Source: an uncultured Bacteroidia bacterium
GTDB taxonomy: Bacteria > Bacteroidota > Bacteroidia > Bacteroidales > UBA932
Reading direction: 5' to 3'
Assembly (NCBI GenBank): GCA_902782225.1
Contig: CACZMF010000004.1
Span: 122,084-186,083 of the forward strand
Length of the DNA: 64,000 bases
The position numbers and the translations under genes were made by a program. The notes beneath the pieces are model-generated. The model was given only the letters and a program-made list of their open reading frames with translations. It ran no database searches and was not told the origin of the DNA. This document shows positions 1 through 64,000 of the stretch, one piece after another; positions within the stretch are counted from its first letter, which is position 1; the number at the start of each line of letters is the position of its first letter.

Positions 1-1634
1 GCTTCGCCTTTGTATTCCGGCCATCCGCCCACGTCGGACTGGGTGTCGATAAGACCGTTTTTGGATCCGTTGCTGCCATTGTAGGTGAATTTTCCTTCGC
101 GGGTCTCCGCGGCCACACGCTCATCCACGGAATCCCGTTTTAGACTTGCTCCGGCGTGGTCCGCCACGGCGCTGAAAGCATCCTGGGCGCTGTGGATGCT
201 AAGGGACGACTGACTCGCTTCATAGGAGAAGGGCTTGTCGGACCTGATCGTGGAGATGACGCTTGACGAGGCGGTGGTACCGGTCCAGTTGTCGGAAGTC
301 ATTCCGGAATTGCCGTCCATGCAGTTGCCGGTCATGTAGAAGTGGCCGGGGACTATCTTGCCGGTGCCAAGGTTGCTGCAGTTGCTGCAGGAGGTGGTGG
401 GGTCGATGAACCAGAGTTTCTTCTTGTTGGTCGCCGGACCGGGCTTGTAGTAGTTGCCTATCACGTTGTACTGCTTGAAGATGCCCTGGTTGTTGGCGCT
501 CTCGCCGCCGTAGCAGGTGTTGCTGCCCCAGTTGTAGACGACGTTGTTCACGAGGCTCACCGGGCCCTTCTGGGTGGAGACGTAGTCGTGGTCGATACGG
601 GGGTTGCGGCTGTCGTGGTGGGCCAGCAGGTTGTGGTGGTAGGTGGCGTTGGTGCCGCCCCAGATGCCGCCGTAGCCGTGGGCGCCCTTGCCGTGGACGG
701 AGTTGCGCAGACTCTCGGACACAATGCTCCACTGGAGGGTGAAGTTGTCCATGCCGTAGAAGGATGCGCATTCGTCGGTGCACCAGCTCAGGGAGCAGTG
801 GTCGATGATGATGTTCTTGTACTGTCCGTTGTCGTGGGACATGATGTTCATGGCGTCGTCTTCCGTCTTCGTCTCGTCGCCCATACGGCAGCGTATGTAG
901 CGTATGACCACGTTGCTGGCGTTGATGGCGACACGGTAGTTCTTGAGGCAGATTCCGTCGCCGGGAGCGGTCTGGCCGGCGATGGTGACGTCGTTGCGGT
1001 TGATGTTGAGGGTGCTCTTGAGCTCGATGATGCCGGCCACGTCGAACACTATCGTGCGGGGGTAGTTCTGCGTCACAGCCCAGCGGAGCGAGCCCTGGCT
1101 GTTGTTGTCTTCGAGGGTGGTCACGTGCAGCACCTTGCCGCCGCGGCCTCCCGTGGCCCACATGCCGCCGCCCTCGGCGCCGGGGAAGGCACGGGCGAGG
1201 CCGTCTTCCTCATTTGCGGGGATAAGGAAATCCTCGTAGTTCTCAGGATTGGCGGGAGTGTCGGGGCCGGGGTCGGGGGTAGCGGAGCCCTGGGTTGCGG
1301 CTTCGATGGCGGACGACCAGGCAGATGTGCCGGCGCTGCCCACGCTGCGCACGCTGAACTTGTAGGTGGTCCCGGGAGTGAGGCCGGAAATCACGGTGTT
1401 ACGGGCGCTCGAGCTGCCGGTCTTGACTTCTGTGGAGCCTTCCAGGAGGCGCCAGTCGTATGATGCGGCGCCATCGGTGACGTTCCACTGGAAGGAGAGG
1501 GAAGTCTCCGTGGAGGAGTGCAGCTTGATCCCGGTCGGAACCGCGGGGGCCGAGGGAGTCTCTTCCTTGGGTTTCTCGCCGCAGGTGGCGGCAAGGAAGG
1601 AGAGGGATAAAAGTATCAACAGGTATTTCCTCAT
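1..1634 (-). CDS. Pectate lyase lipoprotein, PL1 family with FN3 domain (C-terminus beyond window)
   Basis: Cleaves polygalacturonate by beta-elimination, probably on the cell surface. 544 residues are visible and the C-terminus runs off the left edge. Residues 1-18 are a lipoprotein signal with lipobox LAATC. Residues about 27-117 read as a fibronectin type III domain, followed by a Pro/Asp-rich linker and a parallel beta-helix domain from about residue 145. That domain has the Bacteroidota PL1 hallmarks TIAGQTAPGDGI, DHCSLSWCTDE and a YHHNLLAHHDSRNPRI block. The ATG at 1634 overlaps the upstream GH105 stop by 4 bp, so it is the last visible gene of the pectin operon. No frameshift is seen. 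The exact PL1 subfamily cannot be fixed from motifs. Confidence 0.87.
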   Translation of the reverse strand, partial: MRKYLLILLSLSFLAATCGEKPKEETPSAPAVPTGIKLHSSTETSLSFQWNVTDGAASYDWRLLEGSTEVKTGSSSARNTVISGLTPGTTYKFSVRSVGSAGTSAWSSAIEAATQGSATPDPGPDTPANPENYEDFLIPANEEDGLARAFPGAEGGGMWATGGRGGKVLHVTTLEDNNSQGSLRWAVTQNYPRTIVFDVAGIIELKSTLNINRNDVTIAGQTAPGDGICLKNYRVAINASNVVIRYIRCRMGDETKTEDDAMNIMSHDNGQYKNIIIDHCSLSWCTDECASFYGMDNFTLQWSIVSESLRNSVHGKGAHGYGGIWGGTNATYHHNLLAHHDSRNPRIDHDYVSTQKGPVSLVNNVVYNWGSNTCYGGESANNQGIFKQYNVIGNYYKPGPATNKKKLWFIDPTTSCSNCSNLGTGKIVPGHFYMTGNCMDGNSGMTSDNWTGTTASSSVISTIRSDKPFSYEASQSSLSIHSAQDAFSAVADHAGASLKRDSVDERVAAETREGKFTYNGSNGSKNGLIDTQSDVGGWPEYKGE

Positions 1635-2812
1635 ATCTTGTCGTATTCTATCGATGCCCAGATGAGGGGTCCGATGCCCTTGGGGTCGTTCGCGCGTATG
1701 CGCTCGTGTATGTAATATTCATATGTGCCGCTGCGCATTTCCTTGCCGCCGAGGCCGGCCACCTCGCAGCACTGGTTGAGGTTCACAAGGCCGTTCGCAC
1801 CCACGGTGACGAAGGTCCTGAGAAGCCTGCGGTAGCGGTCTCTCGCGGATTTGACGCTGTAGTCCTTGATCCAGCCGCTCCGGGTGCCTTTCAGGAGCAC
1901 GTAGGTGAACATTGCGCTGGCGCTGGCCTCGAGGTAGTTGCCTTCCGCTCCCGGACGGTCGAGGACCTGGTACCACATGCGGCTTTCCGGATCGGCGAAT
2001 TCACGCACCGTCTGCATAAGACGGGAGAGCATGTCTATGAGCTTCTGCTGCATTTCTCCTTCAGGTATCCAGGGTATGACGTCGGCAAGGGCCATCGCAT
2101 ACCAGCCGCAGGCGCGGCCCCAGGCGTGCTCGGACTGGCCGGTCGCAGGGTCGCACCAGAACATCTTGTGCGAGGAATCCCAGGCGTGGCGCAGCAGCTT
2201 TGTGCCGGGGTCGTAGCAATTGTCCCAGGCAAGGGTGAACTGCTTCACGATATCCTGGTAGTTGGCCTGCTTGAGAGAGTCGGGGACGAAGCGGGCGGTG
2301 TATTCGGCGTAGAAGGGCTCCACCATATAGAGGCCGTCGAGCCACATCTGGTCCGGATATATCTTTTTGTGCCAGAAGCCGCCCTCGGGCGTGCGGGGCA
2401 TTTCCTGTATCTGCCCGTAGAGATTGTCCATCGCGAGCCTGTATTTCTCCTTGCCTGTGGACTCGTAGAGCTGGAAGAGCGTCTTCCCGGGGCAGATGTG
2501 GTCGGAGGAGTAGTTGGATTTCTTGTATTTGCCTCCGATGCTGCCAGTCGAGTCGATGACGGCGTCGTACCAGGCGTCGACGTAGCTTATGACAGATTCT
2601 TCGCTTCGCTCAGAATGACAGGCGGCATCCAGCATTGCCTTGAGCTCGAGGCCTGTGGTGTAGTTCCATTTAAGGCGGCCTTCCTGGCCGTCGATGTATG
2701 ATGCCTCGGGGCAGCGGACCATTTCGGAACGGACGACGTCCCGGTACAGCTGAGCCTTGGCTGTGCAGGCAGTCAAGGCTAAGGCGCAGAGTATGAGATG
2801 CAGGGGCTTCAT
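1631..2812 (-). CDS. GH105 unsaturated (rhamno)galacturonyl hydrolase, lipoprotein
   Basis: Removes the unsaturated uronic acid left at the non-reducing end by pectin or rhamnogalacturonan lyases, which fits its place beside PL1. It has 393 residues, with a lipobox ending at Cys16 (ALTAC). The (alpha/alpha)6-barrel signature QMWLDGLYM carries the presumed catalytic Asp159, preceded by GGFWHKKIYPD. Four-bp overlaps with both neighbours indicate translational coupling. Oddity: residues 65-75 read CHSERSEESVI, the translation of a dispersed intergenic repeat (2594-2620) inserted in frame in a helical part of the N-terminal half. The ORF remains open and later motifs are intact, so activity is plausible but untested. 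Confidence 0.88.
   Translation of the reverse strand: MKPLHLILCALALTACTAKAQLYRDVVRSEMVRCPEASYIDGQEGRLKWNYTTGLELKAMLDAACHSERSEESVISYVDAWYDAVIDSTGSIGGKYKKSNYSSDHICPGKTLFQLYESTGKEKYRLAMDNLYGQIQEMPRTPEGGFWHKKIYPDQMWLDGLYMVEPFYAEYTARFVPDSLKQANYQDIVKQFTLAWDNCYDPGTKLLRHAWDSSHKMFWCDPATGQSEHAWGRACGWYAMALADVIPWIPEGEMQQKLIDMLSRLMQTVREFADPESRMWYQVLDRPGAEGNYLEASASAMFTYVLLKGTRSGWIKDYSVKSARDRYRRLLRTFVTVGANGLVNLNQCCEVAGLGGKEMRSGTYEYYIHERIRANDPKGIGPLIWASIEYDKI
2594..2620 (-). repeat. CHSERSEES-type dispersed repeat inside the GH105 gene
   Basis: On the minus strand the core is GAGCGAAGCGAAGAATCT, preceded by TGTCATTCT. The same TGTCAT start and GCGAAGCGAAGAATCT end recur at 42557-42589 between two convergent genes. 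I recall this element, translated as HSERSEES, from many bacterial genomes. Here it lies in frame in a coding sequence. Confidence 0.7.
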
Positions 2813-4488
2813 CTGTTGTCGTAGGGGTTCCAGACGATTCCGTCTTCCTTTTGGTACATCACTTTGTCGAAGGAGAATTCAGCCGCCTTGCGGGCATTCA
2901 GTTTCTTCGCCCACTTGACCCTGGGCCCGGCGGCTCCGGGGCCGTAGTTGTCGTATTCGGCATACCAGGAATTCTTCTTGGTGTCGGGCTTGCCTTCCTT
3001 CTCCCAGTCGTGCCAGCCCTCCGGGACAATGTGGGGGCCGAGCTCGCAGTGGATGAACACCGTCTTTGCGTAGGCGCCCCAGGGGCGGCCCAGGTAGACT
3101 TTGTCAACGCCGGGGGCGGCGGTGAGCCTGCAGTCCTTGAAGACGTAGCCGTACTTCTGGCCCTGAAGGGTGGATGCGGCCGTGACGTAACTGTTTTTCT
3201 TGCTGTGGATCAGGCAGTTTTCGAAGTAGGCGATGCTGGGCCCGAAGATGAAATCGGTGGTGCCTTCGATGTAGCAGTCCAGGAAGTAGTTGCGCTTTAT
3301 GCCGCCTTCCTTTCCGTAGCGGCCGTAGGTGTAGAGGGTGTCCTGGTTGCCAAGGAAGCGGCAGCCCCTGAAGAAGAGGAAGTCGCCGTCCGTGAATACG
3401 GCCACGGCCTGGGCGATGTCCTTGCCCTCGCCGGCGGAATTCTCGAAGGTCAGGTTCTCGAAGGTGATGTAGCTGGCGTGGATGTAGATGGTGGCGCTTC
3501 CGGAGGTGCCGACAGCGAAATCGCGGCCGGGCCAGAGCTGCTTTGCGTACTTGTCGAAAGTGATTATGGTGTTTTCTGCATCCTCGCCCTTGATGTGGAG
3601 GCGGAACTTGGTGTGGGGGATGCTGACCATTTCCTTGTAGATGCCCTTGCGGATGAGGATGGTGGTGATTTCCTTGTGGCTGTAGTCGGGGCAGGCGTCG
3701 ATTGCTTCCTGCACGGTCAAGTAGTCGCCGTGGCCGTCGGCGGACACCACGATGTCGTAGCGGGTGAGGTGCGAGGCGATTTCGGGAAGCTGCTCCCGGA
3801 TGAGCCCGCAGATGATTTCAGTGACCTTGCGGGCGCCGGAAGCCACTGTGTGGGTGTTGTCGGTCTTCCCGTCTGGGGCGTAGGCGTAGCGGCCGGGGGC
3901 AAGGTGCATGAAGTACGGACGGGAGGCCTCGTCGCCGAGTCCATCGATCCAGTCGAGGGTGGCGGTGGTGGCGTCGAGCAGCGTCACGCCGCATTCGCTG
4001 GCCACCTGCTTCATGGCGGCAGGGTAGTCGCCGTGGCAATCACGGTCGAGGCCGCCTTCCTTGAACCAGCGGCGGGCGACCGGGGTCAGGAGCACAGGGG
4101 TGCCGCCCTTCTCGCGCACGCCTTTAATAAAGGTGCGGAGGTTGTCCTGATAAGCGCCCCAGGGGGCTGCATAGCGGGTGGTGTCGGACTCCTTGGAGTC
4201 GTTGTGGCCGAACTGTATGAACACGTAGTCGCCGGGCTGCACGGCGCCGTGGACTTTGGCCCAGTCGCCGATGTCGATGAAATTCTTGGTGCTGCGGCCG
4301 TTCCTGGCGTAGTTGATCACCTTCACGCCTTCATCCAGGAAATTCTGGAACATCATGCCCCAGCCGCGCTCGGGATTGCCTTTGGCGAGGTTTTTCTCGG
4401 CCATTGTGCTGTCGCCCATCATATGGATCGTGAAGGAGCTGCAGAGCAGCCAGAGGGCGGCAAGGGCCGCAGGGAAGAGGCGTTTCAT
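2809..4488 (-). CDS. Bifunctional pectin esterase: CE12-like SGNH acetylesterase fused to CE8 pectin methylesterase
   Basis: Removes acetyl and methyl esters from pectin so that lyases and polygalacturonase can act. 559 residues with an N-terminal signal peptide. Residues about 20-240 are an SGNH/GDSL hydrolase: GDST (Ser27), GRSTKNF, FGHNDS (Asn96) and the D210/H213 pair in DNTH, as in rhamnogalacturonan acetylesterases. Residues about 247-559 are a pectin methylesterase beta-helix: GNQDTLY (Asp383), TTDFIFG (Asp412) and LGRPW (468-470). These match the catalytic Asp pair and Arg of CE8. It overlaps both neighbours by 4 bp. Both active sites look complete, so this is a true fusion rather than a degenerate remnant. 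Confidence 0.92.
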   Translation of the reverse strand: MKRLFPAALAALWLLCSSFTIHMMGDSTMAEKNLAKGNPERGWGMMFQNFLDEGVKVINYARNGRSTKNFIDIGDWAKVHGAVQPGDYVFIQFGHNDSKESDTTRYAAPWGAYQDNLRTFIKGVREKGGTPVLLTPVARRWFKEGGLDRDCHGDYPAAMKQVASECGVTLLDATTATLDWIDGLGDEASRPYFMHLAPGRYAYAPDGKTDNTHTVASGARKVTEIICGLIREQLPEIASHLTRYDIVVSADGHGDYLTVQEAIDACPDYSHKEITTILIRKGIYKEMVSIPHTKFRLHIKGEDAENTIITFDKYAKQLWPGRDFAVGTSGSATIYIHASYITFENLTFENSAGEGKDIAQAVAVFTDGDFLFFRGCRFLGNQDTLYTYGRYGKEGGIKRNYFLDCYIEGTTDFIFGPSIAYFENCLIHSKKNSYVTAASTLQGQKYGYVFKDCRLTAAPGVDKVYLGRPWGAYAKTVFIHCELGPHIVPEGWHDWEKEGKPDTKKNSWYAEYDNYGPGAAGPRVKWAKKLNARKAAEFSFDKVMYQKEDGIVWNPYDNR

Positions 4489-5951
4489 AATGTCTTGCCG
4501 TTTACTGTGACGTTGTCGAAAGTAACGTTTTCAGCGTAATTGACTTCAGCATCCTTGCGGGAGGAGAAGCTGCAGTCTGTGAAATCTATGTTCCTGACCG
4601 GCTGCTCAGGGAGGCCGTTGATGTAGATCGCCTGGTCGGCTCCGGAGCACACGAGGCCGTAGAAATGGCAGTCGCGGAATTCCGGGGTCGTCTCGTCCAC
4701 GGGCACCAGGTCGGCGCCGCCGTCCTTTGACATCTCGGTCGCGGCAACGCCGGCGTAGTAGAGATTGAATATCACGCCGTAGGTGACGATGTCCTTCATC
4801 AGGATGTCGCGGCACCAGATGTTTTCCACGAGTCCGCCGCGCCCGCGGGTGCTCTTGAAGCGCAGGCCCACGTCCGTGCCGATGAAACGGCAGTTGCGCA
4901 CGAGTATGTTCTTCACGCCGCCGGACATCTCGCTGCCCACCACGAAGCCGCCGTGCCCGTGGTAGACCGTGCAGTCCGAAATGATCAGGTTCATGCATTT
5001 GCGGGCGTGCCTGCGGCCGTCGGCGTCCTTGCCGGACTTGATGCAGATCGCGTCGTCGCCGACGTCGAATGTGGAACCGGTCAGCACCACGTTCACGCAG
5101 GCGTCGATGTCGATGCCGTCGCCGTTGGCGGAGTAGTGGGGGTTGCGGACGTTGATGTTGCGTATGGTCACGTTCTCGCACCACAGCGGGTGGAGGTTCC
5201 AGCAGGGGGAGTTCTGGAAGGTGCAGCCTTCGATGAGCACGTTCTTGCAGCCGCGCAGCGACACCATCACGGGACGCAGGAAGGTCTTGATCTCATTTTC
5301 ATCCAGCGACGGGTCGGGGTAGTTGAGGGAACCGGCGGTCAGGCGGGCCTTGTAGTAGCCCTCGTCGGGATACCAGCCCTTGCCGTCTTCCGGGACGAAT
5401 CCGCCGCGGGCGGTTATGCGTTTCCACTGGTCGTCGGAGACCTTGCGGCGCTTGACTTCACGCCAGGCGTCTCCGCTGCCGTCGATGATGCCCTCGCCGG
5501 TGATGGCGATGTCGTGGCGTCCTTCAGCGTTGATGGGGGAGATGCAGCGGCGCACGTCGAGGCCTTCGAAATTGGTGTCGATTATCGGATAGAGGTTCTG
5601 GTCGGGATTGAAGACCAGGATGGCGTCCTTCTCGAGGTGGAGCTCCGTGCAGTTGCCCAGCGTTATCGGGCCGGTCAGCCAGATGCCGGCAGGCACGACG
5701 AGGCGTCCGCCTATGCTGCCGAGCCTGTCCAGTGCCTGCGCGAATGCGGAGGTGTTGTCGGTCACTCCGTCCGGCACGGCGCCGAAGTTGGCTATCGAAA
5801 GGCTGCGGTCGGGAATGGAGGGGAGGGGAACCCGGGGCATGTCGAAGGGCACTCCGTCGTAAACGGCGTCCCAGGCGCCCTGACGGCTTGTGCAGCAGGT
5901 GGAAAGCAGGGCTGCGGCAAGCAGGGGAAGGATTCTAAGGCAACTCTTCAT
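4485..5951 (-). CDS. GH28 polygalacturonase family glycosidase, lipoprotein
   Basis: Hydrolyses alpha-1,4-galacturonan or related pectin backbones; the first gene of the minus-strand pectin operon. 488 residues, with a lipoprotein signal ending in STCC (Cys19/20). GH28 catalytic blocks appear in order: NGDGIDID (276-283), GDDAICIKSG (298-307, Asp299/300), GHGG (332-335, His333) and RFKS (364-367). A DG-rich start at 59-66 (VPDGVTDNT) is usual for family members. The ATG at 5951 lies about 25 bp downstream of a -7 box at 5977-5984. Endo or exo action cannot be decided from sequence. Confidence 0.92.
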   Translation of the reverse strand: MKSCLRILPLLAAALLSTCCTSRQGAWDAVYDGVPFDMPRVPLPSIPDRSLSIANFGAVPDGVTDNTSAFAQALDRLGSIGGRLVVPAGIWLTGPITLGNCTELHLEKDAILVFNPDQNLYPIIDTNFEGLDVRRCISPINAEGRHDIAITGEGIIDGSGDAWREVKRRKVSDDQWKRITARGGFVPEDGKGWYPDEGYYKARLTAGSLNYPDPSLDENEIKTFLRPVMVSLRGCKNVLIEGCTFQNSPCWNLHPLWCENVTIRNINVRNPHYSANGDGIDIDACVNVVLTGSTFDVGDDAICIKSGKDADGRRHARKCMNLIISDCTVYHGHGGFVVGSEMSGGVKNILVRNCRFIGTDVGLRFKSTRGRGGLVENIWCRDILMKDIVTYGVIFNLYYAGVAATEMSKDGGADLVPVDETTPEFRDCHFYGLVCSGADQAIYINGLPEQPVRNIDFTDCSFSSRKDAEVNYAENVTFDNVTVNGKTL

Positions 5952-5976
5952 TGATTATAATCGTAGTGTTACGCCG

Positions 5977-5984
5977 CAAATATA
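5977..5984 (-). promoter_or_regulatory. Bacteroidota-type -7 box of the pectin operon
   Basis: Minus-strand TATATTTG fits TAnnTTTG and lies about 25 bp before the GH28 start. No good -33 TTTG is present. The position where it would fall is occupied by the operator dyad at 5999-6018, as expected for a repressible promoter. Confidence 0.6.
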
Positions 5985-5998
5985 ATACATTTTTTTAA

Positions 5999-6043
5999 TT
6001 CCGTGCACGGTAACGGAAAAAATTTCGTGCACGGGCACGGAAA
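5999..6043. promoter_or_regulatory. Two tandem operator-like dyads between GH28 and the LacI regulator
   Basis: Dyad 1 (5999-6018) is TTCCGT-N8-ACGGAA. Dyad 2 (6023-6043) has GTGC-ACGG-GCAC inside TTTC...GGAAA arms. Both contain CGTGCACGG and a downstream CGGAAAA, and they are spaced 24 bp apart. They cover the -33 zones of both divergent promoters. A palindrome of this kind next to a lacI-type gene suggests its binding sites; this is inference. Confidence 0.65.
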
Positions 6044-6057
6044 ATAAATTTTTTTAT

Positions 6058-6065
6058 TAACTTTG
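6058..6065 (+). promoter_or_regulatory. -7 box of the LacI regulator gene
   Basis: TAACTTTG matches TAnnTTTG. Transcription would begin near 6072, downstream of the TTG at 6063 and upstream of the ATG at 6084. This decides the start in favour of 6084. Confidence 0.6.
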
Positions 6066-6083
6066 CCTTTGGATAACACTGCT

Positions 6084-7136
6084 ATGGAGCCAACAGAAAA
6101 ACCAACGATCAAAGACATAGCCCGCATCACGGGCCTGTCGAAAGGCACCGTCGACCGCGTGTTGCACAACCGCGGCGAGGTGTCCAGAAAGAGTTATGAA
6201 AAAGTCATGGCGGCTATCGACGAACTAGGCTACCGGCCGAATGTGTTTGCGTCGCTGCTGGCAAGGGGAGAGAGCCGGAGGATAGCGCTGCTTGTGCCTT
6301 CCCACGATCAAGATTCTTTCTGGGATGTTGCCCTCGGCGGCGTCCCGAAAGCACAGGAAGCCGTGGATACTCTAGGCGTCAACGTACTTGTCTATGAATA
6401 TGAGGCCAATGACATACAGAATTTCAGGGACACGGCGGAAAAAGTTATAGGGGAAGTTCCGGACGGGGTGGTGCTGGCCCCGATGTTCGGGGAGGAGACA
6501 CGCATAGTGACCGAGAAGTTCCGGACTCTCGGCATTCCCTATGTGTACTTCGACTCGAAGATCGAGGACGAAGGATACCTCGCCTATTTCGGGCTTCCGG
6601 AATACAAGAGCGGCTATTTGTGCGCCGACCAGCTCACCGGAGGACTCCCTGTTTCCGAGGTGCTGCTTCTCCGTATCACCCGCGACCCTATGCGCAAGTC
6701 GGATCCCACCGTCAAGCGCCGGGCCGGCTTCATGGCGTATATGGAAGAGCATAACCCCCAGTGCGCCATCAGGACCGTGTTCATCGACCCCCGCGACCCG
6801 GCCCGTACCGACCAGGAACTCAGCGCATTCTTCTCGGCTTTCCCCGGGACCCGCCATATAGCCATGTTTAATTCCCGCATCCACCTGGTGGTGCCCTGGC
6901 TTGAAAGGAACCCGGCCCTGAAGCGCCGCGTGGTCGGATTCGACAACCTGGCGCCCAACATGGCTGCGCTCCGCAGGGGCACCGTCTCTTCCCTCATCGC
7001 CCAGCACCCTGATGAGCAGGTGTCCCTCTCCATCCAGGCGCTGGCGGAGTTCATAGTGCTAGGAAAGAAACCCGAGCGCCGGGACAACTATATGCACATG
7101 GATATCCTGACGCGCTACAACGCAGATTTTTATTGA
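6084..7136 (+). CDS. LacI-family transcriptional regulator of the pectin locus
   Basis: 350 residues. Residues about 8-55 are the LacI DNA-binding head: TIKDIARITGLSKGTVDRVLHNRGEVS, followed by a hinge helix at GYRPN. The rest is a periplasmic-binding-protein-like sensor domain (IALLVPSH..., VVLAPMF, VVGFDNLAPN), which binds a small sugar-type effector. It diverges from the GH28-led operon across two operator-like palindromes and is followed after 2 bp by the GH3 gene. It therefore likely controls both arms and itself. The effector is unknown; a pectin-derived saccharide is the natural guess. Start 6084 was chosen over the TTG at 6063 because of the -7 box position. Confidence 0.9.
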   Translation: MEPTEKPTIKDIARITGLSKGTVDRVLHNRGEVSRKSYEKVMAAIDELGYRPNVFASLLARGESRRIALLVPSHDQDSFWDVALGGVPKAQEAVDTLGVNVLVYEYEANDIQNFRDTAEKVIGEVPDGVVLAPMFGEETRIVTEKFRTLGIPYVYFDSKIEDEGYLAYFGLPEYKSGYLCADQLTGGLPVSEVLLLRITRDPMRKSDPTVKRRAGFMAYMEEHNPQCAIRTVFIDPRDPARTDQELSAFFSAFPGTRHIAMFNSRIHLVVPWLERNPALKRRVVGFDNLAPNMAALRRGTVSSLIAQHPDEQVSLSIQALAEFIVLGKKPERRDNYMHMDILTRYNADFY

Positions 7137-7138
7137 TC

Positions 7139-9418
7139 ATGAAGAACACCGTTTCCGCCGCGCTCGCGGCCCTTTGTGTCCTTTCTGCTGCAGGCTGCGG
7201 CAGTCCTGTCCGGAAAGACATTCCGGCATATCTCGACCCTTCCCGCACCGTGGAAGAGAGGGTGGCCGACGCCCTTCCCCGCCTGACGCTTGAAGAAAAG
7301 GTGGCTCTGACCCACGCCCAGTCCAAATTCAGCTCCCCCGGCGTGCCGAGGCTCGGCATCCCCGAACTGTGGTGCACCGACGGCCCGCACGGAATACGTC
7401 CGGAAGTGCTCTGGGACGATTGGGACCAGGCCGGCTGGACCAATGACTCGTGCACCGCTTTTCCCGCCCTTTCCTGCCTTGCAGCCACCTGGGACAGGGA
7501 GATGTCGCTGCTTTTCGGCCGCAGCATAGGGGAGGAGGCGCGCTACCGTAAGAAAGACATACTTCTGGGACCCGGAGTGAACATCTGCCGCACCCCGCTG
7601 AACGGCCGCAACTTCGAATATATGGGCGAGGATCCCTTCCTCGCCGGGGCTATGGTGGTGCCGTATGTGCGTGGCGTCCAGGAAAATGGCGTTGCTGCCT
7701 GCGTGAAGCATTTTGCCGTCAACAACCAGGAGACCCGCCGCACCTCGACGAATTCCGTCGTGGACGACCGCACCCTGTACGAGATATACCTGCCCGCGTT
7801 CAGGGCCGCCGTCCGTGAAGGGGGCGCCTGGGCCGTGATGGGCTCCTACAATCTTTATAACGGACAGTTCAACTGCCACAACAAGCGCCTGCTCTGCGAC
7901 ATCCTGAAAGGCGAATGGGGCTTTGACGGCGTGGTGGTCAGCGACTGGGGCGGCGCACGCGACGACGACGAGGCCATCACCAACGGCCTGGACCTGGAAT
8001 TCGGCACATGGACGAACGGCCTGAGCGGCGCTCCGTCCGACAAATACAACAACTACCACCTTGCCAACCCTTACCTGGCGCGCCTTCGCGACGGCAGGGC
8101 TGGCACGAAAGAGCTTGACGACAAGGCAAGCCGCATCCTGCGCACCATGTTCCGCACGTCGATGAGTTCCGGGCCTCACTACGGCAGTTTCAATTCTCCG
8201 GAGCACTACGCTGCCGCCCGCCGTATTGCCGCTGCCGGCACAGTGCTGCTGAAGAATGAAGACGGGGTGCTGCCCCTGCGCGTCCCCGCCGGTGGAAAGT
8301 TGCTGGTGGTGGGGGAGAACGCCGTCAAGAAAATGGTGGTGGGAGGCGGCAGCTCCAACCTGAAGACAAAATACGAAATCACGCCCCTGGAGGCATTGCA
8401 GGAGGCATTTCCTGATGTCGACGTGCAATGGGAGCGCGGCTATGTGGGCGATGTGGGCCGTGTCTACAACAAAGTGGACACAGGCCAGGACCTCAGCGAG
8501 TCCCGCAGCCCCGAGGCCCTTCTCGCCGATGCCCTTTCAGCTGCGCGGACCGCTGATGCGGTGGTGTTTATCGGAGGCCTCAACAAGAGCAGAAACCAGG
8601 ACAACGAAGGCACCGACCGTCTCGACCTGGGCCTTCCGTACGGCCAGCCGGAGCTTATCCTTGCCCTGGCCGAAGTCGCTCCGAAGATGGTCTTGGTGAA
8701 CATTTCCGGCTCGCCCGTGGCAATGCCCTGGGCCGGCGCCGTGAAGGGCATAGTGCAGGGCTGGTACGGCGGCTCCGAATCGGGCCGTGCACTTGCCGAT
8801 GTGCTCACGGGCGCCGTGAATCCTTCCGGGCGGCTTCCGTTCACCTTGCCCAAGTCTCTTTCCGACGGCCCGTTGCAGTCCGAACGCCAGTATCCCGGCA
8901 TACTTCCGGAAGGGGAAAAGTGGTGGCAGGAATACTACGACGAGGGCGTGTTCGTCGGCTACCGCTGGTACGACACGAAGGGTATCCCCGTGGATTTCCC
9001 CTTTGGCCACGGCCTTAGCTACACGGATTTTGAGTATGGAAGCGCCTCGCTTTCGAAGAAGAGCATCGCGTGCGCCGGGACATATTCCGTCGAGGATCCC
9101 GCTCTCGACAGGGAAGTGGTGTGCGCCGTCGTGAGCGTAAAGAACATCGGAGGATGCGACGGTGCCGAGGTGGTGCAGCTATATGTAGCGGCACCGGAGG
9201 GCGGCGTCTCCAGGCCGGCAAAGGAGCTTCGCGGCTTTGAGAAGGTGTTCCTCAGGCAAGGCGCCGGAGCGGATGTGCGCATGTCCTTGCCGCTGAGAAG
9301 CTTGAGCCGCTTCGACCAGGATTCGCACTGCTGGATTGTGGATCCCGGGACCTACCGCCTGCTCATAGGTTCCACTTCCGCCGACATACGGGTGGAACTG
9401 GAACTGTCTGTCAGATAG
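7139..9418 (+). CDS. GH3 beta-glycosidase lipoprotein
   Basis: Exo-acting beta-glucosidase or beta-xylosidase type enzyme. 759 residues. The signal ends in a lipobox (SAAGC). The N-terminal (alpha/beta)8 domain has KHFAVNNQE and VVSDWGG, whose Asp269 is the expected nucleophile. The second alpha/beta sandwich domain starts near VLLKNEDGVLPL and carries GGLNKSRNQDNEGTDR. A C-terminal fibronectin-like domain starts near AEVVQLYVA. It sits 2 bp after the LacI stop, so the two are co-transcribed, and it ends 9 bp from the convergent nicotinamidase gene. Its place in a pectin locus suggests a side-chain or xylogalacturonan substrate, but GH3 specificity cannot be read from motifs. Confidence 0.9.
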   Translation: MKNTVSAALAALCVLSAAGCGSPVRKDIPAYLDPSRTVEERVADALPRLTLEEKVALTHAQSKFSSPGVPRLGIPELWCTDGPHGIRPEVLWDDWDQAGWTNDSCTAFPALSCLAATWDREMSLLFGRSIGEEARYRKKDILLGPGVNICRTPLNGRNFEYMGEDPFLAGAMVVPYVRGVQENGVAACVKHFAVNNQETRRTSTNSVVDDRTLYEIYLPAFRAAVREGGAWAVMGSYNLYNGQFNCHNKRLLCDILKGEWGFDGVVVSDWGGARDDDEAITNGLDLEFGTWTNGLSGAPSDKYNNYHLANPYLARLRDGRAGTKELDDKASRILRTMFRTSMSSGPHYGSFNSPEHYAAARRIAAAGTVLLKNEDGVLPLRVPAGGKLLVVGENAVKKMVVGGGSSNLKTKYEITPLEALQEAFPDVDVQWERGYVGDVGRVYNKVDTGQDLSESRSPEALLADALSAARTADAVVFIGGLNKSRNQDNEGTDRLDLGLPYGQPELILALAEVAPKMVLVNISGSPVAMPWAGAVKGIVQGWYGGSESGRALADVLTGAVNPSGRLPFTLPKSLSDGPLQSERQYPGILPEGEKWWQEYYDEGVFVGYRWYDTKGIPVDFPFGHGLSYTDFEYGSASLSKKSIACAGTYSVEDPALDREVVCAVVSVKNIGGCDGAEVVQLYVAAPEGGVSRPAKELRGFEKVFLRQGAGADVRMSLPLRSLSRFDQDSHCWIVDPGTYRLLIGSTSADIRVELELSVR

Positions 9419-9427
9419 AATCCTGAA

Positions 9428-9973
9428 CTACCAGACTTTGATGCCGTTTTCCGCCATGAAGGCAACCACGGTGTCGTGGCTTTCGAACTTGGCGGTGCCT
9501 CCGAGGAAGACGCGGACTGTGAATCCTATCTTCTTGCTGATGGCATAGAGGTTTTTCAGTGTTTCGAGCACGCAGTATTCGGCCGCTATGCCGCAGACCA
9601 CGACTTCGTCGCCAGGCTCGAAAAGGTCTTGATTATCAGGGTCGAAGCCCACGAAGGCGCCATACTCTTCCGGACCCTGGACACGCCCCTTGAGGATGAA
9701 TCGCATACGGCTTTCCTCCAGCCCTTCGAGCATCTCGTCCGGTATGGATGCTCCGGCGGTGTGGTGGACGCAGTGGACCGGCCAGGGACCTCCCTGTTCC
9801 TTGAAGGAGCAGTGGTCCACCGGATGCCAGTCGAGGGTGAAATACACGAGGTCGAAGTCTTTCTTGACGCGGTTTATTTCGGGGAGCACCAGAGCTGCTC
9901 CGGGGACTGTCAGGGTGCCGTCGATGAAATCTTTCTGCAGGTCGACTGCAAGCAGTATTTTCCTTTTTACCAT
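9428..9973 (-). CDS. pncA: Nicotinamidase / isochorismatase-fold amidohydrolase
   Basis: Deamidates nicotinamide to nicotinate for NAD salvage. 181 residues from the ATG at 9973; an upstream extension would cross the promoter. The Asp-Lys-Cys triad is visible: DLQKDF near the N-terminus, ILKGR in the middle and GIAAEYCVLET with the nucleophilic Cys. Metal-site residues typical of nicotinamidases, rather than isochorismatases, are present in LDWHPVDHCSF and VHCVHH. It is a single-gene unit with its own -7 box (9990-9997). Confidence 0.9.
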   Translation of the reverse strand: MVKRKILLAVDLQKDFIDGTLTVPGAALVLPEINRVKKDFDLVYFTLDWHPVDHCSFKEQGGPWPVHCVHHTAGASIPDEMLEGLEESRMRFILKGRVQGPEEYGAFVGFDPDNQDLFEPGDEVVVCGIAAEYCVLETLKNLYAISKKIGFTVRVFLGGTAKFESHDTVVAFMAENGIKVW

Positions 9974-9989
9974 GGCTGTTGAATTTTCG

Positions 9990-9997
9990 CAAAGATA
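9990..9997 (-). promoter_or_regulatory. -7 box for the nicotinamidase gene
   Basis: Minus-strand TATCTTTG, 17 bp upstream of the ATG at 9973. It supports that start. Confidence 0.55.
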
Positions 9998-10031
9998 ATA
10001 ATAAATGACTTTAAAAATGATTCTAAAAAAA

Positions 10032-10062
10032 TTGTTTTTATAAAACACTTTGCTTACATTTG
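10032..10062 (+). promoter_or_regulatory. Promoter for the 10092 gene cluster
   Basis: TTG at 10032-10034 and TACATTTG at 10055-10062 are separated by 20 bp, as in Bacteroidota sigma-ABfr promoters. Confidence 0.6.
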
Positions 10063-10091
10063 CAGATATTTTTGAGAATTATGCTCTGATT

Positions 10092-10568
10092 ATGAATAAG
10101 ATAATCGCCATATTAGTATCGCTGTTCTTTGCTGCAACGGCTTTCGCACAGACCTCCATCACCACCCCCAGCCGGGATCTGAGGTTGCAACTTCGTGATG
10201 TACAGCAGCTTGGCAGTGACGTTGAAGTGACCGTCCTCCTGACCAACCTTTCCCAGAACGAGGTCCTGATCAACCTCGTCGGCGGCATCTACCAGAATGG
10301 CATGGGCGGCTCCGTTGCCTACGACAATGACGGCAATGTCTATGAGCTTCAGCGTATCCAGGTTTCTGTCGGCAACAAGAACCTGACGGACCAGTACAGC
10401 GCGACCAGTTTCCCGGCAGCGGTTCCCGTGAAATGCCACATACTCGTGCGTGGCGTTGCAAAGGAGGCGACGGCTCTCGCAAAGATCAAGCTTTGCGTGC
10501 TCTGCCCCGAGCTGAGCATCACCAACACCGGTGCCTGCTTCGAGTTGAACAATGTCAGTTTCAGGTAG
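10092..10568 (+). CDS. Small secreted protein of unknown function
   Basis: 158 residues from the ATG at 10092. An earlier in-frame start would overlap the -7 box. It has a clear signal peptide, MNKIIAILVSLFFAATAFAQ, cleaved after AFA. The mature part is a probable all-beta domain (DVEVTVLLTNLSQNEVLINL...), compatible with an immunoglobulin-like or DUF4352-like fold, but I do not recognise the family. It is followed 6 bp later by the DUF3575 gene, so the two probably act together at the envelope. No catalytic motif is seen. Confidence 0.75.
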   Translation: MNKIIAILVSLFFAATAFAQTSITTPSRDLRLQLRDVQQLGSDVEVTVLLTNLSQNEVLINLVGGIYQNGMGGSVAYDNDGNVYELQRIQVSVGNKNLTDQYSATSFPAAVPVKCHILVRGVAKEATALAKIKLCVLCPELSITNTGACFELNNVSFR

Positions 10569-10574
10569 TTTGAT

Positions 10575-11723
10575 ATGAGGCTGAACGCATTGCAGGTTAT
10601 AGCGGCTTTGTCCGCTTTTTTTGTCTCTGTCTCTGCTTATTCCCAGAGTAGGGACAAATCTCCAGCAACCCCTCCGCCCCTTCCCCAGCAGACACCGAAC
10701 ACGGTCAACGATTCCAACAAGCCAAAGACAAGGGACGCCAGTTCGACCATCCTGATCCCCTCCACTTCCACCCAGACGCCTGCCTCTGCCCCTAAATATG
10801 AGGTTCAGGACGCCATTGTGCTTCCTCCTTCTGCGCGAGGCAAGTCCCAGGGCACGGTGCAGCCCACCATCCCGGAGACTCCTTCCGTAAAGGACCAGCA
10901 GGAGCAGCAGCGCCTTGAGGAGCAAAAGAAGCTTGAGGAGCAAAAGCGTATCGAGGAACAGAAGAAGCTGGAGGAGCAGAAGAAGCTCGATGAGCAGCAG
11001 CGTATCGAGGAACAGAAAAAGCTGGACGAACAGAAACGTCTCGACGAACAGAAACGTCTCGAAGAACAGAAAAAGCTAGACGAACAAAAGAAGCTCGAAG
11101 AGCAGAAACGCCTCGAAGAGCAGAGACGTCTCGAGGCTCAGAAGAAGCGTGAGGAAGAGAAGCGCCGTGAGCGTGAACTCGCCGCTTCGGCCGACACTTC
11201 CGCCCGCGTGCTTTTCGGCGTGTCTTCCAACCTCCTTCTCGATGCGGTTACTGCGGTGAACGTGGGAGTTGAAGTTCCCTTCGGTCGCCATTGGGGTGCC
11301 CATCTGGGCTACACCACCCCCTGGTGGTCATTCTCCGACCAGTTCTATTCCCTCAGGATACAGTGCCTCGACCTCGGCGTCCGGTATTATTTCAAGCCGT
11401 GGACGGCCAGGGGAAGTGATGTCTACAGGGGATGGTTCTTATCCGCAGCTGTCGGCGCCGGCAAGTACAATCTTGCCTGGGCGGGCAAAGGCGTGGAAGG
11501 CAAGGCCATCATCGGCGGCATCGGCGGCGGTTACACCTGGGCTTTCGGCGACTGGTGGAGGCTCGATACTTCCTTCAATCTCGGAATGATGCTCACCGAC
11601 TTCAACCGCTACGACCTCTCGGGCACTTCCGAACTCCCTGATGCGGCCATCCACAGCCGCCTCCCGGATCCTGCGGCGCTCAAAGTCACGCTGACCTATC
11701 TTATCCACAACAAGAAGAAATGA
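10575..11723 (+). CDS. DUF3575 outer-membrane beta-barrel protein with a long charged coiled coil
   Basis: 382 residues. After the signal peptide (about 1-24) comes a Pro/Thr-rich stretch. Residues about 113-205 consist almost entirely of (E/D)EQ(K/R)(K/R)(L/I) repeats, a periplasmic single-helix or coiled-coil stalk. The C-terminal third (about 212-380) resembles DUF3575 barrels: ARVLFGVSSNLLLDAVTAVN, GVRYYFKPW, a GWFLSAAVGAGKYN block and GGIGGGYTWAFG. It overlaps the thioesterase start by 4 bp. The repeat DNA (10917-11160) is an obvious substrate for slippage. Function is unknown; a structural envelope role is inferred. Confidence 0.8.
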   Translation: MRLNALQVIAALSAFFVSVSAYSQSRDKSPATPPPLPQQTPNTVNDSNKPKTRDASSTILIPSTSTQTPASAPKYEVQDAIVLPPSARGKSQGTVQPTIPETPSVKDQQEQQRLEEQKKLEEQKRIEEQKKLEEQKKLDEQQRIEEQKKLDEQKRLDEQKRLEEQKKLDEQKKLEEQKRLEEQRRLEAQKKREEEKRRERELAASADTSARVLFGVSSNLLLDAVTAVNVGVEVPFGRHWGAHLGYTTPWWSFSDQFYSLRIQCLDLGVRYYFKPWTARGSDVYRGWFLSAAVGAGKYNLAWAGKGVEGKAIIGGIGGGYTWAFGDWWRLDTSFNLGMMLTDFNRYDLSGTSELPDAAIHSRLPDPAALKVTLTYLIHNKKK

Positions 11724-12133
11724 CCACTAAGCCATATATCCACGTAGTAAAGTATTATGAGTGCGACCGCATGGGTGTCACGCATCACTCCAACTACGTG
11801 CGATTCATGGAAGAGGCCCGCATCGACTGGATGGACCAGCTGGGCTATGGCTTCGAGCGTATGGAAGCGGAGGGCGTGGTGTCTCCGGTGATGGCAATCG
11901 AACTGGCCTACAAGCGCACGACCACATTCAAGGATGCCATTGAAATCGATATTCGCGTTTCGTCGATGTCGGAGCTCAAAATCAGTTTCGCCTACACGAT
12001 GAGAGTCGGCGGAAAAGTGGTCTGCACCGCCGCCAGCACGCATTGCTTCCTTTTCGAAGGCCGCCCCGTAGTCCTCTCCCAGCGTTTCCCCGAGCTCTAC
12101 TCCGCCATCTCCTCCACGCTGGTAGCACAATAG
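11720..12133 (+). CDS. Acyl-CoA thioesterase, 4HBT / YbgC-like hotdog fold
   Basis: 137 residues, the usual length of a single hotdog domain. The N-terminal block ECDRMGVTHHSNYVRFMEEARIDWM is the 4-hydroxybenzoyl-CoA thioesterase signature, in which the Asp after the Cys is the usual catalytic residue. It overlaps the DUF3575 gene by 4 bp (ATGA). It hydrolyses an acyl-CoA thioester of unknown chain. The next 227 bp hold the inverted repeat and riboswitch, not a gene. Confidence 0.87.
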   Translation: MTTKPYIHVVKYYECDRMGVTHHSNYVRFMEEARIDWMDQLGYGFERMEAEGVVSPVMAIELAYKRTTTFKDAIEIDIRVSSMSELKISFAYTMRVGGKVVCTAASTHCFLFEGRPVVLSQRFPELYSAISSTLVAQ

Positions 12134-12143
12134 TCTTCAGGTC

Positions 12144-12270
12144 TTTTTGAGACTGGTACTGCCCCAGAGGCCCTTTTCCCATGTTTTATGGGCCTCTGGG
12201 GCAGTACCAGTCTCAAAAAAAACTAATATTCTTTCATTATGGGCCTTCGGGGCAGTACTGTCTCTAAAAA
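12144..12270. repeat. 30-bp perfect inverted repeat plus a third partial copy
   Basis: The arms at 12144-12173 and 12190-12219 are perfect reverse complements around a 16-nt loop; the core is GGGCCTCTGGGGCAGTACCA. A diverged third copy (GGGCCTTCGGGGCAGTACTG) lies at 12241-12260. The right arm is followed by A, not T, on either strand, so it does not read as a normal intrinsic terminator. It looks like a second palindromic repeat family. Confidence 0.75.
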
Positions 12271-12301
12271 TTGCTAATGTTGTGCTTTTTGCGTATCTTT
12301 G
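12271..12301 (+). promoter_or_regulatory. Promoter of the yhhQ-queF operon
   Basis: TTG at 12271-12273 and TATCTTTG at 12294-12301 with a 20-bp spacer. Transcription would start near 12308, upstream of the riboswitch. Confidence 0.65.
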
Positions 12302-12328
12302 CGGCGCGAAAGCCCCGGAGGGGCCTTC

Positions 12329-12360
12329 AAGTGTAACAGGTACCACTTAAAAAACTGCAA
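12329..12360 (+). promoter_or_regulatory. preQ1-I riboswitch
   Basis: The P1 stem is AAGTG (12329-12333) with CACTT (12344-12348). The 10-nt loop TAACAGGTAC ends in C12343, the position equivalent to the preQ1-pairing cytosine (C15 in the T. tengcongensis aptamer). An A-rich tail AAAAAACTG follows, whose CTG (12355-12357) pairs with loop CAG (12337-12339) to form the H-type pseudoknot. Stem and loop lengths equal those of that aptamer. The tail is only 3 nt from the yhhQ ATG, so translational control is likely. The downstream genes are both queuosine genes, which supports the call. Confidence 0.87.
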
Positions 12361-13038
12361 ATGCACAACAAATTTTCCACCACATTCCTGGTGATGACCG
12401 TACTCTTCGTAGTCTGCCTCATCACCTCCAACCTCTTCGCCACCAAGGTAATCGATCTCTGGGGCATAACGCTGCCCGGAGCCGTCATCATTTTCCCGGT
12501 ATCGTATATCCTCAACGACTGCCTGACCGAAGTCTGGGGCTACAGAAAGGCGCGCCTTGTCATCTGGCTCGCATTCGCGATGAACTTCTTCGTCGTCGTG
12601 CTCGGACAGCTGGTCGTCTGGCTCCCCGCCGCATCTTTCTGGGACGGAGCACCCCATTTTGACTATATGTTCAATATGGCTCCCCGCGTGGCAGGAGCGT
12701 CCCTGCTTGCATTCATCGCCGGCTCCAGCCTCAACGCCTATGTGCTCAGCAGGATGAAAGTCGCCGACGGAGGGCGCCGCTTCGGTGTGCGCGCAGTGCT
12801 TTCTTCGCTCGCCGGAGAGTGCCTTGATTCGTTGATTTTCATGCCGATAGCCTTTTGGGGCACCCCTTTCAAGGCTCTTCTCCCTATGATGCTCGCCCAG
12901 GTCACGTTCAAAGTCTGCTACGAGATCGTCATCCTTCCTCTCACCAGCATCGTGGTGCGCAAGGTCAAGAAGAATGAAGGCACGGACGTTTTCGACAACG
13001 GTATATCCTATAATCCTTTTAAACTCGGAGATTTATGA
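12361..13038 (+). CDS. yhhQ: Queuosine precursor transporter, YhhQ family
   Basis: Imports 7-deazaguanine precursors (preQ0/preQ1) across the inner membrane. 225 residues with about six hydrophobic segments. Recognisable family blocks are [20 protein letters not shown] near the N-terminus, [17 protein letters not shown], and [16 protein letters not shown] in the C-terminal half. It begins 3 nt after the preQ1-I aptamer and overlaps queF by 4 bp. This links uptake with use of the same intermediate. No other queuosine genes are in the window. Confidence 0.93.
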
Positions 13039-13496
13039 TTGAGTCCCGCAAGGAAGAGGGCCTGCAGGCCCTTGGCCACAAGACCGAATACAAGAGCCAT
13101 TACGCTCCGGAGGTGCTCGAAGCCTTCGACAACAAGCATCAGGACCACGACTACTGGGTGCGCTTCAACTGTCCTGAATTCACCAGTCTCTGTCCGATCA
13201 CCGGCCAGCCCGATTTCGCGGAAATCCGCATCGGCTATATCCCGGACGTGAAGATGGTGGAGAGCAAGAGCCTCAAGCTCTATCTCTTCAGCTTCCGCGA
13301 CCAGGGCGCCTTCCACGAGGACTGCGTGAACATCATACTTAAAGACCTCGTCAGGCTGATGGATCCCAAGTACATAGAAGTCACCGGATTCTTCACCCCC
13401 AGGGGCGGCATCAGCATACATCCCTACACCAATTACGGCCGTCCCGGCACTCGCTACGAAGAGCTTGCGCTGCGGCGCCTAGAAACCCACGAATAA
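13035..13496 (+). CDS. queF: NADPH-dependent 7-cyano-7-deazaguanine reductase (QueF)
   Basis: Reduces the nitrile preQ0 to the amine preQ1 in queuosine synthesis. 153 residues, matching the short (type I, tunnelling-fold) form. The active-site Cys53 lies in [12 protein letters not shown]. The NADPH-contact motif ESKSLKLY (76-83) and the acidic FHED block (93-96) are intact. Coupled to yhhQ by a 4-bp overlap and under the same riboswitch. Confidence 0.95.
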
Positions 13497-13497
13497 T

Positions 13498-14130
13498 ATG
13501 AAATTCATTCAAGTACCCCTCCTCCGCAGCCTTGAGGAGAAAGACCTGGACACCGCCCTCGAGACCGAAGGCGCAAGGTTCATCGTAAGTGAGGTCAACT
13601 GGCCCGGTTCATTCCCCTACGCCCCTCTTTGCGGCGGACGTATCGCCCGCACCGAGGATTCCCTCATCGTGGATTTCCACGTCAGCGGACTCGACCTGCG
13701 GGTGGAAAACCTGTCGGACAATGGCCGCCAGTGGGAAGACAGCTGCTGCGAGCTTTTCCTCCGTCTGCCCGACGATCCCGCCTATTTCAATTTCGAGATC
13801 AACGCCGCCGGCAAGATACTTGCCGCACGCGGCACCGGCAGGGGAGACAGGGTGCAGCTCCCGATTGAGGATGTGGCCCGAATAGTGCGTGTCGCTTCAG
13901 TCGAAGGGGCCCAGGACCACGAAGGCGGTATCTGGGACTGGAGGGTGCTCGTGATGATACCCTACGACCTGCTCGGGCTGGATCCCGACGCCCTTCCGGA
14001 GAAGTTGCTGGGCAACATCTACAAGTGCGGCGACAAGACGGCCCATCCCCACTACCTGAGCTGGGCTCCCGTCGGCACCCCGTCCCCGGATTTCCACCGG
14101 CCCGAGTATTTCGGGGAGTTCCTTTTTTAG
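13498..14130 (+). CDS. CBM9-like (DOMON-type) carbohydrate-binding family protein
   Basis: 210 residues, no signal peptide. It resembles the carbohydrate-binding family 9-like proteins of Bacteroidota: a WEDSCCELFLRL block with NFEINAAGKILAARG after it, then WDWRVLVMIPYDLLGL and a C-terminal GNIYKCGDKTAHPHYLSWAPV. It starts 1 bp after the queF stop, so it may be read with that operon. It converges with the kinase gene, sharing 4 bp at the stops. The lack of a signal is unusual for a sugar-binding module; ligand unknown. Confidence 0.72.
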   Translation: MKFIQVPLLRSLEEKDLDTALETEGARFIVSEVNWPGSFPYAPLCGGRIARTEDSLIVDFHVSGLDLRVENLSDNGRQWEDSCCELFLRLPDDPAYFNFEINAAGKILAARGTGRGDRVQLPIEDVARIVRVASVEGAQDHEGGIWDWRVLVMIPYDLLGLDPDALPEKLLGNIYKCGDKTAHPHYLSWAPVGTPSPDFHRPEYFGEFLF

Positions 14131-15215
14131 TCTGAGACCGCTTCCTGCATCTGCGGGACTTTGGAGCATGCGGACCTGAACAGGGCCCATTGGTTGCGCG
14201 TGCGCACCAGGTTGTGCTCCGGGTAGCGTATCTTGTAGTAGGTGTCACCGTTGATGTAGTCCGTGAGGAAACGGACTGCCTGCATATACGGGAACAGGCA
14301 GGCGGCATATGGCAGGTTGTCCCTTTCCACCTTCGTGAGGAAGCCTCCGGCAGACTCCAGGTACCCGCTTGCAAAAGCGTTGAAAATGTCCATGCGGAAG
14401 TCCACCTTTCCGGTTTCCGGGGAGTCTTCGGGCACCGTGTTGGCGGCTGTGCGCAGGAAATCCCCGAAGTCCGAGAACACGAACGAGGGCATCACGGTGT
14501 CGAGGTCGATGACGCACAGCACGTTGCCGTCGGCGTCGAAGAGTATGTTGTTGACCTTTGTGTCGCAGTGGCAGATGCGCTTGGGGAGCAGGCCTTCGCG
14601 GTGCAGGCGCTCGGCCTTGCACATTTCTTCCTCGTATTCTTCCATCCCCCGCACCAGGGCCTCCACCTCAGGAATGGCCATTCGGCCCACTGCGTCGCGG
14701 GCCACCGCTTCGTGCAGCTGACGGGCGCGCAGTTCCATATTGTGGAAGTCGGGTATGGTCTCTCCCAGGGTGTCGGGCAGGTCGGCGAGACGCGCCTGGA
14801 ATTCGCCGAATGCAAGGCCGGCGATGCGGGAATGCTCGGGATCCACTGTCTCGTGGGTGTAGGAATCCGGAATCAACACGGAAAGGCGCCACGCTTCGCC
14901 GTCGACTTCAACCCATGTCCTGCCGTTCTCCGTGCAGGGGAGGAAGCGGAGCACGCGGCGGTCCAGGTCCCGCACGCCTTCGGCTTCGAGCTGCCTTCGG
15001 ATATGCGCCGTGACGCACTCTATATTGTGCTGAAGCAGCGCCACATCCTTGAAAATGGCTGTGTTGATGCGCTGGAGCACGTAGTCTTCGGGACCATCCG
15101 TGGAGACGCGAAGGGTGTCGTTGATAAGGCCGTTGCCGAGAGGCTTTATGCCCGTGATGTTGCCGCTGATGGCAAAGCGGCGCGCGATCGCGCCCAGAGT
15201 TTCAGTGTTCTGCAT
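14127..15215 (-). CDS. Phosphotransferase of the choline/aminoglycoside kinase fold, NahK-like
   Basis: 362 residues from the ATG at 15215; the longer TTG-start version runs into the SRP RNA gene. Kinase features are the N-lobe GNGLINDTL, ICHCDTKVNNILFD (catalytic HxD and metal-binding Asn) and VIDLDTVMPSF (the DFG-equivalent Asp). Among Bacteroidota, proteins of this type are usually annotated as N-acetylhexosamine 1-kinase-like and phosphorylate sugars at C1. Choline or another small hydroxyl substrate cannot be ruled out. It is located between the CBM9-like gene and ffs with no obvious pathway partner. Confidence 0.78.
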   Translation of the reverse strand: MQNTETLGAIARRFAISGNITGIKPLGNGLINDTLRVSTDGPEDYVLQRINTAIFKDVALLQHNIECVTAHIRRQLEAEGVRDLDRRVLRFLPCTENGRTWVEVDGEAWRLSVLIPDSYTHETVDPEHSRIAGLAFGEFQARLADLPDTLGETIPDFHNMELRARQLHEAVARDAVGRMAIPEVEALVRGMEEYEEEMCKAERLHREGLLPKRICHCDTKVNNILFDADGNVLCVIDLDTVMPSFVFSDFGDFLRTAANTVPEDSPETGKVDFRMDIFNAFASGYLESAGGFLTKVERDNLPYAACLFPYMQAVRFLTDYINGDTYYKIRYPEHNLVRTRNQWALFRSACSKVPQMQEAVSD

Positions 15216-15234
15216 GGCTGTGTAAATCAAAAAA

Positions 15235-15331
15235 GGGAAAGCTTAGCACATCGCACCGCTACGACCTCATACCCTTGCTGCCTTCCGGCCCTGGGGGAAT
15301 TTTGAGGGAGCTGGTCGTGTACGACTTTCCC
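15235..15331 (-). ncRNA. ffs: Signal recognition particle RNA, small bacterial type
   Basis: The minus strand contains the SRP apical domain: CCAGGGCCGGAAGGCAGCA with the conserved GGAAG and AGCA internal-loop bases that bind Ffh. Outer ends GGGAAAG and CTTTCCC pair, closing a roughly 97-nt hairpin. A run of T follows on the RNA strand. A -7 box 5 bp upstream (15336-15343) fits the 5' end. There is no Alu domain, as is usual for this phylum. Confidence 0.9.
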
Positions 15332-15335
15332 GTTG

Positions 15336-15343
15336 CAAATATA
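15336..15343 (-). promoter_or_regulatory. -7 box of the SRP RNA gene
   Basis: Minus-strand TATATTTG ends 5 bp before the predicted RNA 5' end at 15331. Confidence 0.6.
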
Positions 15344-15351
15344 TGAAAAAA

Positions 15352-15825
15352 TCAGATACTGTCGAATATCAAAGGCAGAATATCGTCAACTTTCTCAAAT
15401 TTCCATATCCTTCTGGCGCCGACCATTATCACGGACATAGGCTTGCCGGCCTTGGCCTGGTACTGGGCCATCACCTGGCGGCAGGCGCCGCAGGGGGTGG
15501 CAGGCTCCTCGGTGATACGGCCGTAGACGCCTCCGGCCAGGGCGATGCTGCACATATCCTTGTCGGGGTATTTGGCCCCGGCGGCGAACATTGCAGTGCG
15601 CTCCGCGCAAAGTCCGGAAGGGAATGCGGCGTTCTCCTGGTTGGCTCCCCGCACGATCTGCCCGTTGGACATACGTACCGCCGCGCCGACGTTGAAATGG
15701 GAGTAGGGGGCATAGGACCCCTTCATCCCTTCGATGGCGGCCTGGGCGAGTTCGCGGTCTTCCGCGTTCAGCTCGTCGATGCTGGAGAACTCCTGGTAAG
15801 CGATATTGATCTGTTTAGCTGTCAT
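15352..15825 (-). CDS. cdd: Cytidine deaminase
   Basis: Deaminates cytidine and deoxycytidine in pyrimidine salvage. 157 residues. The zinc site and proton shuttle are complete: C73-A-E75 and P-C112-G-A-C115-RQ. The N-terminal substrate block SYAPYSHFNVGAAV is typical. Last gene of the ftsE-pgm-cdd unit; its ATG overlaps the phosphoglucomutase stop by one base. Confidence 0.94.
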   Translation of the reverse strand: MTAKQINIAYQEFSSIDELNAEDRELAQAAIEGMKGSYAPYSHFNVGAAVRMSNGQIVRGANQENAAFPSGLCAERTAMFAAGAKYPDKDMCSIALAGGVYGRITEEPATPCGACRQVMAQYQAKAGKPMSVIMVGARRIWKFEKVDDILPLIFDSI

Positions 15826-17486
15826 TATGTGAATTGTTGTTTGAGTTTTTCAATCTTGGCGTCGGCGTCGTCGCCCTTGGCTCCGAAGTAGAACTTTATC
15901 TTGGGCTCGGTGCCGGAAGGACGGATGGACACCACGTCCCCGGCTTCGTCGAAGAACTGGAGCACGTTGGACTTGGGCTGTCCGGTCTTTTCGGGCTCGA
16001 GATAGTCGATCACCTTCGTGACGGGGGAACCGCAGAGCTCTGCCGGGGGATTGCTGCGCATGTCCACCATGATCTGCTGGATTTCGCGGGCGCCGGAAAT
16101 GCCCTTGCGAACGAGACTCACGAGGCCTTCCTTGCGGTAGCCGTAGTCCTTGTAGATCTTCTGCATCAACTGATAGAGAGTCAGGCCCTTGCTTGCGGCC
16201 CAGGCGGCACATTCGGCAATCATCATGCAGCTCACGGGAGCGTCTTTGTCGCGCACGAACTCGCCCACGTTGAAGCCGTAGCTTTCCTCGCCGCCGCAGA
16301 TGAATTCCCCGCCTTCGGCTTCCTTGCGTTTCACGACCTCGGCGATGTATTTGAATCCGGTCAGCACGTTGTAGACGGGCACTCCGAAGCTCTTGCAGAT
16401 ATCGGTGATAAGTTCGGTGGTCACGATGGTCTTGACCACGTATTTGCCTTCTCCGAGCTTGCCGAGTTCCTTCCAGCGGTTGAGGATGTACCAGGTCAGC
16501 ATGGAGGCGGTCTGGTTGCCGTTGAAGAGGACGATCTTCCCGGAATCGTCGCGCACGGCGATGCCCACGCGGTCGGCGTCCGGATCGGTGCCGATCACTA
16601 TGTCGGCGCCTGTCTCCTCGGCCTTTTGGATCGCCAGCTGCAGGGCGGCGGGCTCCTCGGGGTTGGGGGAGATGACGGTGGGGAAGTTGCCGTCGGAGAT
16701 ATCCTGCTCGGGCACGTGGATTATGTTGGTGAAGCCGCTGCGCCTGAGGATTTCGGGCACAAGGCGCACGCCGCAGCCGTGGAGGGGCGTGTAGACTATC
16801 TTGATGTCGCTGTGGGCCGCCACCGCCTCGGGGCTGAGCCTGAGGGACAGCAGGTCGCGAAGATAGAGCTCGTCCACGTCGGCGCCCATCGATTCAATTT
16901 CGCCGCAGTGCAGGCCGGCCTCGAACTTGACCATCGAAGGATCGGTGATTTTGGCCACTTCGTCCACGATCGCCTTGTCCACGGGGGCGGTCACCTGGCC
17001 GCCGTCGGACCAGGACACCTTGTAGCCGTTGTACTCCTTGGGGTTGTGGGAAGCGGTGATCATGATTCCGGCAACCGCCTTTTTCAGGCGCACCGCGTAG
17101 CTCATTTCGGGAGTGGGGCGGATGTTGTCGAAGATGAAAACGTGGATGCCGTTGGCGGAGAGCACGTCGGCGGCTATCCTTGCGAACTCCTTGCTGTTGT
17201 TGCGGGAGTCGTAGGAGATGACGACGCGAAGGTCGTCTCCGGAGCAATTTTTCAGGATGTAGTTGGCAAGTCCCTGGGTGGCCATTCCCACCGTGTACTT
17301 GTTCATCCGGTTGGTGCCGACACCCATAATCCCGCGGAGGCCGCCGGTGCCGAATTCGAGGTTCTTGTAGAATGCATCTTCGAATCCTGCGGGATCTTCG
17401 TTGCGCAGTTTAAGGACCTGCATCTTGGTGGCCTGGTCGAAATCGCCGTCCAGCCAGCTCTGAGCTTTGAGTTCAAATTCTTTCAT
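15825..17486 (-). CDS. Phosphoglucomutase / phosphomannomutase (alpha-D-phosphohexomutase)
   Basis: Interconverts hexose 1- and 6-phosphates. 553 residues from the ATG at 17486, which overlaps the ftsE stop by 4 bp; the TTG 12 bp upstream is not needed. All four family loops are intact: phosphoserine loop TASHNPKEYNGYKV, metal loop GTDPDADRVG, sugar loop GGEESYGF and phosphate loop RPSGTEPKIKFY. The length and the FGTGGLRG start fit the long PGM2/phospho-sugar mutase group rather than GlmM, which is encoded separately at 32417. Preference for glucose or mannose is not readable. Confidence 0.92.
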   Translation of the reverse strand: MKEFELKAQSWLDGDFDQATKMQVLKLRNEDPAGFEDAFYKNLEFGTGGLRGIMGVGTNRMNKYTVGMATQGLANYILKNCSGDDLRVVISYDSRNNSKEFARIAADVLSANGIHVFIFDNIRPTPEMSYAVRLKKAVAGIMITASHNPKEYNGYKVSWSDGGQVTAPVDKAIVDEVAKITDPSMVKFEAGLHCGEIESMGADVDELYLRDLLSLRLSPEAVAAHSDIKIVYTPLHGCGVRLVPEILRRSGFTNIIHVPEQDISDGNFPTVISPNPEEPAALQLAIQKAEETGADIVIGTDPDADRVGIAVRDDSGKIVLFNGNQTASMLTWYILNRWKELGKLGEGKYVVKTIVTTELITDICKSFGVPVYNVLTGFKYIAEVVKRKEAEGGEFICGGEESYGFNVGEFVRDKDAPVSCMMIAECAAWAASKGLTLYQLMQKIYKDYGYRKEGLVSLVRKGISGAREIQQIMVDMRSNPPAELCGSPVTKVIDYLEPEKTGQPKSNVLQFFDEAGDVVSIRPSGTEPKIKFYFGAKGDDADAKIEKLKQQFT

Positions 17487-18151
17487 ATTTCGGTACAAGT
17501 TTCGTTTTTCGTTTCGAACACCCGGCCGGGGTATTTGTCGATGATGCTGCGGTTGTGCGTCACCATCACGATGGCCGTGCCCTGCTCCTTGTTGATGCCC
17601 TGGAGCAGGCGGAGTATGCCGTCGGCAGTCTCGGAGTCGAGGTTGCCGGTCGGCTCGTCCGCTATTATGACTTCGGGGGAATTCAGTATGGCGCGGGCGA
17701 TTGCAATTCGCTGCTGCTCACCGCCGGAAAGCTGGTGGGGCATCTTGTGGGCCTTGGTCTGCATGCCGACCGCCTCGAGCACTTCGGCTATGCGTTTGTC
17801 CATAGCTTCCCTGTCTTTCCAGCCGGTGGACTTCAGCACGAACTCCAGATTGGCCTCGACGCTCCTGTCCATCAGGAGCTGGAAGTCCTGGAAGACCACT
17901 CCGAGGCGCCTGCGCAGCAGGGGGATTTCCTTGGTGCGGAGCTTCCTGAGATCGAAGCCGCAGACCTCTCCTTCGCCGGCCGTAAGGCGGTTTTCAGCTA
18001 TTATCGTGCGGATGATGGAAGTCTTTCCGGTGCCCACTTTGCCCACTATGTAGACCAGGTCTCCGTCCCTGACTTCCAGGTTGACCCCGTAGACCACTAT
18101 GTTTTCGCCGTTGGAAATGTCGGCGTCTTTGAAAAATATGACATTTTTCAT
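17483..18151 (-). CDS. ftsE: ABC-type ATP-binding protein, FtsE-like
   Basis: 222 residues. Walker A GKVGTGKTS, Q-loop VVFQDFQLL, signature LSGGEQQR, Walker B VIIADEPTGNLD and H-loop VTHN are all present. The spacing and the EPTGNLD block match FtsE/LolD-type ATPases. In cell division FtsE works with the membrane protein FtsX to control peptidoglycan hydrolases, but no ftsX is adjacent. It leads the ftsE-pgm-cdd unit from a promoter facing the TPR gene. A LolD-like assignment remains possible. Confidence 0.82.
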   Translation of the reverse strand: MKNVIFFKDADISNGENIVVYGVNLEVRDGDLVYIVGKVGTGKTSIIRTIIAENRLTAGEGEVCGFDLRKLRTKEIPLLRRRLGVVFQDFQLLMDRSVEANLEFVLKSTGWKDREAMDKRIAEVLEAVGMQTKAHKMPHQLSGGEQQRIAIARAILNSPEVIIADEPTGNLDSETADGILRLLQGINKEQGTAIVMVTHNRSIIDKYPGRVFETKNETCTEI

Positions 18152-18173
18152 AAAAATCTCGCCTTAAACTCTG

Positions 18174-18201
18174 CAAATATAACTTAAATTGAGTAAATTT
18201 G
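18174..18201. promoter_or_regulatory. Divergent -7 boxes for ftsE (-) and the TPR gene (+)
   Basis: Minus-strand TATATTTG at 18174-18181 reads towards ftsE; plus-strand TAAATTTG at 18194-18201 reads towards the ATG at 18222. No clear -33 TTTG was found for either. Confidence 0.5.
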
Positions 18202-18221
18202 TAAGTTAAAACAGTAAATTT

Positions 18222-21167
18222 ATGCGAGTGAGACTTTTTATGGCCGCCATTTTGCTGTCCGCGACGATTTATGCGGCACCGGACGAGCGCACGGCAATCT
18301 ACCGTGAGGCGGTCAACCTCTACAACAACGGCATGTACGAAAGGGCCGCGAACCTGCTCGACAAGATACAGGGCGACCCTATGTCCGACGGCTATGCCCT
18401 GCTCTGCGCGATAAAGATGCAAAGCCCCGGTTACGAAGAAAAGCTGGCTGATTATGAGCGTATCTGGCGTAAGTCGAGCATATCGAACCTCATCGACTAC
18501 GAGTACGGTCTGGTGCTCTTCGACCGGGGTGCCTACGACGAGGCTTCCAGGCGCCTGGGCAATGTCGAGAAGAAATATCTGGATGAAATTCATTACCCGG
18601 AGCTCTCTTTCAAGAAAGGCTACTCGGATTTCAGCAGGGGACTCTACGAAGACGCCCGTCCGTGGTTCTTCGAGGTCGAGGCCCTTCCGATGTCCGACTA
18701 CAAGGCCCCGTCAAGGTATGCCCTCGGCTACATGAGCTATTGCGAAAAGGATTTCGAGGAGGCGAAAAAGTGGTTCGAGCTGTCGGTCACCGACCCCCGC
18801 TTCAAGGAACTGTCCTCGTTCTACCTGGTGGACTGCCACTTCATGCAGAACGACTACGACTACGTCCTGGACGAGGGCGTGGCGCTCTATGAAGGGGAGC
18901 CCGGCGTACGCCAGGCCCACCTCGCCCGCATCATATCCGAGTCCTACCTGGTGAAGGGCGAGAAAAAGAAGGCGAAGGAATACTACGCGGCAACCTCGAA
19001 GGAGAACATGACCCGCGCCGATTATTTCTATGCCGGATCCGTGCTCTACGCCGTCGAGGACTACAAGGGCGCCATCGCCAACTACACGCAGATGACCGAG
19101 CGCACCGACTCCCTCGGGCAGATCGCCAACTACCAGCTTGCCAACGCCTACCTGAAGACAGGCAACAACGTGGCCGCTATGAACGCCTTCAAGGATGCCT
19201 CCGAAGCCGGCCCCAACGCCGTCATGCAGGAAGATGCGCTCTTCAACTACGCAAAGCTGGCCTTCGACCTCAACAAGGACACTTCCGTCTTCGCCCGCTA
19301 TATCGACCTCTACAACACCTCGAAGCGCGGCGACGAAATCTACGGCTATATGGCCCTTGCGTCCCTCTACAACCGCGACTATGCGGCCGCCGTGGAGGCC
19401 TACGACAAGATCGACGAACTGGACGCCGACCAGCGCAACAACTACATCAAGGCCTACTACCTCCGGGCCGAGCAGCTGATTTCCAACGGCGCCTGGCGCG
19501 ATGCGATTCCCTGCCTGCGCGCTGCCGCCTACTATCTTCCGAAGCACGACCGCCTCGGACAGCTGGCCCGCTACTGGCAGGCTGAATCCAACTACCAGTC
19601 CGAGAATTACGCTGAGGCAGCCGATATCTACGCCGACCTCTACAACCTCTCCGCCCTCGACGGCGAGCCGGAAGGCAACTTACTCTCCTACAACGTGGCT
19701 TATTCCCATTTCCGCGACAAGGATTACGCTTCCGCCGCCCGCTGGTTCGACATCTATCTTTCCGAAGGCGACAAGACCTTCCGCAAGGATGCCGTGGTGC
19801 GCAGGGGCGACTGCGACTTTGCGGCCCGCAACTATCCCGGCGCCATAGCGGCCTACCGCAACGCCATCAAGGAAATCGACGTCAAGGAGGATATCTATCC
19901 GTATTGCCAGCTGGCGCTCTCATACGGCCTTTCCGGCGACAAGGATGCCCGTGCCGACGTGCTGGCCTACGTGCTCCACGCCGATCCCGACACGCCCATG
20001 TATGCTGAAGGCATGTATGAGCTCGGCCGGGCCAACATGGACATTTCCGACTACCGCAAGGCTCTGGAAGCCTTCACGATACTGCGCGACACCGCCCCCG
20101 ACCGCGAGACCAAGGCAAAGGCCCTCATCGGCATGGGCATGGTGAACCGCAACACTTCCGACTACGACCAGGCTCTCGTGTGCTACAAGGACGTGGTGAA
20201 GCTCATGCCCGGCAGCCAGTATGCCGAAGACGCCCTGGCCGCCATTGAGTCCATCTACCAGACCCGCCAGCAGCCGGAGAAGTACCTTGAGTACATCGAG
20301 GACAACAACCTGGCCGCCGGCAAGTCCGAGGCCGACAAGGAAGAACTCTACTTCAACACCGCAGAGCAGGTCTTCCTGTCCGGCAATTACATCCAGGCCG
20401 CCTCCTCGCTGCAGAAATATCTCGACACCTATCCGGGCGGCAGCCATACCACCAACGCAGTCTTCTACCTGGCTGAATCCTATGCCGCCCTCGGCAACAA
20501 GGAGAAAGCCTGCGACTACTACGCCCGCGTCATCGACGCTCCCGACGCCGGCTCGTTCGCAGAGGTGTCCAACCTCCATCTTGCCGAACTTTCCTACAGC
20601 CTCGAGCACTACGCCACGGCCTACGACGCCTACAAGCGTCTCCGCGAGACCGCCCGTATGGACGCCAACCGCAGTGAGGGCCTCAGCGGCATGATGCGTT
20701 CCGCCTACAAGGCCAAGGCCTATTTCAATGCCGCCGATGCGGCAAGCGAGGTGGCAGCCCAGGCGGGAGTCTCCGAGGCACTCAAGAGGGAAGCCCTCTA
20801 CATAAAGGCCAAGTCCTATATGGCCACGAGCCGCCGCGACGAGGCCCTCCAGCTCTTCCGCACCCTGTCTGCCCAGCCCGCCACCAGCGAAGGTGCCGAG
20901 GCCCGCTACATCGTGATACAGGATGCCTACGACAGGGCCGACTATGCTGCCGTCCAGAACGGAGTCTTCGACTTTTCCGACAAGTCCGGAGGCCAGAACT
21001 ACTGGCTCGCCCGCGCTTTCCTGACCCTTGCCGACACCTTCATCCAGCTCGGCAAGACCGAGCAGGCCAAGGCCACCCTGGAGAGCATACGCGACGGCTA
21101 CGAGCCCGAGCGTCCCGACGACGACATCCAGGATCTCGTGCAGTCCAGACTTTACAAACTCAACTAG
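18222..21167 (+). CDS. Large tetratricopeptide-repeat protein, exported
   Basis: 981 residues with an N-terminal signal peptide (cleavage near IYAAPDE). The mature protein is a continuous series of TPR-like helix pairs. Clear units include AIYREAVNLYNNGMYERAANLLDKI at the N-terminus and AIANYTQM, AAVEAYDKI and ALEAFTIL further on. TPR solenoids are protein-protein scaffolds and no enzymatic motif is seen. It is followed after 9 bp by an outer-membrane protein gene, so a periplasmic assembly role with that protein is inferred. Codon use matches its neighbours. Confidence 0.88.
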   Translation: MRVRLFMAAILLSATIYAAPDERTAIYREAVNLYNNGMYERAANLLDKIQGDPMSDGYALLCAIKMQSPGYEEKLADYERIWRKSSISNLIDYEYGLVLFDRGAYDEASRRLGNVEKKYLDEIHYPELSFKKGYSDFSRGLYEDARPWFFEVEALPMSDYKAPSRYALGYMSYCEKDFEEAKKWFELSVTDPRFKELSSFYLVDCHFMQNDYDYVLDEGVALYEGEPGVRQAHLARIISESYLVKGEKKKAKEYYAATSKENMTRADYFYAGSVLYAVEDYKGAIANYTQMTERTDSLGQIANYQLANAYLKTGNNVAAMNAFKDASEAGPNAVMQEDALFNYAKLAFDLNKDTSVFARYIDLYNTSKRGDEIYGYMALASLYNRDYAAAVEAYDKIDELDADQRNNYIKAYYLRAEQLISNGAWRDAIPCLRAAAYYLPKHDRLGQLARYWQAESNYQSENYAEAADIYADLYNLSALDGEPEGNLLSYNVAYSHFRDKDYASAARWFDIYLSEGDKTFRKDAVVRRGDCDFAARNYPGAIAAYRNAIKEIDVKEDIYPYCQLALSYGLSGDKDARADVLAYVLHADPDTPMYAEGMYELGRANMDISDYRKALEAFTILRDTAPDRETKAKALIGMGMVNRNTSDYDQALVCYKDVVKLMPGSQYAEDALAAIESIYQTRQQPEKYLEYIEDNNLAAGKSEADKEELYFNTAEQVFLSGNYIQAASSLQKYLDTYPGGSHTTNAVFYLAESYAALGNKEKACDYYARVIDAPDAGSFAEVSNLHLAELSYSLEHYATAYDAYKRLRETARMDANRSEGLSGMMRSAYKAKAYFNAADAASEVAAQAGVSEALKREALYIKAKSYMATSRRDEALQLFRTLSAQPATSEGAEARYIVIQDAYDRADYAAVQNGVFDFSDKSGGQNYWLARAFLTLADTFIQLGKTEQAKATLESIRDGYEPERPDDDIQDLVQSRLYKLN

Positions 21168-21176
21168 TGCGCGATT

Positions 21177-22766
21177 ATGAAAAGAAACATTATACTTCTC
21201 GTGGCAATGCTGCTTCCCCTCGGAATAGGGGCCCAGAACCTCAATCCGGAAGTGCAGGTGACCAATGAATACCAGACGCGTATCGACGACGTGGCCAAGA
21301 AGGGACCCGCGATGAGGATTCCGGATTCCCTCCTCCGCTTCGACTACCATTTCGACTACTCGGTCTTCGATTCCCCCTACAAGGGCTCGTACGAGTTCTC
21401 TCCCTACTCCGTGACCATCACCCCGGACCCCAAGGTCTATGACGGCCGAAAGCTGTATCTTCGCGGCGGCCTTGGCTATGTGCTCAAGCCGGAGCTCGAC
21501 GTGGTGTGGGCGGCGGTGGACCAGAAACGCATGGCCGTGAACGTGTTCGCTTCAGGGAAGGGCTACTACGGCAATTACCGCCGCATCACGCCCCTGACCC
21601 TGCAGCTGGACAAGAAGACCCTCGACAAGGGCTGGGATTTCCGCACCCTGGTAGGGGCCGACGCCCGTTTCAACCTGGGCGACTTCGTGCTCCGCACCGA
21701 ATTCGGTTATGACGGCGTCTACAACGGCCACAAGGTGTTCCGTCGCGACAACTGCCACGCCCCGTACCTTTCTGCCCGCGTGGGCTACGAGAAGCCGGGC
21801 TCCTTCGGTTTCAGCGCCGGAGCGAAGTACCGCTATGTCCACGACTGGCTGAACGGCGTGGATCCCGTGATCGACAACGAAGTCAACGTGGACGCCACCA
21901 TTACTCCTTACCTGTTTGACGACTACCACCTCAGCGCCGACATCGCGTTCTGCTACAATCTGTTCTACACTGCCGTGAACATCCATCCGCACGCCGTGTT
22001 CCAGCTGGGCAACGCCGATTTCGACGCCGGCTTCAGGGCCGGATGGTACACCGGGCATTTCACCATCTGCCCCGATATCACCGTGTCCATGCACCTTCTC
22101 CACAACTATCTCGACGTCTTCGCCGGGGCGGTGGGGCAGGACCATCTGACGCAGTACTGGGACTACAAGACCAGGGTGCACAGGTATCATTCCTCTTCTT
22201 ACGGGGATCCGCGCCCGGTGCGTGAGGTCGCAGACCTTTTCCTCGGCGTGCGCGGCCATGCCGATTTCGGCCTCCAGTATGAGCTGAAGGGAGGCTACAA
22301 GTTCCTCAAGGACGCTCCTTTCTGGGCCATAGGGCCCGTGGGCGAGGAGACGCTCGGCTTCCAGGACTGCAATATGCTCCATGCCGACCTCCTGCTTTCC
22401 TGGGCCTCCGAGCGCTTCAACCTCGACGGCAGCTTCCACTACGCCAACGTGCCCGGGGAAGTGGCCGACAGGGTGTTCAAGCCCGCTGCCGTGACCGGCA
22501 CCATCAAGGGCGGCTACAATTGGAAAAAACGTATCTACGCAGGTTTGTCCGTGAACATGAGCACCAACCGCACCGCCACGCTCGGCAACATCACGACCAA
22601 GATTCCCGGCTTCGTGGACGTGGGCGTGTGGGGCGAGTACAAGCTCAACCGCAGGCTCAGCTTCTGGCTCAACGGCAGCAACCTGCTTGCCCACGACATA
22701 CGCATCAGCCCCATGCTGAGCGAGTGCGGCCCCGCCATCATTGTGGGCGCGGCGTTTAGTTTGTAA
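21177..22766 (+). CDS. TonB-receptor-like outer-membrane beta-barrel protein
   Basis: 529 residues, signal peptide cleaved after IGAQ. The sequence alternates short hydrophobic/aromatic strands and polar turns through the whole length (KLYLRGGLGYVLKPELDV, RARVGYEKPGSFGFSAGAKYRY-like blocks). It ends in a hydrophobic strand AIIVGAAFSL, as outer-membrane barrels do. No plug domain or SusC-type start is seen, so transport is not implied. The pairing with an upstream TPR protein is the main context clue. Function unknown. Confidence 0.78.
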   Translation: MKRNIILLVAMLLPLGIGAQNLNPEVQVTNEYQTRIDDVAKKGPAMRIPDSLLRFDYHFDYSVFDSPYKGSYEFSPYSVTITPDPKVYDGRKLYLRGGLGYVLKPELDVVWAAVDQKRMAVNVFASGKGYYGNYRRITPLTLQLDKKTLDKGWDFRTLVGADARFNLGDFVLRTEFGYDGVYNGHKVFRRDNCHAPYLSARVGYEKPGSFGFSAGAKYRYVHDWLNGVDPVIDNEVNVDATITPYLFDDYHLSADIAFCYNLFYTAVNIHPHAVFQLGNADFDAGFRAGWYTGHFTICPDITVSMHLLHNYLDVFAGAVGQDHLTQYWDYKTRVHRYHSSSYGDPRPVREVADLFLGVRGHADFGLQYELKGGYKFLKDAPFWAIGPVGEETLGFQDCNMLHADLLLSWASERFNLDGSFHYANVPGEVADRVFKPAAVTGTIKGGYNWKKRIYAGLSVNMSTNRTATLGNITTKIPGFVDVGVWGEYKLNRRLSFWLNGSNLLAHDIRISPMLSECGPAIIVGAAFSL

Positions 22767-24800
<2,034 letters not shown>

Positions 24801-24802
24801 TT

Positions 24803-26065
24803 ATGTTAGATATCTTTGACCGTATAGAACGGGACAGCGGCGGCCCTATCGGACAGTATTTCGAGCAGGGCTTCGGCTACTATATGTATCCCCGCCTGGA
24901 GGGCGAACTCGGCCCCCACATGATTTTCAACGGCACCCCGGTGCTCAACTGGAGCCTGAACAACTATCTCGGACTTGCAAACCACCCCGCCGTCCGCAAG
25001 GCAGATGCCGAAGCGGCCGCGCAGTGGGGCCTTGCATACCCTATGGGAGCCCGTATGATGAGCGGTCACACCCGCTATCACGAGCAGCTGGAGCAGACCT
25101 TCGCCAGGTTCGAGAAGAAGGAGGACGCCTTCCTCTATAATTTCGGCTACCAGGGCATCGTGTCCACCATCGACGCGCTGACGGCCAGGCACGACGTCAT
25201 AGTCTATGACGCCGAATGCCACGCCTGCCTCCTGGACGGCATTCGCCTCCATATTGGCGAGAAATACAAATACCGCCACAACAACATCGCTGACTGCGAA
25301 AAAGTCCTCGCCCGCGCCTGCAAGACCGCCGAGGAGAACGGCGGGGGAGTGCTTCTGATCACCGAAGGCGTGTTCGGCATGACAGGCGCCCTCGGCATCC
25401 TGGACCAGATAGCAGCCCTCAAGAAGAAATACAGCTTCCGCATCCTCATCGACGACGCCCACGGTTTCGGACTCCTTGGCGAGCACGGCCGGGGCACATC
25501 CGAGCAGCTGGGCTGCATGGATGATATCGACCTCTACATAGGCGCCTTCGCCAAATCCATGGCGAGCATAGGCGGCTTTGTGGCCGGTCCCCACAAGATC
25601 ATCAACTACCTGCGTGCCAACATGCGTTCGCAGATGTATGCCAAGTCGCTTCCCATGCCTCTTGTAATAGGCAACATGAAGCGTATGGAGATAATCGATT
25701 CCCCGGAAGGCGACGCCCTGCGCGCCAAGTGCTGGGCCATTACCCACGCCATCCAGGACGGCTTCCGCAAGGAGGGCTTCGACATAGGCGAAGCGCAGGC
25801 CTGCGTCACTCCCGTGCATATTTTCGGCGGCGTGGCCCAGGCCACCAAGATGGCGAAGGACCTCCGCGAGAATTACAGGATTTTCTGCTCCATGGTCATC
25901 TATCCGGTGATCCCCAAGGGCATGATCATCTTCCGCATCGTCTCCACTGCCGCCCACACGATGGAAGACGTGGAGTACACCCTGAAGGCCTTCAAGGAAA
26001 TCAAGGCGAAGCTCGATGCCGGTCAGTACGACGGCGACGACATCGCTGAAATGACCATCAAGTAA
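24803..26065 (+). CDS. spt: Serine palmitoyltransferase (alpha-oxoamine synthase)
   Basis: PLP enzyme condensing serine with a fatty acyl-CoA (or acyl-ACP), the first step of sphingolipid synthesis in Bacteroidales. 420 residues. Fold type I markers: NYLGLANHPAVRKA, MGARMMSGHTRYHEQLE, IDDAHGFGLLGEHGRG and the Schiff-base Lys251 in FAKSMASIGGF. KBL (2-amino-3-ketobutyrate ligase) and BioF share this fold. The immediate downstream SDR gene, suitable as 3-ketosphinganine reductase, makes the SPT reading best. It lies 2 bp after gyrB. Confidence 0.87.
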   Translation: MLDIFDRIERDSGGPIGQYFEQGFGYYMYPRLEGELGPHMIFNGTPVLNWSLNNYLGLANHPAVRKADAEAAAQWGLAYPMGARMMSGHTRYHEQLEQTFARFEKKEDAFLYNFGYQGIVSTIDALTARHDVIVYDAECHACLLDGIRLHIGEKYKYRHNNIADCEKVLARACKTAEENGGGVLLITEGVFGMTGALGILDQIAALKKKYSFRILIDDAHGFGLLGEHGRGTSEQLGCMDDIDLYIGAFAKSMASIGGFVAGPHKIINYLRANMRSQMYAKSLPMPLVIGNMKRMEIIDSPEGDALRAKCWAITHAIQDGFRKEGFDIGEAQACVTPVHIFGGVAQATKMAKDLRENYRIFCSMVIYPVIPKGMIIFRIVSTAAHTMEDVEYTLKAFKEIKAKLDAGQYDGDDIAEMTIK

Positions 26066-26067
26066 TT

Positions 26068-26886
26068 GTGAAAGAGTCATATTTTAAAGACAAGGTGATC
26101 ATCGTGACCGGTGCCAGCAGCGGCATCGGGCTGGCGAGCGCGAGGCTGTTCGGTAGCCTCGGCGCCAAGGTGGTGATGGCAGCCCGCTCATACGACAAGC
26201 TCTGCTCCCTGGCCCCTTCGGTGGCGCCTCAGGAGAGGGTGCTCTGCGTCAAGTGCGACGTCAGTTCCGAAGAAGAATGCAAGGCGCTCGTGGAGCAGAC
26301 CGTGCAGCGATTCGGAGGCATCGACATTCTTGTCAACAATGCCGGCCTGTCTATGCGCGCCATGTTCAAGGATCTGGACCTCAAGGTGATACACAAGCTG
26401 ATGGATGTCAATTTCTGGGGCACGGTCAACTGCACGAAGTATGCCTTGCCCTATCTCCTTGAACGCAAGGGGCAGCTCGTCGGGGTGATCAGCATCGCCG
26501 GCTATTCAGCCCTTCCCGCCCGCACCGGCTACAGCTCCTCAAAATACGCCATCAGGGGGTTCCTCGACACCATACGCATAGAGCACCTGAAAGACGGGCT
26601 TGGCGTGCTGGTGTTCGCTCCCGGCTACACCTCTTCCAACGTGCGCAATGCGGCCCTCACAGCCGACGGCAGCGCCCAGGGAGAGACGCCCCTTGACGAA
26701 GACAAACTGATGAGCGCCGAAGAATGTGCGCGGCATCTGGCCCGCGGCCTCGCCCGCCGCAAGTCCCAGGTCATCCTGACCGGACTCGGCAAGGCCACAG
26801 TCTGGGCCCACCGGCTCTTCCCGCGCCTGACAGATAGATTGACCTACAAATACATAGCACGTGAAACTGCGAGTCCGTTTAAATAA
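26068..26886 (+). CDS. Short-chain dehydrogenase, candidate 3-ketosphinganine reductase
   Basis: 272 residues starting at GTG (26068); no ATG is available before the nucleotide site. Rossmann motif TGASSGIG, NNAG, active-site YSSSK with the upstream catalytic Ser in ISIAGYSA. The C-terminal extension LTDRLTYKYIARE resembles longer membrane-associated SDRs. Two bp after spt and on the same strand, it would supply the second step of sphinganine synthesis, reducing the 3-keto group with NADPH. The assignment rests on context; SDR specificity is not readable. Overlaps the next gene by 26 bp. Confidence 0.8.
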   Translation: MKESYFKDKVIIVTGASSGIGLASARLFGSLGAKVVMAARSYDKLCSLAPSVAPQERVLCVKCDVSSEEECKALVEQTVQRFGGIDILVNNAGLSMRAMFKDLDLKVIHKLMDVNFWGTVNCTKYALPYLLERKGQLVGVISIAGYSALPARTGYSSSKYAIRGFLDTIRIEHLKDGLGVLVFAPGYTSSNVRNAALTADGSAQGETPLDEDKLMSAEECARHLARGLARRKSQVILTGLGKATVWAHRLFPRLTDRLTYKYIARETASPFK

Positions 26887-28891
26887 GCTGCTTCCGCTTC
26901 TGGGCGTTGCCGCTCTCCTTGCCGCTGCCGCACCCCGTGCGGCCAAGCTGGGCTATGACTACAAGAAAGGCGGCACCTGGAATTATGAGACTCTCTACGC
27001 TCCGTTCGACTTTCCGATCCTGAAGACCTCCGAGGAGATGATGGAGGAGATGGACAAGGCATCAGGTGTGCGCGTGCCGTACTACAGGTATTCCGACGAA
27101 GCGACGCGCTCCGCCATCCACAAAGCCGCTTCCCTCGATCTCGGCGAGTACGGCCCTGCCGTGCTGCAGGCCCTCGGCGTCATCATGGAGCGGGGTGTGG
27201 TTTCTGATGATTCGGTGCCTGAAGGCAACGGCGTTATCTACATCCAGAAAGACAAAAGGGCCGTGAAAGTGCCCGCCGCCGAGGTCAGCGGCCTGTCGGC
27301 GGCCCGTGAATCTCTCTTGTCCGAAGTCCGCAAGGCAGGCGTGCTGCAGGCGGCCGATTCACTGCTCCAGGCTTCATCCGTGGCCCAGCTGATAGTGCCC
27401 AACCTTGAGTATGACGAGCAGATCACCGATGCCGTCAACGATGAGAACGTGCGTTCGATTTCCCCGACCGAGGGCTTCGTGTCCGCCGGTCAGCTGATAG
27501 TCTCCAAGGGCGAGATCATCACGGCCGACATAGCCCGTATACTGGACTCCTACAAGCGCGAATATGAGGCCAGCGTGGGCCGTTCCGGGCCCGTGTACCT
27601 CAATCTGCTGGGCAATATCCTGGTGGCATTGATTCTGGTCGTGCTGCTGGCGTTGTCCATCCTTTTCAGCGGCAAGAGCTTCTTCGAGGATACCCGCTAC
27701 TTCTACATCGTTTTCGTGTTCACGCTGTTCGCAGGCCTGATCATGTTGATGGTGCGTTTCAATGAGAACCTGCTGTATCTGGCGCCGCTGACGCTATGCG
27801 CCATGTTCCTGCAGGCCTTCGTGCGAGCCAGGGTGATAGTGCCCGTCTATATCATTTCCCTGCTGCCCCTGCTGGTCTACGCCGACCAGGGCGCCCCGCT
27901 GTTCGTGATTTTCCTCACCGGCGGCATGGTGTCCATCTACGGCTCGCGCCATCTTGTGCAGGGCTGGAAGCAGTTCCTCCTGGCACTGCTGAACTTTTCC
28001 TCCATGGCTCTGGTCTACATTGCCCTGAGGCTCACGGGAGGCGACGGAGGCATCTTCCTGAACGACCTGCTCCGCCTTCTCGTGGCTGCGCTGCTCGCCG
28101 TGTTCATGTATCCTCTCATCTACCTTTTCGAGAAGATTTTCAACCTGGTGTCGAATTCCAGGCTCGCCGAGCTTGCCGACACTTCCAACCGCGTGCTGCG
28201 TGAGCTGGAGCAGAAGGCTCCCGGCACCTTCCAGCATTCCCTGCAGGTGATGAACATGGCCGACGCCGCAGCCCGTGCAATCGACGCCAATCCGCTTCTG
28301 CTGCGTGTGGGCGCGCTCTACCACGACATAGGCAAGCTCAACAATCCCATGTGCTTCATTGAGAACGAATCGCTCCTCAACAAGCCCGACGACCAGAAAT
28401 ACCATAGCGGCCTGAGTCCCGAGCAGAGCGCCGAGGACATAATCAAGCACGTTTCCGACGGCGTGGAGGCAGCCCGTTCGCACCGTCTGCCCGCCGTGGT
28501 CGTGGATTTCATCCGCACCCACCACGGCACCACGCTGACCGGCTATTTCTGGGGCAAGCATCTGTCTGCGGGCGGCAGTCCCGAAGACCGCAGCCGTTTC
28601 GTGTATCCCGGCCCCGCGCCCACGACAAAGGAGCAGATCATCCTTATGCTCTGCGACAGCATCGAGGCCGCTTCCAGGACCCTGACCGAGCACACGCCCG
28701 AGGCTTACTCCGCTTTCGTGGAGAAAATCGTGAAGGGCAAGATGGACCAGGGACAGTTCAACGATGCCGACATATCCATCAAGGAGCTTAACCTGCTGAA
28801 GGAGGCGATCAAGAACTACATAGCCCAGATGCACCACGGCCGCGTGGCCTACCCGCACACAAAGAGAAATATATTAACTTCAAAAAAATAA
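26861..28891 (+). CDS. PgpH-like 7TM-HD phosphohydrolase, probable c-di-AMP phosphodiesterase
   Basis: 676 residues from a GTG start. An N-terminal anchor is followed by an extracytoplasmic 7TMR-HDED-type domain (about 40-245), seven transmembrane segments (about 248-430) and a cytoplasmic HD domain. The HD ligands are visible: FQHSLQVMNMA and GALYHDIGK, with THHGTTLTGYF downstream. In Firmicutes PgpH hydrolyses cyclic di-AMP. The same architecture is common in Bacteroidota and the inferred role is second-messenger turnover. It overlaps the SDR gene and precedes tig by 2 bp. Confidence 0.88.
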   Translation: MKLRVRLNKLLPLLGVAALLAAAAPRAAKLGYDYKKGGTWNYETLYAPFDFPILKTSEEMMEEMDKASGVRVPYYRYSDEATRSAIHKAASLDLGEYGPAVLQALGVIMERGVVSDDSVPEGNGVIYIQKDKRAVKVPAAEVSGLSAARESLLSEVRKAGVLQAADSLLQASSVAQLIVPNLEYDEQITDAVNDENVRSISPTEGFVSAGQLIVSKGEIITADIARILDSYKREYEASVGRSGPVYLNLLGNILVALILVVLLALSILFSGKSFFEDTRYFYIVFVFTLFAGLIMLMVRFNENLLYLAPLTLCAMFLQAFVRARVIVPVYIISLLPLLVYADQGAPLFVIFLTGGMVSIYGSRHLVQGWKQFLLALLNFSSMALVYIALRLTGGDGGIFLNDLLRLLVAALLAVFMYPLIYLFEKIFNLVSNSRLAELADTSNRVLRELEQKAPGTFQHSLQVMNMADAAARAIDANPLLLRVGALYHDIGKLNNPMCFIENESLLNKPDDQKYHSGLSPEQSAEDIIKHVSDGVEAARSHRLPAVVVDFIRTHHGTTLTGYFWGKHLSAGGSPEDRSRFVYPGPAPTTKEQIILMLCDSIEAASRTLTEHTPEAYSAFVEKIVKGKMDQGQFNDADISIKELNLLKEAIKNYIAQMHHGRVAYPHTKRNILTSKK

Positions 28892-28893
28892 TT

Positions 28894-29886
28894 ATGAACC
28901 TTACAAAAAAACAAATTGATGAACTCAATCTCGAGCTGACCCTTGAGATTGTGCCGGAAGATTACGAAGAAGCAGTCAGGAAAAGACTGGCGGAGCGCAG
29001 GCGCACCGCCGAATTCAAGGGATTCCGCAAGGGTATGGTGCCCGCATCCCTGATCAAGAGGGTTTACGGCGAGCAGGTCCTCGTGGATGCCGTCAATGAA
29101 GTCATCACCACTTCCCTGGACAATTATATCAACGAAAACCAGCTCCATCTGCTGGGCGAGCCTCTCGGAAGCGAGAAGCAGCCGGAGGTGGAATGGGTGG
29201 ACGGCAATTCCTTCACTTTCATTTTCGACGCCGCCATCTCTCCCGAGGTGAAGGTCGGTGTGGAGGCTTCCGACACCGTGAACAAGTATTCCATCACTTC
29301 TTCCGCAAAGGAGAAGGCTTCCATGATAGAGAATATCAAGAAGTACTACGAGGAGAAGAAGGAAGAGGTGAAGTCCGACGAGGAAATCGAGAAGGATGTG
29401 ACCGAGCGCCTCAAGGAAGAGCACAAGCAGGAGGCCGAATGGCGCCTGACCAAGGATATCCGCGATTTCTACGTGGCGAAGGCCGGTATCCAGCTCCCCG
29501 AGGCATTCCTGAAGCGCTGGCTGATTGCAGCCAACCAGGGCAAGATTACTGCCGAAGACGTGGAGAAGGATTTCCCGGGCTTCTGCGAGGATTTCAAGTG
29601 GCAGCTGGTCCGTGGCAAACTGATGAAGGATTTCGGCTTCGACGTGACCCACGACGACCTCTACGAGGCTGCGAAGGCCTATGTGACCTATCAGTATGCG
29701 ATGTACGGCATCGGCAATGTGCCTGAGGATATGATCACCGAGGCCGTGGCCAACATCATGAAGGACCGCCGCCAGCTGGAGCGCCTTTCCGAGCAGGTGG
29801 AAGACAACAAGGTCCTCGGCAAGATCAAGGAGACCATCACCATCAAGGACAAGAAGATCTCCAGCGAAAAGTTCCGCGAGCTTTAG
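28894..29886 (+). CDS. tig: Trigger factor lacking the PPIase domain
   Basis: Ribosome-associated chaperone. 330 residues versus roughly 430-450 in standard trigger factors. The N-terminal ribosome-binding domain is intact, with the GFRKGMVP signature at about residues 48-55. After VNKYSI (about 130) the chain passes directly to the C-terminal helical chaperone arms (EIEKDVTERLKEEHKQEAEWRL...). The roughly 100-residue FKBP-type domain is therefore absent. The frame is open and clean, so this is a domain loss, not a break. It ends before a repeat array. Confidence 0.85.
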   Translation: MNLTKKQIDELNLELTLEIVPEDYEEAVRKRLAERRRTAEFKGFRKGMVPASLIKRVYGEQVLVDAVNEVITTSLDNYINENQLHLLGEPLGSEKQPEVEWVDGNSFTFIFDAAISPEVKVGVEASDTVNKYSITSSAKEKASMIENIKKYYEEKKEEVKSDEEIEKDVTERLKEEHKQEAEWRLTKDIRDFYVAKAGIQLPEAFLKRWLIAANQGKITAEDVEKDFPGFCEDFKWQLVRGKLMKDFGFDVTHDDLYEAAKAYVTYQYAMYGIGNVPEDMITEAVANIMKDRRQLERLSEQVEDNKVLGKIKETITIKDKKISSEKFREL

Positions 29887-29910
29887 CGGGCAGAAACATT
29901 GTCATTTACT

Positions 29911-29996
29911 GCTGCCGCTGGCAAAGATTTCTTTCCAGGAGGAGCATTATCGCCTTTTTTTGCTCCCGCTGGGATAAAAATGATTCCAGCGGGAGC
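29911..29996. repeat. REP-type palindromic array, 2 units, 51-bp period
   Basis: Hairpins start at 29911 (GCTGCCGCTGG, right arm degraded) and 29962 (perfect GCTCCCGCTGG / CCAGCGGGAGC around a 13-nt loop). The 16-bp spacer ATTATCGCCTTTTTTT is close to the one in the 62028 array. It lies between convergent tig and GDPD genes. Confidence 0.85.
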
Positions 29997-30015
29997 ACTT
30001 GTGTAGAATACCCGC

Positions 30016-30975
30016 CTACAGAGTATGCCGGCCTTTCGACTTCAGCCAGCCGATGAGGAGCTCGGGACGGTCGGTCTGGATCATGGAGACTCCCTTGTCG
30101 AGGTACTGCTGATACACGTCGCCCGGGTCCGCTGCCACGTAGGCGGCGTCGTCATCGTTGCCGTAACCGCCGCAGAGGCTTGCCCAGATGGTGTTCACCC
30201 AGATCTTGGAACCCTGGTCGAGGATTTTTTTGCAGGCATCCTCGAAGGCGCCGTCGTTGGTCTGCCAGCACACCTCGTAGGCGAGGGGCACGACGCCCTG
30301 CTCGAGGTAGGAATTGAACAACTCGATTCCCTTCGGCCTCTGGATGTCCACGATGGGCATATACATCATATTGTGCTCATAGGCTGCTTCGTGGGCGGCG
30401 ACCACCTCGATGGGCTTCTTGCCCTTGATGAGGATCTGGTCGGTCACGCCGAGCTCCTCCGTGATGGCAAGCACTTCGTCGTAGAACTCATATCCCTGGT
30501 CCACGTTAACGCAGATGCGGTCCTTGCAGCAGGCGAGGGCCTCGCGGAGCGTCGGCATATGAAGGGTGTCGATGGCGACGTTGTGGGCCCGCTTGAGGCT
30601 CAGGCGCTTGATTTCTTCGAGGGTAAGGTCGCTCACGCGTGCGCTCTTGCCGGGCTCGCCCTTGAACACGCTGCTGAAGTTGGTGCAGCGGGTCACGGTG
30701 CCGTCGTGGCTGAGCACGAGCACGGAATCCTTGGTCATCTTGAGGTCGAGCTCCATGATGTCCGCGCCCATACGGATGATGCTTTCGATGGCGGGAATGG
30801 AATTCTCTGGGAAATTGCGCCAGTCGCCCCGGTGGCAGGTCACGACCACGTATTTGGAATGTGGATCATGGATCTGGGCGGCAATTGCTTCGGCCCTGTT
30901 GGCATACTGCGGGGCGCCTTCCTGGCAGGATGCGAGAGCGAGTGCCGCAGCGATAAAGAAAAGAGTCTTTCTCAT
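30016..30975 (-). CDS. Glycerophosphodiester phosphodiesterase family lipoprotein
   Basis: Hydrolyses glycerophosphodiesters to glycerol 3-phosphate and an alcohol. 319 residues from the ATG at 30975, with lipobox ALASC. GDPD motif residues: CHRGDWRNFPENS (His and Arg), MELDLKMTKDSVLVLSHDG (Glu/Asp metal ligands and second His), and a C-terminal MIQTDRPELLIGWL. The upstream reading frame to 31200 is open but lies inside the M20 gene, so the later start is used. Located on the cell surface or periplasmic side by its lipobox. Confidence 0.9.
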   Translation of the reverse strand: MRKTLFFIAAALALASCQEGAPQYANRAEAIAAQIHDPHSKYVVVTCHRGDWRNFPENSIPAIESIIRMGADIMELDLKMTKDSVLVLSHDGTVTRCTNFSSVFKGEPGKSARVSDLTLEEIKRLSLKRAHNVAIDTLHMPTLREALACCKDRICVNVDQGYEFYDEVLAITEELGVTDQILIKGKKPIEVVAAHEAAYEHNMMYMPIVDIQRPKGIELFNSYLEQGVVPLAYEVCWQTNDGAFEDACKKILDQGSKIWVNTIWASLCGGYGNDDDAAYVAADPGDVYQQYLDKGVSMIQTDRPELLIGWLKSKGRHTL

Positions 30976-30994
30976 AATCAGCTGTATATTTTGG

Positions 30995-32365
30995 TTATTT
31001 GTTCCAGTACTTATAGAACAGAGCGATGCTCTCCATTCCCCTGAAGAACTGCTTGAGGAGGTAGCTCTCGTTGGGGGAGTGGATGGTGTCGCGCTCGAGG
31101 CCGAAGCCGAGCAGCAGCGGGTCGATACCCAGAATCTTCTGCACTTCGGCGAGCACGGCGATGCTGCCGCCGCCCCGGGACGGAACGGGCTCGATTCCAT
31201 AGACTTCAGTGATGGCGCGGCTGGCTGCCTTGTAGGCGCTGCTGCTGATGGGAATGAGGAAGCCGTCGCCTCCTTCGCAGGGCTTCACCTCGACGCGTAC
31301 GCTCTTGGGAGCCAGTGACTTGAAGTGCTTTGCAAACAATTTTGTTATCTCTGCGCTGCGCTGGTTTGGCACCAGGCGCATCGAAATTTTAGCGTGCGCT
31401 TCGCTCGGAAGTACGGTCTTCGCGCCTTCCCCCGTGTAGCCGCCCCAGATGCCGCACACATCCAGGCATGGCCTGATGCCCGTGCGCTCAAGGGGAGTGT
31501 AACCCTTTTCGCCCCGCAGCTCGCGGACGCCCAGGAAATCCTTGTATTCCTTTTCGTCGAACGGAGCTCTGGCGAGCATCTTGCGCTCAGCCCTGGATAG
31601 CTCGACCACCTTGTCGTAGAACCCCGGCACCGCAACACGCCCGTCGGCATCGAAGAGCTTGGCGATCATCTCGCTGAGCACCTGGATGGGATTCGCCACG
31701 GCGCCGCCGTAGTGGCCGCTGTGCAGGTCTTTGTTGGGGCCTGTGACCTTCACTTCGAGGTAGCTCAGGCCCCGCATTCCGCAGTTGATCGAAGGCACGC
31801 TTTCGCTGATCATCGTGGTGTCGCTGACCAGGCAGATGTCGGCCGCGAGCATTTTCCTGTGGGCCTTGATCCAGGCGGGAAGGGACGGACTGCCGATTTC
31901 TTCCTCGCCCTCGAACATGAATTTCACGTTGTGCCTGAGCTGCCCGCTGCGCACCAGGAACTCGAATGCCTTTATGTGCATGAACAGCTGGCCCTTGTCG
32001 TCGTTGGCGCCGCGGCCCCATATAGCATCCTCGCCCGTGGCGGGATCAGGGCCGAGCACAGGCTCGAACGGGTCGGTGCGCCATTTCTCGAGGGGCTCCG
32101 GCGGCTGGACGTCGTAGTGGCCGTAGATGAGCACGGTGGGAAGGGACGGATCGGTCATTTTCTGCCCGAACACCACCGGATTGCCGCCAGTTTCCCAGAG
32201 GCCTGCACTGTCGGCTCCCGCTTCCATGAGCAGCTCCGAAATCCTTTCGGCGCAGGCGTACATATCAGGTTTGTGGTCGGCTTTGGCGCTGATGGAGGGA
32301 ATCCGCAGCAGGGAGAAAAGCTCTTCGAAGAACCTTTCCTTATTCTGTTCGATGTATTGTTTCAT
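30995..32365 (-). CDS. M20 family metallopeptidase (dipeptidase)
   Basis: 456 residues, no signal peptide. Di-zinc site: YGHYDVQPP, GRGANDDKGQ, EGEEEIGSP and DTT (C-LVSDTTM). The dimerisation domain follows after PNKDLHSGHYGG, and the final ligand is in FGLERDTIHSPNE. This order matches M20 dipeptidases that trim di- and tripeptides in the cytosol. It ends 19 bp before the GDPD start and diverges from glmM. Confidence 0.9.
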   Translation of the reverse strand: MKQYIEQNKERFFEELFSLLRIPSISAKADHKPDMYACAERISELLMEAGADSAGLWETGGNPVVFGQKMTDPSLPTVLIYGHYDVQPPEPLEKWRTDPFEPVLGPDPATGEDAIWGRGANDDKGQLFMHIKAFEFLVRSGQLRHNVKFMFEGEEEIGSPSLPAWIKAHRKMLAADICLVSDTTMISESVPSINCGMRGLSYLEVKVTGPNKDLHSGHYGGAVANPIQVLSEMIAKLFDADGRVAVPGFYDKVVELSRAERKMLARAPFDEKEYKDFLGVRELRGEKGYTPLERTGIRPCLDVCGIWGGYTGEGAKTVLPSEAHAKISMRLVPNQRSAEITKLFAKHFKSLAPKSVRVEVKPCEGGDGFLIPISSSAYKAASRAITEVYGIEPVPSRGGGSIAVLAEVQKILGIDPLLLGFGLERDTIHSPNESYLLKQFFRGMESIALFYKYWNK

Positions 32366-32366
32366 G

Positions 32367-32397
32367 TTGTAAAGTTAAACATTATTCATTAAATTTG
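32367..32397 (+). promoter_or_regulatory. Promoter of glmM
   Basis: TTG at 32367-32369 and TAAATTTG at 32390-32397, 20-bp spacer, 19 bp before the ATG at 32417. Confidence 0.6.
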
Positions 32398-32416
32398 TCC
32401 GATAGACAAAAAAAGA

Positions 32417-33835
32417 ATGGCACTTATAAAATCAATTTCCGGCATTCGCGGCACCATAGGAGGCGCCACCGGAGACAACCTGACCCCTGTCGACATAGTC
32501 AAATTCACCTACGCCTACTGCAAATGCCTGCGTGAGCGCAAACAGCCTTTCGGCGACCGCTACAAAGTAGTGGTGGGCCGCGACGCCCGCATCAGCGGCG
32601 AGATGGTGGAGCAGCTGGTCTGCGGCACCCTGATTGCCTGCGGCGTGGACGTGGTGCGCTGCGGTTTCGCCAGCACCCCCACCACCGAACTGGCAGTGAC
32701 CTTCTCCGGGGCCGACGGCGGCATCATCATCACCGCCAGCCACAACCCCCGCCAGTGGAATGCCCTCAAGCTCCTCAACGAGCACGGCGAGTTCCTCACG
32801 GCCGTCCAGGGCCAGGCCATACTCGACTGCGCCGAAAGCGGCGACTTCGACTTCGCCCCCGTGGACGAAATCGGCTGCATCGAAGACCACGACTTCACAG
32901 ACGAACACATCGACGCCGTGCTTGCGCTCGAGGCAGTCGATGCCGAAGCCATACGCAAGGCCGGATTCACCGTCGTCCTTGACGCCATCAACTCCGTGGG
33001 AGGAATAATCATGCCCCGCCTTCTCAAGCGCCTGGGCGTCAAGTGCATAACGCTCAACGGCAATCCCACCGGCGACTTCGCCCACAACCCCGAACCCCTG
33101 CCGGCCAACCTGACGGAACTCAGCGCCACCGTGGTGCGGAAGAAGGCCGACCTGGGCATCAGCGTGGATCCCGACGTGGACCGCCTCGCCTTCATCTGCG
33201 AAAACGGCGAACCCTTCGTGGAAGAGTACACGCTCGTGGCCGTGGCCGATTACCTGCTGGACGAAGCCGTCCGCAAGGGCAGCGGCAAACTCAACACCGT
33301 GTCCAACCTCAGCTCCAGCCGTGCCCTGCGCGACGTCACCGAGGCCCACGGCGGCACCTATTATGCATCCGCCGTCGGCGAAGTGAACGTGACCACCAAG
33401 ATGCACGAAGTCGGCGCCCTGATCGGCGGCGAGGGCAACGGGGGAGTCATCTACCCGGCATCCCACTGCGGCCGCGATGCCATGGTGGGCGTGGCGCTCT
33501 TCCTCAGCAAGCTCGCCCACAACGGCTTGAAAGTCAGCGAGTACAAGGCCACGCTCCCGCAGTACTTCATAGCCAAGAACCGCATCGACCTCAGCGACAA
33601 GGCGATGATAGACCGCATCCTGGAGGCGATGAAGGAGCATTTCAAGGACGAAAAAGTGAACACCATCGACGGCGTGAAGATAGATTTCGAATCCACCCGC
33701 CGCTGGGTCCACCTGCGCCGCTCCAACACTGAGCCCATCATACGCATCTACTCCGAAGCCCCGACCGAAGCCGAGGCCGAGGCCCTCGCGCAGGAAGTCA
33801 TAGCGCTTGCCCGGAAGATAATAGGCAATGTTTAG
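32417..33835 (+). CDS. glmM: Phosphoglucosamine mutase-type phosphohexomutase
   Basis: Converts glucosamine 6-phosphate to the 1-phosphate for UDP-GlcNAc, the peptidoglycan and LPS precursor. 472 residues. Start SISGIRGTIGG, phosphoserine loop ITASHNPRQWN, metal loop SVDPDVDRLAF, sugar loop GGEGNGG and phosphate loop RRSNTEPIIRIY. The GGEGNGG and RRSNTEP variants are those seen in Bacteroidota GlmM. Overlaps the NamZ-like gene by 8 bp, which joins precursor synthesis to wall turnover. Confidence 0.88.
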   Translation: MALIKSISGIRGTIGGATGDNLTPVDIVKFTYAYCKCLRERKQPFGDRYKVVVGRDARISGEMVEQLVCGTLIACGVDVVRCGFASTPTTELAVTFSGADGGIIITASHNPRQWNALKLLNEHGEFLTAVQGQAILDCAESGDFDFAPVDEIGCIEDHDFTDEHIDAVLALEAVDAEAIRKAGFTVVLDAINSVGGIIMPRLLKRLGVKCITLNGNPTGDFAHNPEPLPANLTELSATVVRKKADLGISVDPDVDRLAFICENGEPFVEEYTLVAVADYLLDEAVRKGSGKLNTVSNLSSSRALRDVTEAHGGTYYASAVGEVNVTTKMHEVGALIGGEGNGGVIYPASHCGRDAMVGVALFLSKLAHNGLKVSEYKATLPQYFIAKNRIDLSDKAMIDRILEAMKEHFKDEKVNTIDGVKIDFESTRRWVHLRRSNTEPIIRIYSEAPTEAEAEALAQEVIALARKIIGNV

Positions 33836-34886
33836 CTTCCGGACCACACCCATTTCGGAGCAACTCGACAGGGGACTGCTAAATGGCCGCGTGGCGTGCT
33901 TCTGCACCCCGGGCAGCTGGAGCAGCAGTTCCCAGTCCTTCCTTGAAGACATATTCCGTGCGCGCGGAAACCTCGTGCGCGTGTTCAGCCCCGCCGGTGC
34001 GGAATTCTCCCCGGAGGCAGGGCACATCGATTTCAGCATCGAGGAGCTCGAAGGGCTTGATGCCGTCGTGGTGGAAATCCAGGACTGCGGCTCCCGCTAT
34101 TTCGGTCCCACCAGGGACGTGCTTCGCCTCCTGAGTTTCCGGGCCCGCATGGAAGAGGGGCCGTCCATATATATCGTGGACCACATCAACCCCGCCGGTC
34201 GGGTGGTCGAGGGCACGATTCCCGTGCTTGAGCCCGACGCCTGGACGCCGAAGGTGGCGCACCGCCACGGCCTCACGCTCGGGGAGCTCTGCAACCTCTA
34301 CTGCAGCGAGATAGGCGCCCGTTTCCCCCTCCACGTGATTTCAGCCCTCTGCTCGGATGCGGGCCGGGACCTGCTGCCGTGGGCGATTGCTCCGGCGCCC
34401 GACCTTCCCGGGCTCTTCAGCTGCGAGATGTACAGCGGAGGCGCCCTGTGGACGGAAACCTCAGTGACGCCGGGCATAGGCACCCCGCGTCCTTATGAAT
34501 ATATAGGTGCGCCCTTCCTCAGCAACGCCGCCGTGCCGCCGAGCCCCCAGGGCGTGCTGATGCGCCCCTGTTCGTTCCAGCCCGCCTGGGGCATGTACTC
34601 GGGGCAGGTGTGCCATGGCTACCAGATCATCCTGCTGCCCGGCGCCCCCTACCACTCGTTGCTCCACACCATCCAGCTGATGCGCTGGGTGGCGGACCGC
34701 GACTCCCGTTTCGAAATAAGCCCCGCCCTTCTGGACCGCATCGACGATCCGGTGGTCAGCGAATACCTTCGCGGCGGCATCACTTTCGACATTGTCCAAG
34801 AACACGTCAAGCTCGAAGAACAGAAATGGATACGAAAGGCCAAGCGTTTCCTGCTCTACGACGACGCTCCATACCGTATTAAATGA
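33828..34886 (+). CDS. DUF1343 / NamZ-like exo-beta-N-acetylmuramidase
   Basis: NamZ proteins release terminal MurNAc from peptidoglycan fragments. 352 residues. Family landmarks: VVEIQDCGSRYFGPTRD, HRHGLTLGELCN, LPGLFS...YSGGALWTETSVTPGIGTPRPYEYIGAPF. It is shorter than usual and has no signal peptide (it starts MFSFRTTPISEQLDRG), whereas known NamZ enzymes are mostly exported. A cytoplasmic recycling role is therefore possible. Sandwiched between glmM (8-bp overlap) and a lipoprotein gene (4-bp overlap). Confidence 0.82.
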   Translation: MFSFRTTPISEQLDRGLLNGRVACFCTPGSWSSSSQSFLEDIFRARGNLVRVFSPAGAEFSPEAGHIDFSIEELEGLDAVVVEIQDCGSRYFGPTRDVLRLLSFRARMEEGPSIYIVDHINPAGRVVEGTIPVLEPDAWTPKVAHRHGLTLGELCNLYCSEIGARFPLHVISALCSDAGRDLLPWAIAPAPDLPGLFSCEMYSGGALWTETSVTPGIGTPRPYEYIGAPFLSNAAVPPSPQGVLMRPCSFQPAWGMYSGQVCHGYQIILLPGAPYHSLLHTIQLMRWVADRDSRFEISPALLDRIDDPVVSEYLRGGITFDIVQEHVKLEEQKWIRKAKRFLLYDDAPYRIK

Positions 34887-37800
34887 TGAAAAAGTTTTTA
34901 GTCGCAATCCTGGCTGTAGCTGCAGTAGCCACGGCCTGCAAGAAGGAAGACCCCGAGGGGGGCTCCTCCGCAAATGTTCCCACGATTTCCCTGACCCTGT
35001 CGGCTACCCAGCCCCAGACACGCACCTACATCGAGTATGCTGCTCCCAACTGGGTGCCCAAGTGGCAGAAGGGTGACTCGCTGACCGTCACGTACTTGCA
35101 GGACGGCGATTATGCGGCCGACTGCGGCTTCGGCAACAAGTCCGAAGACGGTGAGAGCGGGCTTTTCGGCGGCTCCGTGAAGCTCGGCAACGGCACCCAC
35201 ACCATCTATGCTTTCTATCCGAGGCGCATGAAGGTGAGCCGTTCCGGCCAGTACTACAGGTTCGAAGTTCCCGCCGAGCAGCTGGTGCCGAAGCTCGGCA
35301 GTTTCGACCCTTATTCCGACCTGCTGGTCTCTCCGGGCACATCCCTGACGATAGCGGGCGGCGCCCTGAAGGAGGCCGAGCCGCTGCGTTTCAGCCGAGT
35401 GCTCGCAATAGCACGCCTCGTGGTGCAGGATGCCACGGGCGGAGCCAAACTCTCCGGCAAGAAGATCAAGAGCCTGTCTTTGCAGGTGCCCGGCGCCGTG
35501 CTTTCCGGCAGGGTGATCGTGGATCTGACCAAGGGCACCATCTCCGGCTGGGAGGGCTCCTACAATCGTGATTACGTGGGAGTTAAATACGAGGGTAGCG
35601 ACTGGGCAGCAGACGGCCAGACCGGTGCTTTCGTGATACTCAACCCCACCAAATTCGCGGCCGGCAGCAACCTGAAGGCTGAAATCGCGCTCGACGACGA
35701 AAGCATTGCCGTGTCACGCACCGCCCCCATAGCCCAGGAAATCAACTTCGAGCCCAACAAGATCAACACCCTGGTGATCAAGGTCGAAGATGCGGACATC
35801 AAGTCCACCATATGGCATTTCTCCGGCGGACAGGGCACCGAGGCCGATCCTTTCCAGATCGCGACTCCCCGTGACCTTGACTCCCTGTCTATCTACACCA
35901 ACGGCAGCAAGGCTTCTGAATTTGTGTCATCATTCTACGTCCAGACTGCCGACATCGATATGGCCGGTAAGGCATTCCAGCCTATCGCTGAGTCCGGTGT
36001 GTTCAAGGGCAGTTACGACGGCGGCGGCCACTCGGTATCCAACCTCAAACCGGCCACCGCAGCCAACAAACCCTCCGGCTTCATCGCAAAGGCCGACGGC
36101 GTGAGCCTCCGGAACCTCAATCTCGTGGATGCTTTCGTGGACGGTAAATATGTCTATTGCGGCGGCCTTATCGGTTATGCAAGCAATTCAGTGATAGAGA
36201 ATTGTACCGTCAGCGGCCAGGTGCGCCAGTATGTGTCCGGCCTGACCGTGGGCGAGGCGAATGCCGGCTTCTCCGGCGGTCTCGTGGGCTGGATGGACAA
36301 GACCCGCATCAGCAACTGTACCCTCGACGGCGACGCCACCTTCTACGGCAAGTTCAGTGGCGGCATCGTCGGCTACGCCAAGGATTCCACTGTAGAGTCC
36401 TGCCGCGTGGCAATGGGCCGCACGGTCAACGTCTACTACCACTGGGCCGGCGGCGTCGTGGGCAAGGCGGAAGGGGCCCAGACCCTCATCAAGGACTGCT
36501 CCTTCGAAGGCAACCTGACCAATGTCGGCTACATCCTCGGCGGCATCGTCGGCCAGGTGATGGGCGGCCGCGTCGAAGAGTGCGTGTTCGGCAGCTACGG
36601 CAAGATGGGCTCCGACAAATACTTCGTCGGCGGCATCGTCGGCGCCGCAGTGCCCACTTCCGAGCTTGTGATCGACAAATGCGCCTGCTATGGCGTGGTC
36701 AGCGGACAGTATTCCGTTGGCGCCGTTGTGGGCTACACCGGCTTCCTGAGCAGTTCGCTCAAGGTCAGCAGCGCCACCAAACCGATAACGATCTCCAACT
36801 GTGCCTCCATAGGCGCACAGGTCACCGCCACCGGCAACAACGGCGGCTCCAACTCCTACTCGCTTGTGACCGGCCTCTGCGGCTGGACCCACGGCAGCAG
36901 CGTGACCACCATCAAGGGTTGCTATGCCGCCCCTTCGCTCGTGCAGACCATCTCCGTGGGCAACCGCGGCGCCCTCGGCGGCATCAGCGGCTACCAGAAC
37001 TGCACCGGCACCACCGTGTATGAGAACTGCTATTCGACCATCACGCCTCCCGTAGTGCTCAACAGGGGAGAGCGCGTCACGGATGTATCCGGCACATGCT
37101 TCTACGGAGCAATCTACGCCCGCTGCACCCAGCCCACGACCGTTCGCAACTGCTTCTGGGATGAAGCGATGAAGCAGATCGGCCCCGCCGAAGGCAATAC
37201 CACCGAAAGCGGCAACCAGGCCCTCACCACCGCCCAGCTTTCCGACGGCACCCTCCTAGCCAAACTGCAAGCCACCGCCAGCGGCACCACATGGATTGCC
37301 GGTTCCGACGGACTTCCCACCATCGAAGGCCTGCCTGCAGATCCCAACGTGAAGCCGAAGGCCGCCAAGCGCCTGAGCGTGATCGGTGACTCCATCTCCA
37401 CCTTCAAGGGATGGATCCCCTCCGGCTACTCTGCGCACTATCCCGCCACCGACGGCACCCTGACCCTGGTCAACGAGACCTACTGGTACCGTCTGGCGCA
37501 CGACTACCTGAAGTCCTGCGAGATCGACACCAATATCGCCTTCTCCGGCTCCACTGTGACCAACACCACCGACGCCAACTATGCGGCCCACTACGGCTCC
37601 GCGACAAATGCCTGGTTCAAGAAGGACTTCACCACCCGCTTCGCTGAATGCGGCGGCTGCGGACGTCCCGACATCATCCTCATCCATGGCGGCACCAACG
37701 ACTGGGCCCACAACGCCGACCCGCTGGCTCCCGGTGTGGCCATACGCAACGACGCGTCCAACATCTACGGCGGCTCGGCTCCTTCCGCCTCCATAATGCA

Positions 37801-38209
37801 GTCCATCTACGCCACGGCCGATGCCGCGAAGACCCGTTCCACCATCAACGCCCTGCCCGACGGCACCTTCTGCGAGGCCTACGTGAAACTGCTCTGCCAG
37901 ATCCGCGAGCGCTATCCACAGTGCAAGGTGGTGTGCATCATCGGCGACTACCTCAGCCAGAGCATCGAGGAATCCGTCCTCCAGATAGCCGACCACTATG
38001 GCGCAAAGACCGTCAACCTCTTCCGTGTGAACGGCTTCAACGACCTCGGCGGCTACACTCCTTCGACCCTCAGCAACAAGGGCAAGCAGCCCAATATGCC
38101 CAAGCACGACTACAGCGGCGACTTGGGCGGCTGCCATCCCGGATCCCAGGCCATGAAGTTCATCGCCGAAAAGATCTACGCCGAACTCGGCACCTGGCTC
38201 GAAGAATAG
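34883..38209 (+). CDS. Large lipoprotein: fimbrillin-like domain, GLUG-type repeats, SGNH hydrolase
   Basis: 1108 residues; lipobox VATAC (Cys19). The ATGATG start makes 34883 or 34886 equally possible. Residues about 30-310 look like a Bacteroidota fimbrillin-like beta domain ([33 protein letters not shown]). Residues about 315-830 are GLUG-like repeats of the [15 protein letters not shown] type, about ten copies, likely a beta-solenoid. Residues about 833-1108 are an SGNH hydrolase: IGDSIST (Ser837), HGGTNDW (Asn938) and GCHPGSQAM (His near 1083). Cell-surface esterase or deacetylase on a long stalk is the best reading. Substrate unknown. Confidence 0.83.
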
Positions 38210-38240
38210 TTTGCATATTCCCAAAAAATCATTATCTTTG
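38210..38240 (+). promoter_or_regulatory. Promoter of rpmE2
   Basis: TTTG at 38210-38213 and TATCTTTG at 38233-38240, 19-bp spacer, immediately after the stop of the SGNH lipoprotein gene. The best promoter match in the window together with the tRNA-Glu one. Confidence 0.7.
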
Positions 38241-38265
38241 CGGCCGATTTTTTAAAACTAGTTTT

Positions 38266-38517
38266 ATGAAACAAGGAATCCATCCCGAAACCTACCGACT
38301 TGTAGCTTTCAAGGATATGTCCAACGAAGATGTATTCATCACCCGCAGTTGCGCCAACACAAAGGAGACGATAACTGTCGAAGGTGTTGAGTATCCTCTT
38401 GTGAAGCTTGAGATTTCCAACACTTCTCACCCCTTCTACACCGGCAAGATGAAGATCGTCGACACCGCCGGCCGTGTGGACCAGTTCTACCAGCGTTACA
38501 AGGCTCGCAAGAAGTAA
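38266..38517 (+). CDS. rpmE2: Ribosomal protein bL31, type B
   Basis: 83 residues, large-subunit protein. The start [28 protein letters not shown] and [25 protein letters not shown] are diagnostic. The CxxC zinc-binding cysteines of type A are absent; a single Cys29 remains. It has its own promoter and a strong terminator just downstream. Normal length and composition for the phylum. Confidence 0.97.
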
Positions 38518-38540
38518 TCCTTCCAGCGATACAGATAGGC

Positions 38541-38577
38541 AAGCGGCCCGGGTTCCAGGAATCCGGGCCGCTTTTTT
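38541..38577 (+). terminator. Intrinsic terminator of rpmE2
   Basis: GCGGCCCGG and CCGGGCCGC arms around an 11-nt loop, followed by TTTTTT (38572-38577). Confidence 0.88.
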
Positions 38578-38579
38578 GT

Positions 38580-38795
38580 GGGCGTGGGCTGGGTGTGGGT
38601 GTGGGTGTGGGTGTGGGCATGGGTGTGGGCATGGGCTGGCCCCGGCCCCTTGTTCCTGGCCCCGGCCCCGGCCCCCGGCCCCTTGTTCCTGGCCCAGGCC
38701 CTCGCCCCCGGCCCCTGGCCCCTTGTTCCTGGCCCAGGCCCTCGCCCCCGGCCCTGAGCCTTGCCTCTGGCCATTAGCCCCATCCCTGCCCCGTC
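38580..38795. repeat. Low-complexity minisatellites: (GGGTGT)n then GGCCC-rich tandem units
   Basis: 38590-38635 is a run of GGGTGT/GGGCAT hexamers. From 38637 to about 38760 come imperfect copies of a unit containing CCCCTTGTTCCTGGCCC, repeated at least three times. No gene is supported here. It leads directly into the palindromic array at 38801. Confidence 0.7.
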
Positions 38796-38800
38796 CTTTT

Positions 38801-39191
38801 GCTCCCGCTGGACGTTTTTTTTGCCCAGCGGCGTCATCCGGAGGCTCTTTTGCTCCCGCCGGAAGTCTTTTCTGCCCAGCGGCATCACCTGGAGGCTCTT
38901 TTGCTCCCGCTGGAAGTCATTCCTGCCCAGCGGCGTCATCAGGAGGCTCTTTTGCTCCCGCTGGAAGTCTTTTCTGCCCAGCGGCGTCACCTGGAGGCTC
39001 TTTTGCTCCCGCTGGAAGTCATTCCTGCCCAGCGGCGTCACCTGGAGGGCCCTTGCTCCCGCTGGAAGTCATTCCTGTCCAGCGGCGTCACCTGGAGACT
39101 CTTTTGCTCCCGCTGGAAGTCATTCCTGCCCAGCGGCATCACCTGGAGGCTCTTTTGCTCCCGCTGGAAGTCATTCCTGCCCAGCGGGAGC
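38801..39191. repeat. REP-type palindromic array, 8 units, 51-bp period (transposase 3' side)
   Basis: Left arms GCTCCCGCTGG recur at 38801, 38852 and onward to 39157; one unit is 50 bp. Loops are AAGTCATTCCTGC or AAGTCTTTTCTGC-like. In the seven internal units the right arm is degraded to CCAGCGGCGTC or CCAGCGGCATC. Only the last unit has the full CCAGCGGGAGC. Spacer: ACCTGGAGGCTCTTTT. Because 51 is a multiple of 3, long shadow ORFs with 17-residue repeats run through it. Confidence 0.9.
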
Positions 39192-39202
39192 AGTATGTGT
39201 GA

Positions 39203-40093
39203 TTATAGCTTTTGGACCGGCCGGTCCAGCAGTTTTGCGGCTTCTTCGTATTTCAGACCGGTGACCCTGGCGAGTTGGTTGACATTGGACGAAAAGCGAT
39301 ACCGTAGTTGGCGCAGAAATTCAACCTTTTGAGTATCATTTAGTTCGCGAAAACCGGCTTTTCCGAAAAGACTTCGGCACAGATCGGGGATAGCTGCAAT
39401 TACGGTCTGATCCCTGAAGGAAGGCAGACTGTCTTCAGACATTTCCATACGCATCCTGGCTTTTGAGGAATACGTAATATAGTAGTGCATTTTCCGTGGG
39501 GACGTGAATACCACCTCTTCCATGTATTTCTTATCCACATAAAAGCTCGGTGAAATATAGCCGGAAGCGTTTAACTGCCATTCTCCGGGGAGAACAATCT
39601 TGCTTTTCAGTCTACGAATGCGCTCCCTGTCTGAAATGTTGGCCAGGGGAAGCCCTTGAACAGGCTGGCAATTGAAATAGACATCACCGGATCCCCAAGG
39701 ATACTGGGTAGGGTAGGAGCATATGTTGGCCGCTACACTGTTGTTGACAACATAAGCCGCCGCCCAAGCTATGCTTTCCGGGTCCATAGGAATCTCACGA
39801 ATGTCGACATCATTGCCCTTGAGGGTTTTCAGGAACCCGTACTTGCGTTGTAAATAGTTGGAATACCGGCTTTTATAACCACTGATGAAATGCTCTGCTT
39901 CTTCCCTGGTGCCGACTATCAGAAAATGAACGTGATTGGACATAAGGATGTGTGCCAGGACTGTGACCTTAGACACGGTGACCTGTACTGCTACATAGTT
40001 CATCCCGACAATGAAGTCTGATTCCTCCCGGAACCACAGGCTGTCCTCCAGATGCTCGGAGGTGACCAGCCACACTTTGATTTCTCTTTTCAT
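39203..40093 (-). CDS. REP-associated tyrosine transposase (RAYT), Y1/HUH superfamily
   Basis: Single-strand DNA transposase related to IS200/IS605 TnpA. 296 residues from the ATG at 40093. The HUH motif is MSNHVHFLIVG (His54, His56). The catalytic-tyrosine helix is SGYKSRYSNYLQRKYG (Tyr77 or Tyr80). A C-terminal helix-turn-helix, NVNQLARVTGLKYEEAAKLL, is typical of RAYTs and not of plain IS200 TnpA. No terminal inverted repeats or TnpB are found; instead palindromic arrays flank it at 38801-39191 and 40166-40506. The gene's base use is visibly more AT-rich than its neighbours, suggesting transfer. It is intact and may be active. Confidence 0.88.
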   Translation of the reverse strand: MKREIKVWLVTSEHLEDSLWFREESDFIVGMNYVAVQVTVSKVTVLAHILMSNHVHFLIVGTREEAEHFISGYKSRYSNYLQRKYGFLKTLKGNDVDIREIPMDPESIAWAAAYVVNNSVAANICSYPTQYPWGSGDVYFNCQPVQGLPLANISDRERIRRLKSKIVLPGEWQLNASGYISPSFYVDKKYMEEVVFTSPRKMHYYITYSSKARMRMEMSEDSLPSFRDQTVIAAIPDLCRSLFGKAGFRELNDTQKVEFLRQLRYRFSSNVNQLARVTGLKYEEAAKLLDRPVQKL

Positions 40094-40165
40094 ACTATCA
40101 TAGTTTAAGTGGGTACGGATACCCGTTATCATTCCCTGCAAAAATAATTATTTTTCCCGTTTTGA

Positions 40166-40506
40166 GCTCCCGCTGGCGTTCTTTTTCTTCCAGCAGGAGC
40201 ACAGCAGGCCAAAACTGCTGCCGCTGGCGGTCTTTTCCTTCCAGCGGGAGCACGGCAGGCCCAAACTGCTTCCGCTGGCGGTCTTTTTCTTCCAGCGAGA
40301 GCACGGCCGGCACAGACTGCTGCCGCTGGCGGTCTTTTTCTTCCAGCGAGAGCACGGCAGGCCCAGACTGCTGCCGCTGGCGGTCTTTTTCATCCAGCGG
40401 GAGCACGGCAGGCCCAAACTGCTGCCGATGGCGGTCTTTTCCTTCCAGCGGGAGCATAACAGGCCCAAACTGCTGCCGCTGGCTATCTTTTTCTTCCAGC
40501 GGCAAC
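40166..40506. repeat. REP-type palindromic array, 7 units, 51-bp period (transposase 5' side)
   Basis: Units start at 40166, 40217, 40268, 40319, 40370, 40421 and 40472, an exact 51-bp register. First left arm is GCTCCCGCTGG, later ones are mostly CTGCCGCTGG. Right arms are CCAGCGGGAGC or CCAGCGAGAGC; the last unit ends CCAGCGGCAAC. Loop like CGGTCTTTTTCTT; spacer like ACGGCAGGCCCAAACT. Fills the region between the transposase start and the small peptide gene. Confidence 0.9.
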
Positions 40507-40552
40507 GGAAGATGACACCAATTAGTAAAATAATCGCTATATTTCGGACAGA

Positions 40553-40696
40553 ATGAGCAAGGCAAGCTGTAAAGTGGTTTATATTCAGCCGGAGGCGGAG
40601 GTCCTGTTGTGGCTTCCGTCCCATGTGCTCGCCTCCAGCTATAATCCCGACGATCACACTGAATACATTGATTATGAAGATGGTGGGCTTATATAG
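40553..40696 (+). CDS. Small peptide of the Bacteroidota YIxPxxEV type
   Basis: 47 residues: it starts MSKASCKVVYIQPEAEVLLW, continues with LPSHVLASS and ends in an acidic tail (DDHTEYIDYEDGGLI). Short proteins with a YIxPxxEV start, an LLASS-like centre and an acidic Gly-rich tail are frequent before lipoprotein or fimbrillin genes in Bacteroidales; I know no proven function. It ends 7 bp before the preferred start of the nuclease gene. A weak -7-like TATATTTC lies just upstream (40538-40545). Confidence 0.6.
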   Translation: MSKASCKVVYIQPEAEVLLWLPSHVLASSYNPDDHTEYIDYEDGGLI

Positions 40697-40703
40697 GAGG
40701 CTT

Positions 40704-42554
40704 ATGGCAGCATATAGGAGACCAGTGGCCGCATATAGCAGGCTATTGGCGGCACTTGTGGCACTTGCGGTCGTGGCGGCTTGTTCGAAGGATTTTGCTC
40801 CCGAGGAACCGGTGGGGGAGTATGTCATGTCCATCGGCGCCCCGGACACGAGTTCCATCGGCGCCCCGGACACGAGTTCCATCGGCGCCCCGGACACGAG
40901 TTCCATCGGCGCCCCGGACGCCAGTTCCATCGGCGCCCCGGACACAAAGTCCATCCTTTCTGAGGATGCCAGGGGCAGATTCGGCCATTGGGAAGCAGGA
41001 GACCGCCTTGGCACTGCTGTCGGCGCCGGCGGTGCCCATTCATATTCCAACATCCAGCCCGGCACCCCTTCCACTTTCAGGATCTACAAGTACGGCGGCA
41101 TTTCGGCCGGAGAGACCGTCTATGCATACTACCCTTATGACAGCGGCACCAAGAGCATGACCGAGGCGCATCTGAAGATCCCCCCGGTGCAGCATCAGGC
41201 CGGCGGCAGCTTCGACTTCGACGCTATGCCAATGGCAGCGGAAGGCTATGTGGTGCCGGAGGGCGTGCTGGCGAGCGGCAACTTCGCCTATCTTGGCGAA
41301 ATGAACCTGATGAACCTCGGCGCAATGATTCAGTTCCAGGTCTTCTCCACGGACTCCCGCTATGCCTCCGAAGTCATCTCCAGCGTGACCTTCAACGCCG
41401 CCATCCCAATCAGCGGCGCCTTCACCAAGGACATCACGGCCATCAGCGCCACGGATGAAAGCACCCTGGCAATCACCGGTCTTTCAAGTACTTCCGTCCA
41501 GACATCGCTCAGCGAGGCGCCATCCCTTGGGACATCCCGCGAGTACGCTGCAGACGTGTACATGGTTGTGGCCCCCGGCCGCTATGGGGGCAGCATAACG
41601 GTCGTGACCGACAAGGCAAGCTACACCTACCAGCTGTCCGACAGGACCTTCCGCCGCTCCGGCATGATCTCCTTCGGCCTCGACCTTGCCACCTGCCGCC
41701 AGCGCCAGACCGGCACGGCATCCGGCGCCACATGGCTCGACTGCCTCGAAGTGCCCGCGGTCGCTCTCGGCACCGGCTCCGGAAGCGGCTACAACGACTC
41801 CAGGGACGACATCTACTGGTATTGGGACGCCGCCGATCCCATGCAGCGAATAGCAACCCACACCTTCTCCATCTCCGAGGAGCGCAGGCGCAACTACACC
41901 GTACTCTTTGACGGCGAAAAGCACTGCCCGCTCTGGACCGCCCACGCAATGCACGCTGAGGCATGGGCCGACACAGGGGTGGACCGCAGCAACAGCTGGG
42001 ACTACGACCCTGCATTCCCCGCTGAATGGCAGCAGACCGGACTCGACAATGCACAGGCTGTGGGCTACAGCAGGGGGCATTTCGTGGCCTCCAACTATCG
42101 CAAGACGACCGACGGACAGAATGCCCAGACCTTCTACCTGACCAACCAGGCGCCCCAGTGGCAGAACAGTTTCAACAGCGGCGTGTGGTCCACACTGGAG
42201 GGGAAGGTCAAAGCGGCAGCCCCCACAGGGTCCGACACCCTCTACGTTGTCACCGGAGTGCTGTTCGAGGGTGAAGAGATGCGCCTTCCCAGCAAAGGCA
42301 TCTCCGTCGCGGTGCCGAGCCATTTCTACAAGTGCCTGATGATGTGCAGCTTCGACAGTTCCGGCTCGATCACCGGCGCTATTGGCAGTGCCTACATTTT
42401 CACCAATGAGGCACATCCGGGCGCAAACTATGCCGACGAATCCTTTGCGACCACTATCGACGCCATCGAGGCCCGCGCCGGCTTCGATTTCTTCCCCCGC
42501 GTGCCGGCAGAAATGCAAAATGCCGCGGAGGCGGTCTCCACGGCACTTTTCTAA
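40704..42554 (+). CDS. Secreted lipoprotein: fimbrillin-like domain fused to DNA/RNA non-specific endonuclease
   Basis: 616 residues from the ATG at 40704, chosen because GGAGG precedes it, it clears the small ORF, and it gives a standard lipoprotein signal ending VVAAC. In-frame ATGs at 40674 and 40680 are alternatives. A five-copy octapeptide repeat SIGAPDTS follows, then a fimbrillin-like beta domain (about 60-330). The C-terminal domain (about 345-616) is NucA-like: YSRGHFVASNYRK stands for the DRGH catalytic block with Asp replaced by Ser, and NQAPQWQNSFN supplies the metal-binding Asn. It would degrade extracellular nucleic acid for nutrition or defence. Confidence 0.85.
   Translation: MAAYRRPVAAYSRLLAALVALAVVAACSKDFAPEEPVGEYVMSIGAPDTSSIGAPDTSSIGAPDTSSIGAPDASSIGAPDTKSILSEDARGRFGHWEAGDRLGTAVGAGGAHSYSNIQPGTPSTFRIYKYGGISAGETVYAYYPYDSGTKSMTEAHLKIPPVQHQAGGSFDFDAMPMAAEGYVVPEGVLASGNFAYLGEMNLMNLGAMIQFQVFSTDSRYASEVISSVTFNAAIPISGAFTKDITAISATDESTLAITGLSSTSVQTSLSEAPSLGTSREYAADVYMVVAPGRYGGSITVVTDKASYTYQLSDRTFRRSGMISFGLDLATCRQRQTGTASGATWLDCLEVPAVALGTGSGSGYNDSRDDIYWYWDAADPMQRIATHTFSISEERRRNYTVLFDGEKHCPLWTAHAMHAEAWADTGVDRSNSWDYDPAFPAEWQQTGLDNAQAVGYSRGHFVASNYRKTTDGQNAQTFYLTNQAPQWQNSFNSGVWSTLEGKVKAAAPTGSDTLYVVTGVLFEGEEMRLPSKGISVAVPSHFYKCLMMCSFDSSGSITGAIGSAYIFTNEAHPGANYADESFATTIDAIEARAGFDFFPRVPAEMQNAAEAVSTALF
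40832..40953 (+). repeat. 24-bp coding minisatellite (SIGAPDTS x5)
   Basis: Five near-identical 24-bp copies of the form TCCATCGGCGCCCCGGACAC plus AGT/GAGT in the nuclease lipoprotein gene, in frame. Lies right after the lipobox, so copy number would change the tether length. Confidence 0.85.
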
Positions 42555-42556
42555 GC

Positions 42557-42589
42557 TGTCATCCAGCGCTCCTGCGAAGCGAAGAATCT
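42557..42589 (+). repeat. CHSERSEES-type repeat between convergent genes
   Basis: TGTCAT start and GCGAAGCGAAGAATCT end match the copy in the GH105 gene; the middle is diverged. It begins 3 bp after the nuclease stop and overlaps the aqpZ stop codon. Confidence 0.6.
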
Positions 42590-43271
42590 ACTTCTCCTTC
42601 GGAGCGAGGGCCTTCCAGCAGCATGCACTCAGTGCGCCGCCCACGAGCGGAGCGCAGATGAACACCCACACATCCTTCAGGGCGTCGCCACCTGCGAAGA
42701 GGGCGGGACCGAAGGAGCGGGCGGGGTTGACGGACGTGCCGGTGAGGTTGATGCACACCAGATGCACGAGGATGAGGCTCAGGCCGATGGCCAGTCCGGC
42801 GAAGTTGCCGGCACCCACCTTGGGATCGGTCGTGCCGAGCACCACGAGCACGAAGAGGAATGTGGCGATCACTTCCACGAGGCATGCACCCCACACGCCG
42901 CCGGCGTTGGCTACGCCGTTGGCTCCGAGGCCTGCAGGGTCACCCATTGCGCCGGGAGCACCGGTCACATTGGCCACACAGAGGAGCAGGGCACCGGCGA
43001 TGATGCCGCCGATGAACTGGCCGCACCAGTAGCCGCAGGCATCTTTCCAGCTCATGCGTCCGGAGAGGGCAACACCGAGGGTGATGGCAGGGTTGATGTG
43101 GCATCCGCTGATGCCGCCGATGGTGTAGGCCATCGCTACAACGGCAAGACCGAAAGCGATTGCTGTTCCGACAACTCCTGCAGGAGTGCCGCAGCCCAGC
43201 ATCATGGCCGTTCCGCAGCCGAGGAAAGTGAGTACAAAAGTGCCAAGGCACTCAGCAAAATACTTCTTCAT
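42588..43271 (-). CDS. aqpZ: Aquaporin Z
   Basis: Water channel of the MIP family. 227 residues from the ATG at 43271. Two half-repeats each with an NPA box: GCHINPAITLG and TGTSVNPARSFGPAL. The TGTSVNPARSFGPA form is that of water-selective AqpZ rather than GlpF. Six hydrophobic segments are apparent. The -7 box TATATTTG lies at 43296-43303. Its last codons abut the dispersed repeat at 42557-42589. Confidence 0.94.
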   Translation of the reverse strand: MKKYFAECLGTFVLTFLGCGTAMMLGCGTPAGVVGTAIAFGLAVVAMAYTIGGISGCHINPAITLGVALSGRMSWKDACGYWCGQFIGGIIAGALLLCVANVTGAPGAMGDPAGLGANGVANAGGVWGACLVEVIATFLFVLVVLGTTDPKVGAGNFAGLAIGLSLILVHLVCINLTGTSVNPARSFGPALFAGGDALKDVWVFICAPLVGGALSACCWKALAPKEK

Positions 43272-43295
43272 AAGATATTGGTTTTTAGTATCAAG

Positions 43296-43303
43296 CAAAT
43301 ATA
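43296..43303 (-). promoter_or_regulatory. -7 box of aqpZ
   Basis: Minus-strand TATATTTG, 24 bp upstream of the ATG; no clear -33 element. Confidence 0.5.
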
Positions 43304-43325
43304 ATAATTATTAAGCAAAAAAAAA

Positions 43326-43356
43326 TTTGCTGAATCAAAATTCTTCACTATCTTTG
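43326..43356 (+). promoter_or_regulatory. Promoter of tRNA-Glu
   Basis: TTTG at 43326-43329 and TATCTTTG at 43349-43356 with 19-bp spacing, 11 bp before the tRNA 5' end. Confidence 0.7.
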
Positions 43357-43367
43357 CACTCCAATCC

Positions 43368-43439
43368 GGTGGGTTCGTATAACGGTTAGTACTCGAGATT
43401 CTCAATCTCGCAATAGGAGTTCGATTCTCCTACCCACTA
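43368..43439 (+). tRNA. tRNA-Glu (anticodon CTC)
   Basis: Acceptor arms GGTGGGT and ACCCACT (one G-T pair). Anticodon stem CGAGA/TCTCG with loop TTCTCAA gives anticodon CTC for GAG codons. T arm GGAG-TTCGATT-CTCC. The discriminator A is followed by CCA in the genome (43440-43442). A strong promoter and terminator make it a single-gene unit. Confidence 0.93.
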
Positions 43440-43441
43440 CC

Positions 43442-43469
43442 AAGGCACTGCGAAAGCGGTGCCTTTTTT
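43442..43469 (+). terminator. Intrinsic terminator of tRNA-Glu
   Basis: GGCACTGC and GCGGTGCC arms with a GAAA tetraloop, then TTTTTT. Confidence 0.85.
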
Positions 43470-43474
43470 GTGCC

Positions 43475-44845
43475 CTATCCGCTGAAATCTACTCCGGAGA
43501 AGGCCAGGGAGCCGACGAGCTTGGTGGCGCAGAGGCGGTAGTCGTCGCCGGCGGCGAGCAGGTGCTGCCAAAGGCCCAGGAAATTGCCGGTGATGAGCAT
43601 TTCGCTGACCGGGCGGACAATACGGCCGTCCTTGAAGATCTGGCCAGAAATCCCGTAGGAAAAATCTCCCGTGGTCATATTGCAGTTGCCGCCGTTGAAG
43701 TCGGTCACGAGTATGCCCTCGCCGCATTGCCGCATCAGGGCGGCAGCGTCAAGGCCGGGAGACGGCCAGGGGCACACGCGCGGCCGTATTGCGTCCTCGA
43801 CGGTCGGAGCGATGCCCAGTTTGCCGGCCATATAAGTGTTTATGAAATAGCGGCGCACGATGCCATCCTCGATTATCGGGGCCTCTCTGGTCGCCACGCC
43901 CTCTCCGTCGAAGAGCTTGGAGCCGGCCTCGCCTTTGCGCCAGGGCTCGTCCACGATGCTGAGCCCGGCTGAAAACAGCTGCCGGCCTTCGCTTCCCACG
44001 AGGAAGGAGTTGCCCTGCTGTATCGAATAGCCGTTGAGGGCGTTCAGCAGGGGAGAGACGAGTCTGGAGGCCATGTCCCTGGACACCACCATGTTGTACT
44101 TCCCGCTCGGCGCGGGCTCGGAACCCGCCTGGGCGCAGGCGCGGCGTATGGCCTCGAAGCCACAGTCCGAGGCGTCGAATCCTGCCAGGCGGGGCGAAGA
44201 AGTCCACCAGTAATCGCTGTATTTGTTGCCTTCGGCATCCTCCACCGTGACCTCCACCCCATAGTCGAAGGACGTTTCGCTATGGATGCATTCCAGCCCC
44301 TGGCTGTCCACCACCAGCGTGTCGAACACGGAATCGCTGTACTCACCCTCCTCGGAAATGAGACGCATACCTTCGTGGCCGCAGGCGAGGGAGGCGTCCA
44401 GATCCTTGCCGGCCAGGCGTCCTGCCACGGCGGCCGCGAGCGCCGCTTCCCTCCGCTGCGAAGGCGTGACGGACTCTCTCGAAGGGTCGTAGATGTCCAT
44501 TTCCGTGCCCGTGACCGCCGACGTGCAGCAGCGGGCGGGATCCGGCAGCGTGCGGCAGGCGTCCGGGGCGAGCATACGCACGGTGTCGGCTGCCTTGAAA
44601 ATGAAGTCACGCAGGGCTTCCGCCTCCATCTTGTTCACGGAGAAAGTGCCGAAGCGGCCGTCCACGAATAGGGCGATGCTCAGCGAACGGTCGGCGCAGC
44701 GCGTGACTTTGTCCACCTCGCCGTCCAAGGTGGCGATGAGGTCTTCCGTGTTCTTGTTCAATGTGATACGGGCTTTCTGCGCCCCTGCCTCACGTGCGAA
44801 ATCAAGGCACGCGAGGGCGATGCTTCTTTCGTTCTGTGTGATCAT
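43475..44845 (-). CDS. pmbA: TldE/PmbA-family protein (non-catalytic partner of TldD)
   Basis: TldD and TldE form a heterodimeric zinc protease that cuts unfolded or modified peptides. 456 residues. No HExxxH motif, as expected for TldE. Family blocks include LFVDGRFGTFSVNKM, LFDGEGVATR and the glycine-rich C-terminal VTDFNGGNCNMTTGDFSYGISG. Its ATG overlaps the tldD stop by 4 bp, which would give equal synthesis of the two subunits. Last gene of a six-gene operon that starts with the POT transporter. Confidence 0.92.
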   Translation of the reverse strand: MITQNERSIALACLDFAREAGAQKARITLNKNTEDLIATLDGEVDKVTRCADRSLSIALFVDGRFGTFSVNKMEAEALRDFIFKAADTVRMLAPDACRTLPDPARCCTSAVTGTEMDIYDPSRESVTPSQRREAALAAAVAGRLAGKDLDASLACGHEGMRLISEEGEYSDSVFDTLVVDSQGLECIHSETSFDYGVEVTVEDAEGNKYSDYWWTSSPRLAGFDASDCGFEAIRRACAQAGSEPAPSGKYNMVVSRDMASRLVSPLLNALNGYSIQQGNSFLVGSEGRQLFSAGLSIVDEPWRKGEAGSKLFDGEGVATREAPIIEDGIVRRYFINTYMAGKLGIAPTVEDAIRPRVCPWPSPGLDAAALMRQCGEGILVTDFNGGNCNMTTGDFSYGISGQIFKDGRIVRPVSEMLITGNFLGLWQHLLAAGDDYRLCATKLVGSLAFSGVDFSG

Positions 44846-46242
44846 TCTCCTCCGACTGTCAGGTTTTTAATCAGTACGCTCGGAATGCCGCAGGACACGG
44901 CAGCGCTCTGCTCCTTGCCGCAGGTCCAGGTGCCGTCGTCTATCTTCAGGTCGCCGGCCACCGCTTCGATGTCGGCGAGCGCCTGCGGGCCGTTGCCTAT
45001 GATGTTGATGTCCTTCACGGGCATGGTGAGCCGGCCGTTTTCAATCAGGTAGCCGCGGTTCACGTAGAACGTGAAGTCGCCTTCGCCTATCTTCACCTCG
45101 CCGTTGGCGAACTTGTCCACGAAGATGCCCTTGCGCACGGAGCCTATCAGGTCCTGCAGGGTGCCGTCGGTGCCGCTTTCCATGTAGGTGGCGCGCATGC
45201 GGGGAATGGGGTTGTAGCGGAACGATTCGCGCCTTCCGTTGCCGGTGGGGGCGACTCCGTACCATTCGGCGCTGATGCGGTCGTGGAGGTAGGAAGTCAG
45301 CACGCCGTCCTCCACCATATAGGTTTTCTGCCCGAGCACGCCCTCGTCGTCGATGCGCAGCGAGCCGCGGTTGCCCGGAATGGTGGCGTCGTCCACTATG
45401 TTGATGCCGCGCTTGCAGATGCGTTGGCCCATCTTGTCGCTGAATATGGACTGGCCCTTACGGTTGAAGTCGGCCTCGAAGGCGTGCCCCATAGCTTCGT
45501 GGAGCAGGATTCCGGAGGCGCCGGCGGCCATGACCACGGGCATGCGTCCACCCTTGGGACGGCGGGCCGCGAAACTGTCGTCCAGCCCGGCAACCGCTTC
45601 GTCTGCAAGGGCTTCCAGCAGCTCGCCGGAGAGCATCTCCCGGCCGCATCGGTAGCTTCTGGACACATTGCGCTGCTCGGTCCGGGTGCCGTCCCTGAAT
45701 ATGACGGTCACGGTCACGTTGCCGAGCGGGCGGCTGTCGGAAGTGAGCGAATCCAGCGAATTGTACATCAGTATGTCGCTTTGCGACCACGACAGCAGGG
45801 CTATGACCTTCACTGTCCTCGGTTCACGGGCCCTTATTGCCGCTTCGAGGCGCTCCAGCCAGGCGGCAAGCTCCTTCTTCGAAGTGCTGTCCCAGGCATA
45901 CTCCACCCGGTTGATTTCCGGCGGGCACAGCGGGGCAGAACTGCCGAAACTGCCGCCCTTGCCGGCAATCGCGGCGGCAGCCCGGGCTGCATCCAGCAGG
46001 GCTGGCATATCGGTGGATTCGGAATAAGCATATCCGGTTTTCTCCCCGTCCAGCACTCGCACGCCGCAGCCGTAGTCGAGGTGGAAGCCTCCGGAGGCCA
46101 CAGTGCCGTCGCGAAGCAGCAGGTCGTTGTAGACGGTCTGCTCGAAGTAGAGGTCGCACCAGCGGCCTCCCTTGAGTCCTTCGGCTACGATGCTGCGCAG
46201 TCCGGCGCAGTCCACGCCGAACAGATCCATATTATTGTTCAT
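44842..46242 (-). CDS. tldD: TldD metalloprotease
   Basis: Catalytic subunit of the TldD/E protease. 466 residues from the ATG at 46242; the ATG at 46230, 1 bp after the kinase stop, is an alternative. The zinc motif HEAMGH is present in SGILLHEAMGHAFEADF, and the C-terminal Cys ligand lies in DDGTWTCGKEQ. Other blocks such as VDDATIPGNRGSLRIDDEG and NPIPRMRATYM are typical. In enterobacteria TldD/E matures microcin B17 and degrades CcdA. No RiPP or toxin gene of that sort is in the window, only the kinase upstream. Confidence 0.93.
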   Translation of the reverse strand: MNNNMDLFGVDCAGLRSIVAEGLKGGRWCDLYFEQTVYNDLLLRDGTVASGGFHLDYGCGVRVLDGEKTGYAYSESTDMPALLDAARAAAAIAGKGGSFGSSAPLCPPEINRVEYAWDSTSKKELAAWLERLEAAIRAREPRTVKVIALLSWSQSDILMYNSLDSLTSDSRPLGNVTVTVIFRDGTRTEQRNVSRSYRCGREMLSGELLEALADEAVAGLDDSFAARRPKGGRMPVVMAAGASGILLHEAMGHAFEADFNRKGQSIFSDKMGQRICKRGINIVDDATIPGNRGSLRIDDEGVLGQKTYMVEDGVLTSYLHDRISAEWYGVAPTGNGRRESFRYNPIPRMRATYMESGTDGTLQDLIGSVRKGIFVDKFANGEVKIGEGDFTFYVNRGYLIENGRLTMPVKDINIIGNGPQALADIEAVAGDLKIDDGTWTCGKEQSAAVSCGIPSVLIKNLTVGGE

Positions 46243-46810
46243 TGGCAATCAGGCTTCTGATCTTCTTGAATTTTTCCTCATCCTTGATGAGCGTCCTCTC
46301 CTTGTTGCCCTCGGCCACCACGCTGAAGGGCGGATGGGTGTTGTCTGCGATCATCCAGTTGTCGCACAGGGGAATATAGGTATCGAACAGGTAGGTGATA
46401 CCCATCCTGTAGCGGCGGCGGAGCACGTCTTCAGGGATATTGTGCCCGCCGTTTGCCACGCGGTTCCGCACCCGCTGGAGAGCCAGTTCGGGCGACTGGA
46501 GCCACAGGTAGATGAGCGTGACCTTGTAGTCCTTTTCCTTCGCCCTGCGGATGATAGTGACGAGCGACCTCGTGGCGAGCGTGGTCTCTATGCTGAAATC
46601 TGCGTTATGCTCCAGCAGGTACTGGATACGCATGAGCATATAGCGGCTCGCCGACACCGAAGCGCTCGAAGGGTCGAAGGGCGAAAGGCTCTTTGCGAAC
46701 TCGTCGGAATTGACGAAATCGCGGCAGTCCAGGATTTCGGGCAGAAAGGTGTAGGACGCCGTGGTCTTTCCGGCGCCGTTGCAGCCAGAGAGGATGATGA
46801 GCCTGGGCAT
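46232..46810 (-). CDS. P-loop kinase of the zeta-toxin / COG4185 type
   Basis: 192 residues. Walker A is LSGCNGAGKTT; a NSDEFA block and the ETTLATRS loop resemble zeta-toxin-like kinases, followed by a DNTHPPFSVVAEG beta-hairpin. Real zeta toxins phosphorylate UDP-GlcNAc and come with an epsilon antitoxin. No small antitoxin gene is adjacent, and the gene is embedded in a housekeeping operon, with a 1-bp overlap upstream and a short overlap with tldD. A chromosomal ATPase of unknown substrate is more likely than a toxin. Confidence 0.8.
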   Translation of the reverse strand: MPRLIILSGCNGAGKTTASYTFLPEILDCRDFVNSDEFAKSLSPFDPSSASVSASRYMLMRIQYLLEHNADFSIETTLATRSLVTIIRRAKEKDYKVTLIYLWLQSPELALQRVRNRVANGGHNIPEDVLRRRYRMGITYLFDTYIPLCDNWMIADNTHPPFSVVAEGNKERTLIKDEEKFKKIRSLIANEQ

Positions 46811-47502
46811 TATTTGGAATGTGTCACGCCGTAACCGAACAGCGCGAAATCGCCCAGGGTCGGATCATCGGGCCATATTTCACGGAAGCGGTCGGTGATT
46901 TCGACGGCAGTTTTAAGGTCCTTCGACTTGCGGCGCATAAGGCCCAGGGCCGACGCCTGTCCGTACACATGGACGTCCAGGGGCAGGATGAGATCCGCCG
47001 GGGAAGTCTTCTTCCAGAGTCCGAGGTCCACCTTTCCGTCGTTGCGCACGAGCCAGCGGCGCATCAGGTTGATCTTCTTATCCGGAGCGGTAGGGTCGTC
47101 CTTGCGGCGGAAGATGATGGAGCGTATCTCTTTGGCAGACAGGCTTTCGAGACTCTTGTGCCAGGTGAACCACTCGCGCAGGCGGGAGCAGATCGCCGCG
47201 ATTTCACTCCACTTGATGGTGCGGTGCAGGGAAGTGTCGTCGTCCCTGTAGGCACCGGCCATCACGTAGTCCAGCGGCTTCCATTCCATCTCGTCGAAGA
47301 GACGGGTGCAGTCACGCACGATCATGGCGCGCTTGCCCCAGGCAAGGAAGGAGGCGAACAGGGCGGCTATCTCGATGTCCTGAGGGCTTGCCCCGCGCTG
47401 CATGAACTCGCGCGGGAAAGCGATGGGATCCTCCTCGAAGTACTGGGGATCGTTGTATTCCTCCGCCCAGGCGCGGAGCAGCTCAATTGTCTGTTTTTTC
47501 AT
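46810..47502 (-). CDS. TIGR02757 / DUF2400 family protein
   Basis: 230 residues, function not established. Matches the family as I know it: EEDPIAFPREF near the N-terminus, EIAALFASFLAWGKRAMIVRDCTRLF, ILPLDVHVYGQASALGLMRRKSKDLKTAVEITDRFREIWPDDPTLGDFALFGYG at the C-terminus. The fold is thought to be related to HhH-GPD DNA glycosylases, though no catalytic Asp is assigned here. Start overlaps the upstream gene by 20 bp. Confidence 0.85.
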   Translation of the reverse strand: MKKQTIELLRAWAEEYNDPQYFEEDPIAFPREFMQRGASPQDIEIAALFASFLAWGKRAMIVRDCTRLFDEMEWKPLDYVMAGAYRDDDTSLHRTIKWSEIAAICSRLREWFTWHKSLESLSAKEIRSIIFRRKDDPTAPDKKINLMRRWLVRNDGKVDLGLWKKTSPADLILPLDVHVYGQASALGLMRRKSKDLKTAVEITDRFREIWPDDPTLGDFALFGYGVTHSK

Positions 47503-48601
47503 ACTGACTCACTACGAATGGTTTCGACCCTTCGCCAGTCCAGCGGTAAAGCCTTGCAGTGCAGCTCTGTATGCCGGAGGCTTTGTCTTTGTGGTTCTCG
47601 GAAATATACCAGAAGCCGTCGCCCAGGGGACAGAGGCCGGTGGATCCCCATTTGAAGTCCCAGCCGCGCACTCCGCTGGCTTCGTCCAGAAGGCCGTCGG
47701 CGGAAAGCTGCAGCATTTCCTGTTTTTCGTTCAGTCCCGGAGGACACGCTTTGACGGGCTTCTGCGCCACGTCGAAGCTGAACAGGGGATAGTTGGGATA
47801 CTGTGGCTTCTTGCCTTTGTAGACCGCAAGGTAGATGCGGCCGGTGGCGGCGTCGTAGGCCATGTTCTGGACGCCCCATGTGGTGTTGCCGGTGTGGATG
47901 AAATACTTGTGGAGCGGCTTTGCCGGGCCGTTGTCCGGCACGGTGCCGAACACCACCGGCGTCTCGTAGCGGCGTTTCCAGTTCCTGATGTCATAGCAGA
48001 GGATGACCTGGTTGTCGTTGTCGGTGCGGGAATTGTCGCCGCGTATGCCGTAGGCAACGTAGAGGTAGGGCTTCTTGCTGCCGGAGCCGACGAGGGGCGC
48101 GAACGTGATGCCGTCGATGCCGGTGCAGCCGTAGGTGCTGCCTGCGTAGTCCTTGACGGCCTCTCGTATGCACACGGTAGTCATCACCCCGTCAGTCTCC
48201 GGGTCCATCCCGAGGCGGTTGATGCGGTCCACGTCTATTATGGCCACATAGAACACCGCCTGGTCGTGGCTCAGGTTCCCGACTCCGAGGCGCCTGGCGA
48301 TGCCCTGGCCGATTTCGTCGTCCTTGCACTCCAGGGAGGCATAGACGCGTCCGTCAGGGCCGAGCGTCATGGCGCCGAGGTGCCCCTGGATGCGGTTGAT
48401 GGTGCCGACGATGCGGCCGCTCAGGTCGGTCTTGATGAACGAAGAGGTGAAAGAAAAATACATGTAGCCCTTTCCGCGGTCGAGCGCGATGCCCTGCACG
48501 TGGCCGTCCCTGCCCCCCACATACAGGGAGTCAGGGAGCTCGGCAGCAAGTGCAGCGGCTCCAACAAGGAGCGCGGCCGCGAAGGCGAAAAGTCTGCGCA
48601 T
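47483..48601 (-). CDS. Exported protein with beta-propeller-like pattern, unknown function
   Basis: 372 residues from the ATG at 48601, 1 bp after the transporter stop. Signal peptide MRRLFAFAAALLVGAAALAAE. The mature protein has repeated short segments of the type VQGIALDRGKGYMYFSF, LGAMTLGPDGRVYASLE and VQNMAYDAATGRIYLAVY, about every 40-60 residues. This is suggestive of a six- or seven-bladed propeller. I do not recognise the family. In the POT-TldD/E operon it may bind or process peptides, but that is conjecture. Confidence 0.7.
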   Translation of the reverse strand: MRRLFAFAAALLVGAAALAAELPDSLYVGGRDGHVQGIALDRGKGYMYFSFTSSFIKTDLSGRIVGTINRIQGHLGAMTLGPDGRVYASLECKDDEIGQGIARRLGVGNLSHDQAVFYVAIIDVDRINRLGMDPETDGVMTTVCIREAVKDYAGSTYGCTGIDGITFAPLVGSGSKKPYLYVAYGIRGDNSRTDNDNQVILCYDIRNWKRRYETPVVFGTVPDNGPAKPLHKYFIHTGNTTWGVQNMAYDAATGRIYLAVYKGKKPQYPNYPLFSFDVAQKPVKACPPGLNEKQEMLQLSADGLLDEASGVRGWDFKWGSTGLCPLGDGFWYISENHKDKASGIQSCTARLYRWTGEGSKPFVVSQYEKTDN

Positions 48602-48602
48602 G

Positions 48603-50285
48603 TTATGCAGTAGCAGCTTCAAGTTTCTTCAGATAGGAGAACATGATCACGCCCGAGATGACGCAGAGTGCCATGAGCACTGTCCAGTTGACCCAGAGTG
48701 GCACGTTGTTCCAGAGCATGGAGGGGATGGAGCTGAGGTAGTTGCCCACTGCGGTGGCGGCGAACCACAGACCCATCATGAGGCCCTTGTACTTGGGAGG
48801 GGCCACCTTTGACACGAAGGAGATGCCCATCGGGGAAAGGAGAAGCTCGGCGAAGGTCAGCACCAGGTAGGTGGAGATGAGGTAGGTGGGCACCACGGGA
48901 TCGGGGGACACACCGCCCACGGCGACGAGCTCCGAAGGGGCCGGCTGGCCTTTGGAGGCAGCCAGCATGATGAGGTAGCCGATGGCGGCCACGAACATGC
49001 CGAGACCGATTTTCTTAGGTGCCGAAGGCTCCTTGCCCTTATTTGCAAGGGCGGCGAAAATGGCCATTGAAATAGGCGTCAGGGCCACCACGAAGAAGGG
49101 ATTGAACTGCTGGAACTGCTGGGGCAGGATGCTGATTTCGGGGGCCATGCCGTTGTAGAGCAGGTAGGCGCCGGTCCAGAGGAGTATCGTGGCCACGCCG
49201 CTGATTAACTTGCCCCTGGAGCTTTCGGACTGGAAGGTGCTGAACAGGGTGTACACCGACACGGCGATCAGGGCGAGGGCCCAGATGTTGAAGCCTATCT
49301 TGAGCGGGCCGCTGACGGTGGTCTGGGTGTAGTCGCGGGCGAAGTAGGTCAGCGAGGAGCCGTTCTGGTGGAACGCCATCCAGAAGAAGATGACCACTGC
49401 GAACACGAAGATGAGGGCGGTGATGCGGTCCTTGGTCTGCTTGGGAGTGAGTTCTGCCACGGGGGCGCCTTCGCCGCTCCGGGCCTGCTTGGCATTCACG
49501 TCGGCGTGCTTGAACCAGCTTCGGCAGCTCAGGTAGATGGCAATCGATACGATCAGGGACACGCAGGCCACCGCGAAGCCCATGTTGTAGGCGGTGGAGA
49601 GCTGGTTGATGTAGTACTGGCTGAAGGTGCCGAGGTCCATGGATGCCACGTTTGCGCCGGGCATCGCCGCCTTGAGGCCTTCGAGTATGCCGGGATCGGC
49701 AAGCGTGCCGCCCAGGTACTGATGGGCGAGGGCGGGGATGTCGGCCTTGTAGATGAGGCCGGCCTTTGCCAGGTTGCTGTTGGTCAGGGCGGTGGCTGCG
49801 GTGGGGGCGAACATTGCGCCTATGTTGATGGCCATGTAGAAGAGGCTGAAGGCGGAGTCGCGCTTGGCGGCATACTTCGGGTCGTCATAGAGATTGCCCA
49901 CGAGCACCTGGAGGTTGCCTTTGAAGAGGCCGGTGCCCACTGCGATGAGAAGCAGGGCTCCGATCATCAGGGCGAGGGCGAGGCCGCGGTTGGCGAAAGC
50001 GTCCGTCGGAATCGCCAGGCACAGGTAGCCGGTGAACATGACGCAGACACCCGTGATGACGCATTTGCCGAAGCCGATCTTGTCGGCTAGCCATCCGCCG
50101 ATGACGGGCATGAAATACACGGCGGCAAGGAAAATTGCATAGAACTGGCCGGCGGCTGCCGCGGAGAATCCGAACTTTGCCTGCAGGAAGAGCAGGAAGA
50201 TGGCCAGCATTGTGTAGTAGCCGAAGCGCTCGCCGGTGTTGGCAAGAGCGAGGGCGAACAGACCTTTAGGTTGACCTTTGAACAT
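48603..50285 (-). CDS. POT/PTR-family proton-dependent peptide transporter
   Basis: Imports di- and tripeptides with protons. 560 residues, about 14 hydrophobic segments. The N-terminal family motif is ANTGERFGYYTMLAIFLLFL (ExxERFxYY form). FYAIFLAAVYFMPVIGGWLADKIGFGK is PTR2-like, and the C-terminal half has ELLLSPMGISFVSKVAP. First gene of the operon with the propeller-like protein, TIGR02757, kinase and TldD/E, so peptide uptake and peptide cleavage are linked genetically. A weak -7 box TTACTTTG is seen at 50325-50332. Confidence 0.93.
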   Translation of the reverse strand: MFKGQPKGLFALALANTGERFGYYTMLAIFLLFLQAKFGFSAAAAGQFYAIFLAAVYFMPVIGGWLADKIGFGKCVITGVCVMFTGYLCLAIPTDAFANRGLALALMIGALLLIAVGTGLFKGNLQVLVGNLYDDPKYAAKRDSAFSLFYMAINIGAMFAPTAATALTNSNLAKAGLIYKADIPALAHQYLGGTLADPGILEGLKAAMPGANVASMDLGTFSQYYINQLSTAYNMGFAVACVSLIVSIAIYLSCRSWFKHADVNAKQARSGEGAPVAELTPKQTKDRITALIFVFAVVIFFWMAFHQNGSSLTYFARDYTQTTVSGPLKIGFNIWALALIAVSVYTLFSTFQSESSRGKLISGVATILLWTGAYLLYNGMAPEISILPQQFQQFNPFFVVALTPISMAIFAALANKGKEPSAPKKIGLGMFVAAIGYLIMLAASKGQPAPSELVAVGGVSPDPVVPTYLISTYLVLTFAELLLSPMGISFVSKVAPPKYKGLMMGLWFAATAVGNYLSSIPSMLWNNVPLWVNWTVLMALCVISGVIMFSYLKKLEAATA

Positions 50286-50380
50286 TGGATGGTATCTTTA
50301 TTAGTTAGTATATGCGTATTAATGCAAAGTAACAAAAATTTCTTGACAATCCCAAGGGGCGGCAGTTCGGTCCGGGGCCG

Positions 50381-50411
50381 TTGCTTTTCAGAAGATAATT
50401 AGTTACATTTG
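50381..50411 (+). promoter_or_regulatory. Promoter of the LpxL-like gene
   Basis: TTG at 50381-50383 and TACATTTG at 50404-50411, 20-bp spacer. The ATG follows only 5 bp later (50417), so the transcript would be leaderless or nearly so. Confidence 0.6.
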
Positions 50412-50416
50412 TGGTG

Positions 50417-51331
50417 ATGAAGAAACTCTTGGTCAAGTCTCTGATGCGCGTGCTGGGACTGTTGCCGCTGTGGCTGCATTACCGCTTCGCCCACCTGCTC
50501 GCATTCCTTGCCGGGAAGGTGTTCCGCTACCGGGTGAAGGTGGTGGAGGAGAATCTTTCGGCGAGTTTTCCCGACAGGAGTCCGGCGGAACTCAGGACGA
50601 TCAAGAATCAGTTCTACAGGCACCTTGGCGACGTGCTGGCCGAGACGGTGTGGTTCGGTGCCAGCCGCGGGCCGAAGCGCCTGAGGCGCTCCCGCCTCGT
50701 GGAAATCAGCAACGTGGAAGTCCTGAACGGCCTCTACGAAAAGGCTCCGGGCGTGATGGTGCTTATGTCCCACGCCGGCAACTGGGAACTGATCGGAGGT
50801 ATCGCTTCTTATAATTATTCGGATAAGCCTTCCTGCTTCACGGAGCAGAATTTCTGTGTCGTCTATCTGAGGCAGAGCAGCCCCCTCTGGGATTCCATCA
50901 TGCGCGACAACCGCACCGCGGCGCTTCTCGATCCCAAAGGATTCCCGGGCTATCTGGAGTCGCGCCAGGCTGTGCGCTATGTATTCGAGCACAGGGACGA
51001 AAAGAAGATATACAATTTCATCACAGACCAGCATCCCTATTTCAAGTCAAGGGACTTCCTGAAGGTCGATTTCATGCACAGGGAATGCGAGTCGATGCGG
51101 GGCGCCGCCTCCCTGGCCTGCCGCTTCGGGATGGCGGTCTGCTATATGAGGATGCCGGTGGAGAGCCGCGGACATTATAAGATAGAGTATATCCCGATCT
51201 GCGACTCCGCTTCGGATATGGAAGCCGACGACATCATGCGCCGCTACTACAAACTTCTGGAGGCGGACATCGAGGCCCAGCCCTGGAATTACCTGTGGAC
51301 TCACAACAGATGGAAAAAATTTCCGAAATAA
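50417..51331 (+). CDS. Lysophospholipid / lipid A acyltransferase, LpxL-HtrB family
   Basis: Adds a secondary acyl chain to lipid A, or a related lipid, at the inner membrane. 304 residues. N-terminal anchor helix (LLPLWLHYRFAHLLAFLAG), catalytic HxxxxE in MSHAGNWELIGG, later TDQHPYFKSRDF and C-terminal WNYLWTHNRWKKFPK, which matches the family's terminal WxHxRWK block. The start at 50417 is set by the promoter position. Bacteroidota also use this family for aminolipids, so the acceptor is uncertain. Confidence 0.88.
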   Translation: MKKLLVKSLMRVLGLLPLWLHYRFAHLLAFLAGKVFRYRVKVVEENLSASFPDRSPAELRTIKNQFYRHLGDVLAETVWFGASRGPKRLRRSRLVEISNVEVLNGLYEKAPGVMVLMSHAGNWELIGGIASYNYSDKPSCFTEQNFCVVYLRQSSPLWDSIMRDNRTAALLDPKGFPGYLESRQAVRYVFEHRDEKKIYNFITDQHPYFKSRDFLKVDFMHRECESMRGAASLACRFGMAVCYMRMPVESRGHYKIEYIPICDSASDMEADDIMRRYYKLLEADIEAQPWNYLWTHNRWKKFPK

Positions 51332-51343
51332 ATTATTAATATT

Positions 51344-52825
51344 ATGACTATCAAAGATCTGCAACCCTCGATCGTATGGAATAATTTCTATTCCATCACC
51401 CGCTGCCCGCGGCCTTCCAAGCACGAAGAAATCATTCGCAAGTTCCTTCTGGACTGGGCGAAGCAGCATAAGATCGAGGCATTCACCGACGAGACCGGCA
51501 ACGTGATCATGCGCGTACCCGCAACTCCCGGCTACGAAAAGCTCAAGACCGTGGTGCTCCAGGGCCATATGGACATGGTGCCCCAGAAGAACGCCGATGT
51601 GGCGCACGACTTCCTTAAGGATCCCATCGAGACCTGGGTTGACGGCGAATGGCTTCGCGCCAAAGGCACCACTCTCGGTGCCGACAACGGCCTCGGAGTG
51701 GCCCTGGCAATGGCTGTGGCCGAGTCTCCTGATGTCAAGCACGGCCCCATCGAGATCCTGGTGACCTACGATGAAGAGACCGGCATGACCGGAGCGCAGG
51801 CCCTCAAGCCGGGCGTGCTCAAGGGCGACATCCTCATCAACCTGGATTCCGAGACGGAAGGGGAGTTGTATGTGGGCTGCGCAGGCGGCCTCGACGCCAC
51901 TGCAAGCGCCCGTTACGCCCGCAAGCGCGAGCCCCGCAGGGCCCTCTGCTACAGCCTTGCAGTCAAGGGCTGCCAGGGCGGGCACTCCGGCATGGACATC
52001 ATCCTCTGCCGCGCCAATGCCAACCGCCTCATTGCCCGCGTGCTGCTGCCCCTGCTCGAGCGCTGCGGCGTGAAACTGATCGACCTCGAGGGCGGCACCC
52101 TGCGCAACGCCATTCCGCGCGAGGCATTTGCGACCGTCTATGTGGCTAAGGACAAGCTGGCCGCCGCGCAGCGCGCAGTGAAGCGCGTGGCAAAGGCGCT
52201 CAAGGCCGAGTACGCGGCGACGGATCCCAAGCTCGAAGTGGTGTTCGAGCCCTACAAGCCCGCTCCCGGCGAAGTCTGCGACCCGCAGGACTGCAAATAC
52301 GTCGAGGAAGAAGCGGCCATCCGCTTTGTGCGTGCCATACTAGCCTGCCCCGACGGAGTGGAGCGTATGAGCGATGCTATGCCCGGAATGGTGGAGACTT
52401 CCAACAACCTCGCCATGGTGCAGATATATCGCGGCAAGTTCTTCGTCAAGTGCCTGATGCGCAGCTCGGTGGACAGCGCCAAGATGGCTCTCGCCTCCAG
52501 GATGGAATCCGTGTTCAAGCTTGCAGGATGCAGCATACGCTTCACCGGCGGCTACAGCGGCTGGGCGCCGAACGCTTCCTCCGAGATACTCGCCGTGATG
52601 AAAAAGGTGTATAAGGATATGTTCGGCAAGGAGCCCCAGGTAATGGCAATCCACGCCGGCCTCGAGTGCGGCATCCTTTCCGGCGCCTACCCTCATTGGG
52701 ACATGGTCTCGATGGGACCGACCCTCCTCAGCCCCCATTCCCCGGATGAAAGGGCCTACATCCCTTCGGTCCAGAAGGTGTGGGATTTCCTGCGGAAGGT
52801 ACTTGTGAACATACCTGCTAAGTAG
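51344..52825 (+). CDS. pepD: Cytosol non-specific dipeptidase (PepD / aminoacyl-histidine dipeptidase)
   Basis: M20C metallopeptidase cleaving Xaa-His and other dipeptides. 493 residues. Zinc-site blocks: LQGHMDMVPQ, GTTLGADNGLGVA, TYDEETGMTGAQ, NLDSE and the C-terminal AIHAGLECGI. The long lid insertion with GGHSGMDI distinguishes PepD from shorter M20 enzymes such as that at 30995. Followed after 3 bp by the M28 peptidase gene, forming a small peptidase operon. Confidence 0.93.
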   Translation: MTIKDLQPSIVWNNFYSITRCPRPSKHEEIIRKFLLDWAKQHKIEAFTDETGNVIMRVPATPGYEKLKTVVLQGHMDMVPQKNADVAHDFLKDPIETWVDGEWLRAKGTTLGADNGLGVALAMAVAESPDVKHGPIEILVTYDEETGMTGAQALKPGVLKGDILINLDSETEGELYVGCAGGLDATASARYARKREPRRALCYSLAVKGCQGGHSGMDIILCRANANRLIARVLLPLLERCGVKLIDLEGGTLRNAIPREAFATVYVAKDKLAAAQRAVKRVAKALKAEYAATDPKLEVVFEPYKPAPGEVCDPQDCKYVEEEAAIRFVRAILACPDGVERMSDAMPGMVETSNNLAMVQIYRGKFFVKCLMRSSVDSAKMALASRMESVFKLAGCSIRFTGGYSGWAPNASSEILAVMKKVYKDMFGKEPQVMAIHAGLECGILSGAYPHWDMVSMGPTLLSPHSPDERAYIPSVQKVWDFLRKVLVNIPAK

Positions 52826-52828
52826 TTT

Positions 52829-54385
52829 ATGAACAACAAATTACAAATGATGCTGACGGCTCTGGTGGCCGTCTGCATCTCTTTCGGGGCTCTTGCCCAG
52901 GACAAAGTTGTCGGAAAAATTCTCGAACTCGGACGCACCGACAACCGCACCATGCAGCACGCAGACCATCTTTCCAATGTCATCGGCGGCCGCATCGTGG
53001 GCTCATCTTCGCTCACGCAGGCCGAAGCCTGGGTCAAGGAGCAGTTCGAATCCTGGGGCCTGGAGGTGCTGGTGCAGGAGGCGGGCACCATCCCCGTCGG
53101 CTTTGGCCGCGGCCCCTGGAGCGGCCGTATGCTCAGCGAAGACGGGATGATACTCCATTTCGGCACCCCCGCCTACACCGCCGGCACCCACGGCCGTCAG
53201 AGCGGCCCTGTGCTGATAGAGCCTCATTCCCGCCGCGAACTGGAACGTATGAAGGGCGCGCTCAAGGGCGCCTGGGTGCTGCTCGACGCCGAATCGAACG
53301 GTCTGGCGATAGACCGCACCGAAAAGGCGGAGGCAAAGCGTGCCGAAGTCATCGCCGCCAATGAGGAAATCGACCGCCGCAACATGGAGATCATGCGCTG
53401 GAACTGGGAGCACCGCGACTCGGCCGCCAGAAAGCCGGTCCCCTACGAAAAGGTGACCGCTCCTTTCTATAAGGAAATGGTGGAGGCCGGGGTGCTCGGA
53501 TTCATCCGTTCCGCCAAGGTGCCCCTGCAGATTATGTACGACCGCGCCGGCGCATTCGACATCACGATGGAGAATCTCCCCAAGGCCTGCGATATCTGCC
53601 TGGACGAGGCTCAGTTCAAAGTGATAAAGGAAAAGGCCCGGCGGCGTGAGTTCTTCCAGCTGGAATTCGACATCCGAAACCACTTCTACCGCGGCCCCGT
53701 GCCTTTCCACAACATCATAGGCATAATGCGCGGCAGCAAGTATCCCAAACAGTACGTGATGGCCGGGGGGCACCTGGACTCCTACGACAACGGCACCGGC
53801 GCAGTCGATGACGGCAACGGCGTGTCCGTGACCATGGAAGCCGCCCGCCTGCTTGCTGCCTCCGGAGCGAAGCCCCGCCGCACCATCCTGTTCTGCATCT
53901 GGACGGCGGAGGAGTTCGGCCTGCTGGGTTCCAAGTATTTCGTGGAGAGCAAGACCGTGCCTATGGACGCCATTTCCAATTACTTCAACCGCGACGGTGG
54001 CCCGTTGATGGCCACGTCCGTGAGTGTGCCCGAAGCGATGTACGACGATTTCGTGCGGGTGTGCAAGCCCCTGGCCGACTATAATCCGGAGGTTCCGTTC
54101 ACCGTGGAGAAGCGTCAGGGCCCGGCCGGACCGCGTCCGAAAGGGGCCGGCGGCAGCGACCACGCCTACTTTGCAATGAACGGGGTGCCGACGATTTCCC
54201 TTCGCGAGACCGATCCCAGGGGGATGAATTTCGACTACCGCGAGATCTGGCACACCGAGCACGACATCTACAACAAACTCATCCCCGAGTATATGGAGCA
54301 TTCCGCCGTTGCGACGGCCGTGGCCCTGTACGGATTGGCCAACCTCGACCACCTGCTCTCGCGCGAAGGCTTGTACAAGGATTAG
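52829..54385 (+). CDS. Exported M28-family zinc aminopeptidase/carboxypeptidase
   Basis: 518 residues with signal peptide (SFGALAQ). A PA-type insert domain spans about 130-260. The catalytic domain shows GGHLDSYDNGTGAVDDGNG (His, Asp), AEEFGLLGS (Glu-Glu), NRDGGP (Asp) and EIWHTEHD (His), i.e. a full two-zinc M28 site. Acts in the periplasm or outside, likely feeding peptides to PepD and the POT transporter; this link is inference. The last residues end 16 bp before the next gene's promoter. Confidence 0.9.
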   Translation: MNNKLQMMLTALVAVCISFGALAQDKVVGKILELGRTDNRTMQHADHLSNVIGGRIVGSSSLTQAEAWVKEQFESWGLEVLVQEAGTIPVGFGRGPWSGRMLSEDGMILHFGTPAYTAGTHGRQSGPVLIEPHSRRELERMKGALKGAWVLLDAESNGLAIDRTEKAEAKRAEVIAANEEIDRRNMEIMRWNWEHRDSAARKPVPYEKVTAPFYKEMVEAGVLGFIRSAKVPLQIMYDRAGAFDITMENLPKACDICLDEAQFKVIKEKARRREFFQLEFDIRNHFYRGPVPFHNIIGIMRGSKYPKQYVMAGGHLDSYDNGTGAVDDGNGVSVTMEAARLLAASGAKPRRTILFCIWTAEEFGLLGSKYFVESKTVPMDAISNYFNRDGGPLMATSVSVPEAMYDDFVRVCKPLADYNPEVPFTVEKRQGPAGPRPKGAGGSDHAYFAMNGVPTISLRETDPRGMNFDYREIWHTEHDIYNKLIPEYMEHSAVATAVALYGLANLDHLLSREGLYKD

Positions 54386-54401
54386 TTTTTTTGTAACTTT
54401 G
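54371..54401 (+). promoter_or_regulatory. Promoter of the lipoprotein hydrolase gene
   Basis: TTG at 54371-54373 and TAACTTTG at 54394-54401, 20-bp spacer; -33 lies inside the end of the M28 gene. Confidence 0.6.
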
Positions 54402-54430
54402 CAGAATCGACTATAACTAATAACTGTTTT

Positions 54431-55417
54431 ATGAAGAAATTAATCAACATTGCATTGATATGCCTGTCAGCTTTTGCGCTCAACAGTTGTATGGCGGGTA
54501 AATTCATGAGTAAGTTCGCACTCCAGCCGGAAGTGCACGGCGTTGCCGACATCGAGCGTACCCGCCACAAGGCTGACTCCCTGATGCCCGGCAGCACCGC
54601 CTGGTATGACAGCCTCAAGGCCAAGGACATCCTCCGGGACACCTGGACCACCAGCCACGACGGCAAGAAGCTTCATGCCTGCTACGTCAGCGCCGCGAGG
54701 CCCGAGGAAGCCGCAGGCACCGCCATCGTGATCCACGGCTACGGCGACAACCACTTCGTGTTCCTGTATCTGGTCCGCATGTACCGCGACCAGTTCAACT
54801 ACAACGTGTTGTTCCCCGACCTGCAGTACCACGGTTATTCCGAGGGTGACGAGATACAGATGGGCTGGCTCGACCGCCTCGACATAGAGAAATGGATCCC
54901 CATCGCCCACGAGATTTTCAAAGATGATTTCATGGTTCTCCACGGCGTGTCCATGGGCGGTGCGACCGTCATGATGACCAGCGGCGACCGGTTGCCCGGA
55001 TATGTGAAGTGCTTCATCGAGGACTGCGGCTATGCATCCGTGGTGAAACAGTTCAACAACAACCGCAAGCAGAGCTTCGCCTTCATCCCGCCGGATGTGC
55101 TCCAGAGCGCCAGCCTCGTGACCAGGAAGAATTTTGGATGGGGATTCTGGGAGGCTTCTTCCATGAATCAGCTCGCCAAGTGCGTGCTGCCCATGCTCTT
55201 CATCCACGGCGATGCCGACGACTTCGTGCCTTTCGACCACCTTCAGCTGAACTACGACGCTAAGATCTATGGCTACAAGGAGAAGTGGGTCGCCCCCGGT
55301 GCGGTGCACGCCAATTCCTACGCCAAGTACCCCGAGGAATACACCAAGACCTGCGCCAATTTCCTCGCCACCGTCAAGAAGATGATCTCCGACGGCACCT
55401 ACCCCCTCGGCAACTAG
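54431..55417 (+). CDS. Alpha/beta-hydrolase lipoprotein
   Basis: 328 residues; lipobox ALNSC. Oxyanion and strand markers IVIHGYGDN, nucleophile elbow HGVSMGGATV (Ser), catalytic Asp in FIHGDADDFVP and His in GAVHANSY give a complete triad. It resembles the YqkD/FrsA-like alpha/beta hydrolases that sit on the bacterial surface as peptidases or esterases; substrate unknown. Own promoter, and a bidirectional terminator behind it. Confidence 0.88.
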   Translation: MKKLINIALICLSAFALNSCMAGKFMSKFALQPEVHGVADIERTRHKADSLMPGSTAWYDSLKAKDILRDTWTTSHDGKKLHACYVSAARPEEAAGTAIVIHGYGDNHFVFLYLVRMYRDQFNYNVLFPDLQYHGYSEGDEIQMGWLDRLDIEKWIPIAHEIFKDDFMVLHGVSMGGATVMMTSGDRLPGYVKCFIEDCGYASVVKQFNNNRKQSFAFIPPDVLQSASLVTRKNFGWGFWEASSMNQLAKCVLPMLFIHGDADDFVPFDHLQLNYDAKIYGYKEKWVAPGAVHANSYAKYPEEYTKTCANFLATVKKMISDGTYPLGN

Positions 55418-55427
55418 CGGATATGAC

Positions 55428-55463
55428 AAAAAAAAGCCGGGCCATTGAAGGTCCGGCTTTTTT
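55428..55463. terminator. Bidirectional intrinsic terminator
   Basis: A-run, GCCGGGCC, 6-nt loop, GGTCCGGC, T-run. Serves the plus-strand hydrolase gene and the minus-strand rpsF-rpsR-rplI operon. Confidence 0.85.
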
Positions 55464-55480
55464 GATGTCTGTGTGGGGGA

Positions 55481-55921
55481 TTACTCTGCCACAACGTTGA
55501 TCTTCACGTTGGCGAAGACACCCTTGTAGCACTTGACGCGGGCCTCGAACTCACCAAGCTCCTTGATCTCAGGAACTTCGACGTTCTTCTTGTCCACCTC
55601 GAAGCCTTTCTCCACGAGGGCAGCTGCAACCTGGGCTGCAGTGACGCTGCCGTAGAGCTTCTCGTTCTCGCCGACCTTCACTGCGACCTGGATGGTCTCT
55701 GCGGAGATCTTGGCGGCCTTGGCCTCGGCCTCGGCGATATTCTTGGCTTCCTTGTGTGCCCTCTGGCGGATGGTCTCCTCGTGCTGCTTCAGGGCAGCGG
55801 GGGTGCCGATGGCGGCGAAACCCTGTGGAACCAGATAATTGAGAGCGTAACCGGTCTTTACTTCTACCACCTCTCCGGCATCGCCGAGATTGGCAACATC
55901 TTTCTTAAGTATGATCTTCAT
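55481..55921 (-). CDS. rplI: Ribosomal protein bL9
   Basis: 146 residues. N-terminal MKIILKKDVANLGDAGEVVEVKTGYALNYLVPQG is diagnostic. A helical linker rich in Ala/Glu/Lys joins it to the C-terminal domain with VGENEKLYGSVT. Last gene of the rpsF operon, 10 bp after rpsR. Confidence 0.97.
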   Translation of the reverse strand: MKIILKKDVANLGDAGEVVEVKTGYALNYLVPQGFAAIGTPAALKQHEETIRQRAHKEAKNIAEAEAKAAKISAETIQVAVKVGENEKLYGSVTAAQVAAALVEKGFEVDKKNVEVPEIKELGEFEARVKCYKGVFANVKINVVAE

Positions 55922-55931
55922 AGCGCTTCAA

Positions 55932-56204
55932 TTATTTAAGGAGGTCAGTAACGTAAGGAAGAAGAGCAAGGGAGCGGGCGCGCTTCACGGCCTGGGCGAC
56001 CTTGCGCTGGAACTTGAGGGAAGTACCGGTGATGCGGCGGGGGAGAATCTTGCCCTGCTCGTTGAGGAACTTCTTGAGGAACTCGGGATCTTTGTAATCC
56101 ACATACTTGATGCCTGCCTTCTTGAAACGGCAGTACTTCTTCTTGCGAACCTCTACGGTAGGAGGGTTCAGATAACGGATTTCGTTGTTTTCGATAGCTG
56201 CCAT
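55932..56204 (-). CDS. rpsR: Ribosomal protein bS18
   Basis: 90 residues. [53 protein letters not shown] is the conserved core, slightly divided by phylum-specific changes. It lies 3 bp after rpsF. S18 and S6 bind the 30S platform as a pair. Confidence 0.97.
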
Positions 56205-56207
56205 GAC

Positions 56208-56615
56208 TTATTCCTCCACATTTTCAGGTTCTTCTTCTGCCACGGGCTCTGCGGGAGCCTCTTCAGCCTTTGCTGCAGCCTTGCCGGCGCGCATCTGACG
56301 ACGATGCTCGGCATAGGCGATGGAATTCTTGTCCAGGGCCACGGTGAGGAAGCGGATGATACGCTCGTCACGGTGATACTGGGTCTCGAGAGTAGCGACG
56401 AACTGAGGGTCCGCCTTGAATTCGATCAGGTAATAAAAACCTGATGTCTTGTGCTGGATCGGGTACGCGAGCTGCTTGAGCCCCCAATCCTCTTCGTACA
56501 CGACCTCGCCGCCGTTGGCTTTGATGAGATCGGTGTACTTGGCAACCGCTTCCTTCATCTGGGTGTCAGACAAAACGGGAGTTGCAATGAAAACGGTTTC
56601 GTACTGTTTGATCAT
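56208..56615 (-). CDS. rpsF: Ribosomal protein bS6
   Basis: 135 residues. [13 protein letters not shown] at the start, [22 protein letters not shown] in the middle, and an acidic Glu/Ala/Pro-rich tail typical of S6. First gene of the operon. The transcript leader has a small CCCTT/AAGGG hairpin (about 56640-56653). Confidence 0.97.
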
Positions 56616-56656
56616 AATAATTTGTTAATAAAGTGTTTGCCCTTTTTAAGGGGGTG

Positions 56657-56687
56657 CAAAGATAGTCAATCTTTTGAAAATTACCAA
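56657..56687 (-). promoter_or_regulatory. Promoter of rpsF operon
   Basis: Minus-strand TTG (56685-56687) and TATCTTTG (56657-56664), 20-bp spacer. It overlaps the opposing Hdr-operon promoter. Confidence 0.65.
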
Positions 56688-56703
56688 GTATTTCTTATTT
56701 TTG
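56673..56703 (+). promoter_or_regulatory. Promoter of the Hdr-like operon
   Basis: TTTG at 56673-56676 and TATTTTTG at 56696-56703, 19-bp spacer. The ATG at 56710 is 6 bp downstream of the -7 box, so translation is probably leaderless. Confidence 0.6.
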
Positions 56704-56709
56704 TTGTCT

Positions 56710-57408
56710 ATGAATTATTTCGAGGAACTGAATAAGGACTACCGCTTCAAGGAAGGTTTCCATACCTGTATCAACTGCGGCACCTGCACGGCGGTGTGCC
56801 CGGCGGCGGAGTTCTACCGATATGACCCACGGAAGATAGTCTCCATAGTCCAGACCAGGGACAACGACGCCATCGAAGCCCTGCTCAAGAGCGAAACCAT
56901 CTGGTACTGCGGCGAATGCATGAGCTGCGTGACCCGCTGTCCCCGGAAAAACGGCCCCGGCCTCGTGGTGATGGCCCTCCGCGACCTGAGCATACGCCTG
57001 GGCTTCTTCACTGAGTCCGAAAAGGGCCGCCAGATTTATCCGCTCACCAAGGCGCTCAACGGAAATGTCCTCAACCTCGGCTACTGCGTGCATCCCGAGA
57101 CCTTCACCTACCGCGACCATCCCGAGTCCGGCCCAGTCTTCGAATGGGCGCTCGCACATAAAAAAGACGTCTACGAACGCCTCGGCGCCAATTTCGGCAA
57201 GGAGGGCCCGGGGGCGCTCCGAAAGATTCCGCAGGAAGACCTTGACGAACTCAAGGCAATCTACGACGTGACCGGCGGCACGGAGCGCCTCCAGCTCGTG
57301 GAGCATTACTCGAAACTGAAGGCGGAGCAGATGGGGATGACGATGGAAGAATACACTGAATACACATTCACCCATTGCTCCCCGGGCCATTTCAACGACG
57401 GACAATAG
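56710..57408 (+). CDS. HdrC-like 4Fe-4S dicluster protein
   Basis: Electron-transfer subunit. 232 residues from the ATG at 56710; the earlier in-frame ATG at 56674 lies in the promoter. Two CxxCxxCxxxCP motifs, HTCINCGTCTAVCP and YCGECMSCVTRCP, would bind two cubane clusters, as in HdrC. A C-terminal helical extension (about 110-232) has no cysteine motif. First gene of a five-gene operon; 3 bp to the HdrB-like gene. Confidence 0.88.
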   Translation: MNYFEELNKDYRFKEGFHTCINCGTCTAVCPAAEFYRYDPRKIVSIVQTRDNDAIEALLKSETIWYCGECMSCVTRCPRKNGPGLVVMALRDLSIRLGFFTESEKGRQIYPLTKALNGNVLNLGYCVHPETFTYRDHPESGPVFEWALAHKKDVYERLGANFGKEGPGALRKIPQEDLDELKAIYDVTGGTERLQLVEHYSKLKAEQMGMTMEEYTEYTFTHCSPGHFNDGQ

Positions 57409-57411
57409 CGT

Positions 57412-58482
57412 ATGATCTACCAAGGCAAACAAAAGATATGGTCCGACTACCAGAAGGAACTGCCCTCCGACGGCTGGTTCTACGTGCGCAGCTGCATACG
57501 ACAGAGTTTCTTCCCGGGGTCGGAAAAGTACTTCCTTGAAATCTGCCGTGACCTTCTGGGGCACGACATCTACGAATCACCCCACCACACCACCTGCGGC
57601 GGGATCGCCTACCACAGCGACACCATCCCGCAGGAGACCGCGATGACCATAGTGGCGCGCCAGTTCGCCCTCATGACGGAGGCCGGCTACAAGAACCTGG
57701 TCACCAGCTGCATCACATCCTTTGGCAACTACACCGAAATACTCGAGACCTGGCGGGAATACCCCGAACTCGAGGCCCGCATACGCGAGAATCTCTGGAA
57801 GGCCACCCGGCGCGAATTTGAAAAGCCCGAGTACCTGGCCCATGCCAGCGACCTGGTGCACAAATTCCGCGCGGAAATAGGGGAGCGTGCCGTCCACCGG
57901 CTCGTCGATGTCCGCACCGGTGAGCCTCTGCGCATAGTGGAGCACATCGGCTGCCACTACTCCAAAATGTTCCCGCACAAGGGGATAGGAGGCGCCGAGT
58001 ACCCCTGCGTGCTGAGCGGAATGGTCGAATCGTGGGGCGGAGAGGTGATCGACTACCCCGAGCGCCGGCACTGCTGCGGCTTCGGCTTCCGGCAGTATCT
58101 GGTGAAGGCCAACCGCGGCTACAGCGTGTCCAACACCCACAAGAAGTTCGAATCCATGGAGCCGTACCACCCGGATGCCATCATCACCAACTGCCCCGGC
58201 TGCCCCTACTTCCTGGACCGCTGGCAGTACGTGATTTCGGAGCAGACGGGAAAGACCTACGGACGCGGCGGCTACGGAATCCCCGTGCTCACCTACGAGG
58301 AGCTCGCCGGCCTGGTGCTGGGCTACGATCCCTGGGACCTCGGCCTGCAGTTGCACCAGGTGGCCGTGGAGCCGCTTCTGGACAAGATGGGCGTGGACTA
58401 CGATCCTGACGCTAAATATCTGGGCCTCAATAAAAAAGACATACTTCGCCCGGGCCTGCCGACGGTCCTCAAATGCTGCTGA
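57412..58482 (+). CDS. HdrB-like CCG-domain protein
   Basis: 356 residues. The C-terminal CCG motif is intact: GCHYSK, HCCGFGFR and NCPGCPYFLD. The N-terminal one is degraded: TTCGG in place of CCGG and SCITS in place of CxxC. In methanogen HdrB both motifs bind non-cubane clusters that reduce the CoM-S-S-CoB disulfide; here only one site can be complete. This suggests an altered or structural role, with catalysis moved to the 59818 subunit. 3 bp separate it from the HdrA-like gene. Confidence 0.87.
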   Translation: MIYQGKQKIWSDYQKELPSDGWFYVRSCIRQSFFPGSEKYFLEICRDLLGHDIYESPHHTTCGGIAYHSDTIPQETAMTIVARQFALMTEAGYKNLVTSCITSFGNYTEILETWREYPELEARIRENLWKATRREFEKPEYLAHASDLVHKFRAEIGERAVHRLVDVRTGEPLRIVEHIGCHYSKMFPHKGIGGAEYPCVLSGMVESWGGEVIDYPERRHCCGFGFRQYLVKANRGYSVSNTHKKFESMEPYHPDAIITNCPGCPYFLDRWQYVISEQTGKTYGRGGYGIPVLTYEELAGLVLGYDPWDLGLQLHQVAVEPLLDKMGVDYDPDAKYLGLNKKDILRPGLPTVLKCC

Positions 58483-58485
58483 TTT

Positions 58486-59505
58486 ATGGAGAATAAAAAC
58501 GTATTGGTAATCGGAGGCGGCATTGCCGGAATGGAAGCCGCGCGCAGGCTGCTGCAGCTCGGCTGCGAGCCGGTGATAGTGGAGCAGTCCGACCACCTTG
58601 GCGGCCACGTTGCCGGCTGGCACAAACTGTTCCCGGATATGATGTCCGCGCCGGAACTGGTGGAGCAGATGGCCGCCGGGCTCGACGGGGTCACGGTCTA
58701 TTACCGCACGCGCGTCGCCAATATGAACCGCCTCGGCTCCGGCTACAGCGTAATGCTGTCGAACGGCATGAGCCTGCAGTGCGGCGCCGTGCTGATTTCC
58801 ACCGGTTTCCGCCTGTTCGACGCTTCGAAGAAGGAGGAATACGGCTACGGCGTCTATGACCACGTGGTCACGAATTCCGACCTTGAAGCATGGTTCGGCG
58901 GCGCGCCGGACGACCGCATTCCCGACAGCCCCGCCCGTGTGGCTTTTGTCCACTGCGTCGGCTCCAGGGACCTCAAGGCAGGCAATCCCCAGTGCTCAAA
59001 GGTGTGCTGCATGACGGCTATCAAGCAGGCCATCGAGATGAAGGAGAAGTTCCCGTCGGCGGAAGTGTGGTGCTTCTACATGGACCTGCGGCTCTTCGGA
59101 AAGAAGTACGAAGATTTCTACATCGCCGCGCAGCGCGACCACGGCATCCATTTCGTCCGCGGGCGCGTCTCGGAGGTCTCGGAAGACATCCACGGCCACG
59201 TGGTGCTGAAGGCGGAGGACACCCTTGCCGGCACTCCCGTGAAGCTGAACGCCGACCTGCTGGTGCTGATGGCGGGCATGCTCTGCAACGACGACACGCA
59301 GGGGCTGGCACGCATGGTCCACGCCGACGTGGATTCCGACGGCTTCATGCGCAGCCGCGACAACATCTACCGCATCAATGAGTCCAACCGTCCGGGAATC
59401 TTCTTCGCCGGGGCCTGTACGGGCACCAAGACCGTTCCCGAGACCGTGGCCGAGGCGCGTGCCGCCGCTCTGGACATATACAATTATCTGAATGGAAGGG
59501 ATTGA
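58486..59505 (+). CDS. HdrA-like FAD-binding subunit, short form
   Basis: 339 residues, much shorter than typical HdrA (about 650). FAD site GGGIAGMEAARRL with VIVEQSDHLGGHVAG. HdrA-type cysteine block FVHCVGSRD...CSKVCC and FYMDLRLFGKKYEDFY are present. The C-terminal GIFFAGACTGTKTVPETVAEARAAAL closes the FAD fold. The ferredoxin insertions and C-terminal ferredoxin domain of HdrA are missing. Flavin-based electron bifurcation would need partners not seen here. Overlaps the next gene by 14 bp. Confidence 0.87.
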   Translation: MENKNVLVIGGGIAGMEAARRLLQLGCEPVIVEQSDHLGGHVAGWHKLFPDMMSAPELVEQMAAGLDGVTVYYRTRVANMNRLGSGYSVMLSNGMSLQCGAVLISTGFRLFDASKKEEYGYGVYDHVVTNSDLEAWFGGAPDDRIPDSPARVAFVHCVGSRDLKAGNPQCSKVCCMTAIKQAIEMKEKFPSAEVWCFYMDLRLFGKKYEDFYIAAQRDHGIHFVRGRVSEVSEDIHGHVVLKAEDTLAGTPVKLNADLLVLMAGMLCNDDTQGLARMVHADVDSDGFMRSRDNIYRINESNRPGIFFAGACTGTKTVPETVAEARAAALDIYNYLNGRD

Positions 59506-59821
59506 TTTCGGATTCGGCCTGTCGAAGAGTTCGTCGGTGCAGCTGGACAAGGTGGACCTGACACTCTACCGCCGATTGGAGGCGCTGGAGCCGGGCGTGC
59601 GCGTGTGCATGGCCTGCGGGTCGTGCACATCCACCTGCACTGCCGGGCCCTGGTCCGGGATGAGCGTGAGGAAAGTGATCCTGAATCTGCAGCGCGGCAA
59701 GGACGTGGGCAGGATGCTGTCCTGCTGTATGTTGTGCGGAAAATGCACGATGGTATGCCCCCGGGGCATAAACACGCGGCACCTCATACTGAGCCTGTGC
59801 CGCATCTATGAGAAGGTATGA
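59492..59821 (+). CDS. Second HdrC-like ferredoxin subunit
   Basis: 109 residues. Two Cys motifs: VCMACGSCTSTCTAG and CCMLCGKCTMVCPRG, each CxxCxxCxxxC, for two 4Fe-4S clusters. Smaller than the 56710 HdrC-like protein and without its extension. Overlaps HdrA by 14 bp and the membrane subunit by 4 bp, which points to a tight complex with the latter. Confidence 0.88.
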   Translation: MEGIDFGFGLSKSSSVQLDKVDLTLYRRLEALEPGVRVCMACGSCTSTCTAGPWSGMSVRKVILNLQRGKDVGRMLSCCMLCGKCTMVCPRGINTRHLILSLCRIYEKV

Positions 59822-61860
59822 GGGAGAGGTTTGCCACTGGATTCGACCCGTTCGTGCTGCCGTTCCTCATCGGAATGGTGTTCGTGCTCGGATACTGCTT
59901 TTTCGGCATATTCCGTATCCTGTACCAGTTGCCGAAAGACGACCGGCGCCGTTTCCTGGTGTCGCTGATTACTCCCCGCACGGCCCTTAAGAATGTATGG
60001 GACATTTTCTGCAACTGCCTGCTGCACGTCAAGTTATGGAAGCGTAACAAGCTTCTGGGCTTTATGCACTCTTCCATTGCGTTCGGCTGGTTCATGATCA
60101 TACTCCTGGGGCATCTGGAGGTCTTTATCTACTGCCCGGAGCGGGTGCATCTTTTCTATTATCCCATCTTTTTCAACTACTTTGTGGCGGAGAATGAGTC
60201 CACCATCGGGGGAGCGGTGCTCTTCTTCCTGATGGACTTTTTCCTCCTGCTGATACTGACCGGAATCGGCCTGGCGATCGTCAAGCGCGTACGTTCCCGT
60301 TTCTTCGGCATGCGCCGCACCACGAGGCCCAGCCTGCTCGACCGCGTGGGACTTTATTCGCTCTGGGCCATTTTCCCGCTCAGGCTGCTTGCCGAGAGCT
60401 TCACGGCCCACATCAGCGGCGGCTCCTTCCTCACCATCCCGGCCAACTGGGTGTTCCGGCAGTTCCTGGGTAACGACCTGAACCTTCTGCCTACCTGGTG
60501 GGCCTACAGCATTGTCCTGGGCGTGTTTATGGTGGTGCTGCCGTTCACCAGGTATATGCATATCCCGGCGGAGATGATGCTCATCCCCATGCGCAACGCC
60601 GGGCTCCGCATCAGGCATCCGCGCAAGGGCTTTGCCAAGGTGCAGGTGCTGAGTTGCCCGGGGTGCGGCGTGTGCATCGACGCCTGCCCGATGAGCGCGC
60701 AGAAGGTCAATATCAAGGACTGCACGGTCTATCTCAACCGCCAGATCCGGCGCGGCAACGAGAAGCGCATCGAGGAGATCAGCGACAAGTGCCTGCTTTG
60801 CGGCAAGTGCGAGGCGGTCTGCCAGGTGGGGGTCGAGGGGCCCAGGATGCGGGTGGCTCAGCGCTCCGCCCGCCGCTACGGCCTGACCCCGGACTTCGCC
60901 GCCATCGACACGGCGCCGCTCTCCCGTGCCGCTTCTGCGGCTTTTTCCGGTGCTGCCGGTGCTACTGGTGCTGCCGGTGCTGCCGGTGCTGCTGCTGGTG
61001 CTGCTGGCGTTGCTGGTGCTGCTGGTGCTGCCGGTGCTTCTGGTGCTTCCGGTGTTGCTGGTGCTGCCGGTGGCGCCGGTGTCGCTGCTGGTGCTGCTGG
61101 TGTTGCTGGTGCTGCTGGCGCTGCTGGTGCTGCTGGTGCTGCTGGTGCTGCCGCTGCTGGTGTTGCTGGTGCTTCGAAGGTAGCGTTTTTCTCGGGGTGT
61201 ATGACGCGGCTCACTCCCTCGGTCGGGAAGGCGGTGTGCTCACTTCTCGACAAGGCCGGTGCCGACTATGTCTGGTTGGACAGGGAGGAAGGACTCTGCT
61301 GCGGCCGCCCGCTTCTTACCGCCGGGCGCATCGACGCGGCTATCTCGCTGATACGCAAGAACGAGGAGGTCATTCTGGGCAGCGGCGCCGACACCCTTGT
61401 GCTGAGCTGCCCCATCTGTTATAAGATGTTCTCGGAGCGTTATGCCCTGCCGGGCGTGAGGGTGGTAAGCTATGCCGACTATTTCGATGAATTCGTGCAG
61501 CAGGGGAGACTCAGGTTTGAGAAGAGCGACATCTGCTACGTCTACCACGATCCTTGCGAGCTTGGGCGCGGGTGCGGTATCTATGAATCTCCGCGCAGAC
61601 TCCTGGGCCAGGCCGCCGGCATTGCCGAGGCGGAGAAGAACCGTGAGGAGAGCGTCTGCTGCGGCGGGTCGCTCGGCAGCCTCACCCTCGATTTCGCCCA
61701 CCGGGAGGTCATCACTCGCAAGTCGCTGGAGAACCTGTACTCCAGCCGAGCCGACGCCATCGCCACCGCCTGCCCCCTCTGCCTCTCCACCTTCCGCCGC
61801 TACAGCGACCGCCCCGTCCGCGACCTCGCCGAGATCCTCGACGCCTCCTGCCGCCTCTGA
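59818..61860 (+). CDS. Membrane-anchored HdrD-like reductase with Gly-Ala minisatellite linker
   Basis: 680 residues. Residues 1-260 have about five transmembrane helices of NarI/cytochrome b type (first FVLPFLIGMVFVLGYCFF). Residues about 280-355 carry two ferredoxin motifs (CPGCGVCIDACP, CLLCGKCEAVCQ). A roughly 80-residue linker (about 370-450) consists almost only of Gly, Ala, Val, Ser and Thr. The C-terminal region has two complete CCG sites: FSGCM/LCCGRP/SCPICYK and DPCELG/VCCGGS/ACPLCLS. Likely transfers electrons between menaquinol and a disulfide or similar substrate through the other Hdr subunits. Same architecture class as DsrK/HdrDE/TmcB; substrate unknown. Confidence 0.88.
   Translation: MRERFATGFDPFVLPFLIGMVFVLGYCFFGIFRILYQLPKDDRRRFLVSLITPRTALKNVWDIFCNCLLHVKLWKRNKLLGFMHSSIAFGWFMIILLGHLEVFIYCPERVHLFYYPIFFNYFVAENESTIGGAVLFFLMDFFLLLILTGIGLAIVKRVRSRFFGMRRTTRPSLLDRVGLYSLWAIFPLRLLAESFTAHISGGSFLTIPANWVFRQFLGNDLNLLPTWWAYSIVLGVFMVVLPFTRYMHIPAEMMLIPMRNAGLRIRHPRKGFAKVQVLSCPGCGVCIDACPMSAQKVNIKDCTVYLNRQIRRGNEKRIEEISDKCLLCGKCEAVCQVGVEGPRMRVAQRSARRYGLTPDFAAIDTAPLSRAASAAFSGAAGATGAAGAAGAAAGAAGVAGAAGAAGASGASGVAGAAGGAGVAAGAAGVAGAAGAAGAAGAAGAAAAGVAGASKVAFFSGCMTRLTPSVGKAVCSLLDKAGADYVWLDREEGLCCGRPLLTAGRIDAAISLIRKNEEVILGSGADTLVLSCPICYKMFSERYALPGVRVVSYADYFDEFVQQGRLRFEKSDICYVYHDPCELGRGCGIYESPRRLLGQAAGIAEAEKNREESVCCGGSLGSLTLDFAHREVITRKSLENLYSSRADAIATACPLCLSTFRRYSDRPVRDLAEILDASCRL
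60950..61174 (+). repeat. Coding triplet/9-bp minisatellite (GGTGCTGCT-like)
   Basis: Uninterrupted GCTGGTGCTGCC-type repeats in the HdrD-like gene, giving long Gly-x-x stretches such as GAAGAAGAA. Imperfect 9-bp copies with phase shifts. Its opposite strand shows an Ala-Pro-rich open frame that is only a shadow. Confidence 0.85.
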
Positions 61861-62027
61861 GCCGACGCCCCTGAGCTGCTGCCGCTGCCCCTGAGCCGCC
61901 GCCTGCCGCCTCTGAGCTGCCTTCTGCCGCCTCTGAGCTGCCTTCTGCCGCCTCTGAGCTGCCGCCGCTGAGCTGCCGCCGCTGAGCTGCCTCCTGCCGC
62001 CACTGAGCTGCTCCCGCCACTGCCACT
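61861..62027. repeat. Tandem CTGAGCTGCCTTCTGCCGCCT-like minisatellite
   Basis: Directly after the HdrD-like stop. Units of about 21-24 bp sharing CTGAGCTGCC and CTGCCGCC; the last ones shade into TGCCACTGCTCCCGCTGG, the left edge of the palindromic array at 62028. No gene is supported here. Confidence 0.7.
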
Positions 62028-62266
62028 GCTCCCGCTGGCAAGGATTTCCTTCCAGGGGGAGCAATATCTCCCGTTTTCGCTCCCGCTGGCATTATTATTC
62101 TTCCAGCGGCAGCAATATCGCCCGTTTTCGCTCCCGCTGGCATTATTACTCTTCCAGCGGCAGCATTATCGCCCGTTTTCGCTCCCGCTGGCATTATTAT
62201 TCTTCCAGCGGCAGCAATATCGCCCGTTTTCGCTCCCGCTGGCGTTATTATTCTTCCAGCGGCAGC
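62028..62266. repeat. REP-type palindromic array, 5 units, exact 51-bp period
   Basis: Left arms GCTCCCGCTGG at 62028, 62079, 62130, 62181 and 62232. Right arms CCAGCGGCAGC (first unit CCAGGGGGAGC). Loop CATTATTATTCTT; spacer AATATCGCCCGTTTTC. Four copies are nearly identical, so amplification is recent. Lies between the Hdr operon and the DMT transporter. 62267-62365 holds nothing I can assign. Confidence 0.9.
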
Positions 62267-62365
62267 ACCTTGATCCGTGTAAGGTGACATGGATGTGGTA
62301 GTCCATCAATTCGAAAGTCAGGACGACGATGCCGGGGAACAAGACTAAGATATGATTTTATTTGA

Positions 62366-62373
62366 TATATTTG
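62366..62373 (+). promoter_or_regulatory. -7 box of the DMT transporter gene
   Basis: TATATTTG, 20 bp before the GTG start at 62393; no clear -33 element. Confidence 0.5.
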
Positions 62374-62392
62374 CAGCCGCAAACGATTTCTT

Positions 62393-63328
62393 GTGAGTCA
62401 TTTAGGAGAAATAATCTCGCTATTGGTAGCACTTTCATGGACGGTTACTGCCTGGTTTGCCGACAAAGCAAGCCGCAGGGTGGGCGCCATGGTCACCAAT
62501 GTGCTTAGGCTGGTACTCGCCACCCTGTTTCTCGGGCTGGTGCTATGGATCACGATCGGCCACCCATATCCTGTCTTCGCCGACGGAAAGACATGGCTCT
62601 GGCTGGGGCTCTCGGCCGTGGTCGGGTACCTGTTCGGCGACTGGTGCCTGTTCAACTGCTATACTTTCATCGGTCCGCGCTTCGGACAGCTGCTGATGAC
62701 TCTTGCGCCCCCGATGGCGGCGGTGGCAAGCTGGGCCATGCTCGGTGAGACCCTCGGCTGGAAGTCCATATTCGCAATGGTTGTAACCCTTTCAGGTATA
62801 GCTATTTCCATACTTAGCCGCGATTCCGGCAATCACTTCCGGCTGGACCTTCCGCTGAAGGGAATCCTGCTTGGAATCGGGGCCGGTATAGGACAGGGAG
62901 TCGGCCTGGTGCTGAGCAAAATCGGCATGCAGCACTACTCGGCCGCCATTCCCGGAGATGCTCCTGCGCTCATGGAAACGATGATGCCTTTTGCGTCCAC
63001 GATGCTCAGGGCGATAATCGGCGGAGCGGGCTTCCTTGTGATGCTGGTGCTGTCGGGCGGCTTGGGGAAGCTGAAAAAAGCGATCGGCGACCCGGTGGCC
63101 ATGAAATACGCATCGATCATCACCCTGTTCGGCCCGGCGCTGGGGGTCTCGCTCTCACTTATGGCCGTGCGCTACGCCAACGCCGGCATCGCCTCGACTA
63201 TCATGGCGATGACTCCTGCCCTGATTATCATCCCGGAGCTCATCTTCAAGAAAAAGAAGATACGTCTCAAGGAAATCATCGGCCTGGCTGTCAGCCTTAT
63301 AGGCGTGGCGCTATTCTTCCTCCTGTAG
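62393..63328 (+). CDS. DMT-superfamily (EamA) transporter
   Basis: 311 residues from a GTG start (62393); the next ATG is inside the second helix. Ten hydrophobic segments arranged as two EamA repeats. ISLLVALSWTVTAWFADKAS opens the first; FGPALGVSLSLMAVRYANAGIASTIMAMTPALIIIPEL is typical of the second. Exports or imports a small metabolite; EamA substrates cannot be predicted from sequence. Its location between two repeat arrays is notable. Confidence 0.88.
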   Translation: MSHLGEIISLLVALSWTVTAWFADKASRRVGAMVTNVLRLVLATLFLGLVLWITIGHPYPVFADGKTWLWLGLSAVVGYLFGDWCLFNCYTFIGPRFGQLLMTLAPPMAAVASWAMLGETLGWKSIFAMVVTLSGIAISILSRDSGNHFRLDLPLKGILLGIGAGIGQGVGLVLSKIGMQHYSAAIPGDAPALMETMMPFASTMLRAIIGGAGFLVMLVLSGGLGKLKKAIGDPVAMKYASIITLFGPALGVSLSLMAVRYANAGIASTIMAMTPALIIIPELIFKKKKIRLKEIIGLAVSLIGVALFFLL

Positions 63329-63361
63329 TATAAGCGGCTAGGGTCTTGCCACCACTATGGG

Positions 63362-63435
63362 CCGTGCCCGTGCCGACATCGGGGGCCGGGCGACCGCCGC
63401 TACCAGCTACCGTGCCCGTGCCGACACCGGGGGCC
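63362..63435 (+). repeat. 26-bp direct repeat pair
   Basis: 63362-63387 and 63410-63435 are identical except for one base (CGACATCGG versus CGACACCGG), offset 48 bp. They share the core GTGCCCGTGCCGACA. GC-rich, intergenic. Nothing I recognise as a gene uses them. Confidence 0.75.
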
Positions 63436-63487
63436 TGCGATTCCCCTAGCTATAATGTTCTGAACTATCCCCGGGAAGGAAAAAGGC

Positions 63488-63581
63488 AAAATCCTTCACG
63501 ATTAGCAGGAAAAACCTTGCCAGCGGGAGCGAATACGGGCGATATTGCTCCTCCTGGAAGGAAATCCTTGCCAGCAGGAGC
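63488..63581. repeat. REP-type palindromic array, about 2 units, 51-bp period, inverted orientation
   Basis: GCCAGCGGGAGC at 63519 and GCCAGCAGGAGC at 63570 are exactly 51 bp apart. The intervening spacer GAATACGGGCGATATT is the reverse complement of the 62028 spacer type. So this is the same subfamily in the opposite orientation on the other side of the DMT gene. The first hairpin is degraded on its left arm. Confidence 0.8.
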
Positions 63582-63584
63582 AGT

Positions 63585-63632
63585 GGCAGTGGTAATGGTA
63601 ATGGTAATGGTAATGGTAATGGCAATGGTAAT
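63585..63632 (+). repeat. (GGTAAT)n hexanucleotide repeat
   Basis: About seven GGTAAT/GGCAAT units following GGCAGT; in frame with the downstream fragment they encode (Gly-Asn)n. Confidence 0.85.
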
Positions 63633-63824
63633 GGCGGAGACTATCTGGCAGACTGGCGTGGTACCGAGTCGTATGGCTACGTATGGAACTACAAAGAGAA
63701 GGCCAATGCGGCAGATGAGGCAGGAATGTTTAGATTGGCAGAAACATTGAGGAAGATAGCAAGTGATTATCATGACGAGGGCGAGCATAATATTAAATAT
63801 GGACGCAGCTTTGATTCAGAATAA
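63633..63824 (+). pseudogene. 3' fragment of an unknown gene
   Basis: An open frame ends with TAA near 63824 and reads GGDYLADWRGTESYGYVW, then NYKEKANAADEAGMFRLAETLRK, then a hydrophilic end GRSFDSE. It looks like a genuine protein C-terminus with less GC-rich codons than the rest of the window. Upstream in frame lie only the Gly-Asn repeat and the palindromic repeats, then a stop at 63453. There is no in-frame ATG before the fragment's own Met. I take it as a remnant left after repeat insertion; a functional short product is unlikely. Family not recognised. Confidence 0.5.
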
Positions 63825-63933
63825 TTGTAAGTTTCTTTTTGCCAATTTCTAGGATACGCCAGTAGCAATTAAGGTCTTAGGCTTCGCCTAACGCACACGA
63901 CATAGGAAGTGTGGAATGCATAATGAGGAAACT

Positions 63934-63958
63934 AAAAAAAGCGGGGAACTTCCCCGCC
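63934..63958 (-). terminator. Intrinsic terminator for a minus-strand transcript from beyond the right edge
   Basis: GCGGGGAA / TTCCCCGC hairpin followed on the minus strand by TTTTTTT. From 63825 to 64000 I see no gene; a small TTAGGC/GCCTAA hairpin lies near 63880. Confidence 0.6.
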
Positions 63959-64000
63959 CTCGATGGACCTGGGCCTTTCGACCAGCCCAAATAAAAACGA

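Follow-up and report, generated by a model that had tools for sequence, protein, structure and literature searches.

The window, a stretch of 64,000 nucleotides from an uncultured Bacteroidia bacterium, very probably holds a REP/RAYT-type system in which an HUH/Y1 transposase is paired with a cognate miniature double-hairpin element of ~88-90 bp. The system would be a so far undescribed form of REP/RAYT, marked by the lack of a GTAG tag, the lack of WQ residues, a long C-terminal helical part in the enzyme, and a rigid spacing of the hairpins. The unit has defined boundaries and covarying stems, and its stem families are matched to individual transposase genes. Alike copies in unrelated flanks record past spread, and the locus of gene plus element has been gained or lost among relatives.

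A transposase gene between hairpin arrays

The initial annotation had placed the transposase gene between arrays of eight and seven hairpins, and TRF together with counts of left arms confirmed this placement (Table 1). TRF puts the 51-bp arrays at 38796-39187 (array A, score of 630), 40166-40502 (array B, 527), and 62028-62267 (array C). The fixed unit of 51 bp that it described holds for nearly all steps: the six steps between the seven left arms of array B are of 51 bp each, and those between the eight counted in array A are of 51, 51, 51, 51, 50, 51, and 51 bp, with one exception of 50 bp. TRF also describes array A in periods of 152 bp, one base short of three units, a length that would be compatible with growth of the array in blocks. 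The arms of 11 bp are a fair description of some units only. Long arms do occur, and those of the array A end unit nearest the gene reach 12 bp, but the inner units of this array pair perfectly over just 7 bp (CCGCTGG/CCAGCGG), because their right foot is GCGTCA or GCATCA and not GGGAGCA. Both arrays are real, but they had been listed without array C (five left arms, all steps of 51 bp), the two-hairpin copy at 29908-29999, and the degenerate copy at 63522-63584. Between arrays A and B the unlike arms run, by eye, in opposite senses, and the comparison of the loops of the two arrays is weak (10 vs. 7). The ends nearest the gene had been suggested to be the functional ones; by eye, this agrees at array A with an outer terminus like that at C10 (GGGAGCAGT), whereas array B has no such terminus at either end. 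When six strands of five elements were folded as single-stranded DNA, five did better than all of 200 dinucleotide shuffles (z from -3.70 to -10.26), and the sixth (40418-40509, minus strand) was equalled by 3 of 200 (z -2.35).

Table 1. Features of the window. R1 is the covariance model of the double hairpin.
Feature	Position	Strand	Basis
HUH/Y1 RAYT-like transposase, 296 aa	39203..40093	minus	translation, profile matches, conserved residues, AF2, Foldseek
Array A, 8 hairpins, 3' side of transposase gene	38798..39194	no strand	TRF, R1, left-arm count
Array B, 7 hairpins, 5' side of transposase gene	40163..40509	no strand	TRF, R1, left-arm count
Array C, 5 hairpins, stem family of arrays A and B, without adjoining transposase	62025..62269		TRF, R1, left-arm count
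Dispersed two-hairpin element between two convergent genes	29908..29999		R1 match
Degenerate element copy, 63 bp	63522..63584		R1 match
Gene-plus-array stretch (GC-rich minisatellite, array A, gene, array B), approximate extent	38578..40600		absent in five relatives

To the left, the locus is bordered by what we take to be an rpmE-like gene, with a terminator at about 38577, and to the right by a small ORF at 40623 ahead of a presumably endonuclease-like gene. The dispersed two-hairpin element lies beside a gene at 28894-29886 (plus strand) that we assume from its translation to be trigger-factor-like (tig), and the gene convergent to it, ending at 30016, is, on the same grounds, presumably phosphodiesterase-like.

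The recurrent unit is a double hairpin

Genome contigs were scanned, and the best 80 of 331 relatives of the transposase were used. Apart from L062 (Clostridia), their source records give uncultured or MAG Bacteroidales or Bacteroidia, and many of them name rumen, omasum, reticulum, or abomasum. With 7 loci from the same genome as the window and 29 from the same genus, this gave 116 loci and 229 usable flanks, a set in which some genes are counted twice (one contig from two collections). The best self-similarity lag in the range 20-120 was 51 in 90 flanks, 52 in 50, and 53 in 4, that is, in 144 of the 229. When hairpins were found first and their distance measured after, 54 of the 57 pairs with like stems within 350 bp of the gene were 51-53 bp apart. 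Five letter shuffles of the 229 flanks gave no such pair, and control stretches 1000-1350 bp from the gene gave one in 2 of 217, both at 51. A joint score, in which only lags 48-55 were allowed and which was calibrated by letter shuffles of every third locus (77 flanks), exceeded every shuffled flank in 150 of the 229, 145 of these at 51-53. At least one side of 103 of the 116 loci, and both sides of 47, exceeded the shuffles; the two-hairpin unit is thus often, but not always, present. Chance hairpins are rejected by the distance test and by the free lag test, since the lag of 51-53 recurs in 144 of the 229 flanks.

The initial annotation took the tandem array as the defining form, and this has to be revised: what recurs in the flanks of relatives is the two-hairpin unit. 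The basic unit is a double hairpin of ~88-90 bp, found near the gene in most relatives examined, and the arrays look like expansions of it.

Other spacings were also encountered. A search controlled with dinucleotide shuffles found 66-bp repeats beside L017, L066, and L069; as the unit beside L017 (C26, own genome) this repeat was rejected, R1 giving there matches of 94 bp with a spacing of about 53. The distant own-genome paralogues L019 and L021 (= L225, L228) have like hairpins 72-73 bp apart, about two helical turns beyond 51-52. Most of the distant family members looked at are also outside the rule of 51-52; L242, which has 52, follows it.

Anatomy and covariation of the unit

A consensus was made from 75 of 145 stretches, of which 127 were distinct, 110 had an integer centre, and 98 were in register; the final 75 units (60 at 51 and 15 at 52) remained after removal of cores more than 80% identical. 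The unit consists of a 37-nt hairpin, a spacer of 14 bp in the 51 class or 15 bp in the 52 class, and a second 37-nt hairpin, so that the centres are 51 or 52 bp apart; in one stem family of the own genome they are about 53 bp apart. All 75 units have G as the second base of hairpin 1, and nearly all have C as the last base but one of both hairpins. The sides of the spacer are A/T-rich, and its centre in the 51 class is GGCC (77-82% per base). Conservation falls near background from 2 nt outside the double hairpin. The clearest outer conservation is in the two bases before the unit (51 class: A 53%, G 65%), and the two bases after it are weaker (C 52%, T 52%). Across the family, the termini read roughly AGTG...CACT and are the outer feet of the double hairpin. 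A GTAG foot (5' GT[AG]G) is not the consensus in these 75 units, in which the foot is mostly AG and then TG.

Changes on both sides were seen in 28 of 30 stem pairs, and 84.5% of stem cells are paired, vs. 60.9% in shuffles and 33-43% with slid partners. This covariation is a constraint on dyad symmetry and fits double-stranded dyad sites as well as single-stranded hairpins. The loops of the two hairpins are alike in the direct sense in 49 units and in the inverted sense in 21, with 5 tied.

A RAYT-like transposase

The window protein has the HUH motif S-N-H54-V-H56, and its catalytic tyrosine is assigned by motif to Tyr114. All 89 aligned members (279-322 aa, median 292) have H54, H56, and Y114, and 88 have N118. 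Taken alone, the protein scores below the cut-offs of both the NCBIfam model REP_Tyr_transpos (NF047646; E 3.4e-5, 23.7 bits vs. a cut-off of 80) and Pfam Y1_Tnp (19.9 bits vs. 23). Among the 89 members, NF047646 is matched by 85 at E<=1e-3 (best 4.7e-13), Y1_Tnp by 83, and the IS200 model by 3. The AF2 model (mean pLDDT 93.1, pTM 0.74) has as its top Foldseek match by E-value the RAYT-REP complex 4er8 (E 5.0e-4, query TM 0.34), followed by a small margin by IS608 from rank 2 onward (E 7.3e-4, query TM 0.29); normalised by target, TM is 0.57 for 4er8 and up to 0.62 for IS608 chains. Judged from sequence models, and only slightly from the fold, the enzyme would belong on the RAYT side and not with plain IS200 TnpA, in agreement with the initial annotation, which had read the gene as an HUH (RAYT) transposase paired with palindromic arrays.

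No member of the 89 has WQ or WE within 35 residues before Tyr114, and the missing WQ is in step with the missing GTAG tag. The commonest form of the tyrosine motif is Y-V-x-M-N-C/S, with Pro at the position of YIH[QN]NP in 9 of 89. A C-terminal helical part starts at about residue 155 and is predicted to end in three helices (253-267, 271-278, 282-290), with Q273 and R276 invariant. From the helix pattern this end may be helix-turn-helix-like; no HTH model was matched in the profile search of members.

These helices raise the question of whether the palindromes are double-stranded operators for the C-terminal part, serving auto-regulation or chromosome organising, with mobility incidental. 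The predicted end helices with their two invariant residues would suit such a role, 51-52 bp is about five helical turns, and dyad covariation is the same for single- and double-stranded recognition. However, operator binding has no need of the HUH histidines and tyrosine that are invariant in every aligned member, nor does it account for alike copies in unrelated flanks, and we regard it as unlikely.

Dispersed copies in the genome

The covariance model R1 was built from 44 of 47 units, leaving out L050, which looked mis-registered, and the arrays L070 and L094. A pattern for the single hairpin with 3 mismatches had given 387 places per strand vs. 543 for the reversed pattern, i.e., mostly noise, which is why the double-hairpin model was used instead; one exact single-hairpin match (C16:27956) was dropped since it lies inside a long ORF. 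In the own genome, 150 of 472 candidates were scored with R1 at a threshold of E<=1e-3. The genome-wide search that the initial annotation called for thus finds the hairpins elsewhere: there are at least 28 places, two of those listed being short (63 and 80 bp), of which 6 flank three close transposases and at least 22 are without a gene. Two further sites (E 0.0098 and 0.026) resemble families B and C.

By eye, the 22 listed gene-less places are divided into stem family A (CCGCTGG, 12 places), family B (GGAGGTGTCC, 5), and family C (ACCGGTCCA, 3, one of them weak), with 2 in no family. Each family corresponds to one transposase gene, having the stem found in its flanks: A that at C4 (in the window), B that at C1:82529, and C that at C26:11718. 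Copies of family A at C4 and C5 sites are 90-93% identical, and the 90-bp flanks of copies have a mean of 0.54 in global alignment, hardly above the 0.525 between A and B units. Three C2 copies are even 97-99% identical. They are weaker evidence of spread because all three are within 4 kb, the sequence around them is repetitive, and two of them share 21 identical bases beyond one end, vs. 3-6 at other junctions; these most alike copies may come from local duplication. One family-B pair is also alike in its right flank, which is a separate repeat.

By a crude ORF call, the 22 listed places include 7 convergent, 7 same-strand, and 3 divergent intergenic sites, the others being unclear, and this placement speaks neither for nor against operator sites. 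Four gene-less copies (C1:88133, C6:57834, C6:35981, and C5:197989) begin or end no more than about 7 bases from a predicted stop codon, as one would want if the arrays and pairs were intrinsic terminators, or mRNA-stabilising hairpins, that were spread by another element. T occupies the first three spacer positions in 32-43% of units, but A prevails over T at those positions in the 51-bp set (53-65%), the bases after hairpin 2 on the other strand are A in 62-72%, and the consensus of the outer flanks has no T-run. The stem families, moreover, go with individual transposases. We find this explanation scarcely credible and keep to a transposase with its cognate element.

Gain or loss of the locus and range of the family

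A search for the genes neighbouring the transposase locus covered 14 genomes. The matched neighbours are separated by 105-161 bp in G027, G113, G111, and G011, vs. about 2.05-2.11 kb here, and by 321 bp in G160, vs. 2.39 kb; R1 has no match at the neighbour-gene locus of any of the five. In these five relatives the site is present but lacks both gene and unit. Both neighbours together were not found in the other nine, and in G153 a different gene stands, by eye, beside rpmE. G153 also offers a comparison for the element at 29908-29999, being the closest relative at that site, with flanking genes 86-87% identical: the two gene ends run directly together, and the two-hairpin element between the trigger-factor-like and phosphodiesterase-like genes has no counterpart there. 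It is not a clean empty site, because the whole intergenic stretch differs. R1 gave no match in G153 (about 76% complete), but a transposase frame is present there (G153:C17:28362-29219), 46% identical and interrupted by one stop. For the copy at C5:197989 no empty-site comparison was found, the flanks not being conserved.

The loss or gain of a whole locus at one site would also be expected of an active insertion sequence of the IS200/IS605 type that moves as gene plus ends, the flanking hairpin groups being these ends. The upstream and downstream units of a locus do tend to share one orientation (30 direct, 6 inverted, and 3 tied among 39 loci, some counted twice), and the fold scores to IS608 are nearly equal to those of the RAYT. 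Yet the other transposase genes of the own genome nearest to that of the window are only 49-50% identical to it, which implies no recent copies; near-identical copies of the gene were not found in this genome, a single strain about 92% complete. Elements without a gene occupy at least 22 places vs. 3 close genes, and the RAYT model is matched by 85 of 89 members vs. 3 for IS200. An insertion sequence of this kind is therefore very unlikely, and a RAYT-type enzyme with gene-less elements is retained.

The association of enzyme and element extends over the genus. Among 101 genomes of the same genus, searched with R1 under stricter filters and 42 candidates scored per genome, elements occur in 45 of the 49 with a strong transposase match (E<=1e-60) vs. 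13 of the 52 without (Fisher p 3.3e-12), a cut chosen after the list was seen; at E<=1e-30 the figures are 49 of 63 vs. 9 of 38 (p 1.1e-7). These statistics ignore kinship, and the association is partly built in because the elements flank the transposase gene themselves. There are exceptions in both directions at E<=1e-60, with 13 genomes having elements without a strong match and 4 a strong match without elements. The hairpins are thus not equally common without the transposase; equal occurrence was the result that the initial annotation had named as damaging to its proposal.

Stem sequence tends to follow the enzyme. In 74 of 85 usable loci, those with the same protein core having been removed, distances between stems correlate with those between proteins (Mantel r 0.323, 0 of 2000 permutations), and the nearest relative has equal spacing in 57 of 71 cases (chance fraction 0.59). 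As for range, only the own genome was matched at E<=1e-30 across 295 genomes of the class, no other genome of the family being among those listed; in 119 genomes of the family, 54 have a match at 1e-20. The close form of the transposase (E<=1e-104) is found in four genera. The distant form has a wider spread, with up to 12 matches in one genome, and is mostly without the spacing of 51-52 in the loci looked at.

Relation to known systems and proposed mechanism

As described in the parts of PMC3116915 used here, two palindromes are the proposed replicative unit of the REPIN/RAYT systems of Pseudomonas, with preferred distances of 71 and 110 bp, each RAYT has its own adjoining unit family, and some units are in tandem clusters. 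The present system is similar in having a pair of palindromes, a preferred distance, a unit family of its own for each gene, and tandem clusters. However, two inverted REPs form one long hairpin in that description, whereas here each palindrome is its own hairpin, the loops are more often direct than inverted, and the spacing is 51-52 bp. The GTAG and CGTC REPs, of which the GTAG kind is tied to tyrosine transposases, are likewise short palindromes that occur as dimers and clusters (the excerpted text of PMC3733652), as here, but our consensus has no GTAG tag.

A further comparison is with subclass 2.6 of the TnpA-REP proteins, which in the sections of PMC6006769 cited is mostly from Bacteroidetes, has an HUH motif N-H-x-H and no GT[AG]G tag, and has 'atypical secondary structures' beside the gene that recur at other places in the genome. 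Host, HUH motif, and tag-less structures both at the gene and dispersed are features in common. In contrast, the members described here (median 292) are longer than the table values of subclasses 2.2 (165) and 2.6 (179), subclass 2.3 having 325, and where 2.6 has YIH[QN]NP and a WQ motif (same sections of PMC6006769), Y-V-x-M-N-C/S is the commonest form here and WQ/WE is found in 0 of 89. By the features tested, the system is neither a canonical GTAG REP nor subclass 2.6, the latter judged by length and by the motifs described in those sections. With the IS200/IS605 TnpA proteins (IS608, ISDra2) it shares the HUH/Y1 fold and flanking hairpins, and it departs from them in the matching sequence model, the lack of recent gene copies, and the gene-less elements. 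No description of a 51-bp double-hairpin unit was found among the open-licence papers listed, supplements aside.

By analogy with the biochemistry of RAYT and IS200/IS605 proteins, in the parts of PMC8266576 and PMC6006769 that bear on it, a mechanism may be proposed that involves 1) capture of both hairpins by the enzyme on single-stranded DNA, probably the lagging-strand template; 2) cutting by Tyr114, which would occur at the outer feet of the double hairpin; and 3) strand transfer of the unit, which would reach new, mostly intergenic sites. We further suggest that the constant distance between the hairpins positions them for two protomers or for two successive cuts, and that long arrays could have grown out of the two-hairpin unit as whole 51-bp steps were added, via unequal exchange or slippage between like hairpins, or via aberrant processing.

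A bolder reading, which we offer tentatively and hold at less than even confidence, is that this is a RAYT subclass outside the comparable ones of 2018, centred on one Bacteroidales family, that has swapped the GTAG guide for a spacing code of 51-52 nt read by a two-part enzyme, leaving the stem free to change. If so, the mobile unit would be two hairpins at a fixed 51-52 nt, the HUH domain and the C-terminal helical part would read the hairpins together, and the stem sequence could change with its cognate enzyme.

How RAYTs recognise and move palindromes is still an open question, and the mechanisms of REP dissemination are called poorly understood in the portion of PMC8266576 cited. The 2018 survey, in the sections used, presents the GTAG-less atypical structures of Bacteroidetes without a description of their unit (PMC6006769). 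New here are a defined unit, its boundaries, and a model that detects it. There are dozens of natural pairs of enzyme and element in which the stem varies and the spacing is kept, which makes it possible to tell recognition by sequence from recognition by geometry experimentally.

Neighbouring repeats

Several elements are found next to other short repeats. Three family-B units (L160, L161, and L167, at C1:88133, C6:57834, and C25:5434) abut, to within a few bases, one other short repeat, GATTCTTCGCTGCGCTCAGAATGACA-like, which is perhaps a preferred target or part of a composite repeat. Just past another family-B unit, at about 1675-1793 of L162 (C6:36074-36193), there is a run of GGCGCAGGTC-type repeats, the stem of which resembles that flanking the distant paralogue at C7.

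In the window, GC-rich minisatellites with GTGGGC and GGCCCC-type units fill 38577-38760, between the terminator of the rpmE-like gene and array A, and are part of the stretch missing in relatives. At 40830-40945, in a 643-aa ORF that we take to be endonuclease-like, a 24-bp repeat (4.8 copies, 96% matches) encodes tandem SIGAPDTS-like peptides close to the N-terminus. Short tandem repeats rich in CTGCCGCC stand directly ahead of array C (61866-62011), TGGTAA repeats directly follow the degenerate unit (63584-63634), and a 9-bp GGTGCTGCT repeat is present in about 25 copies at 60949-61173.
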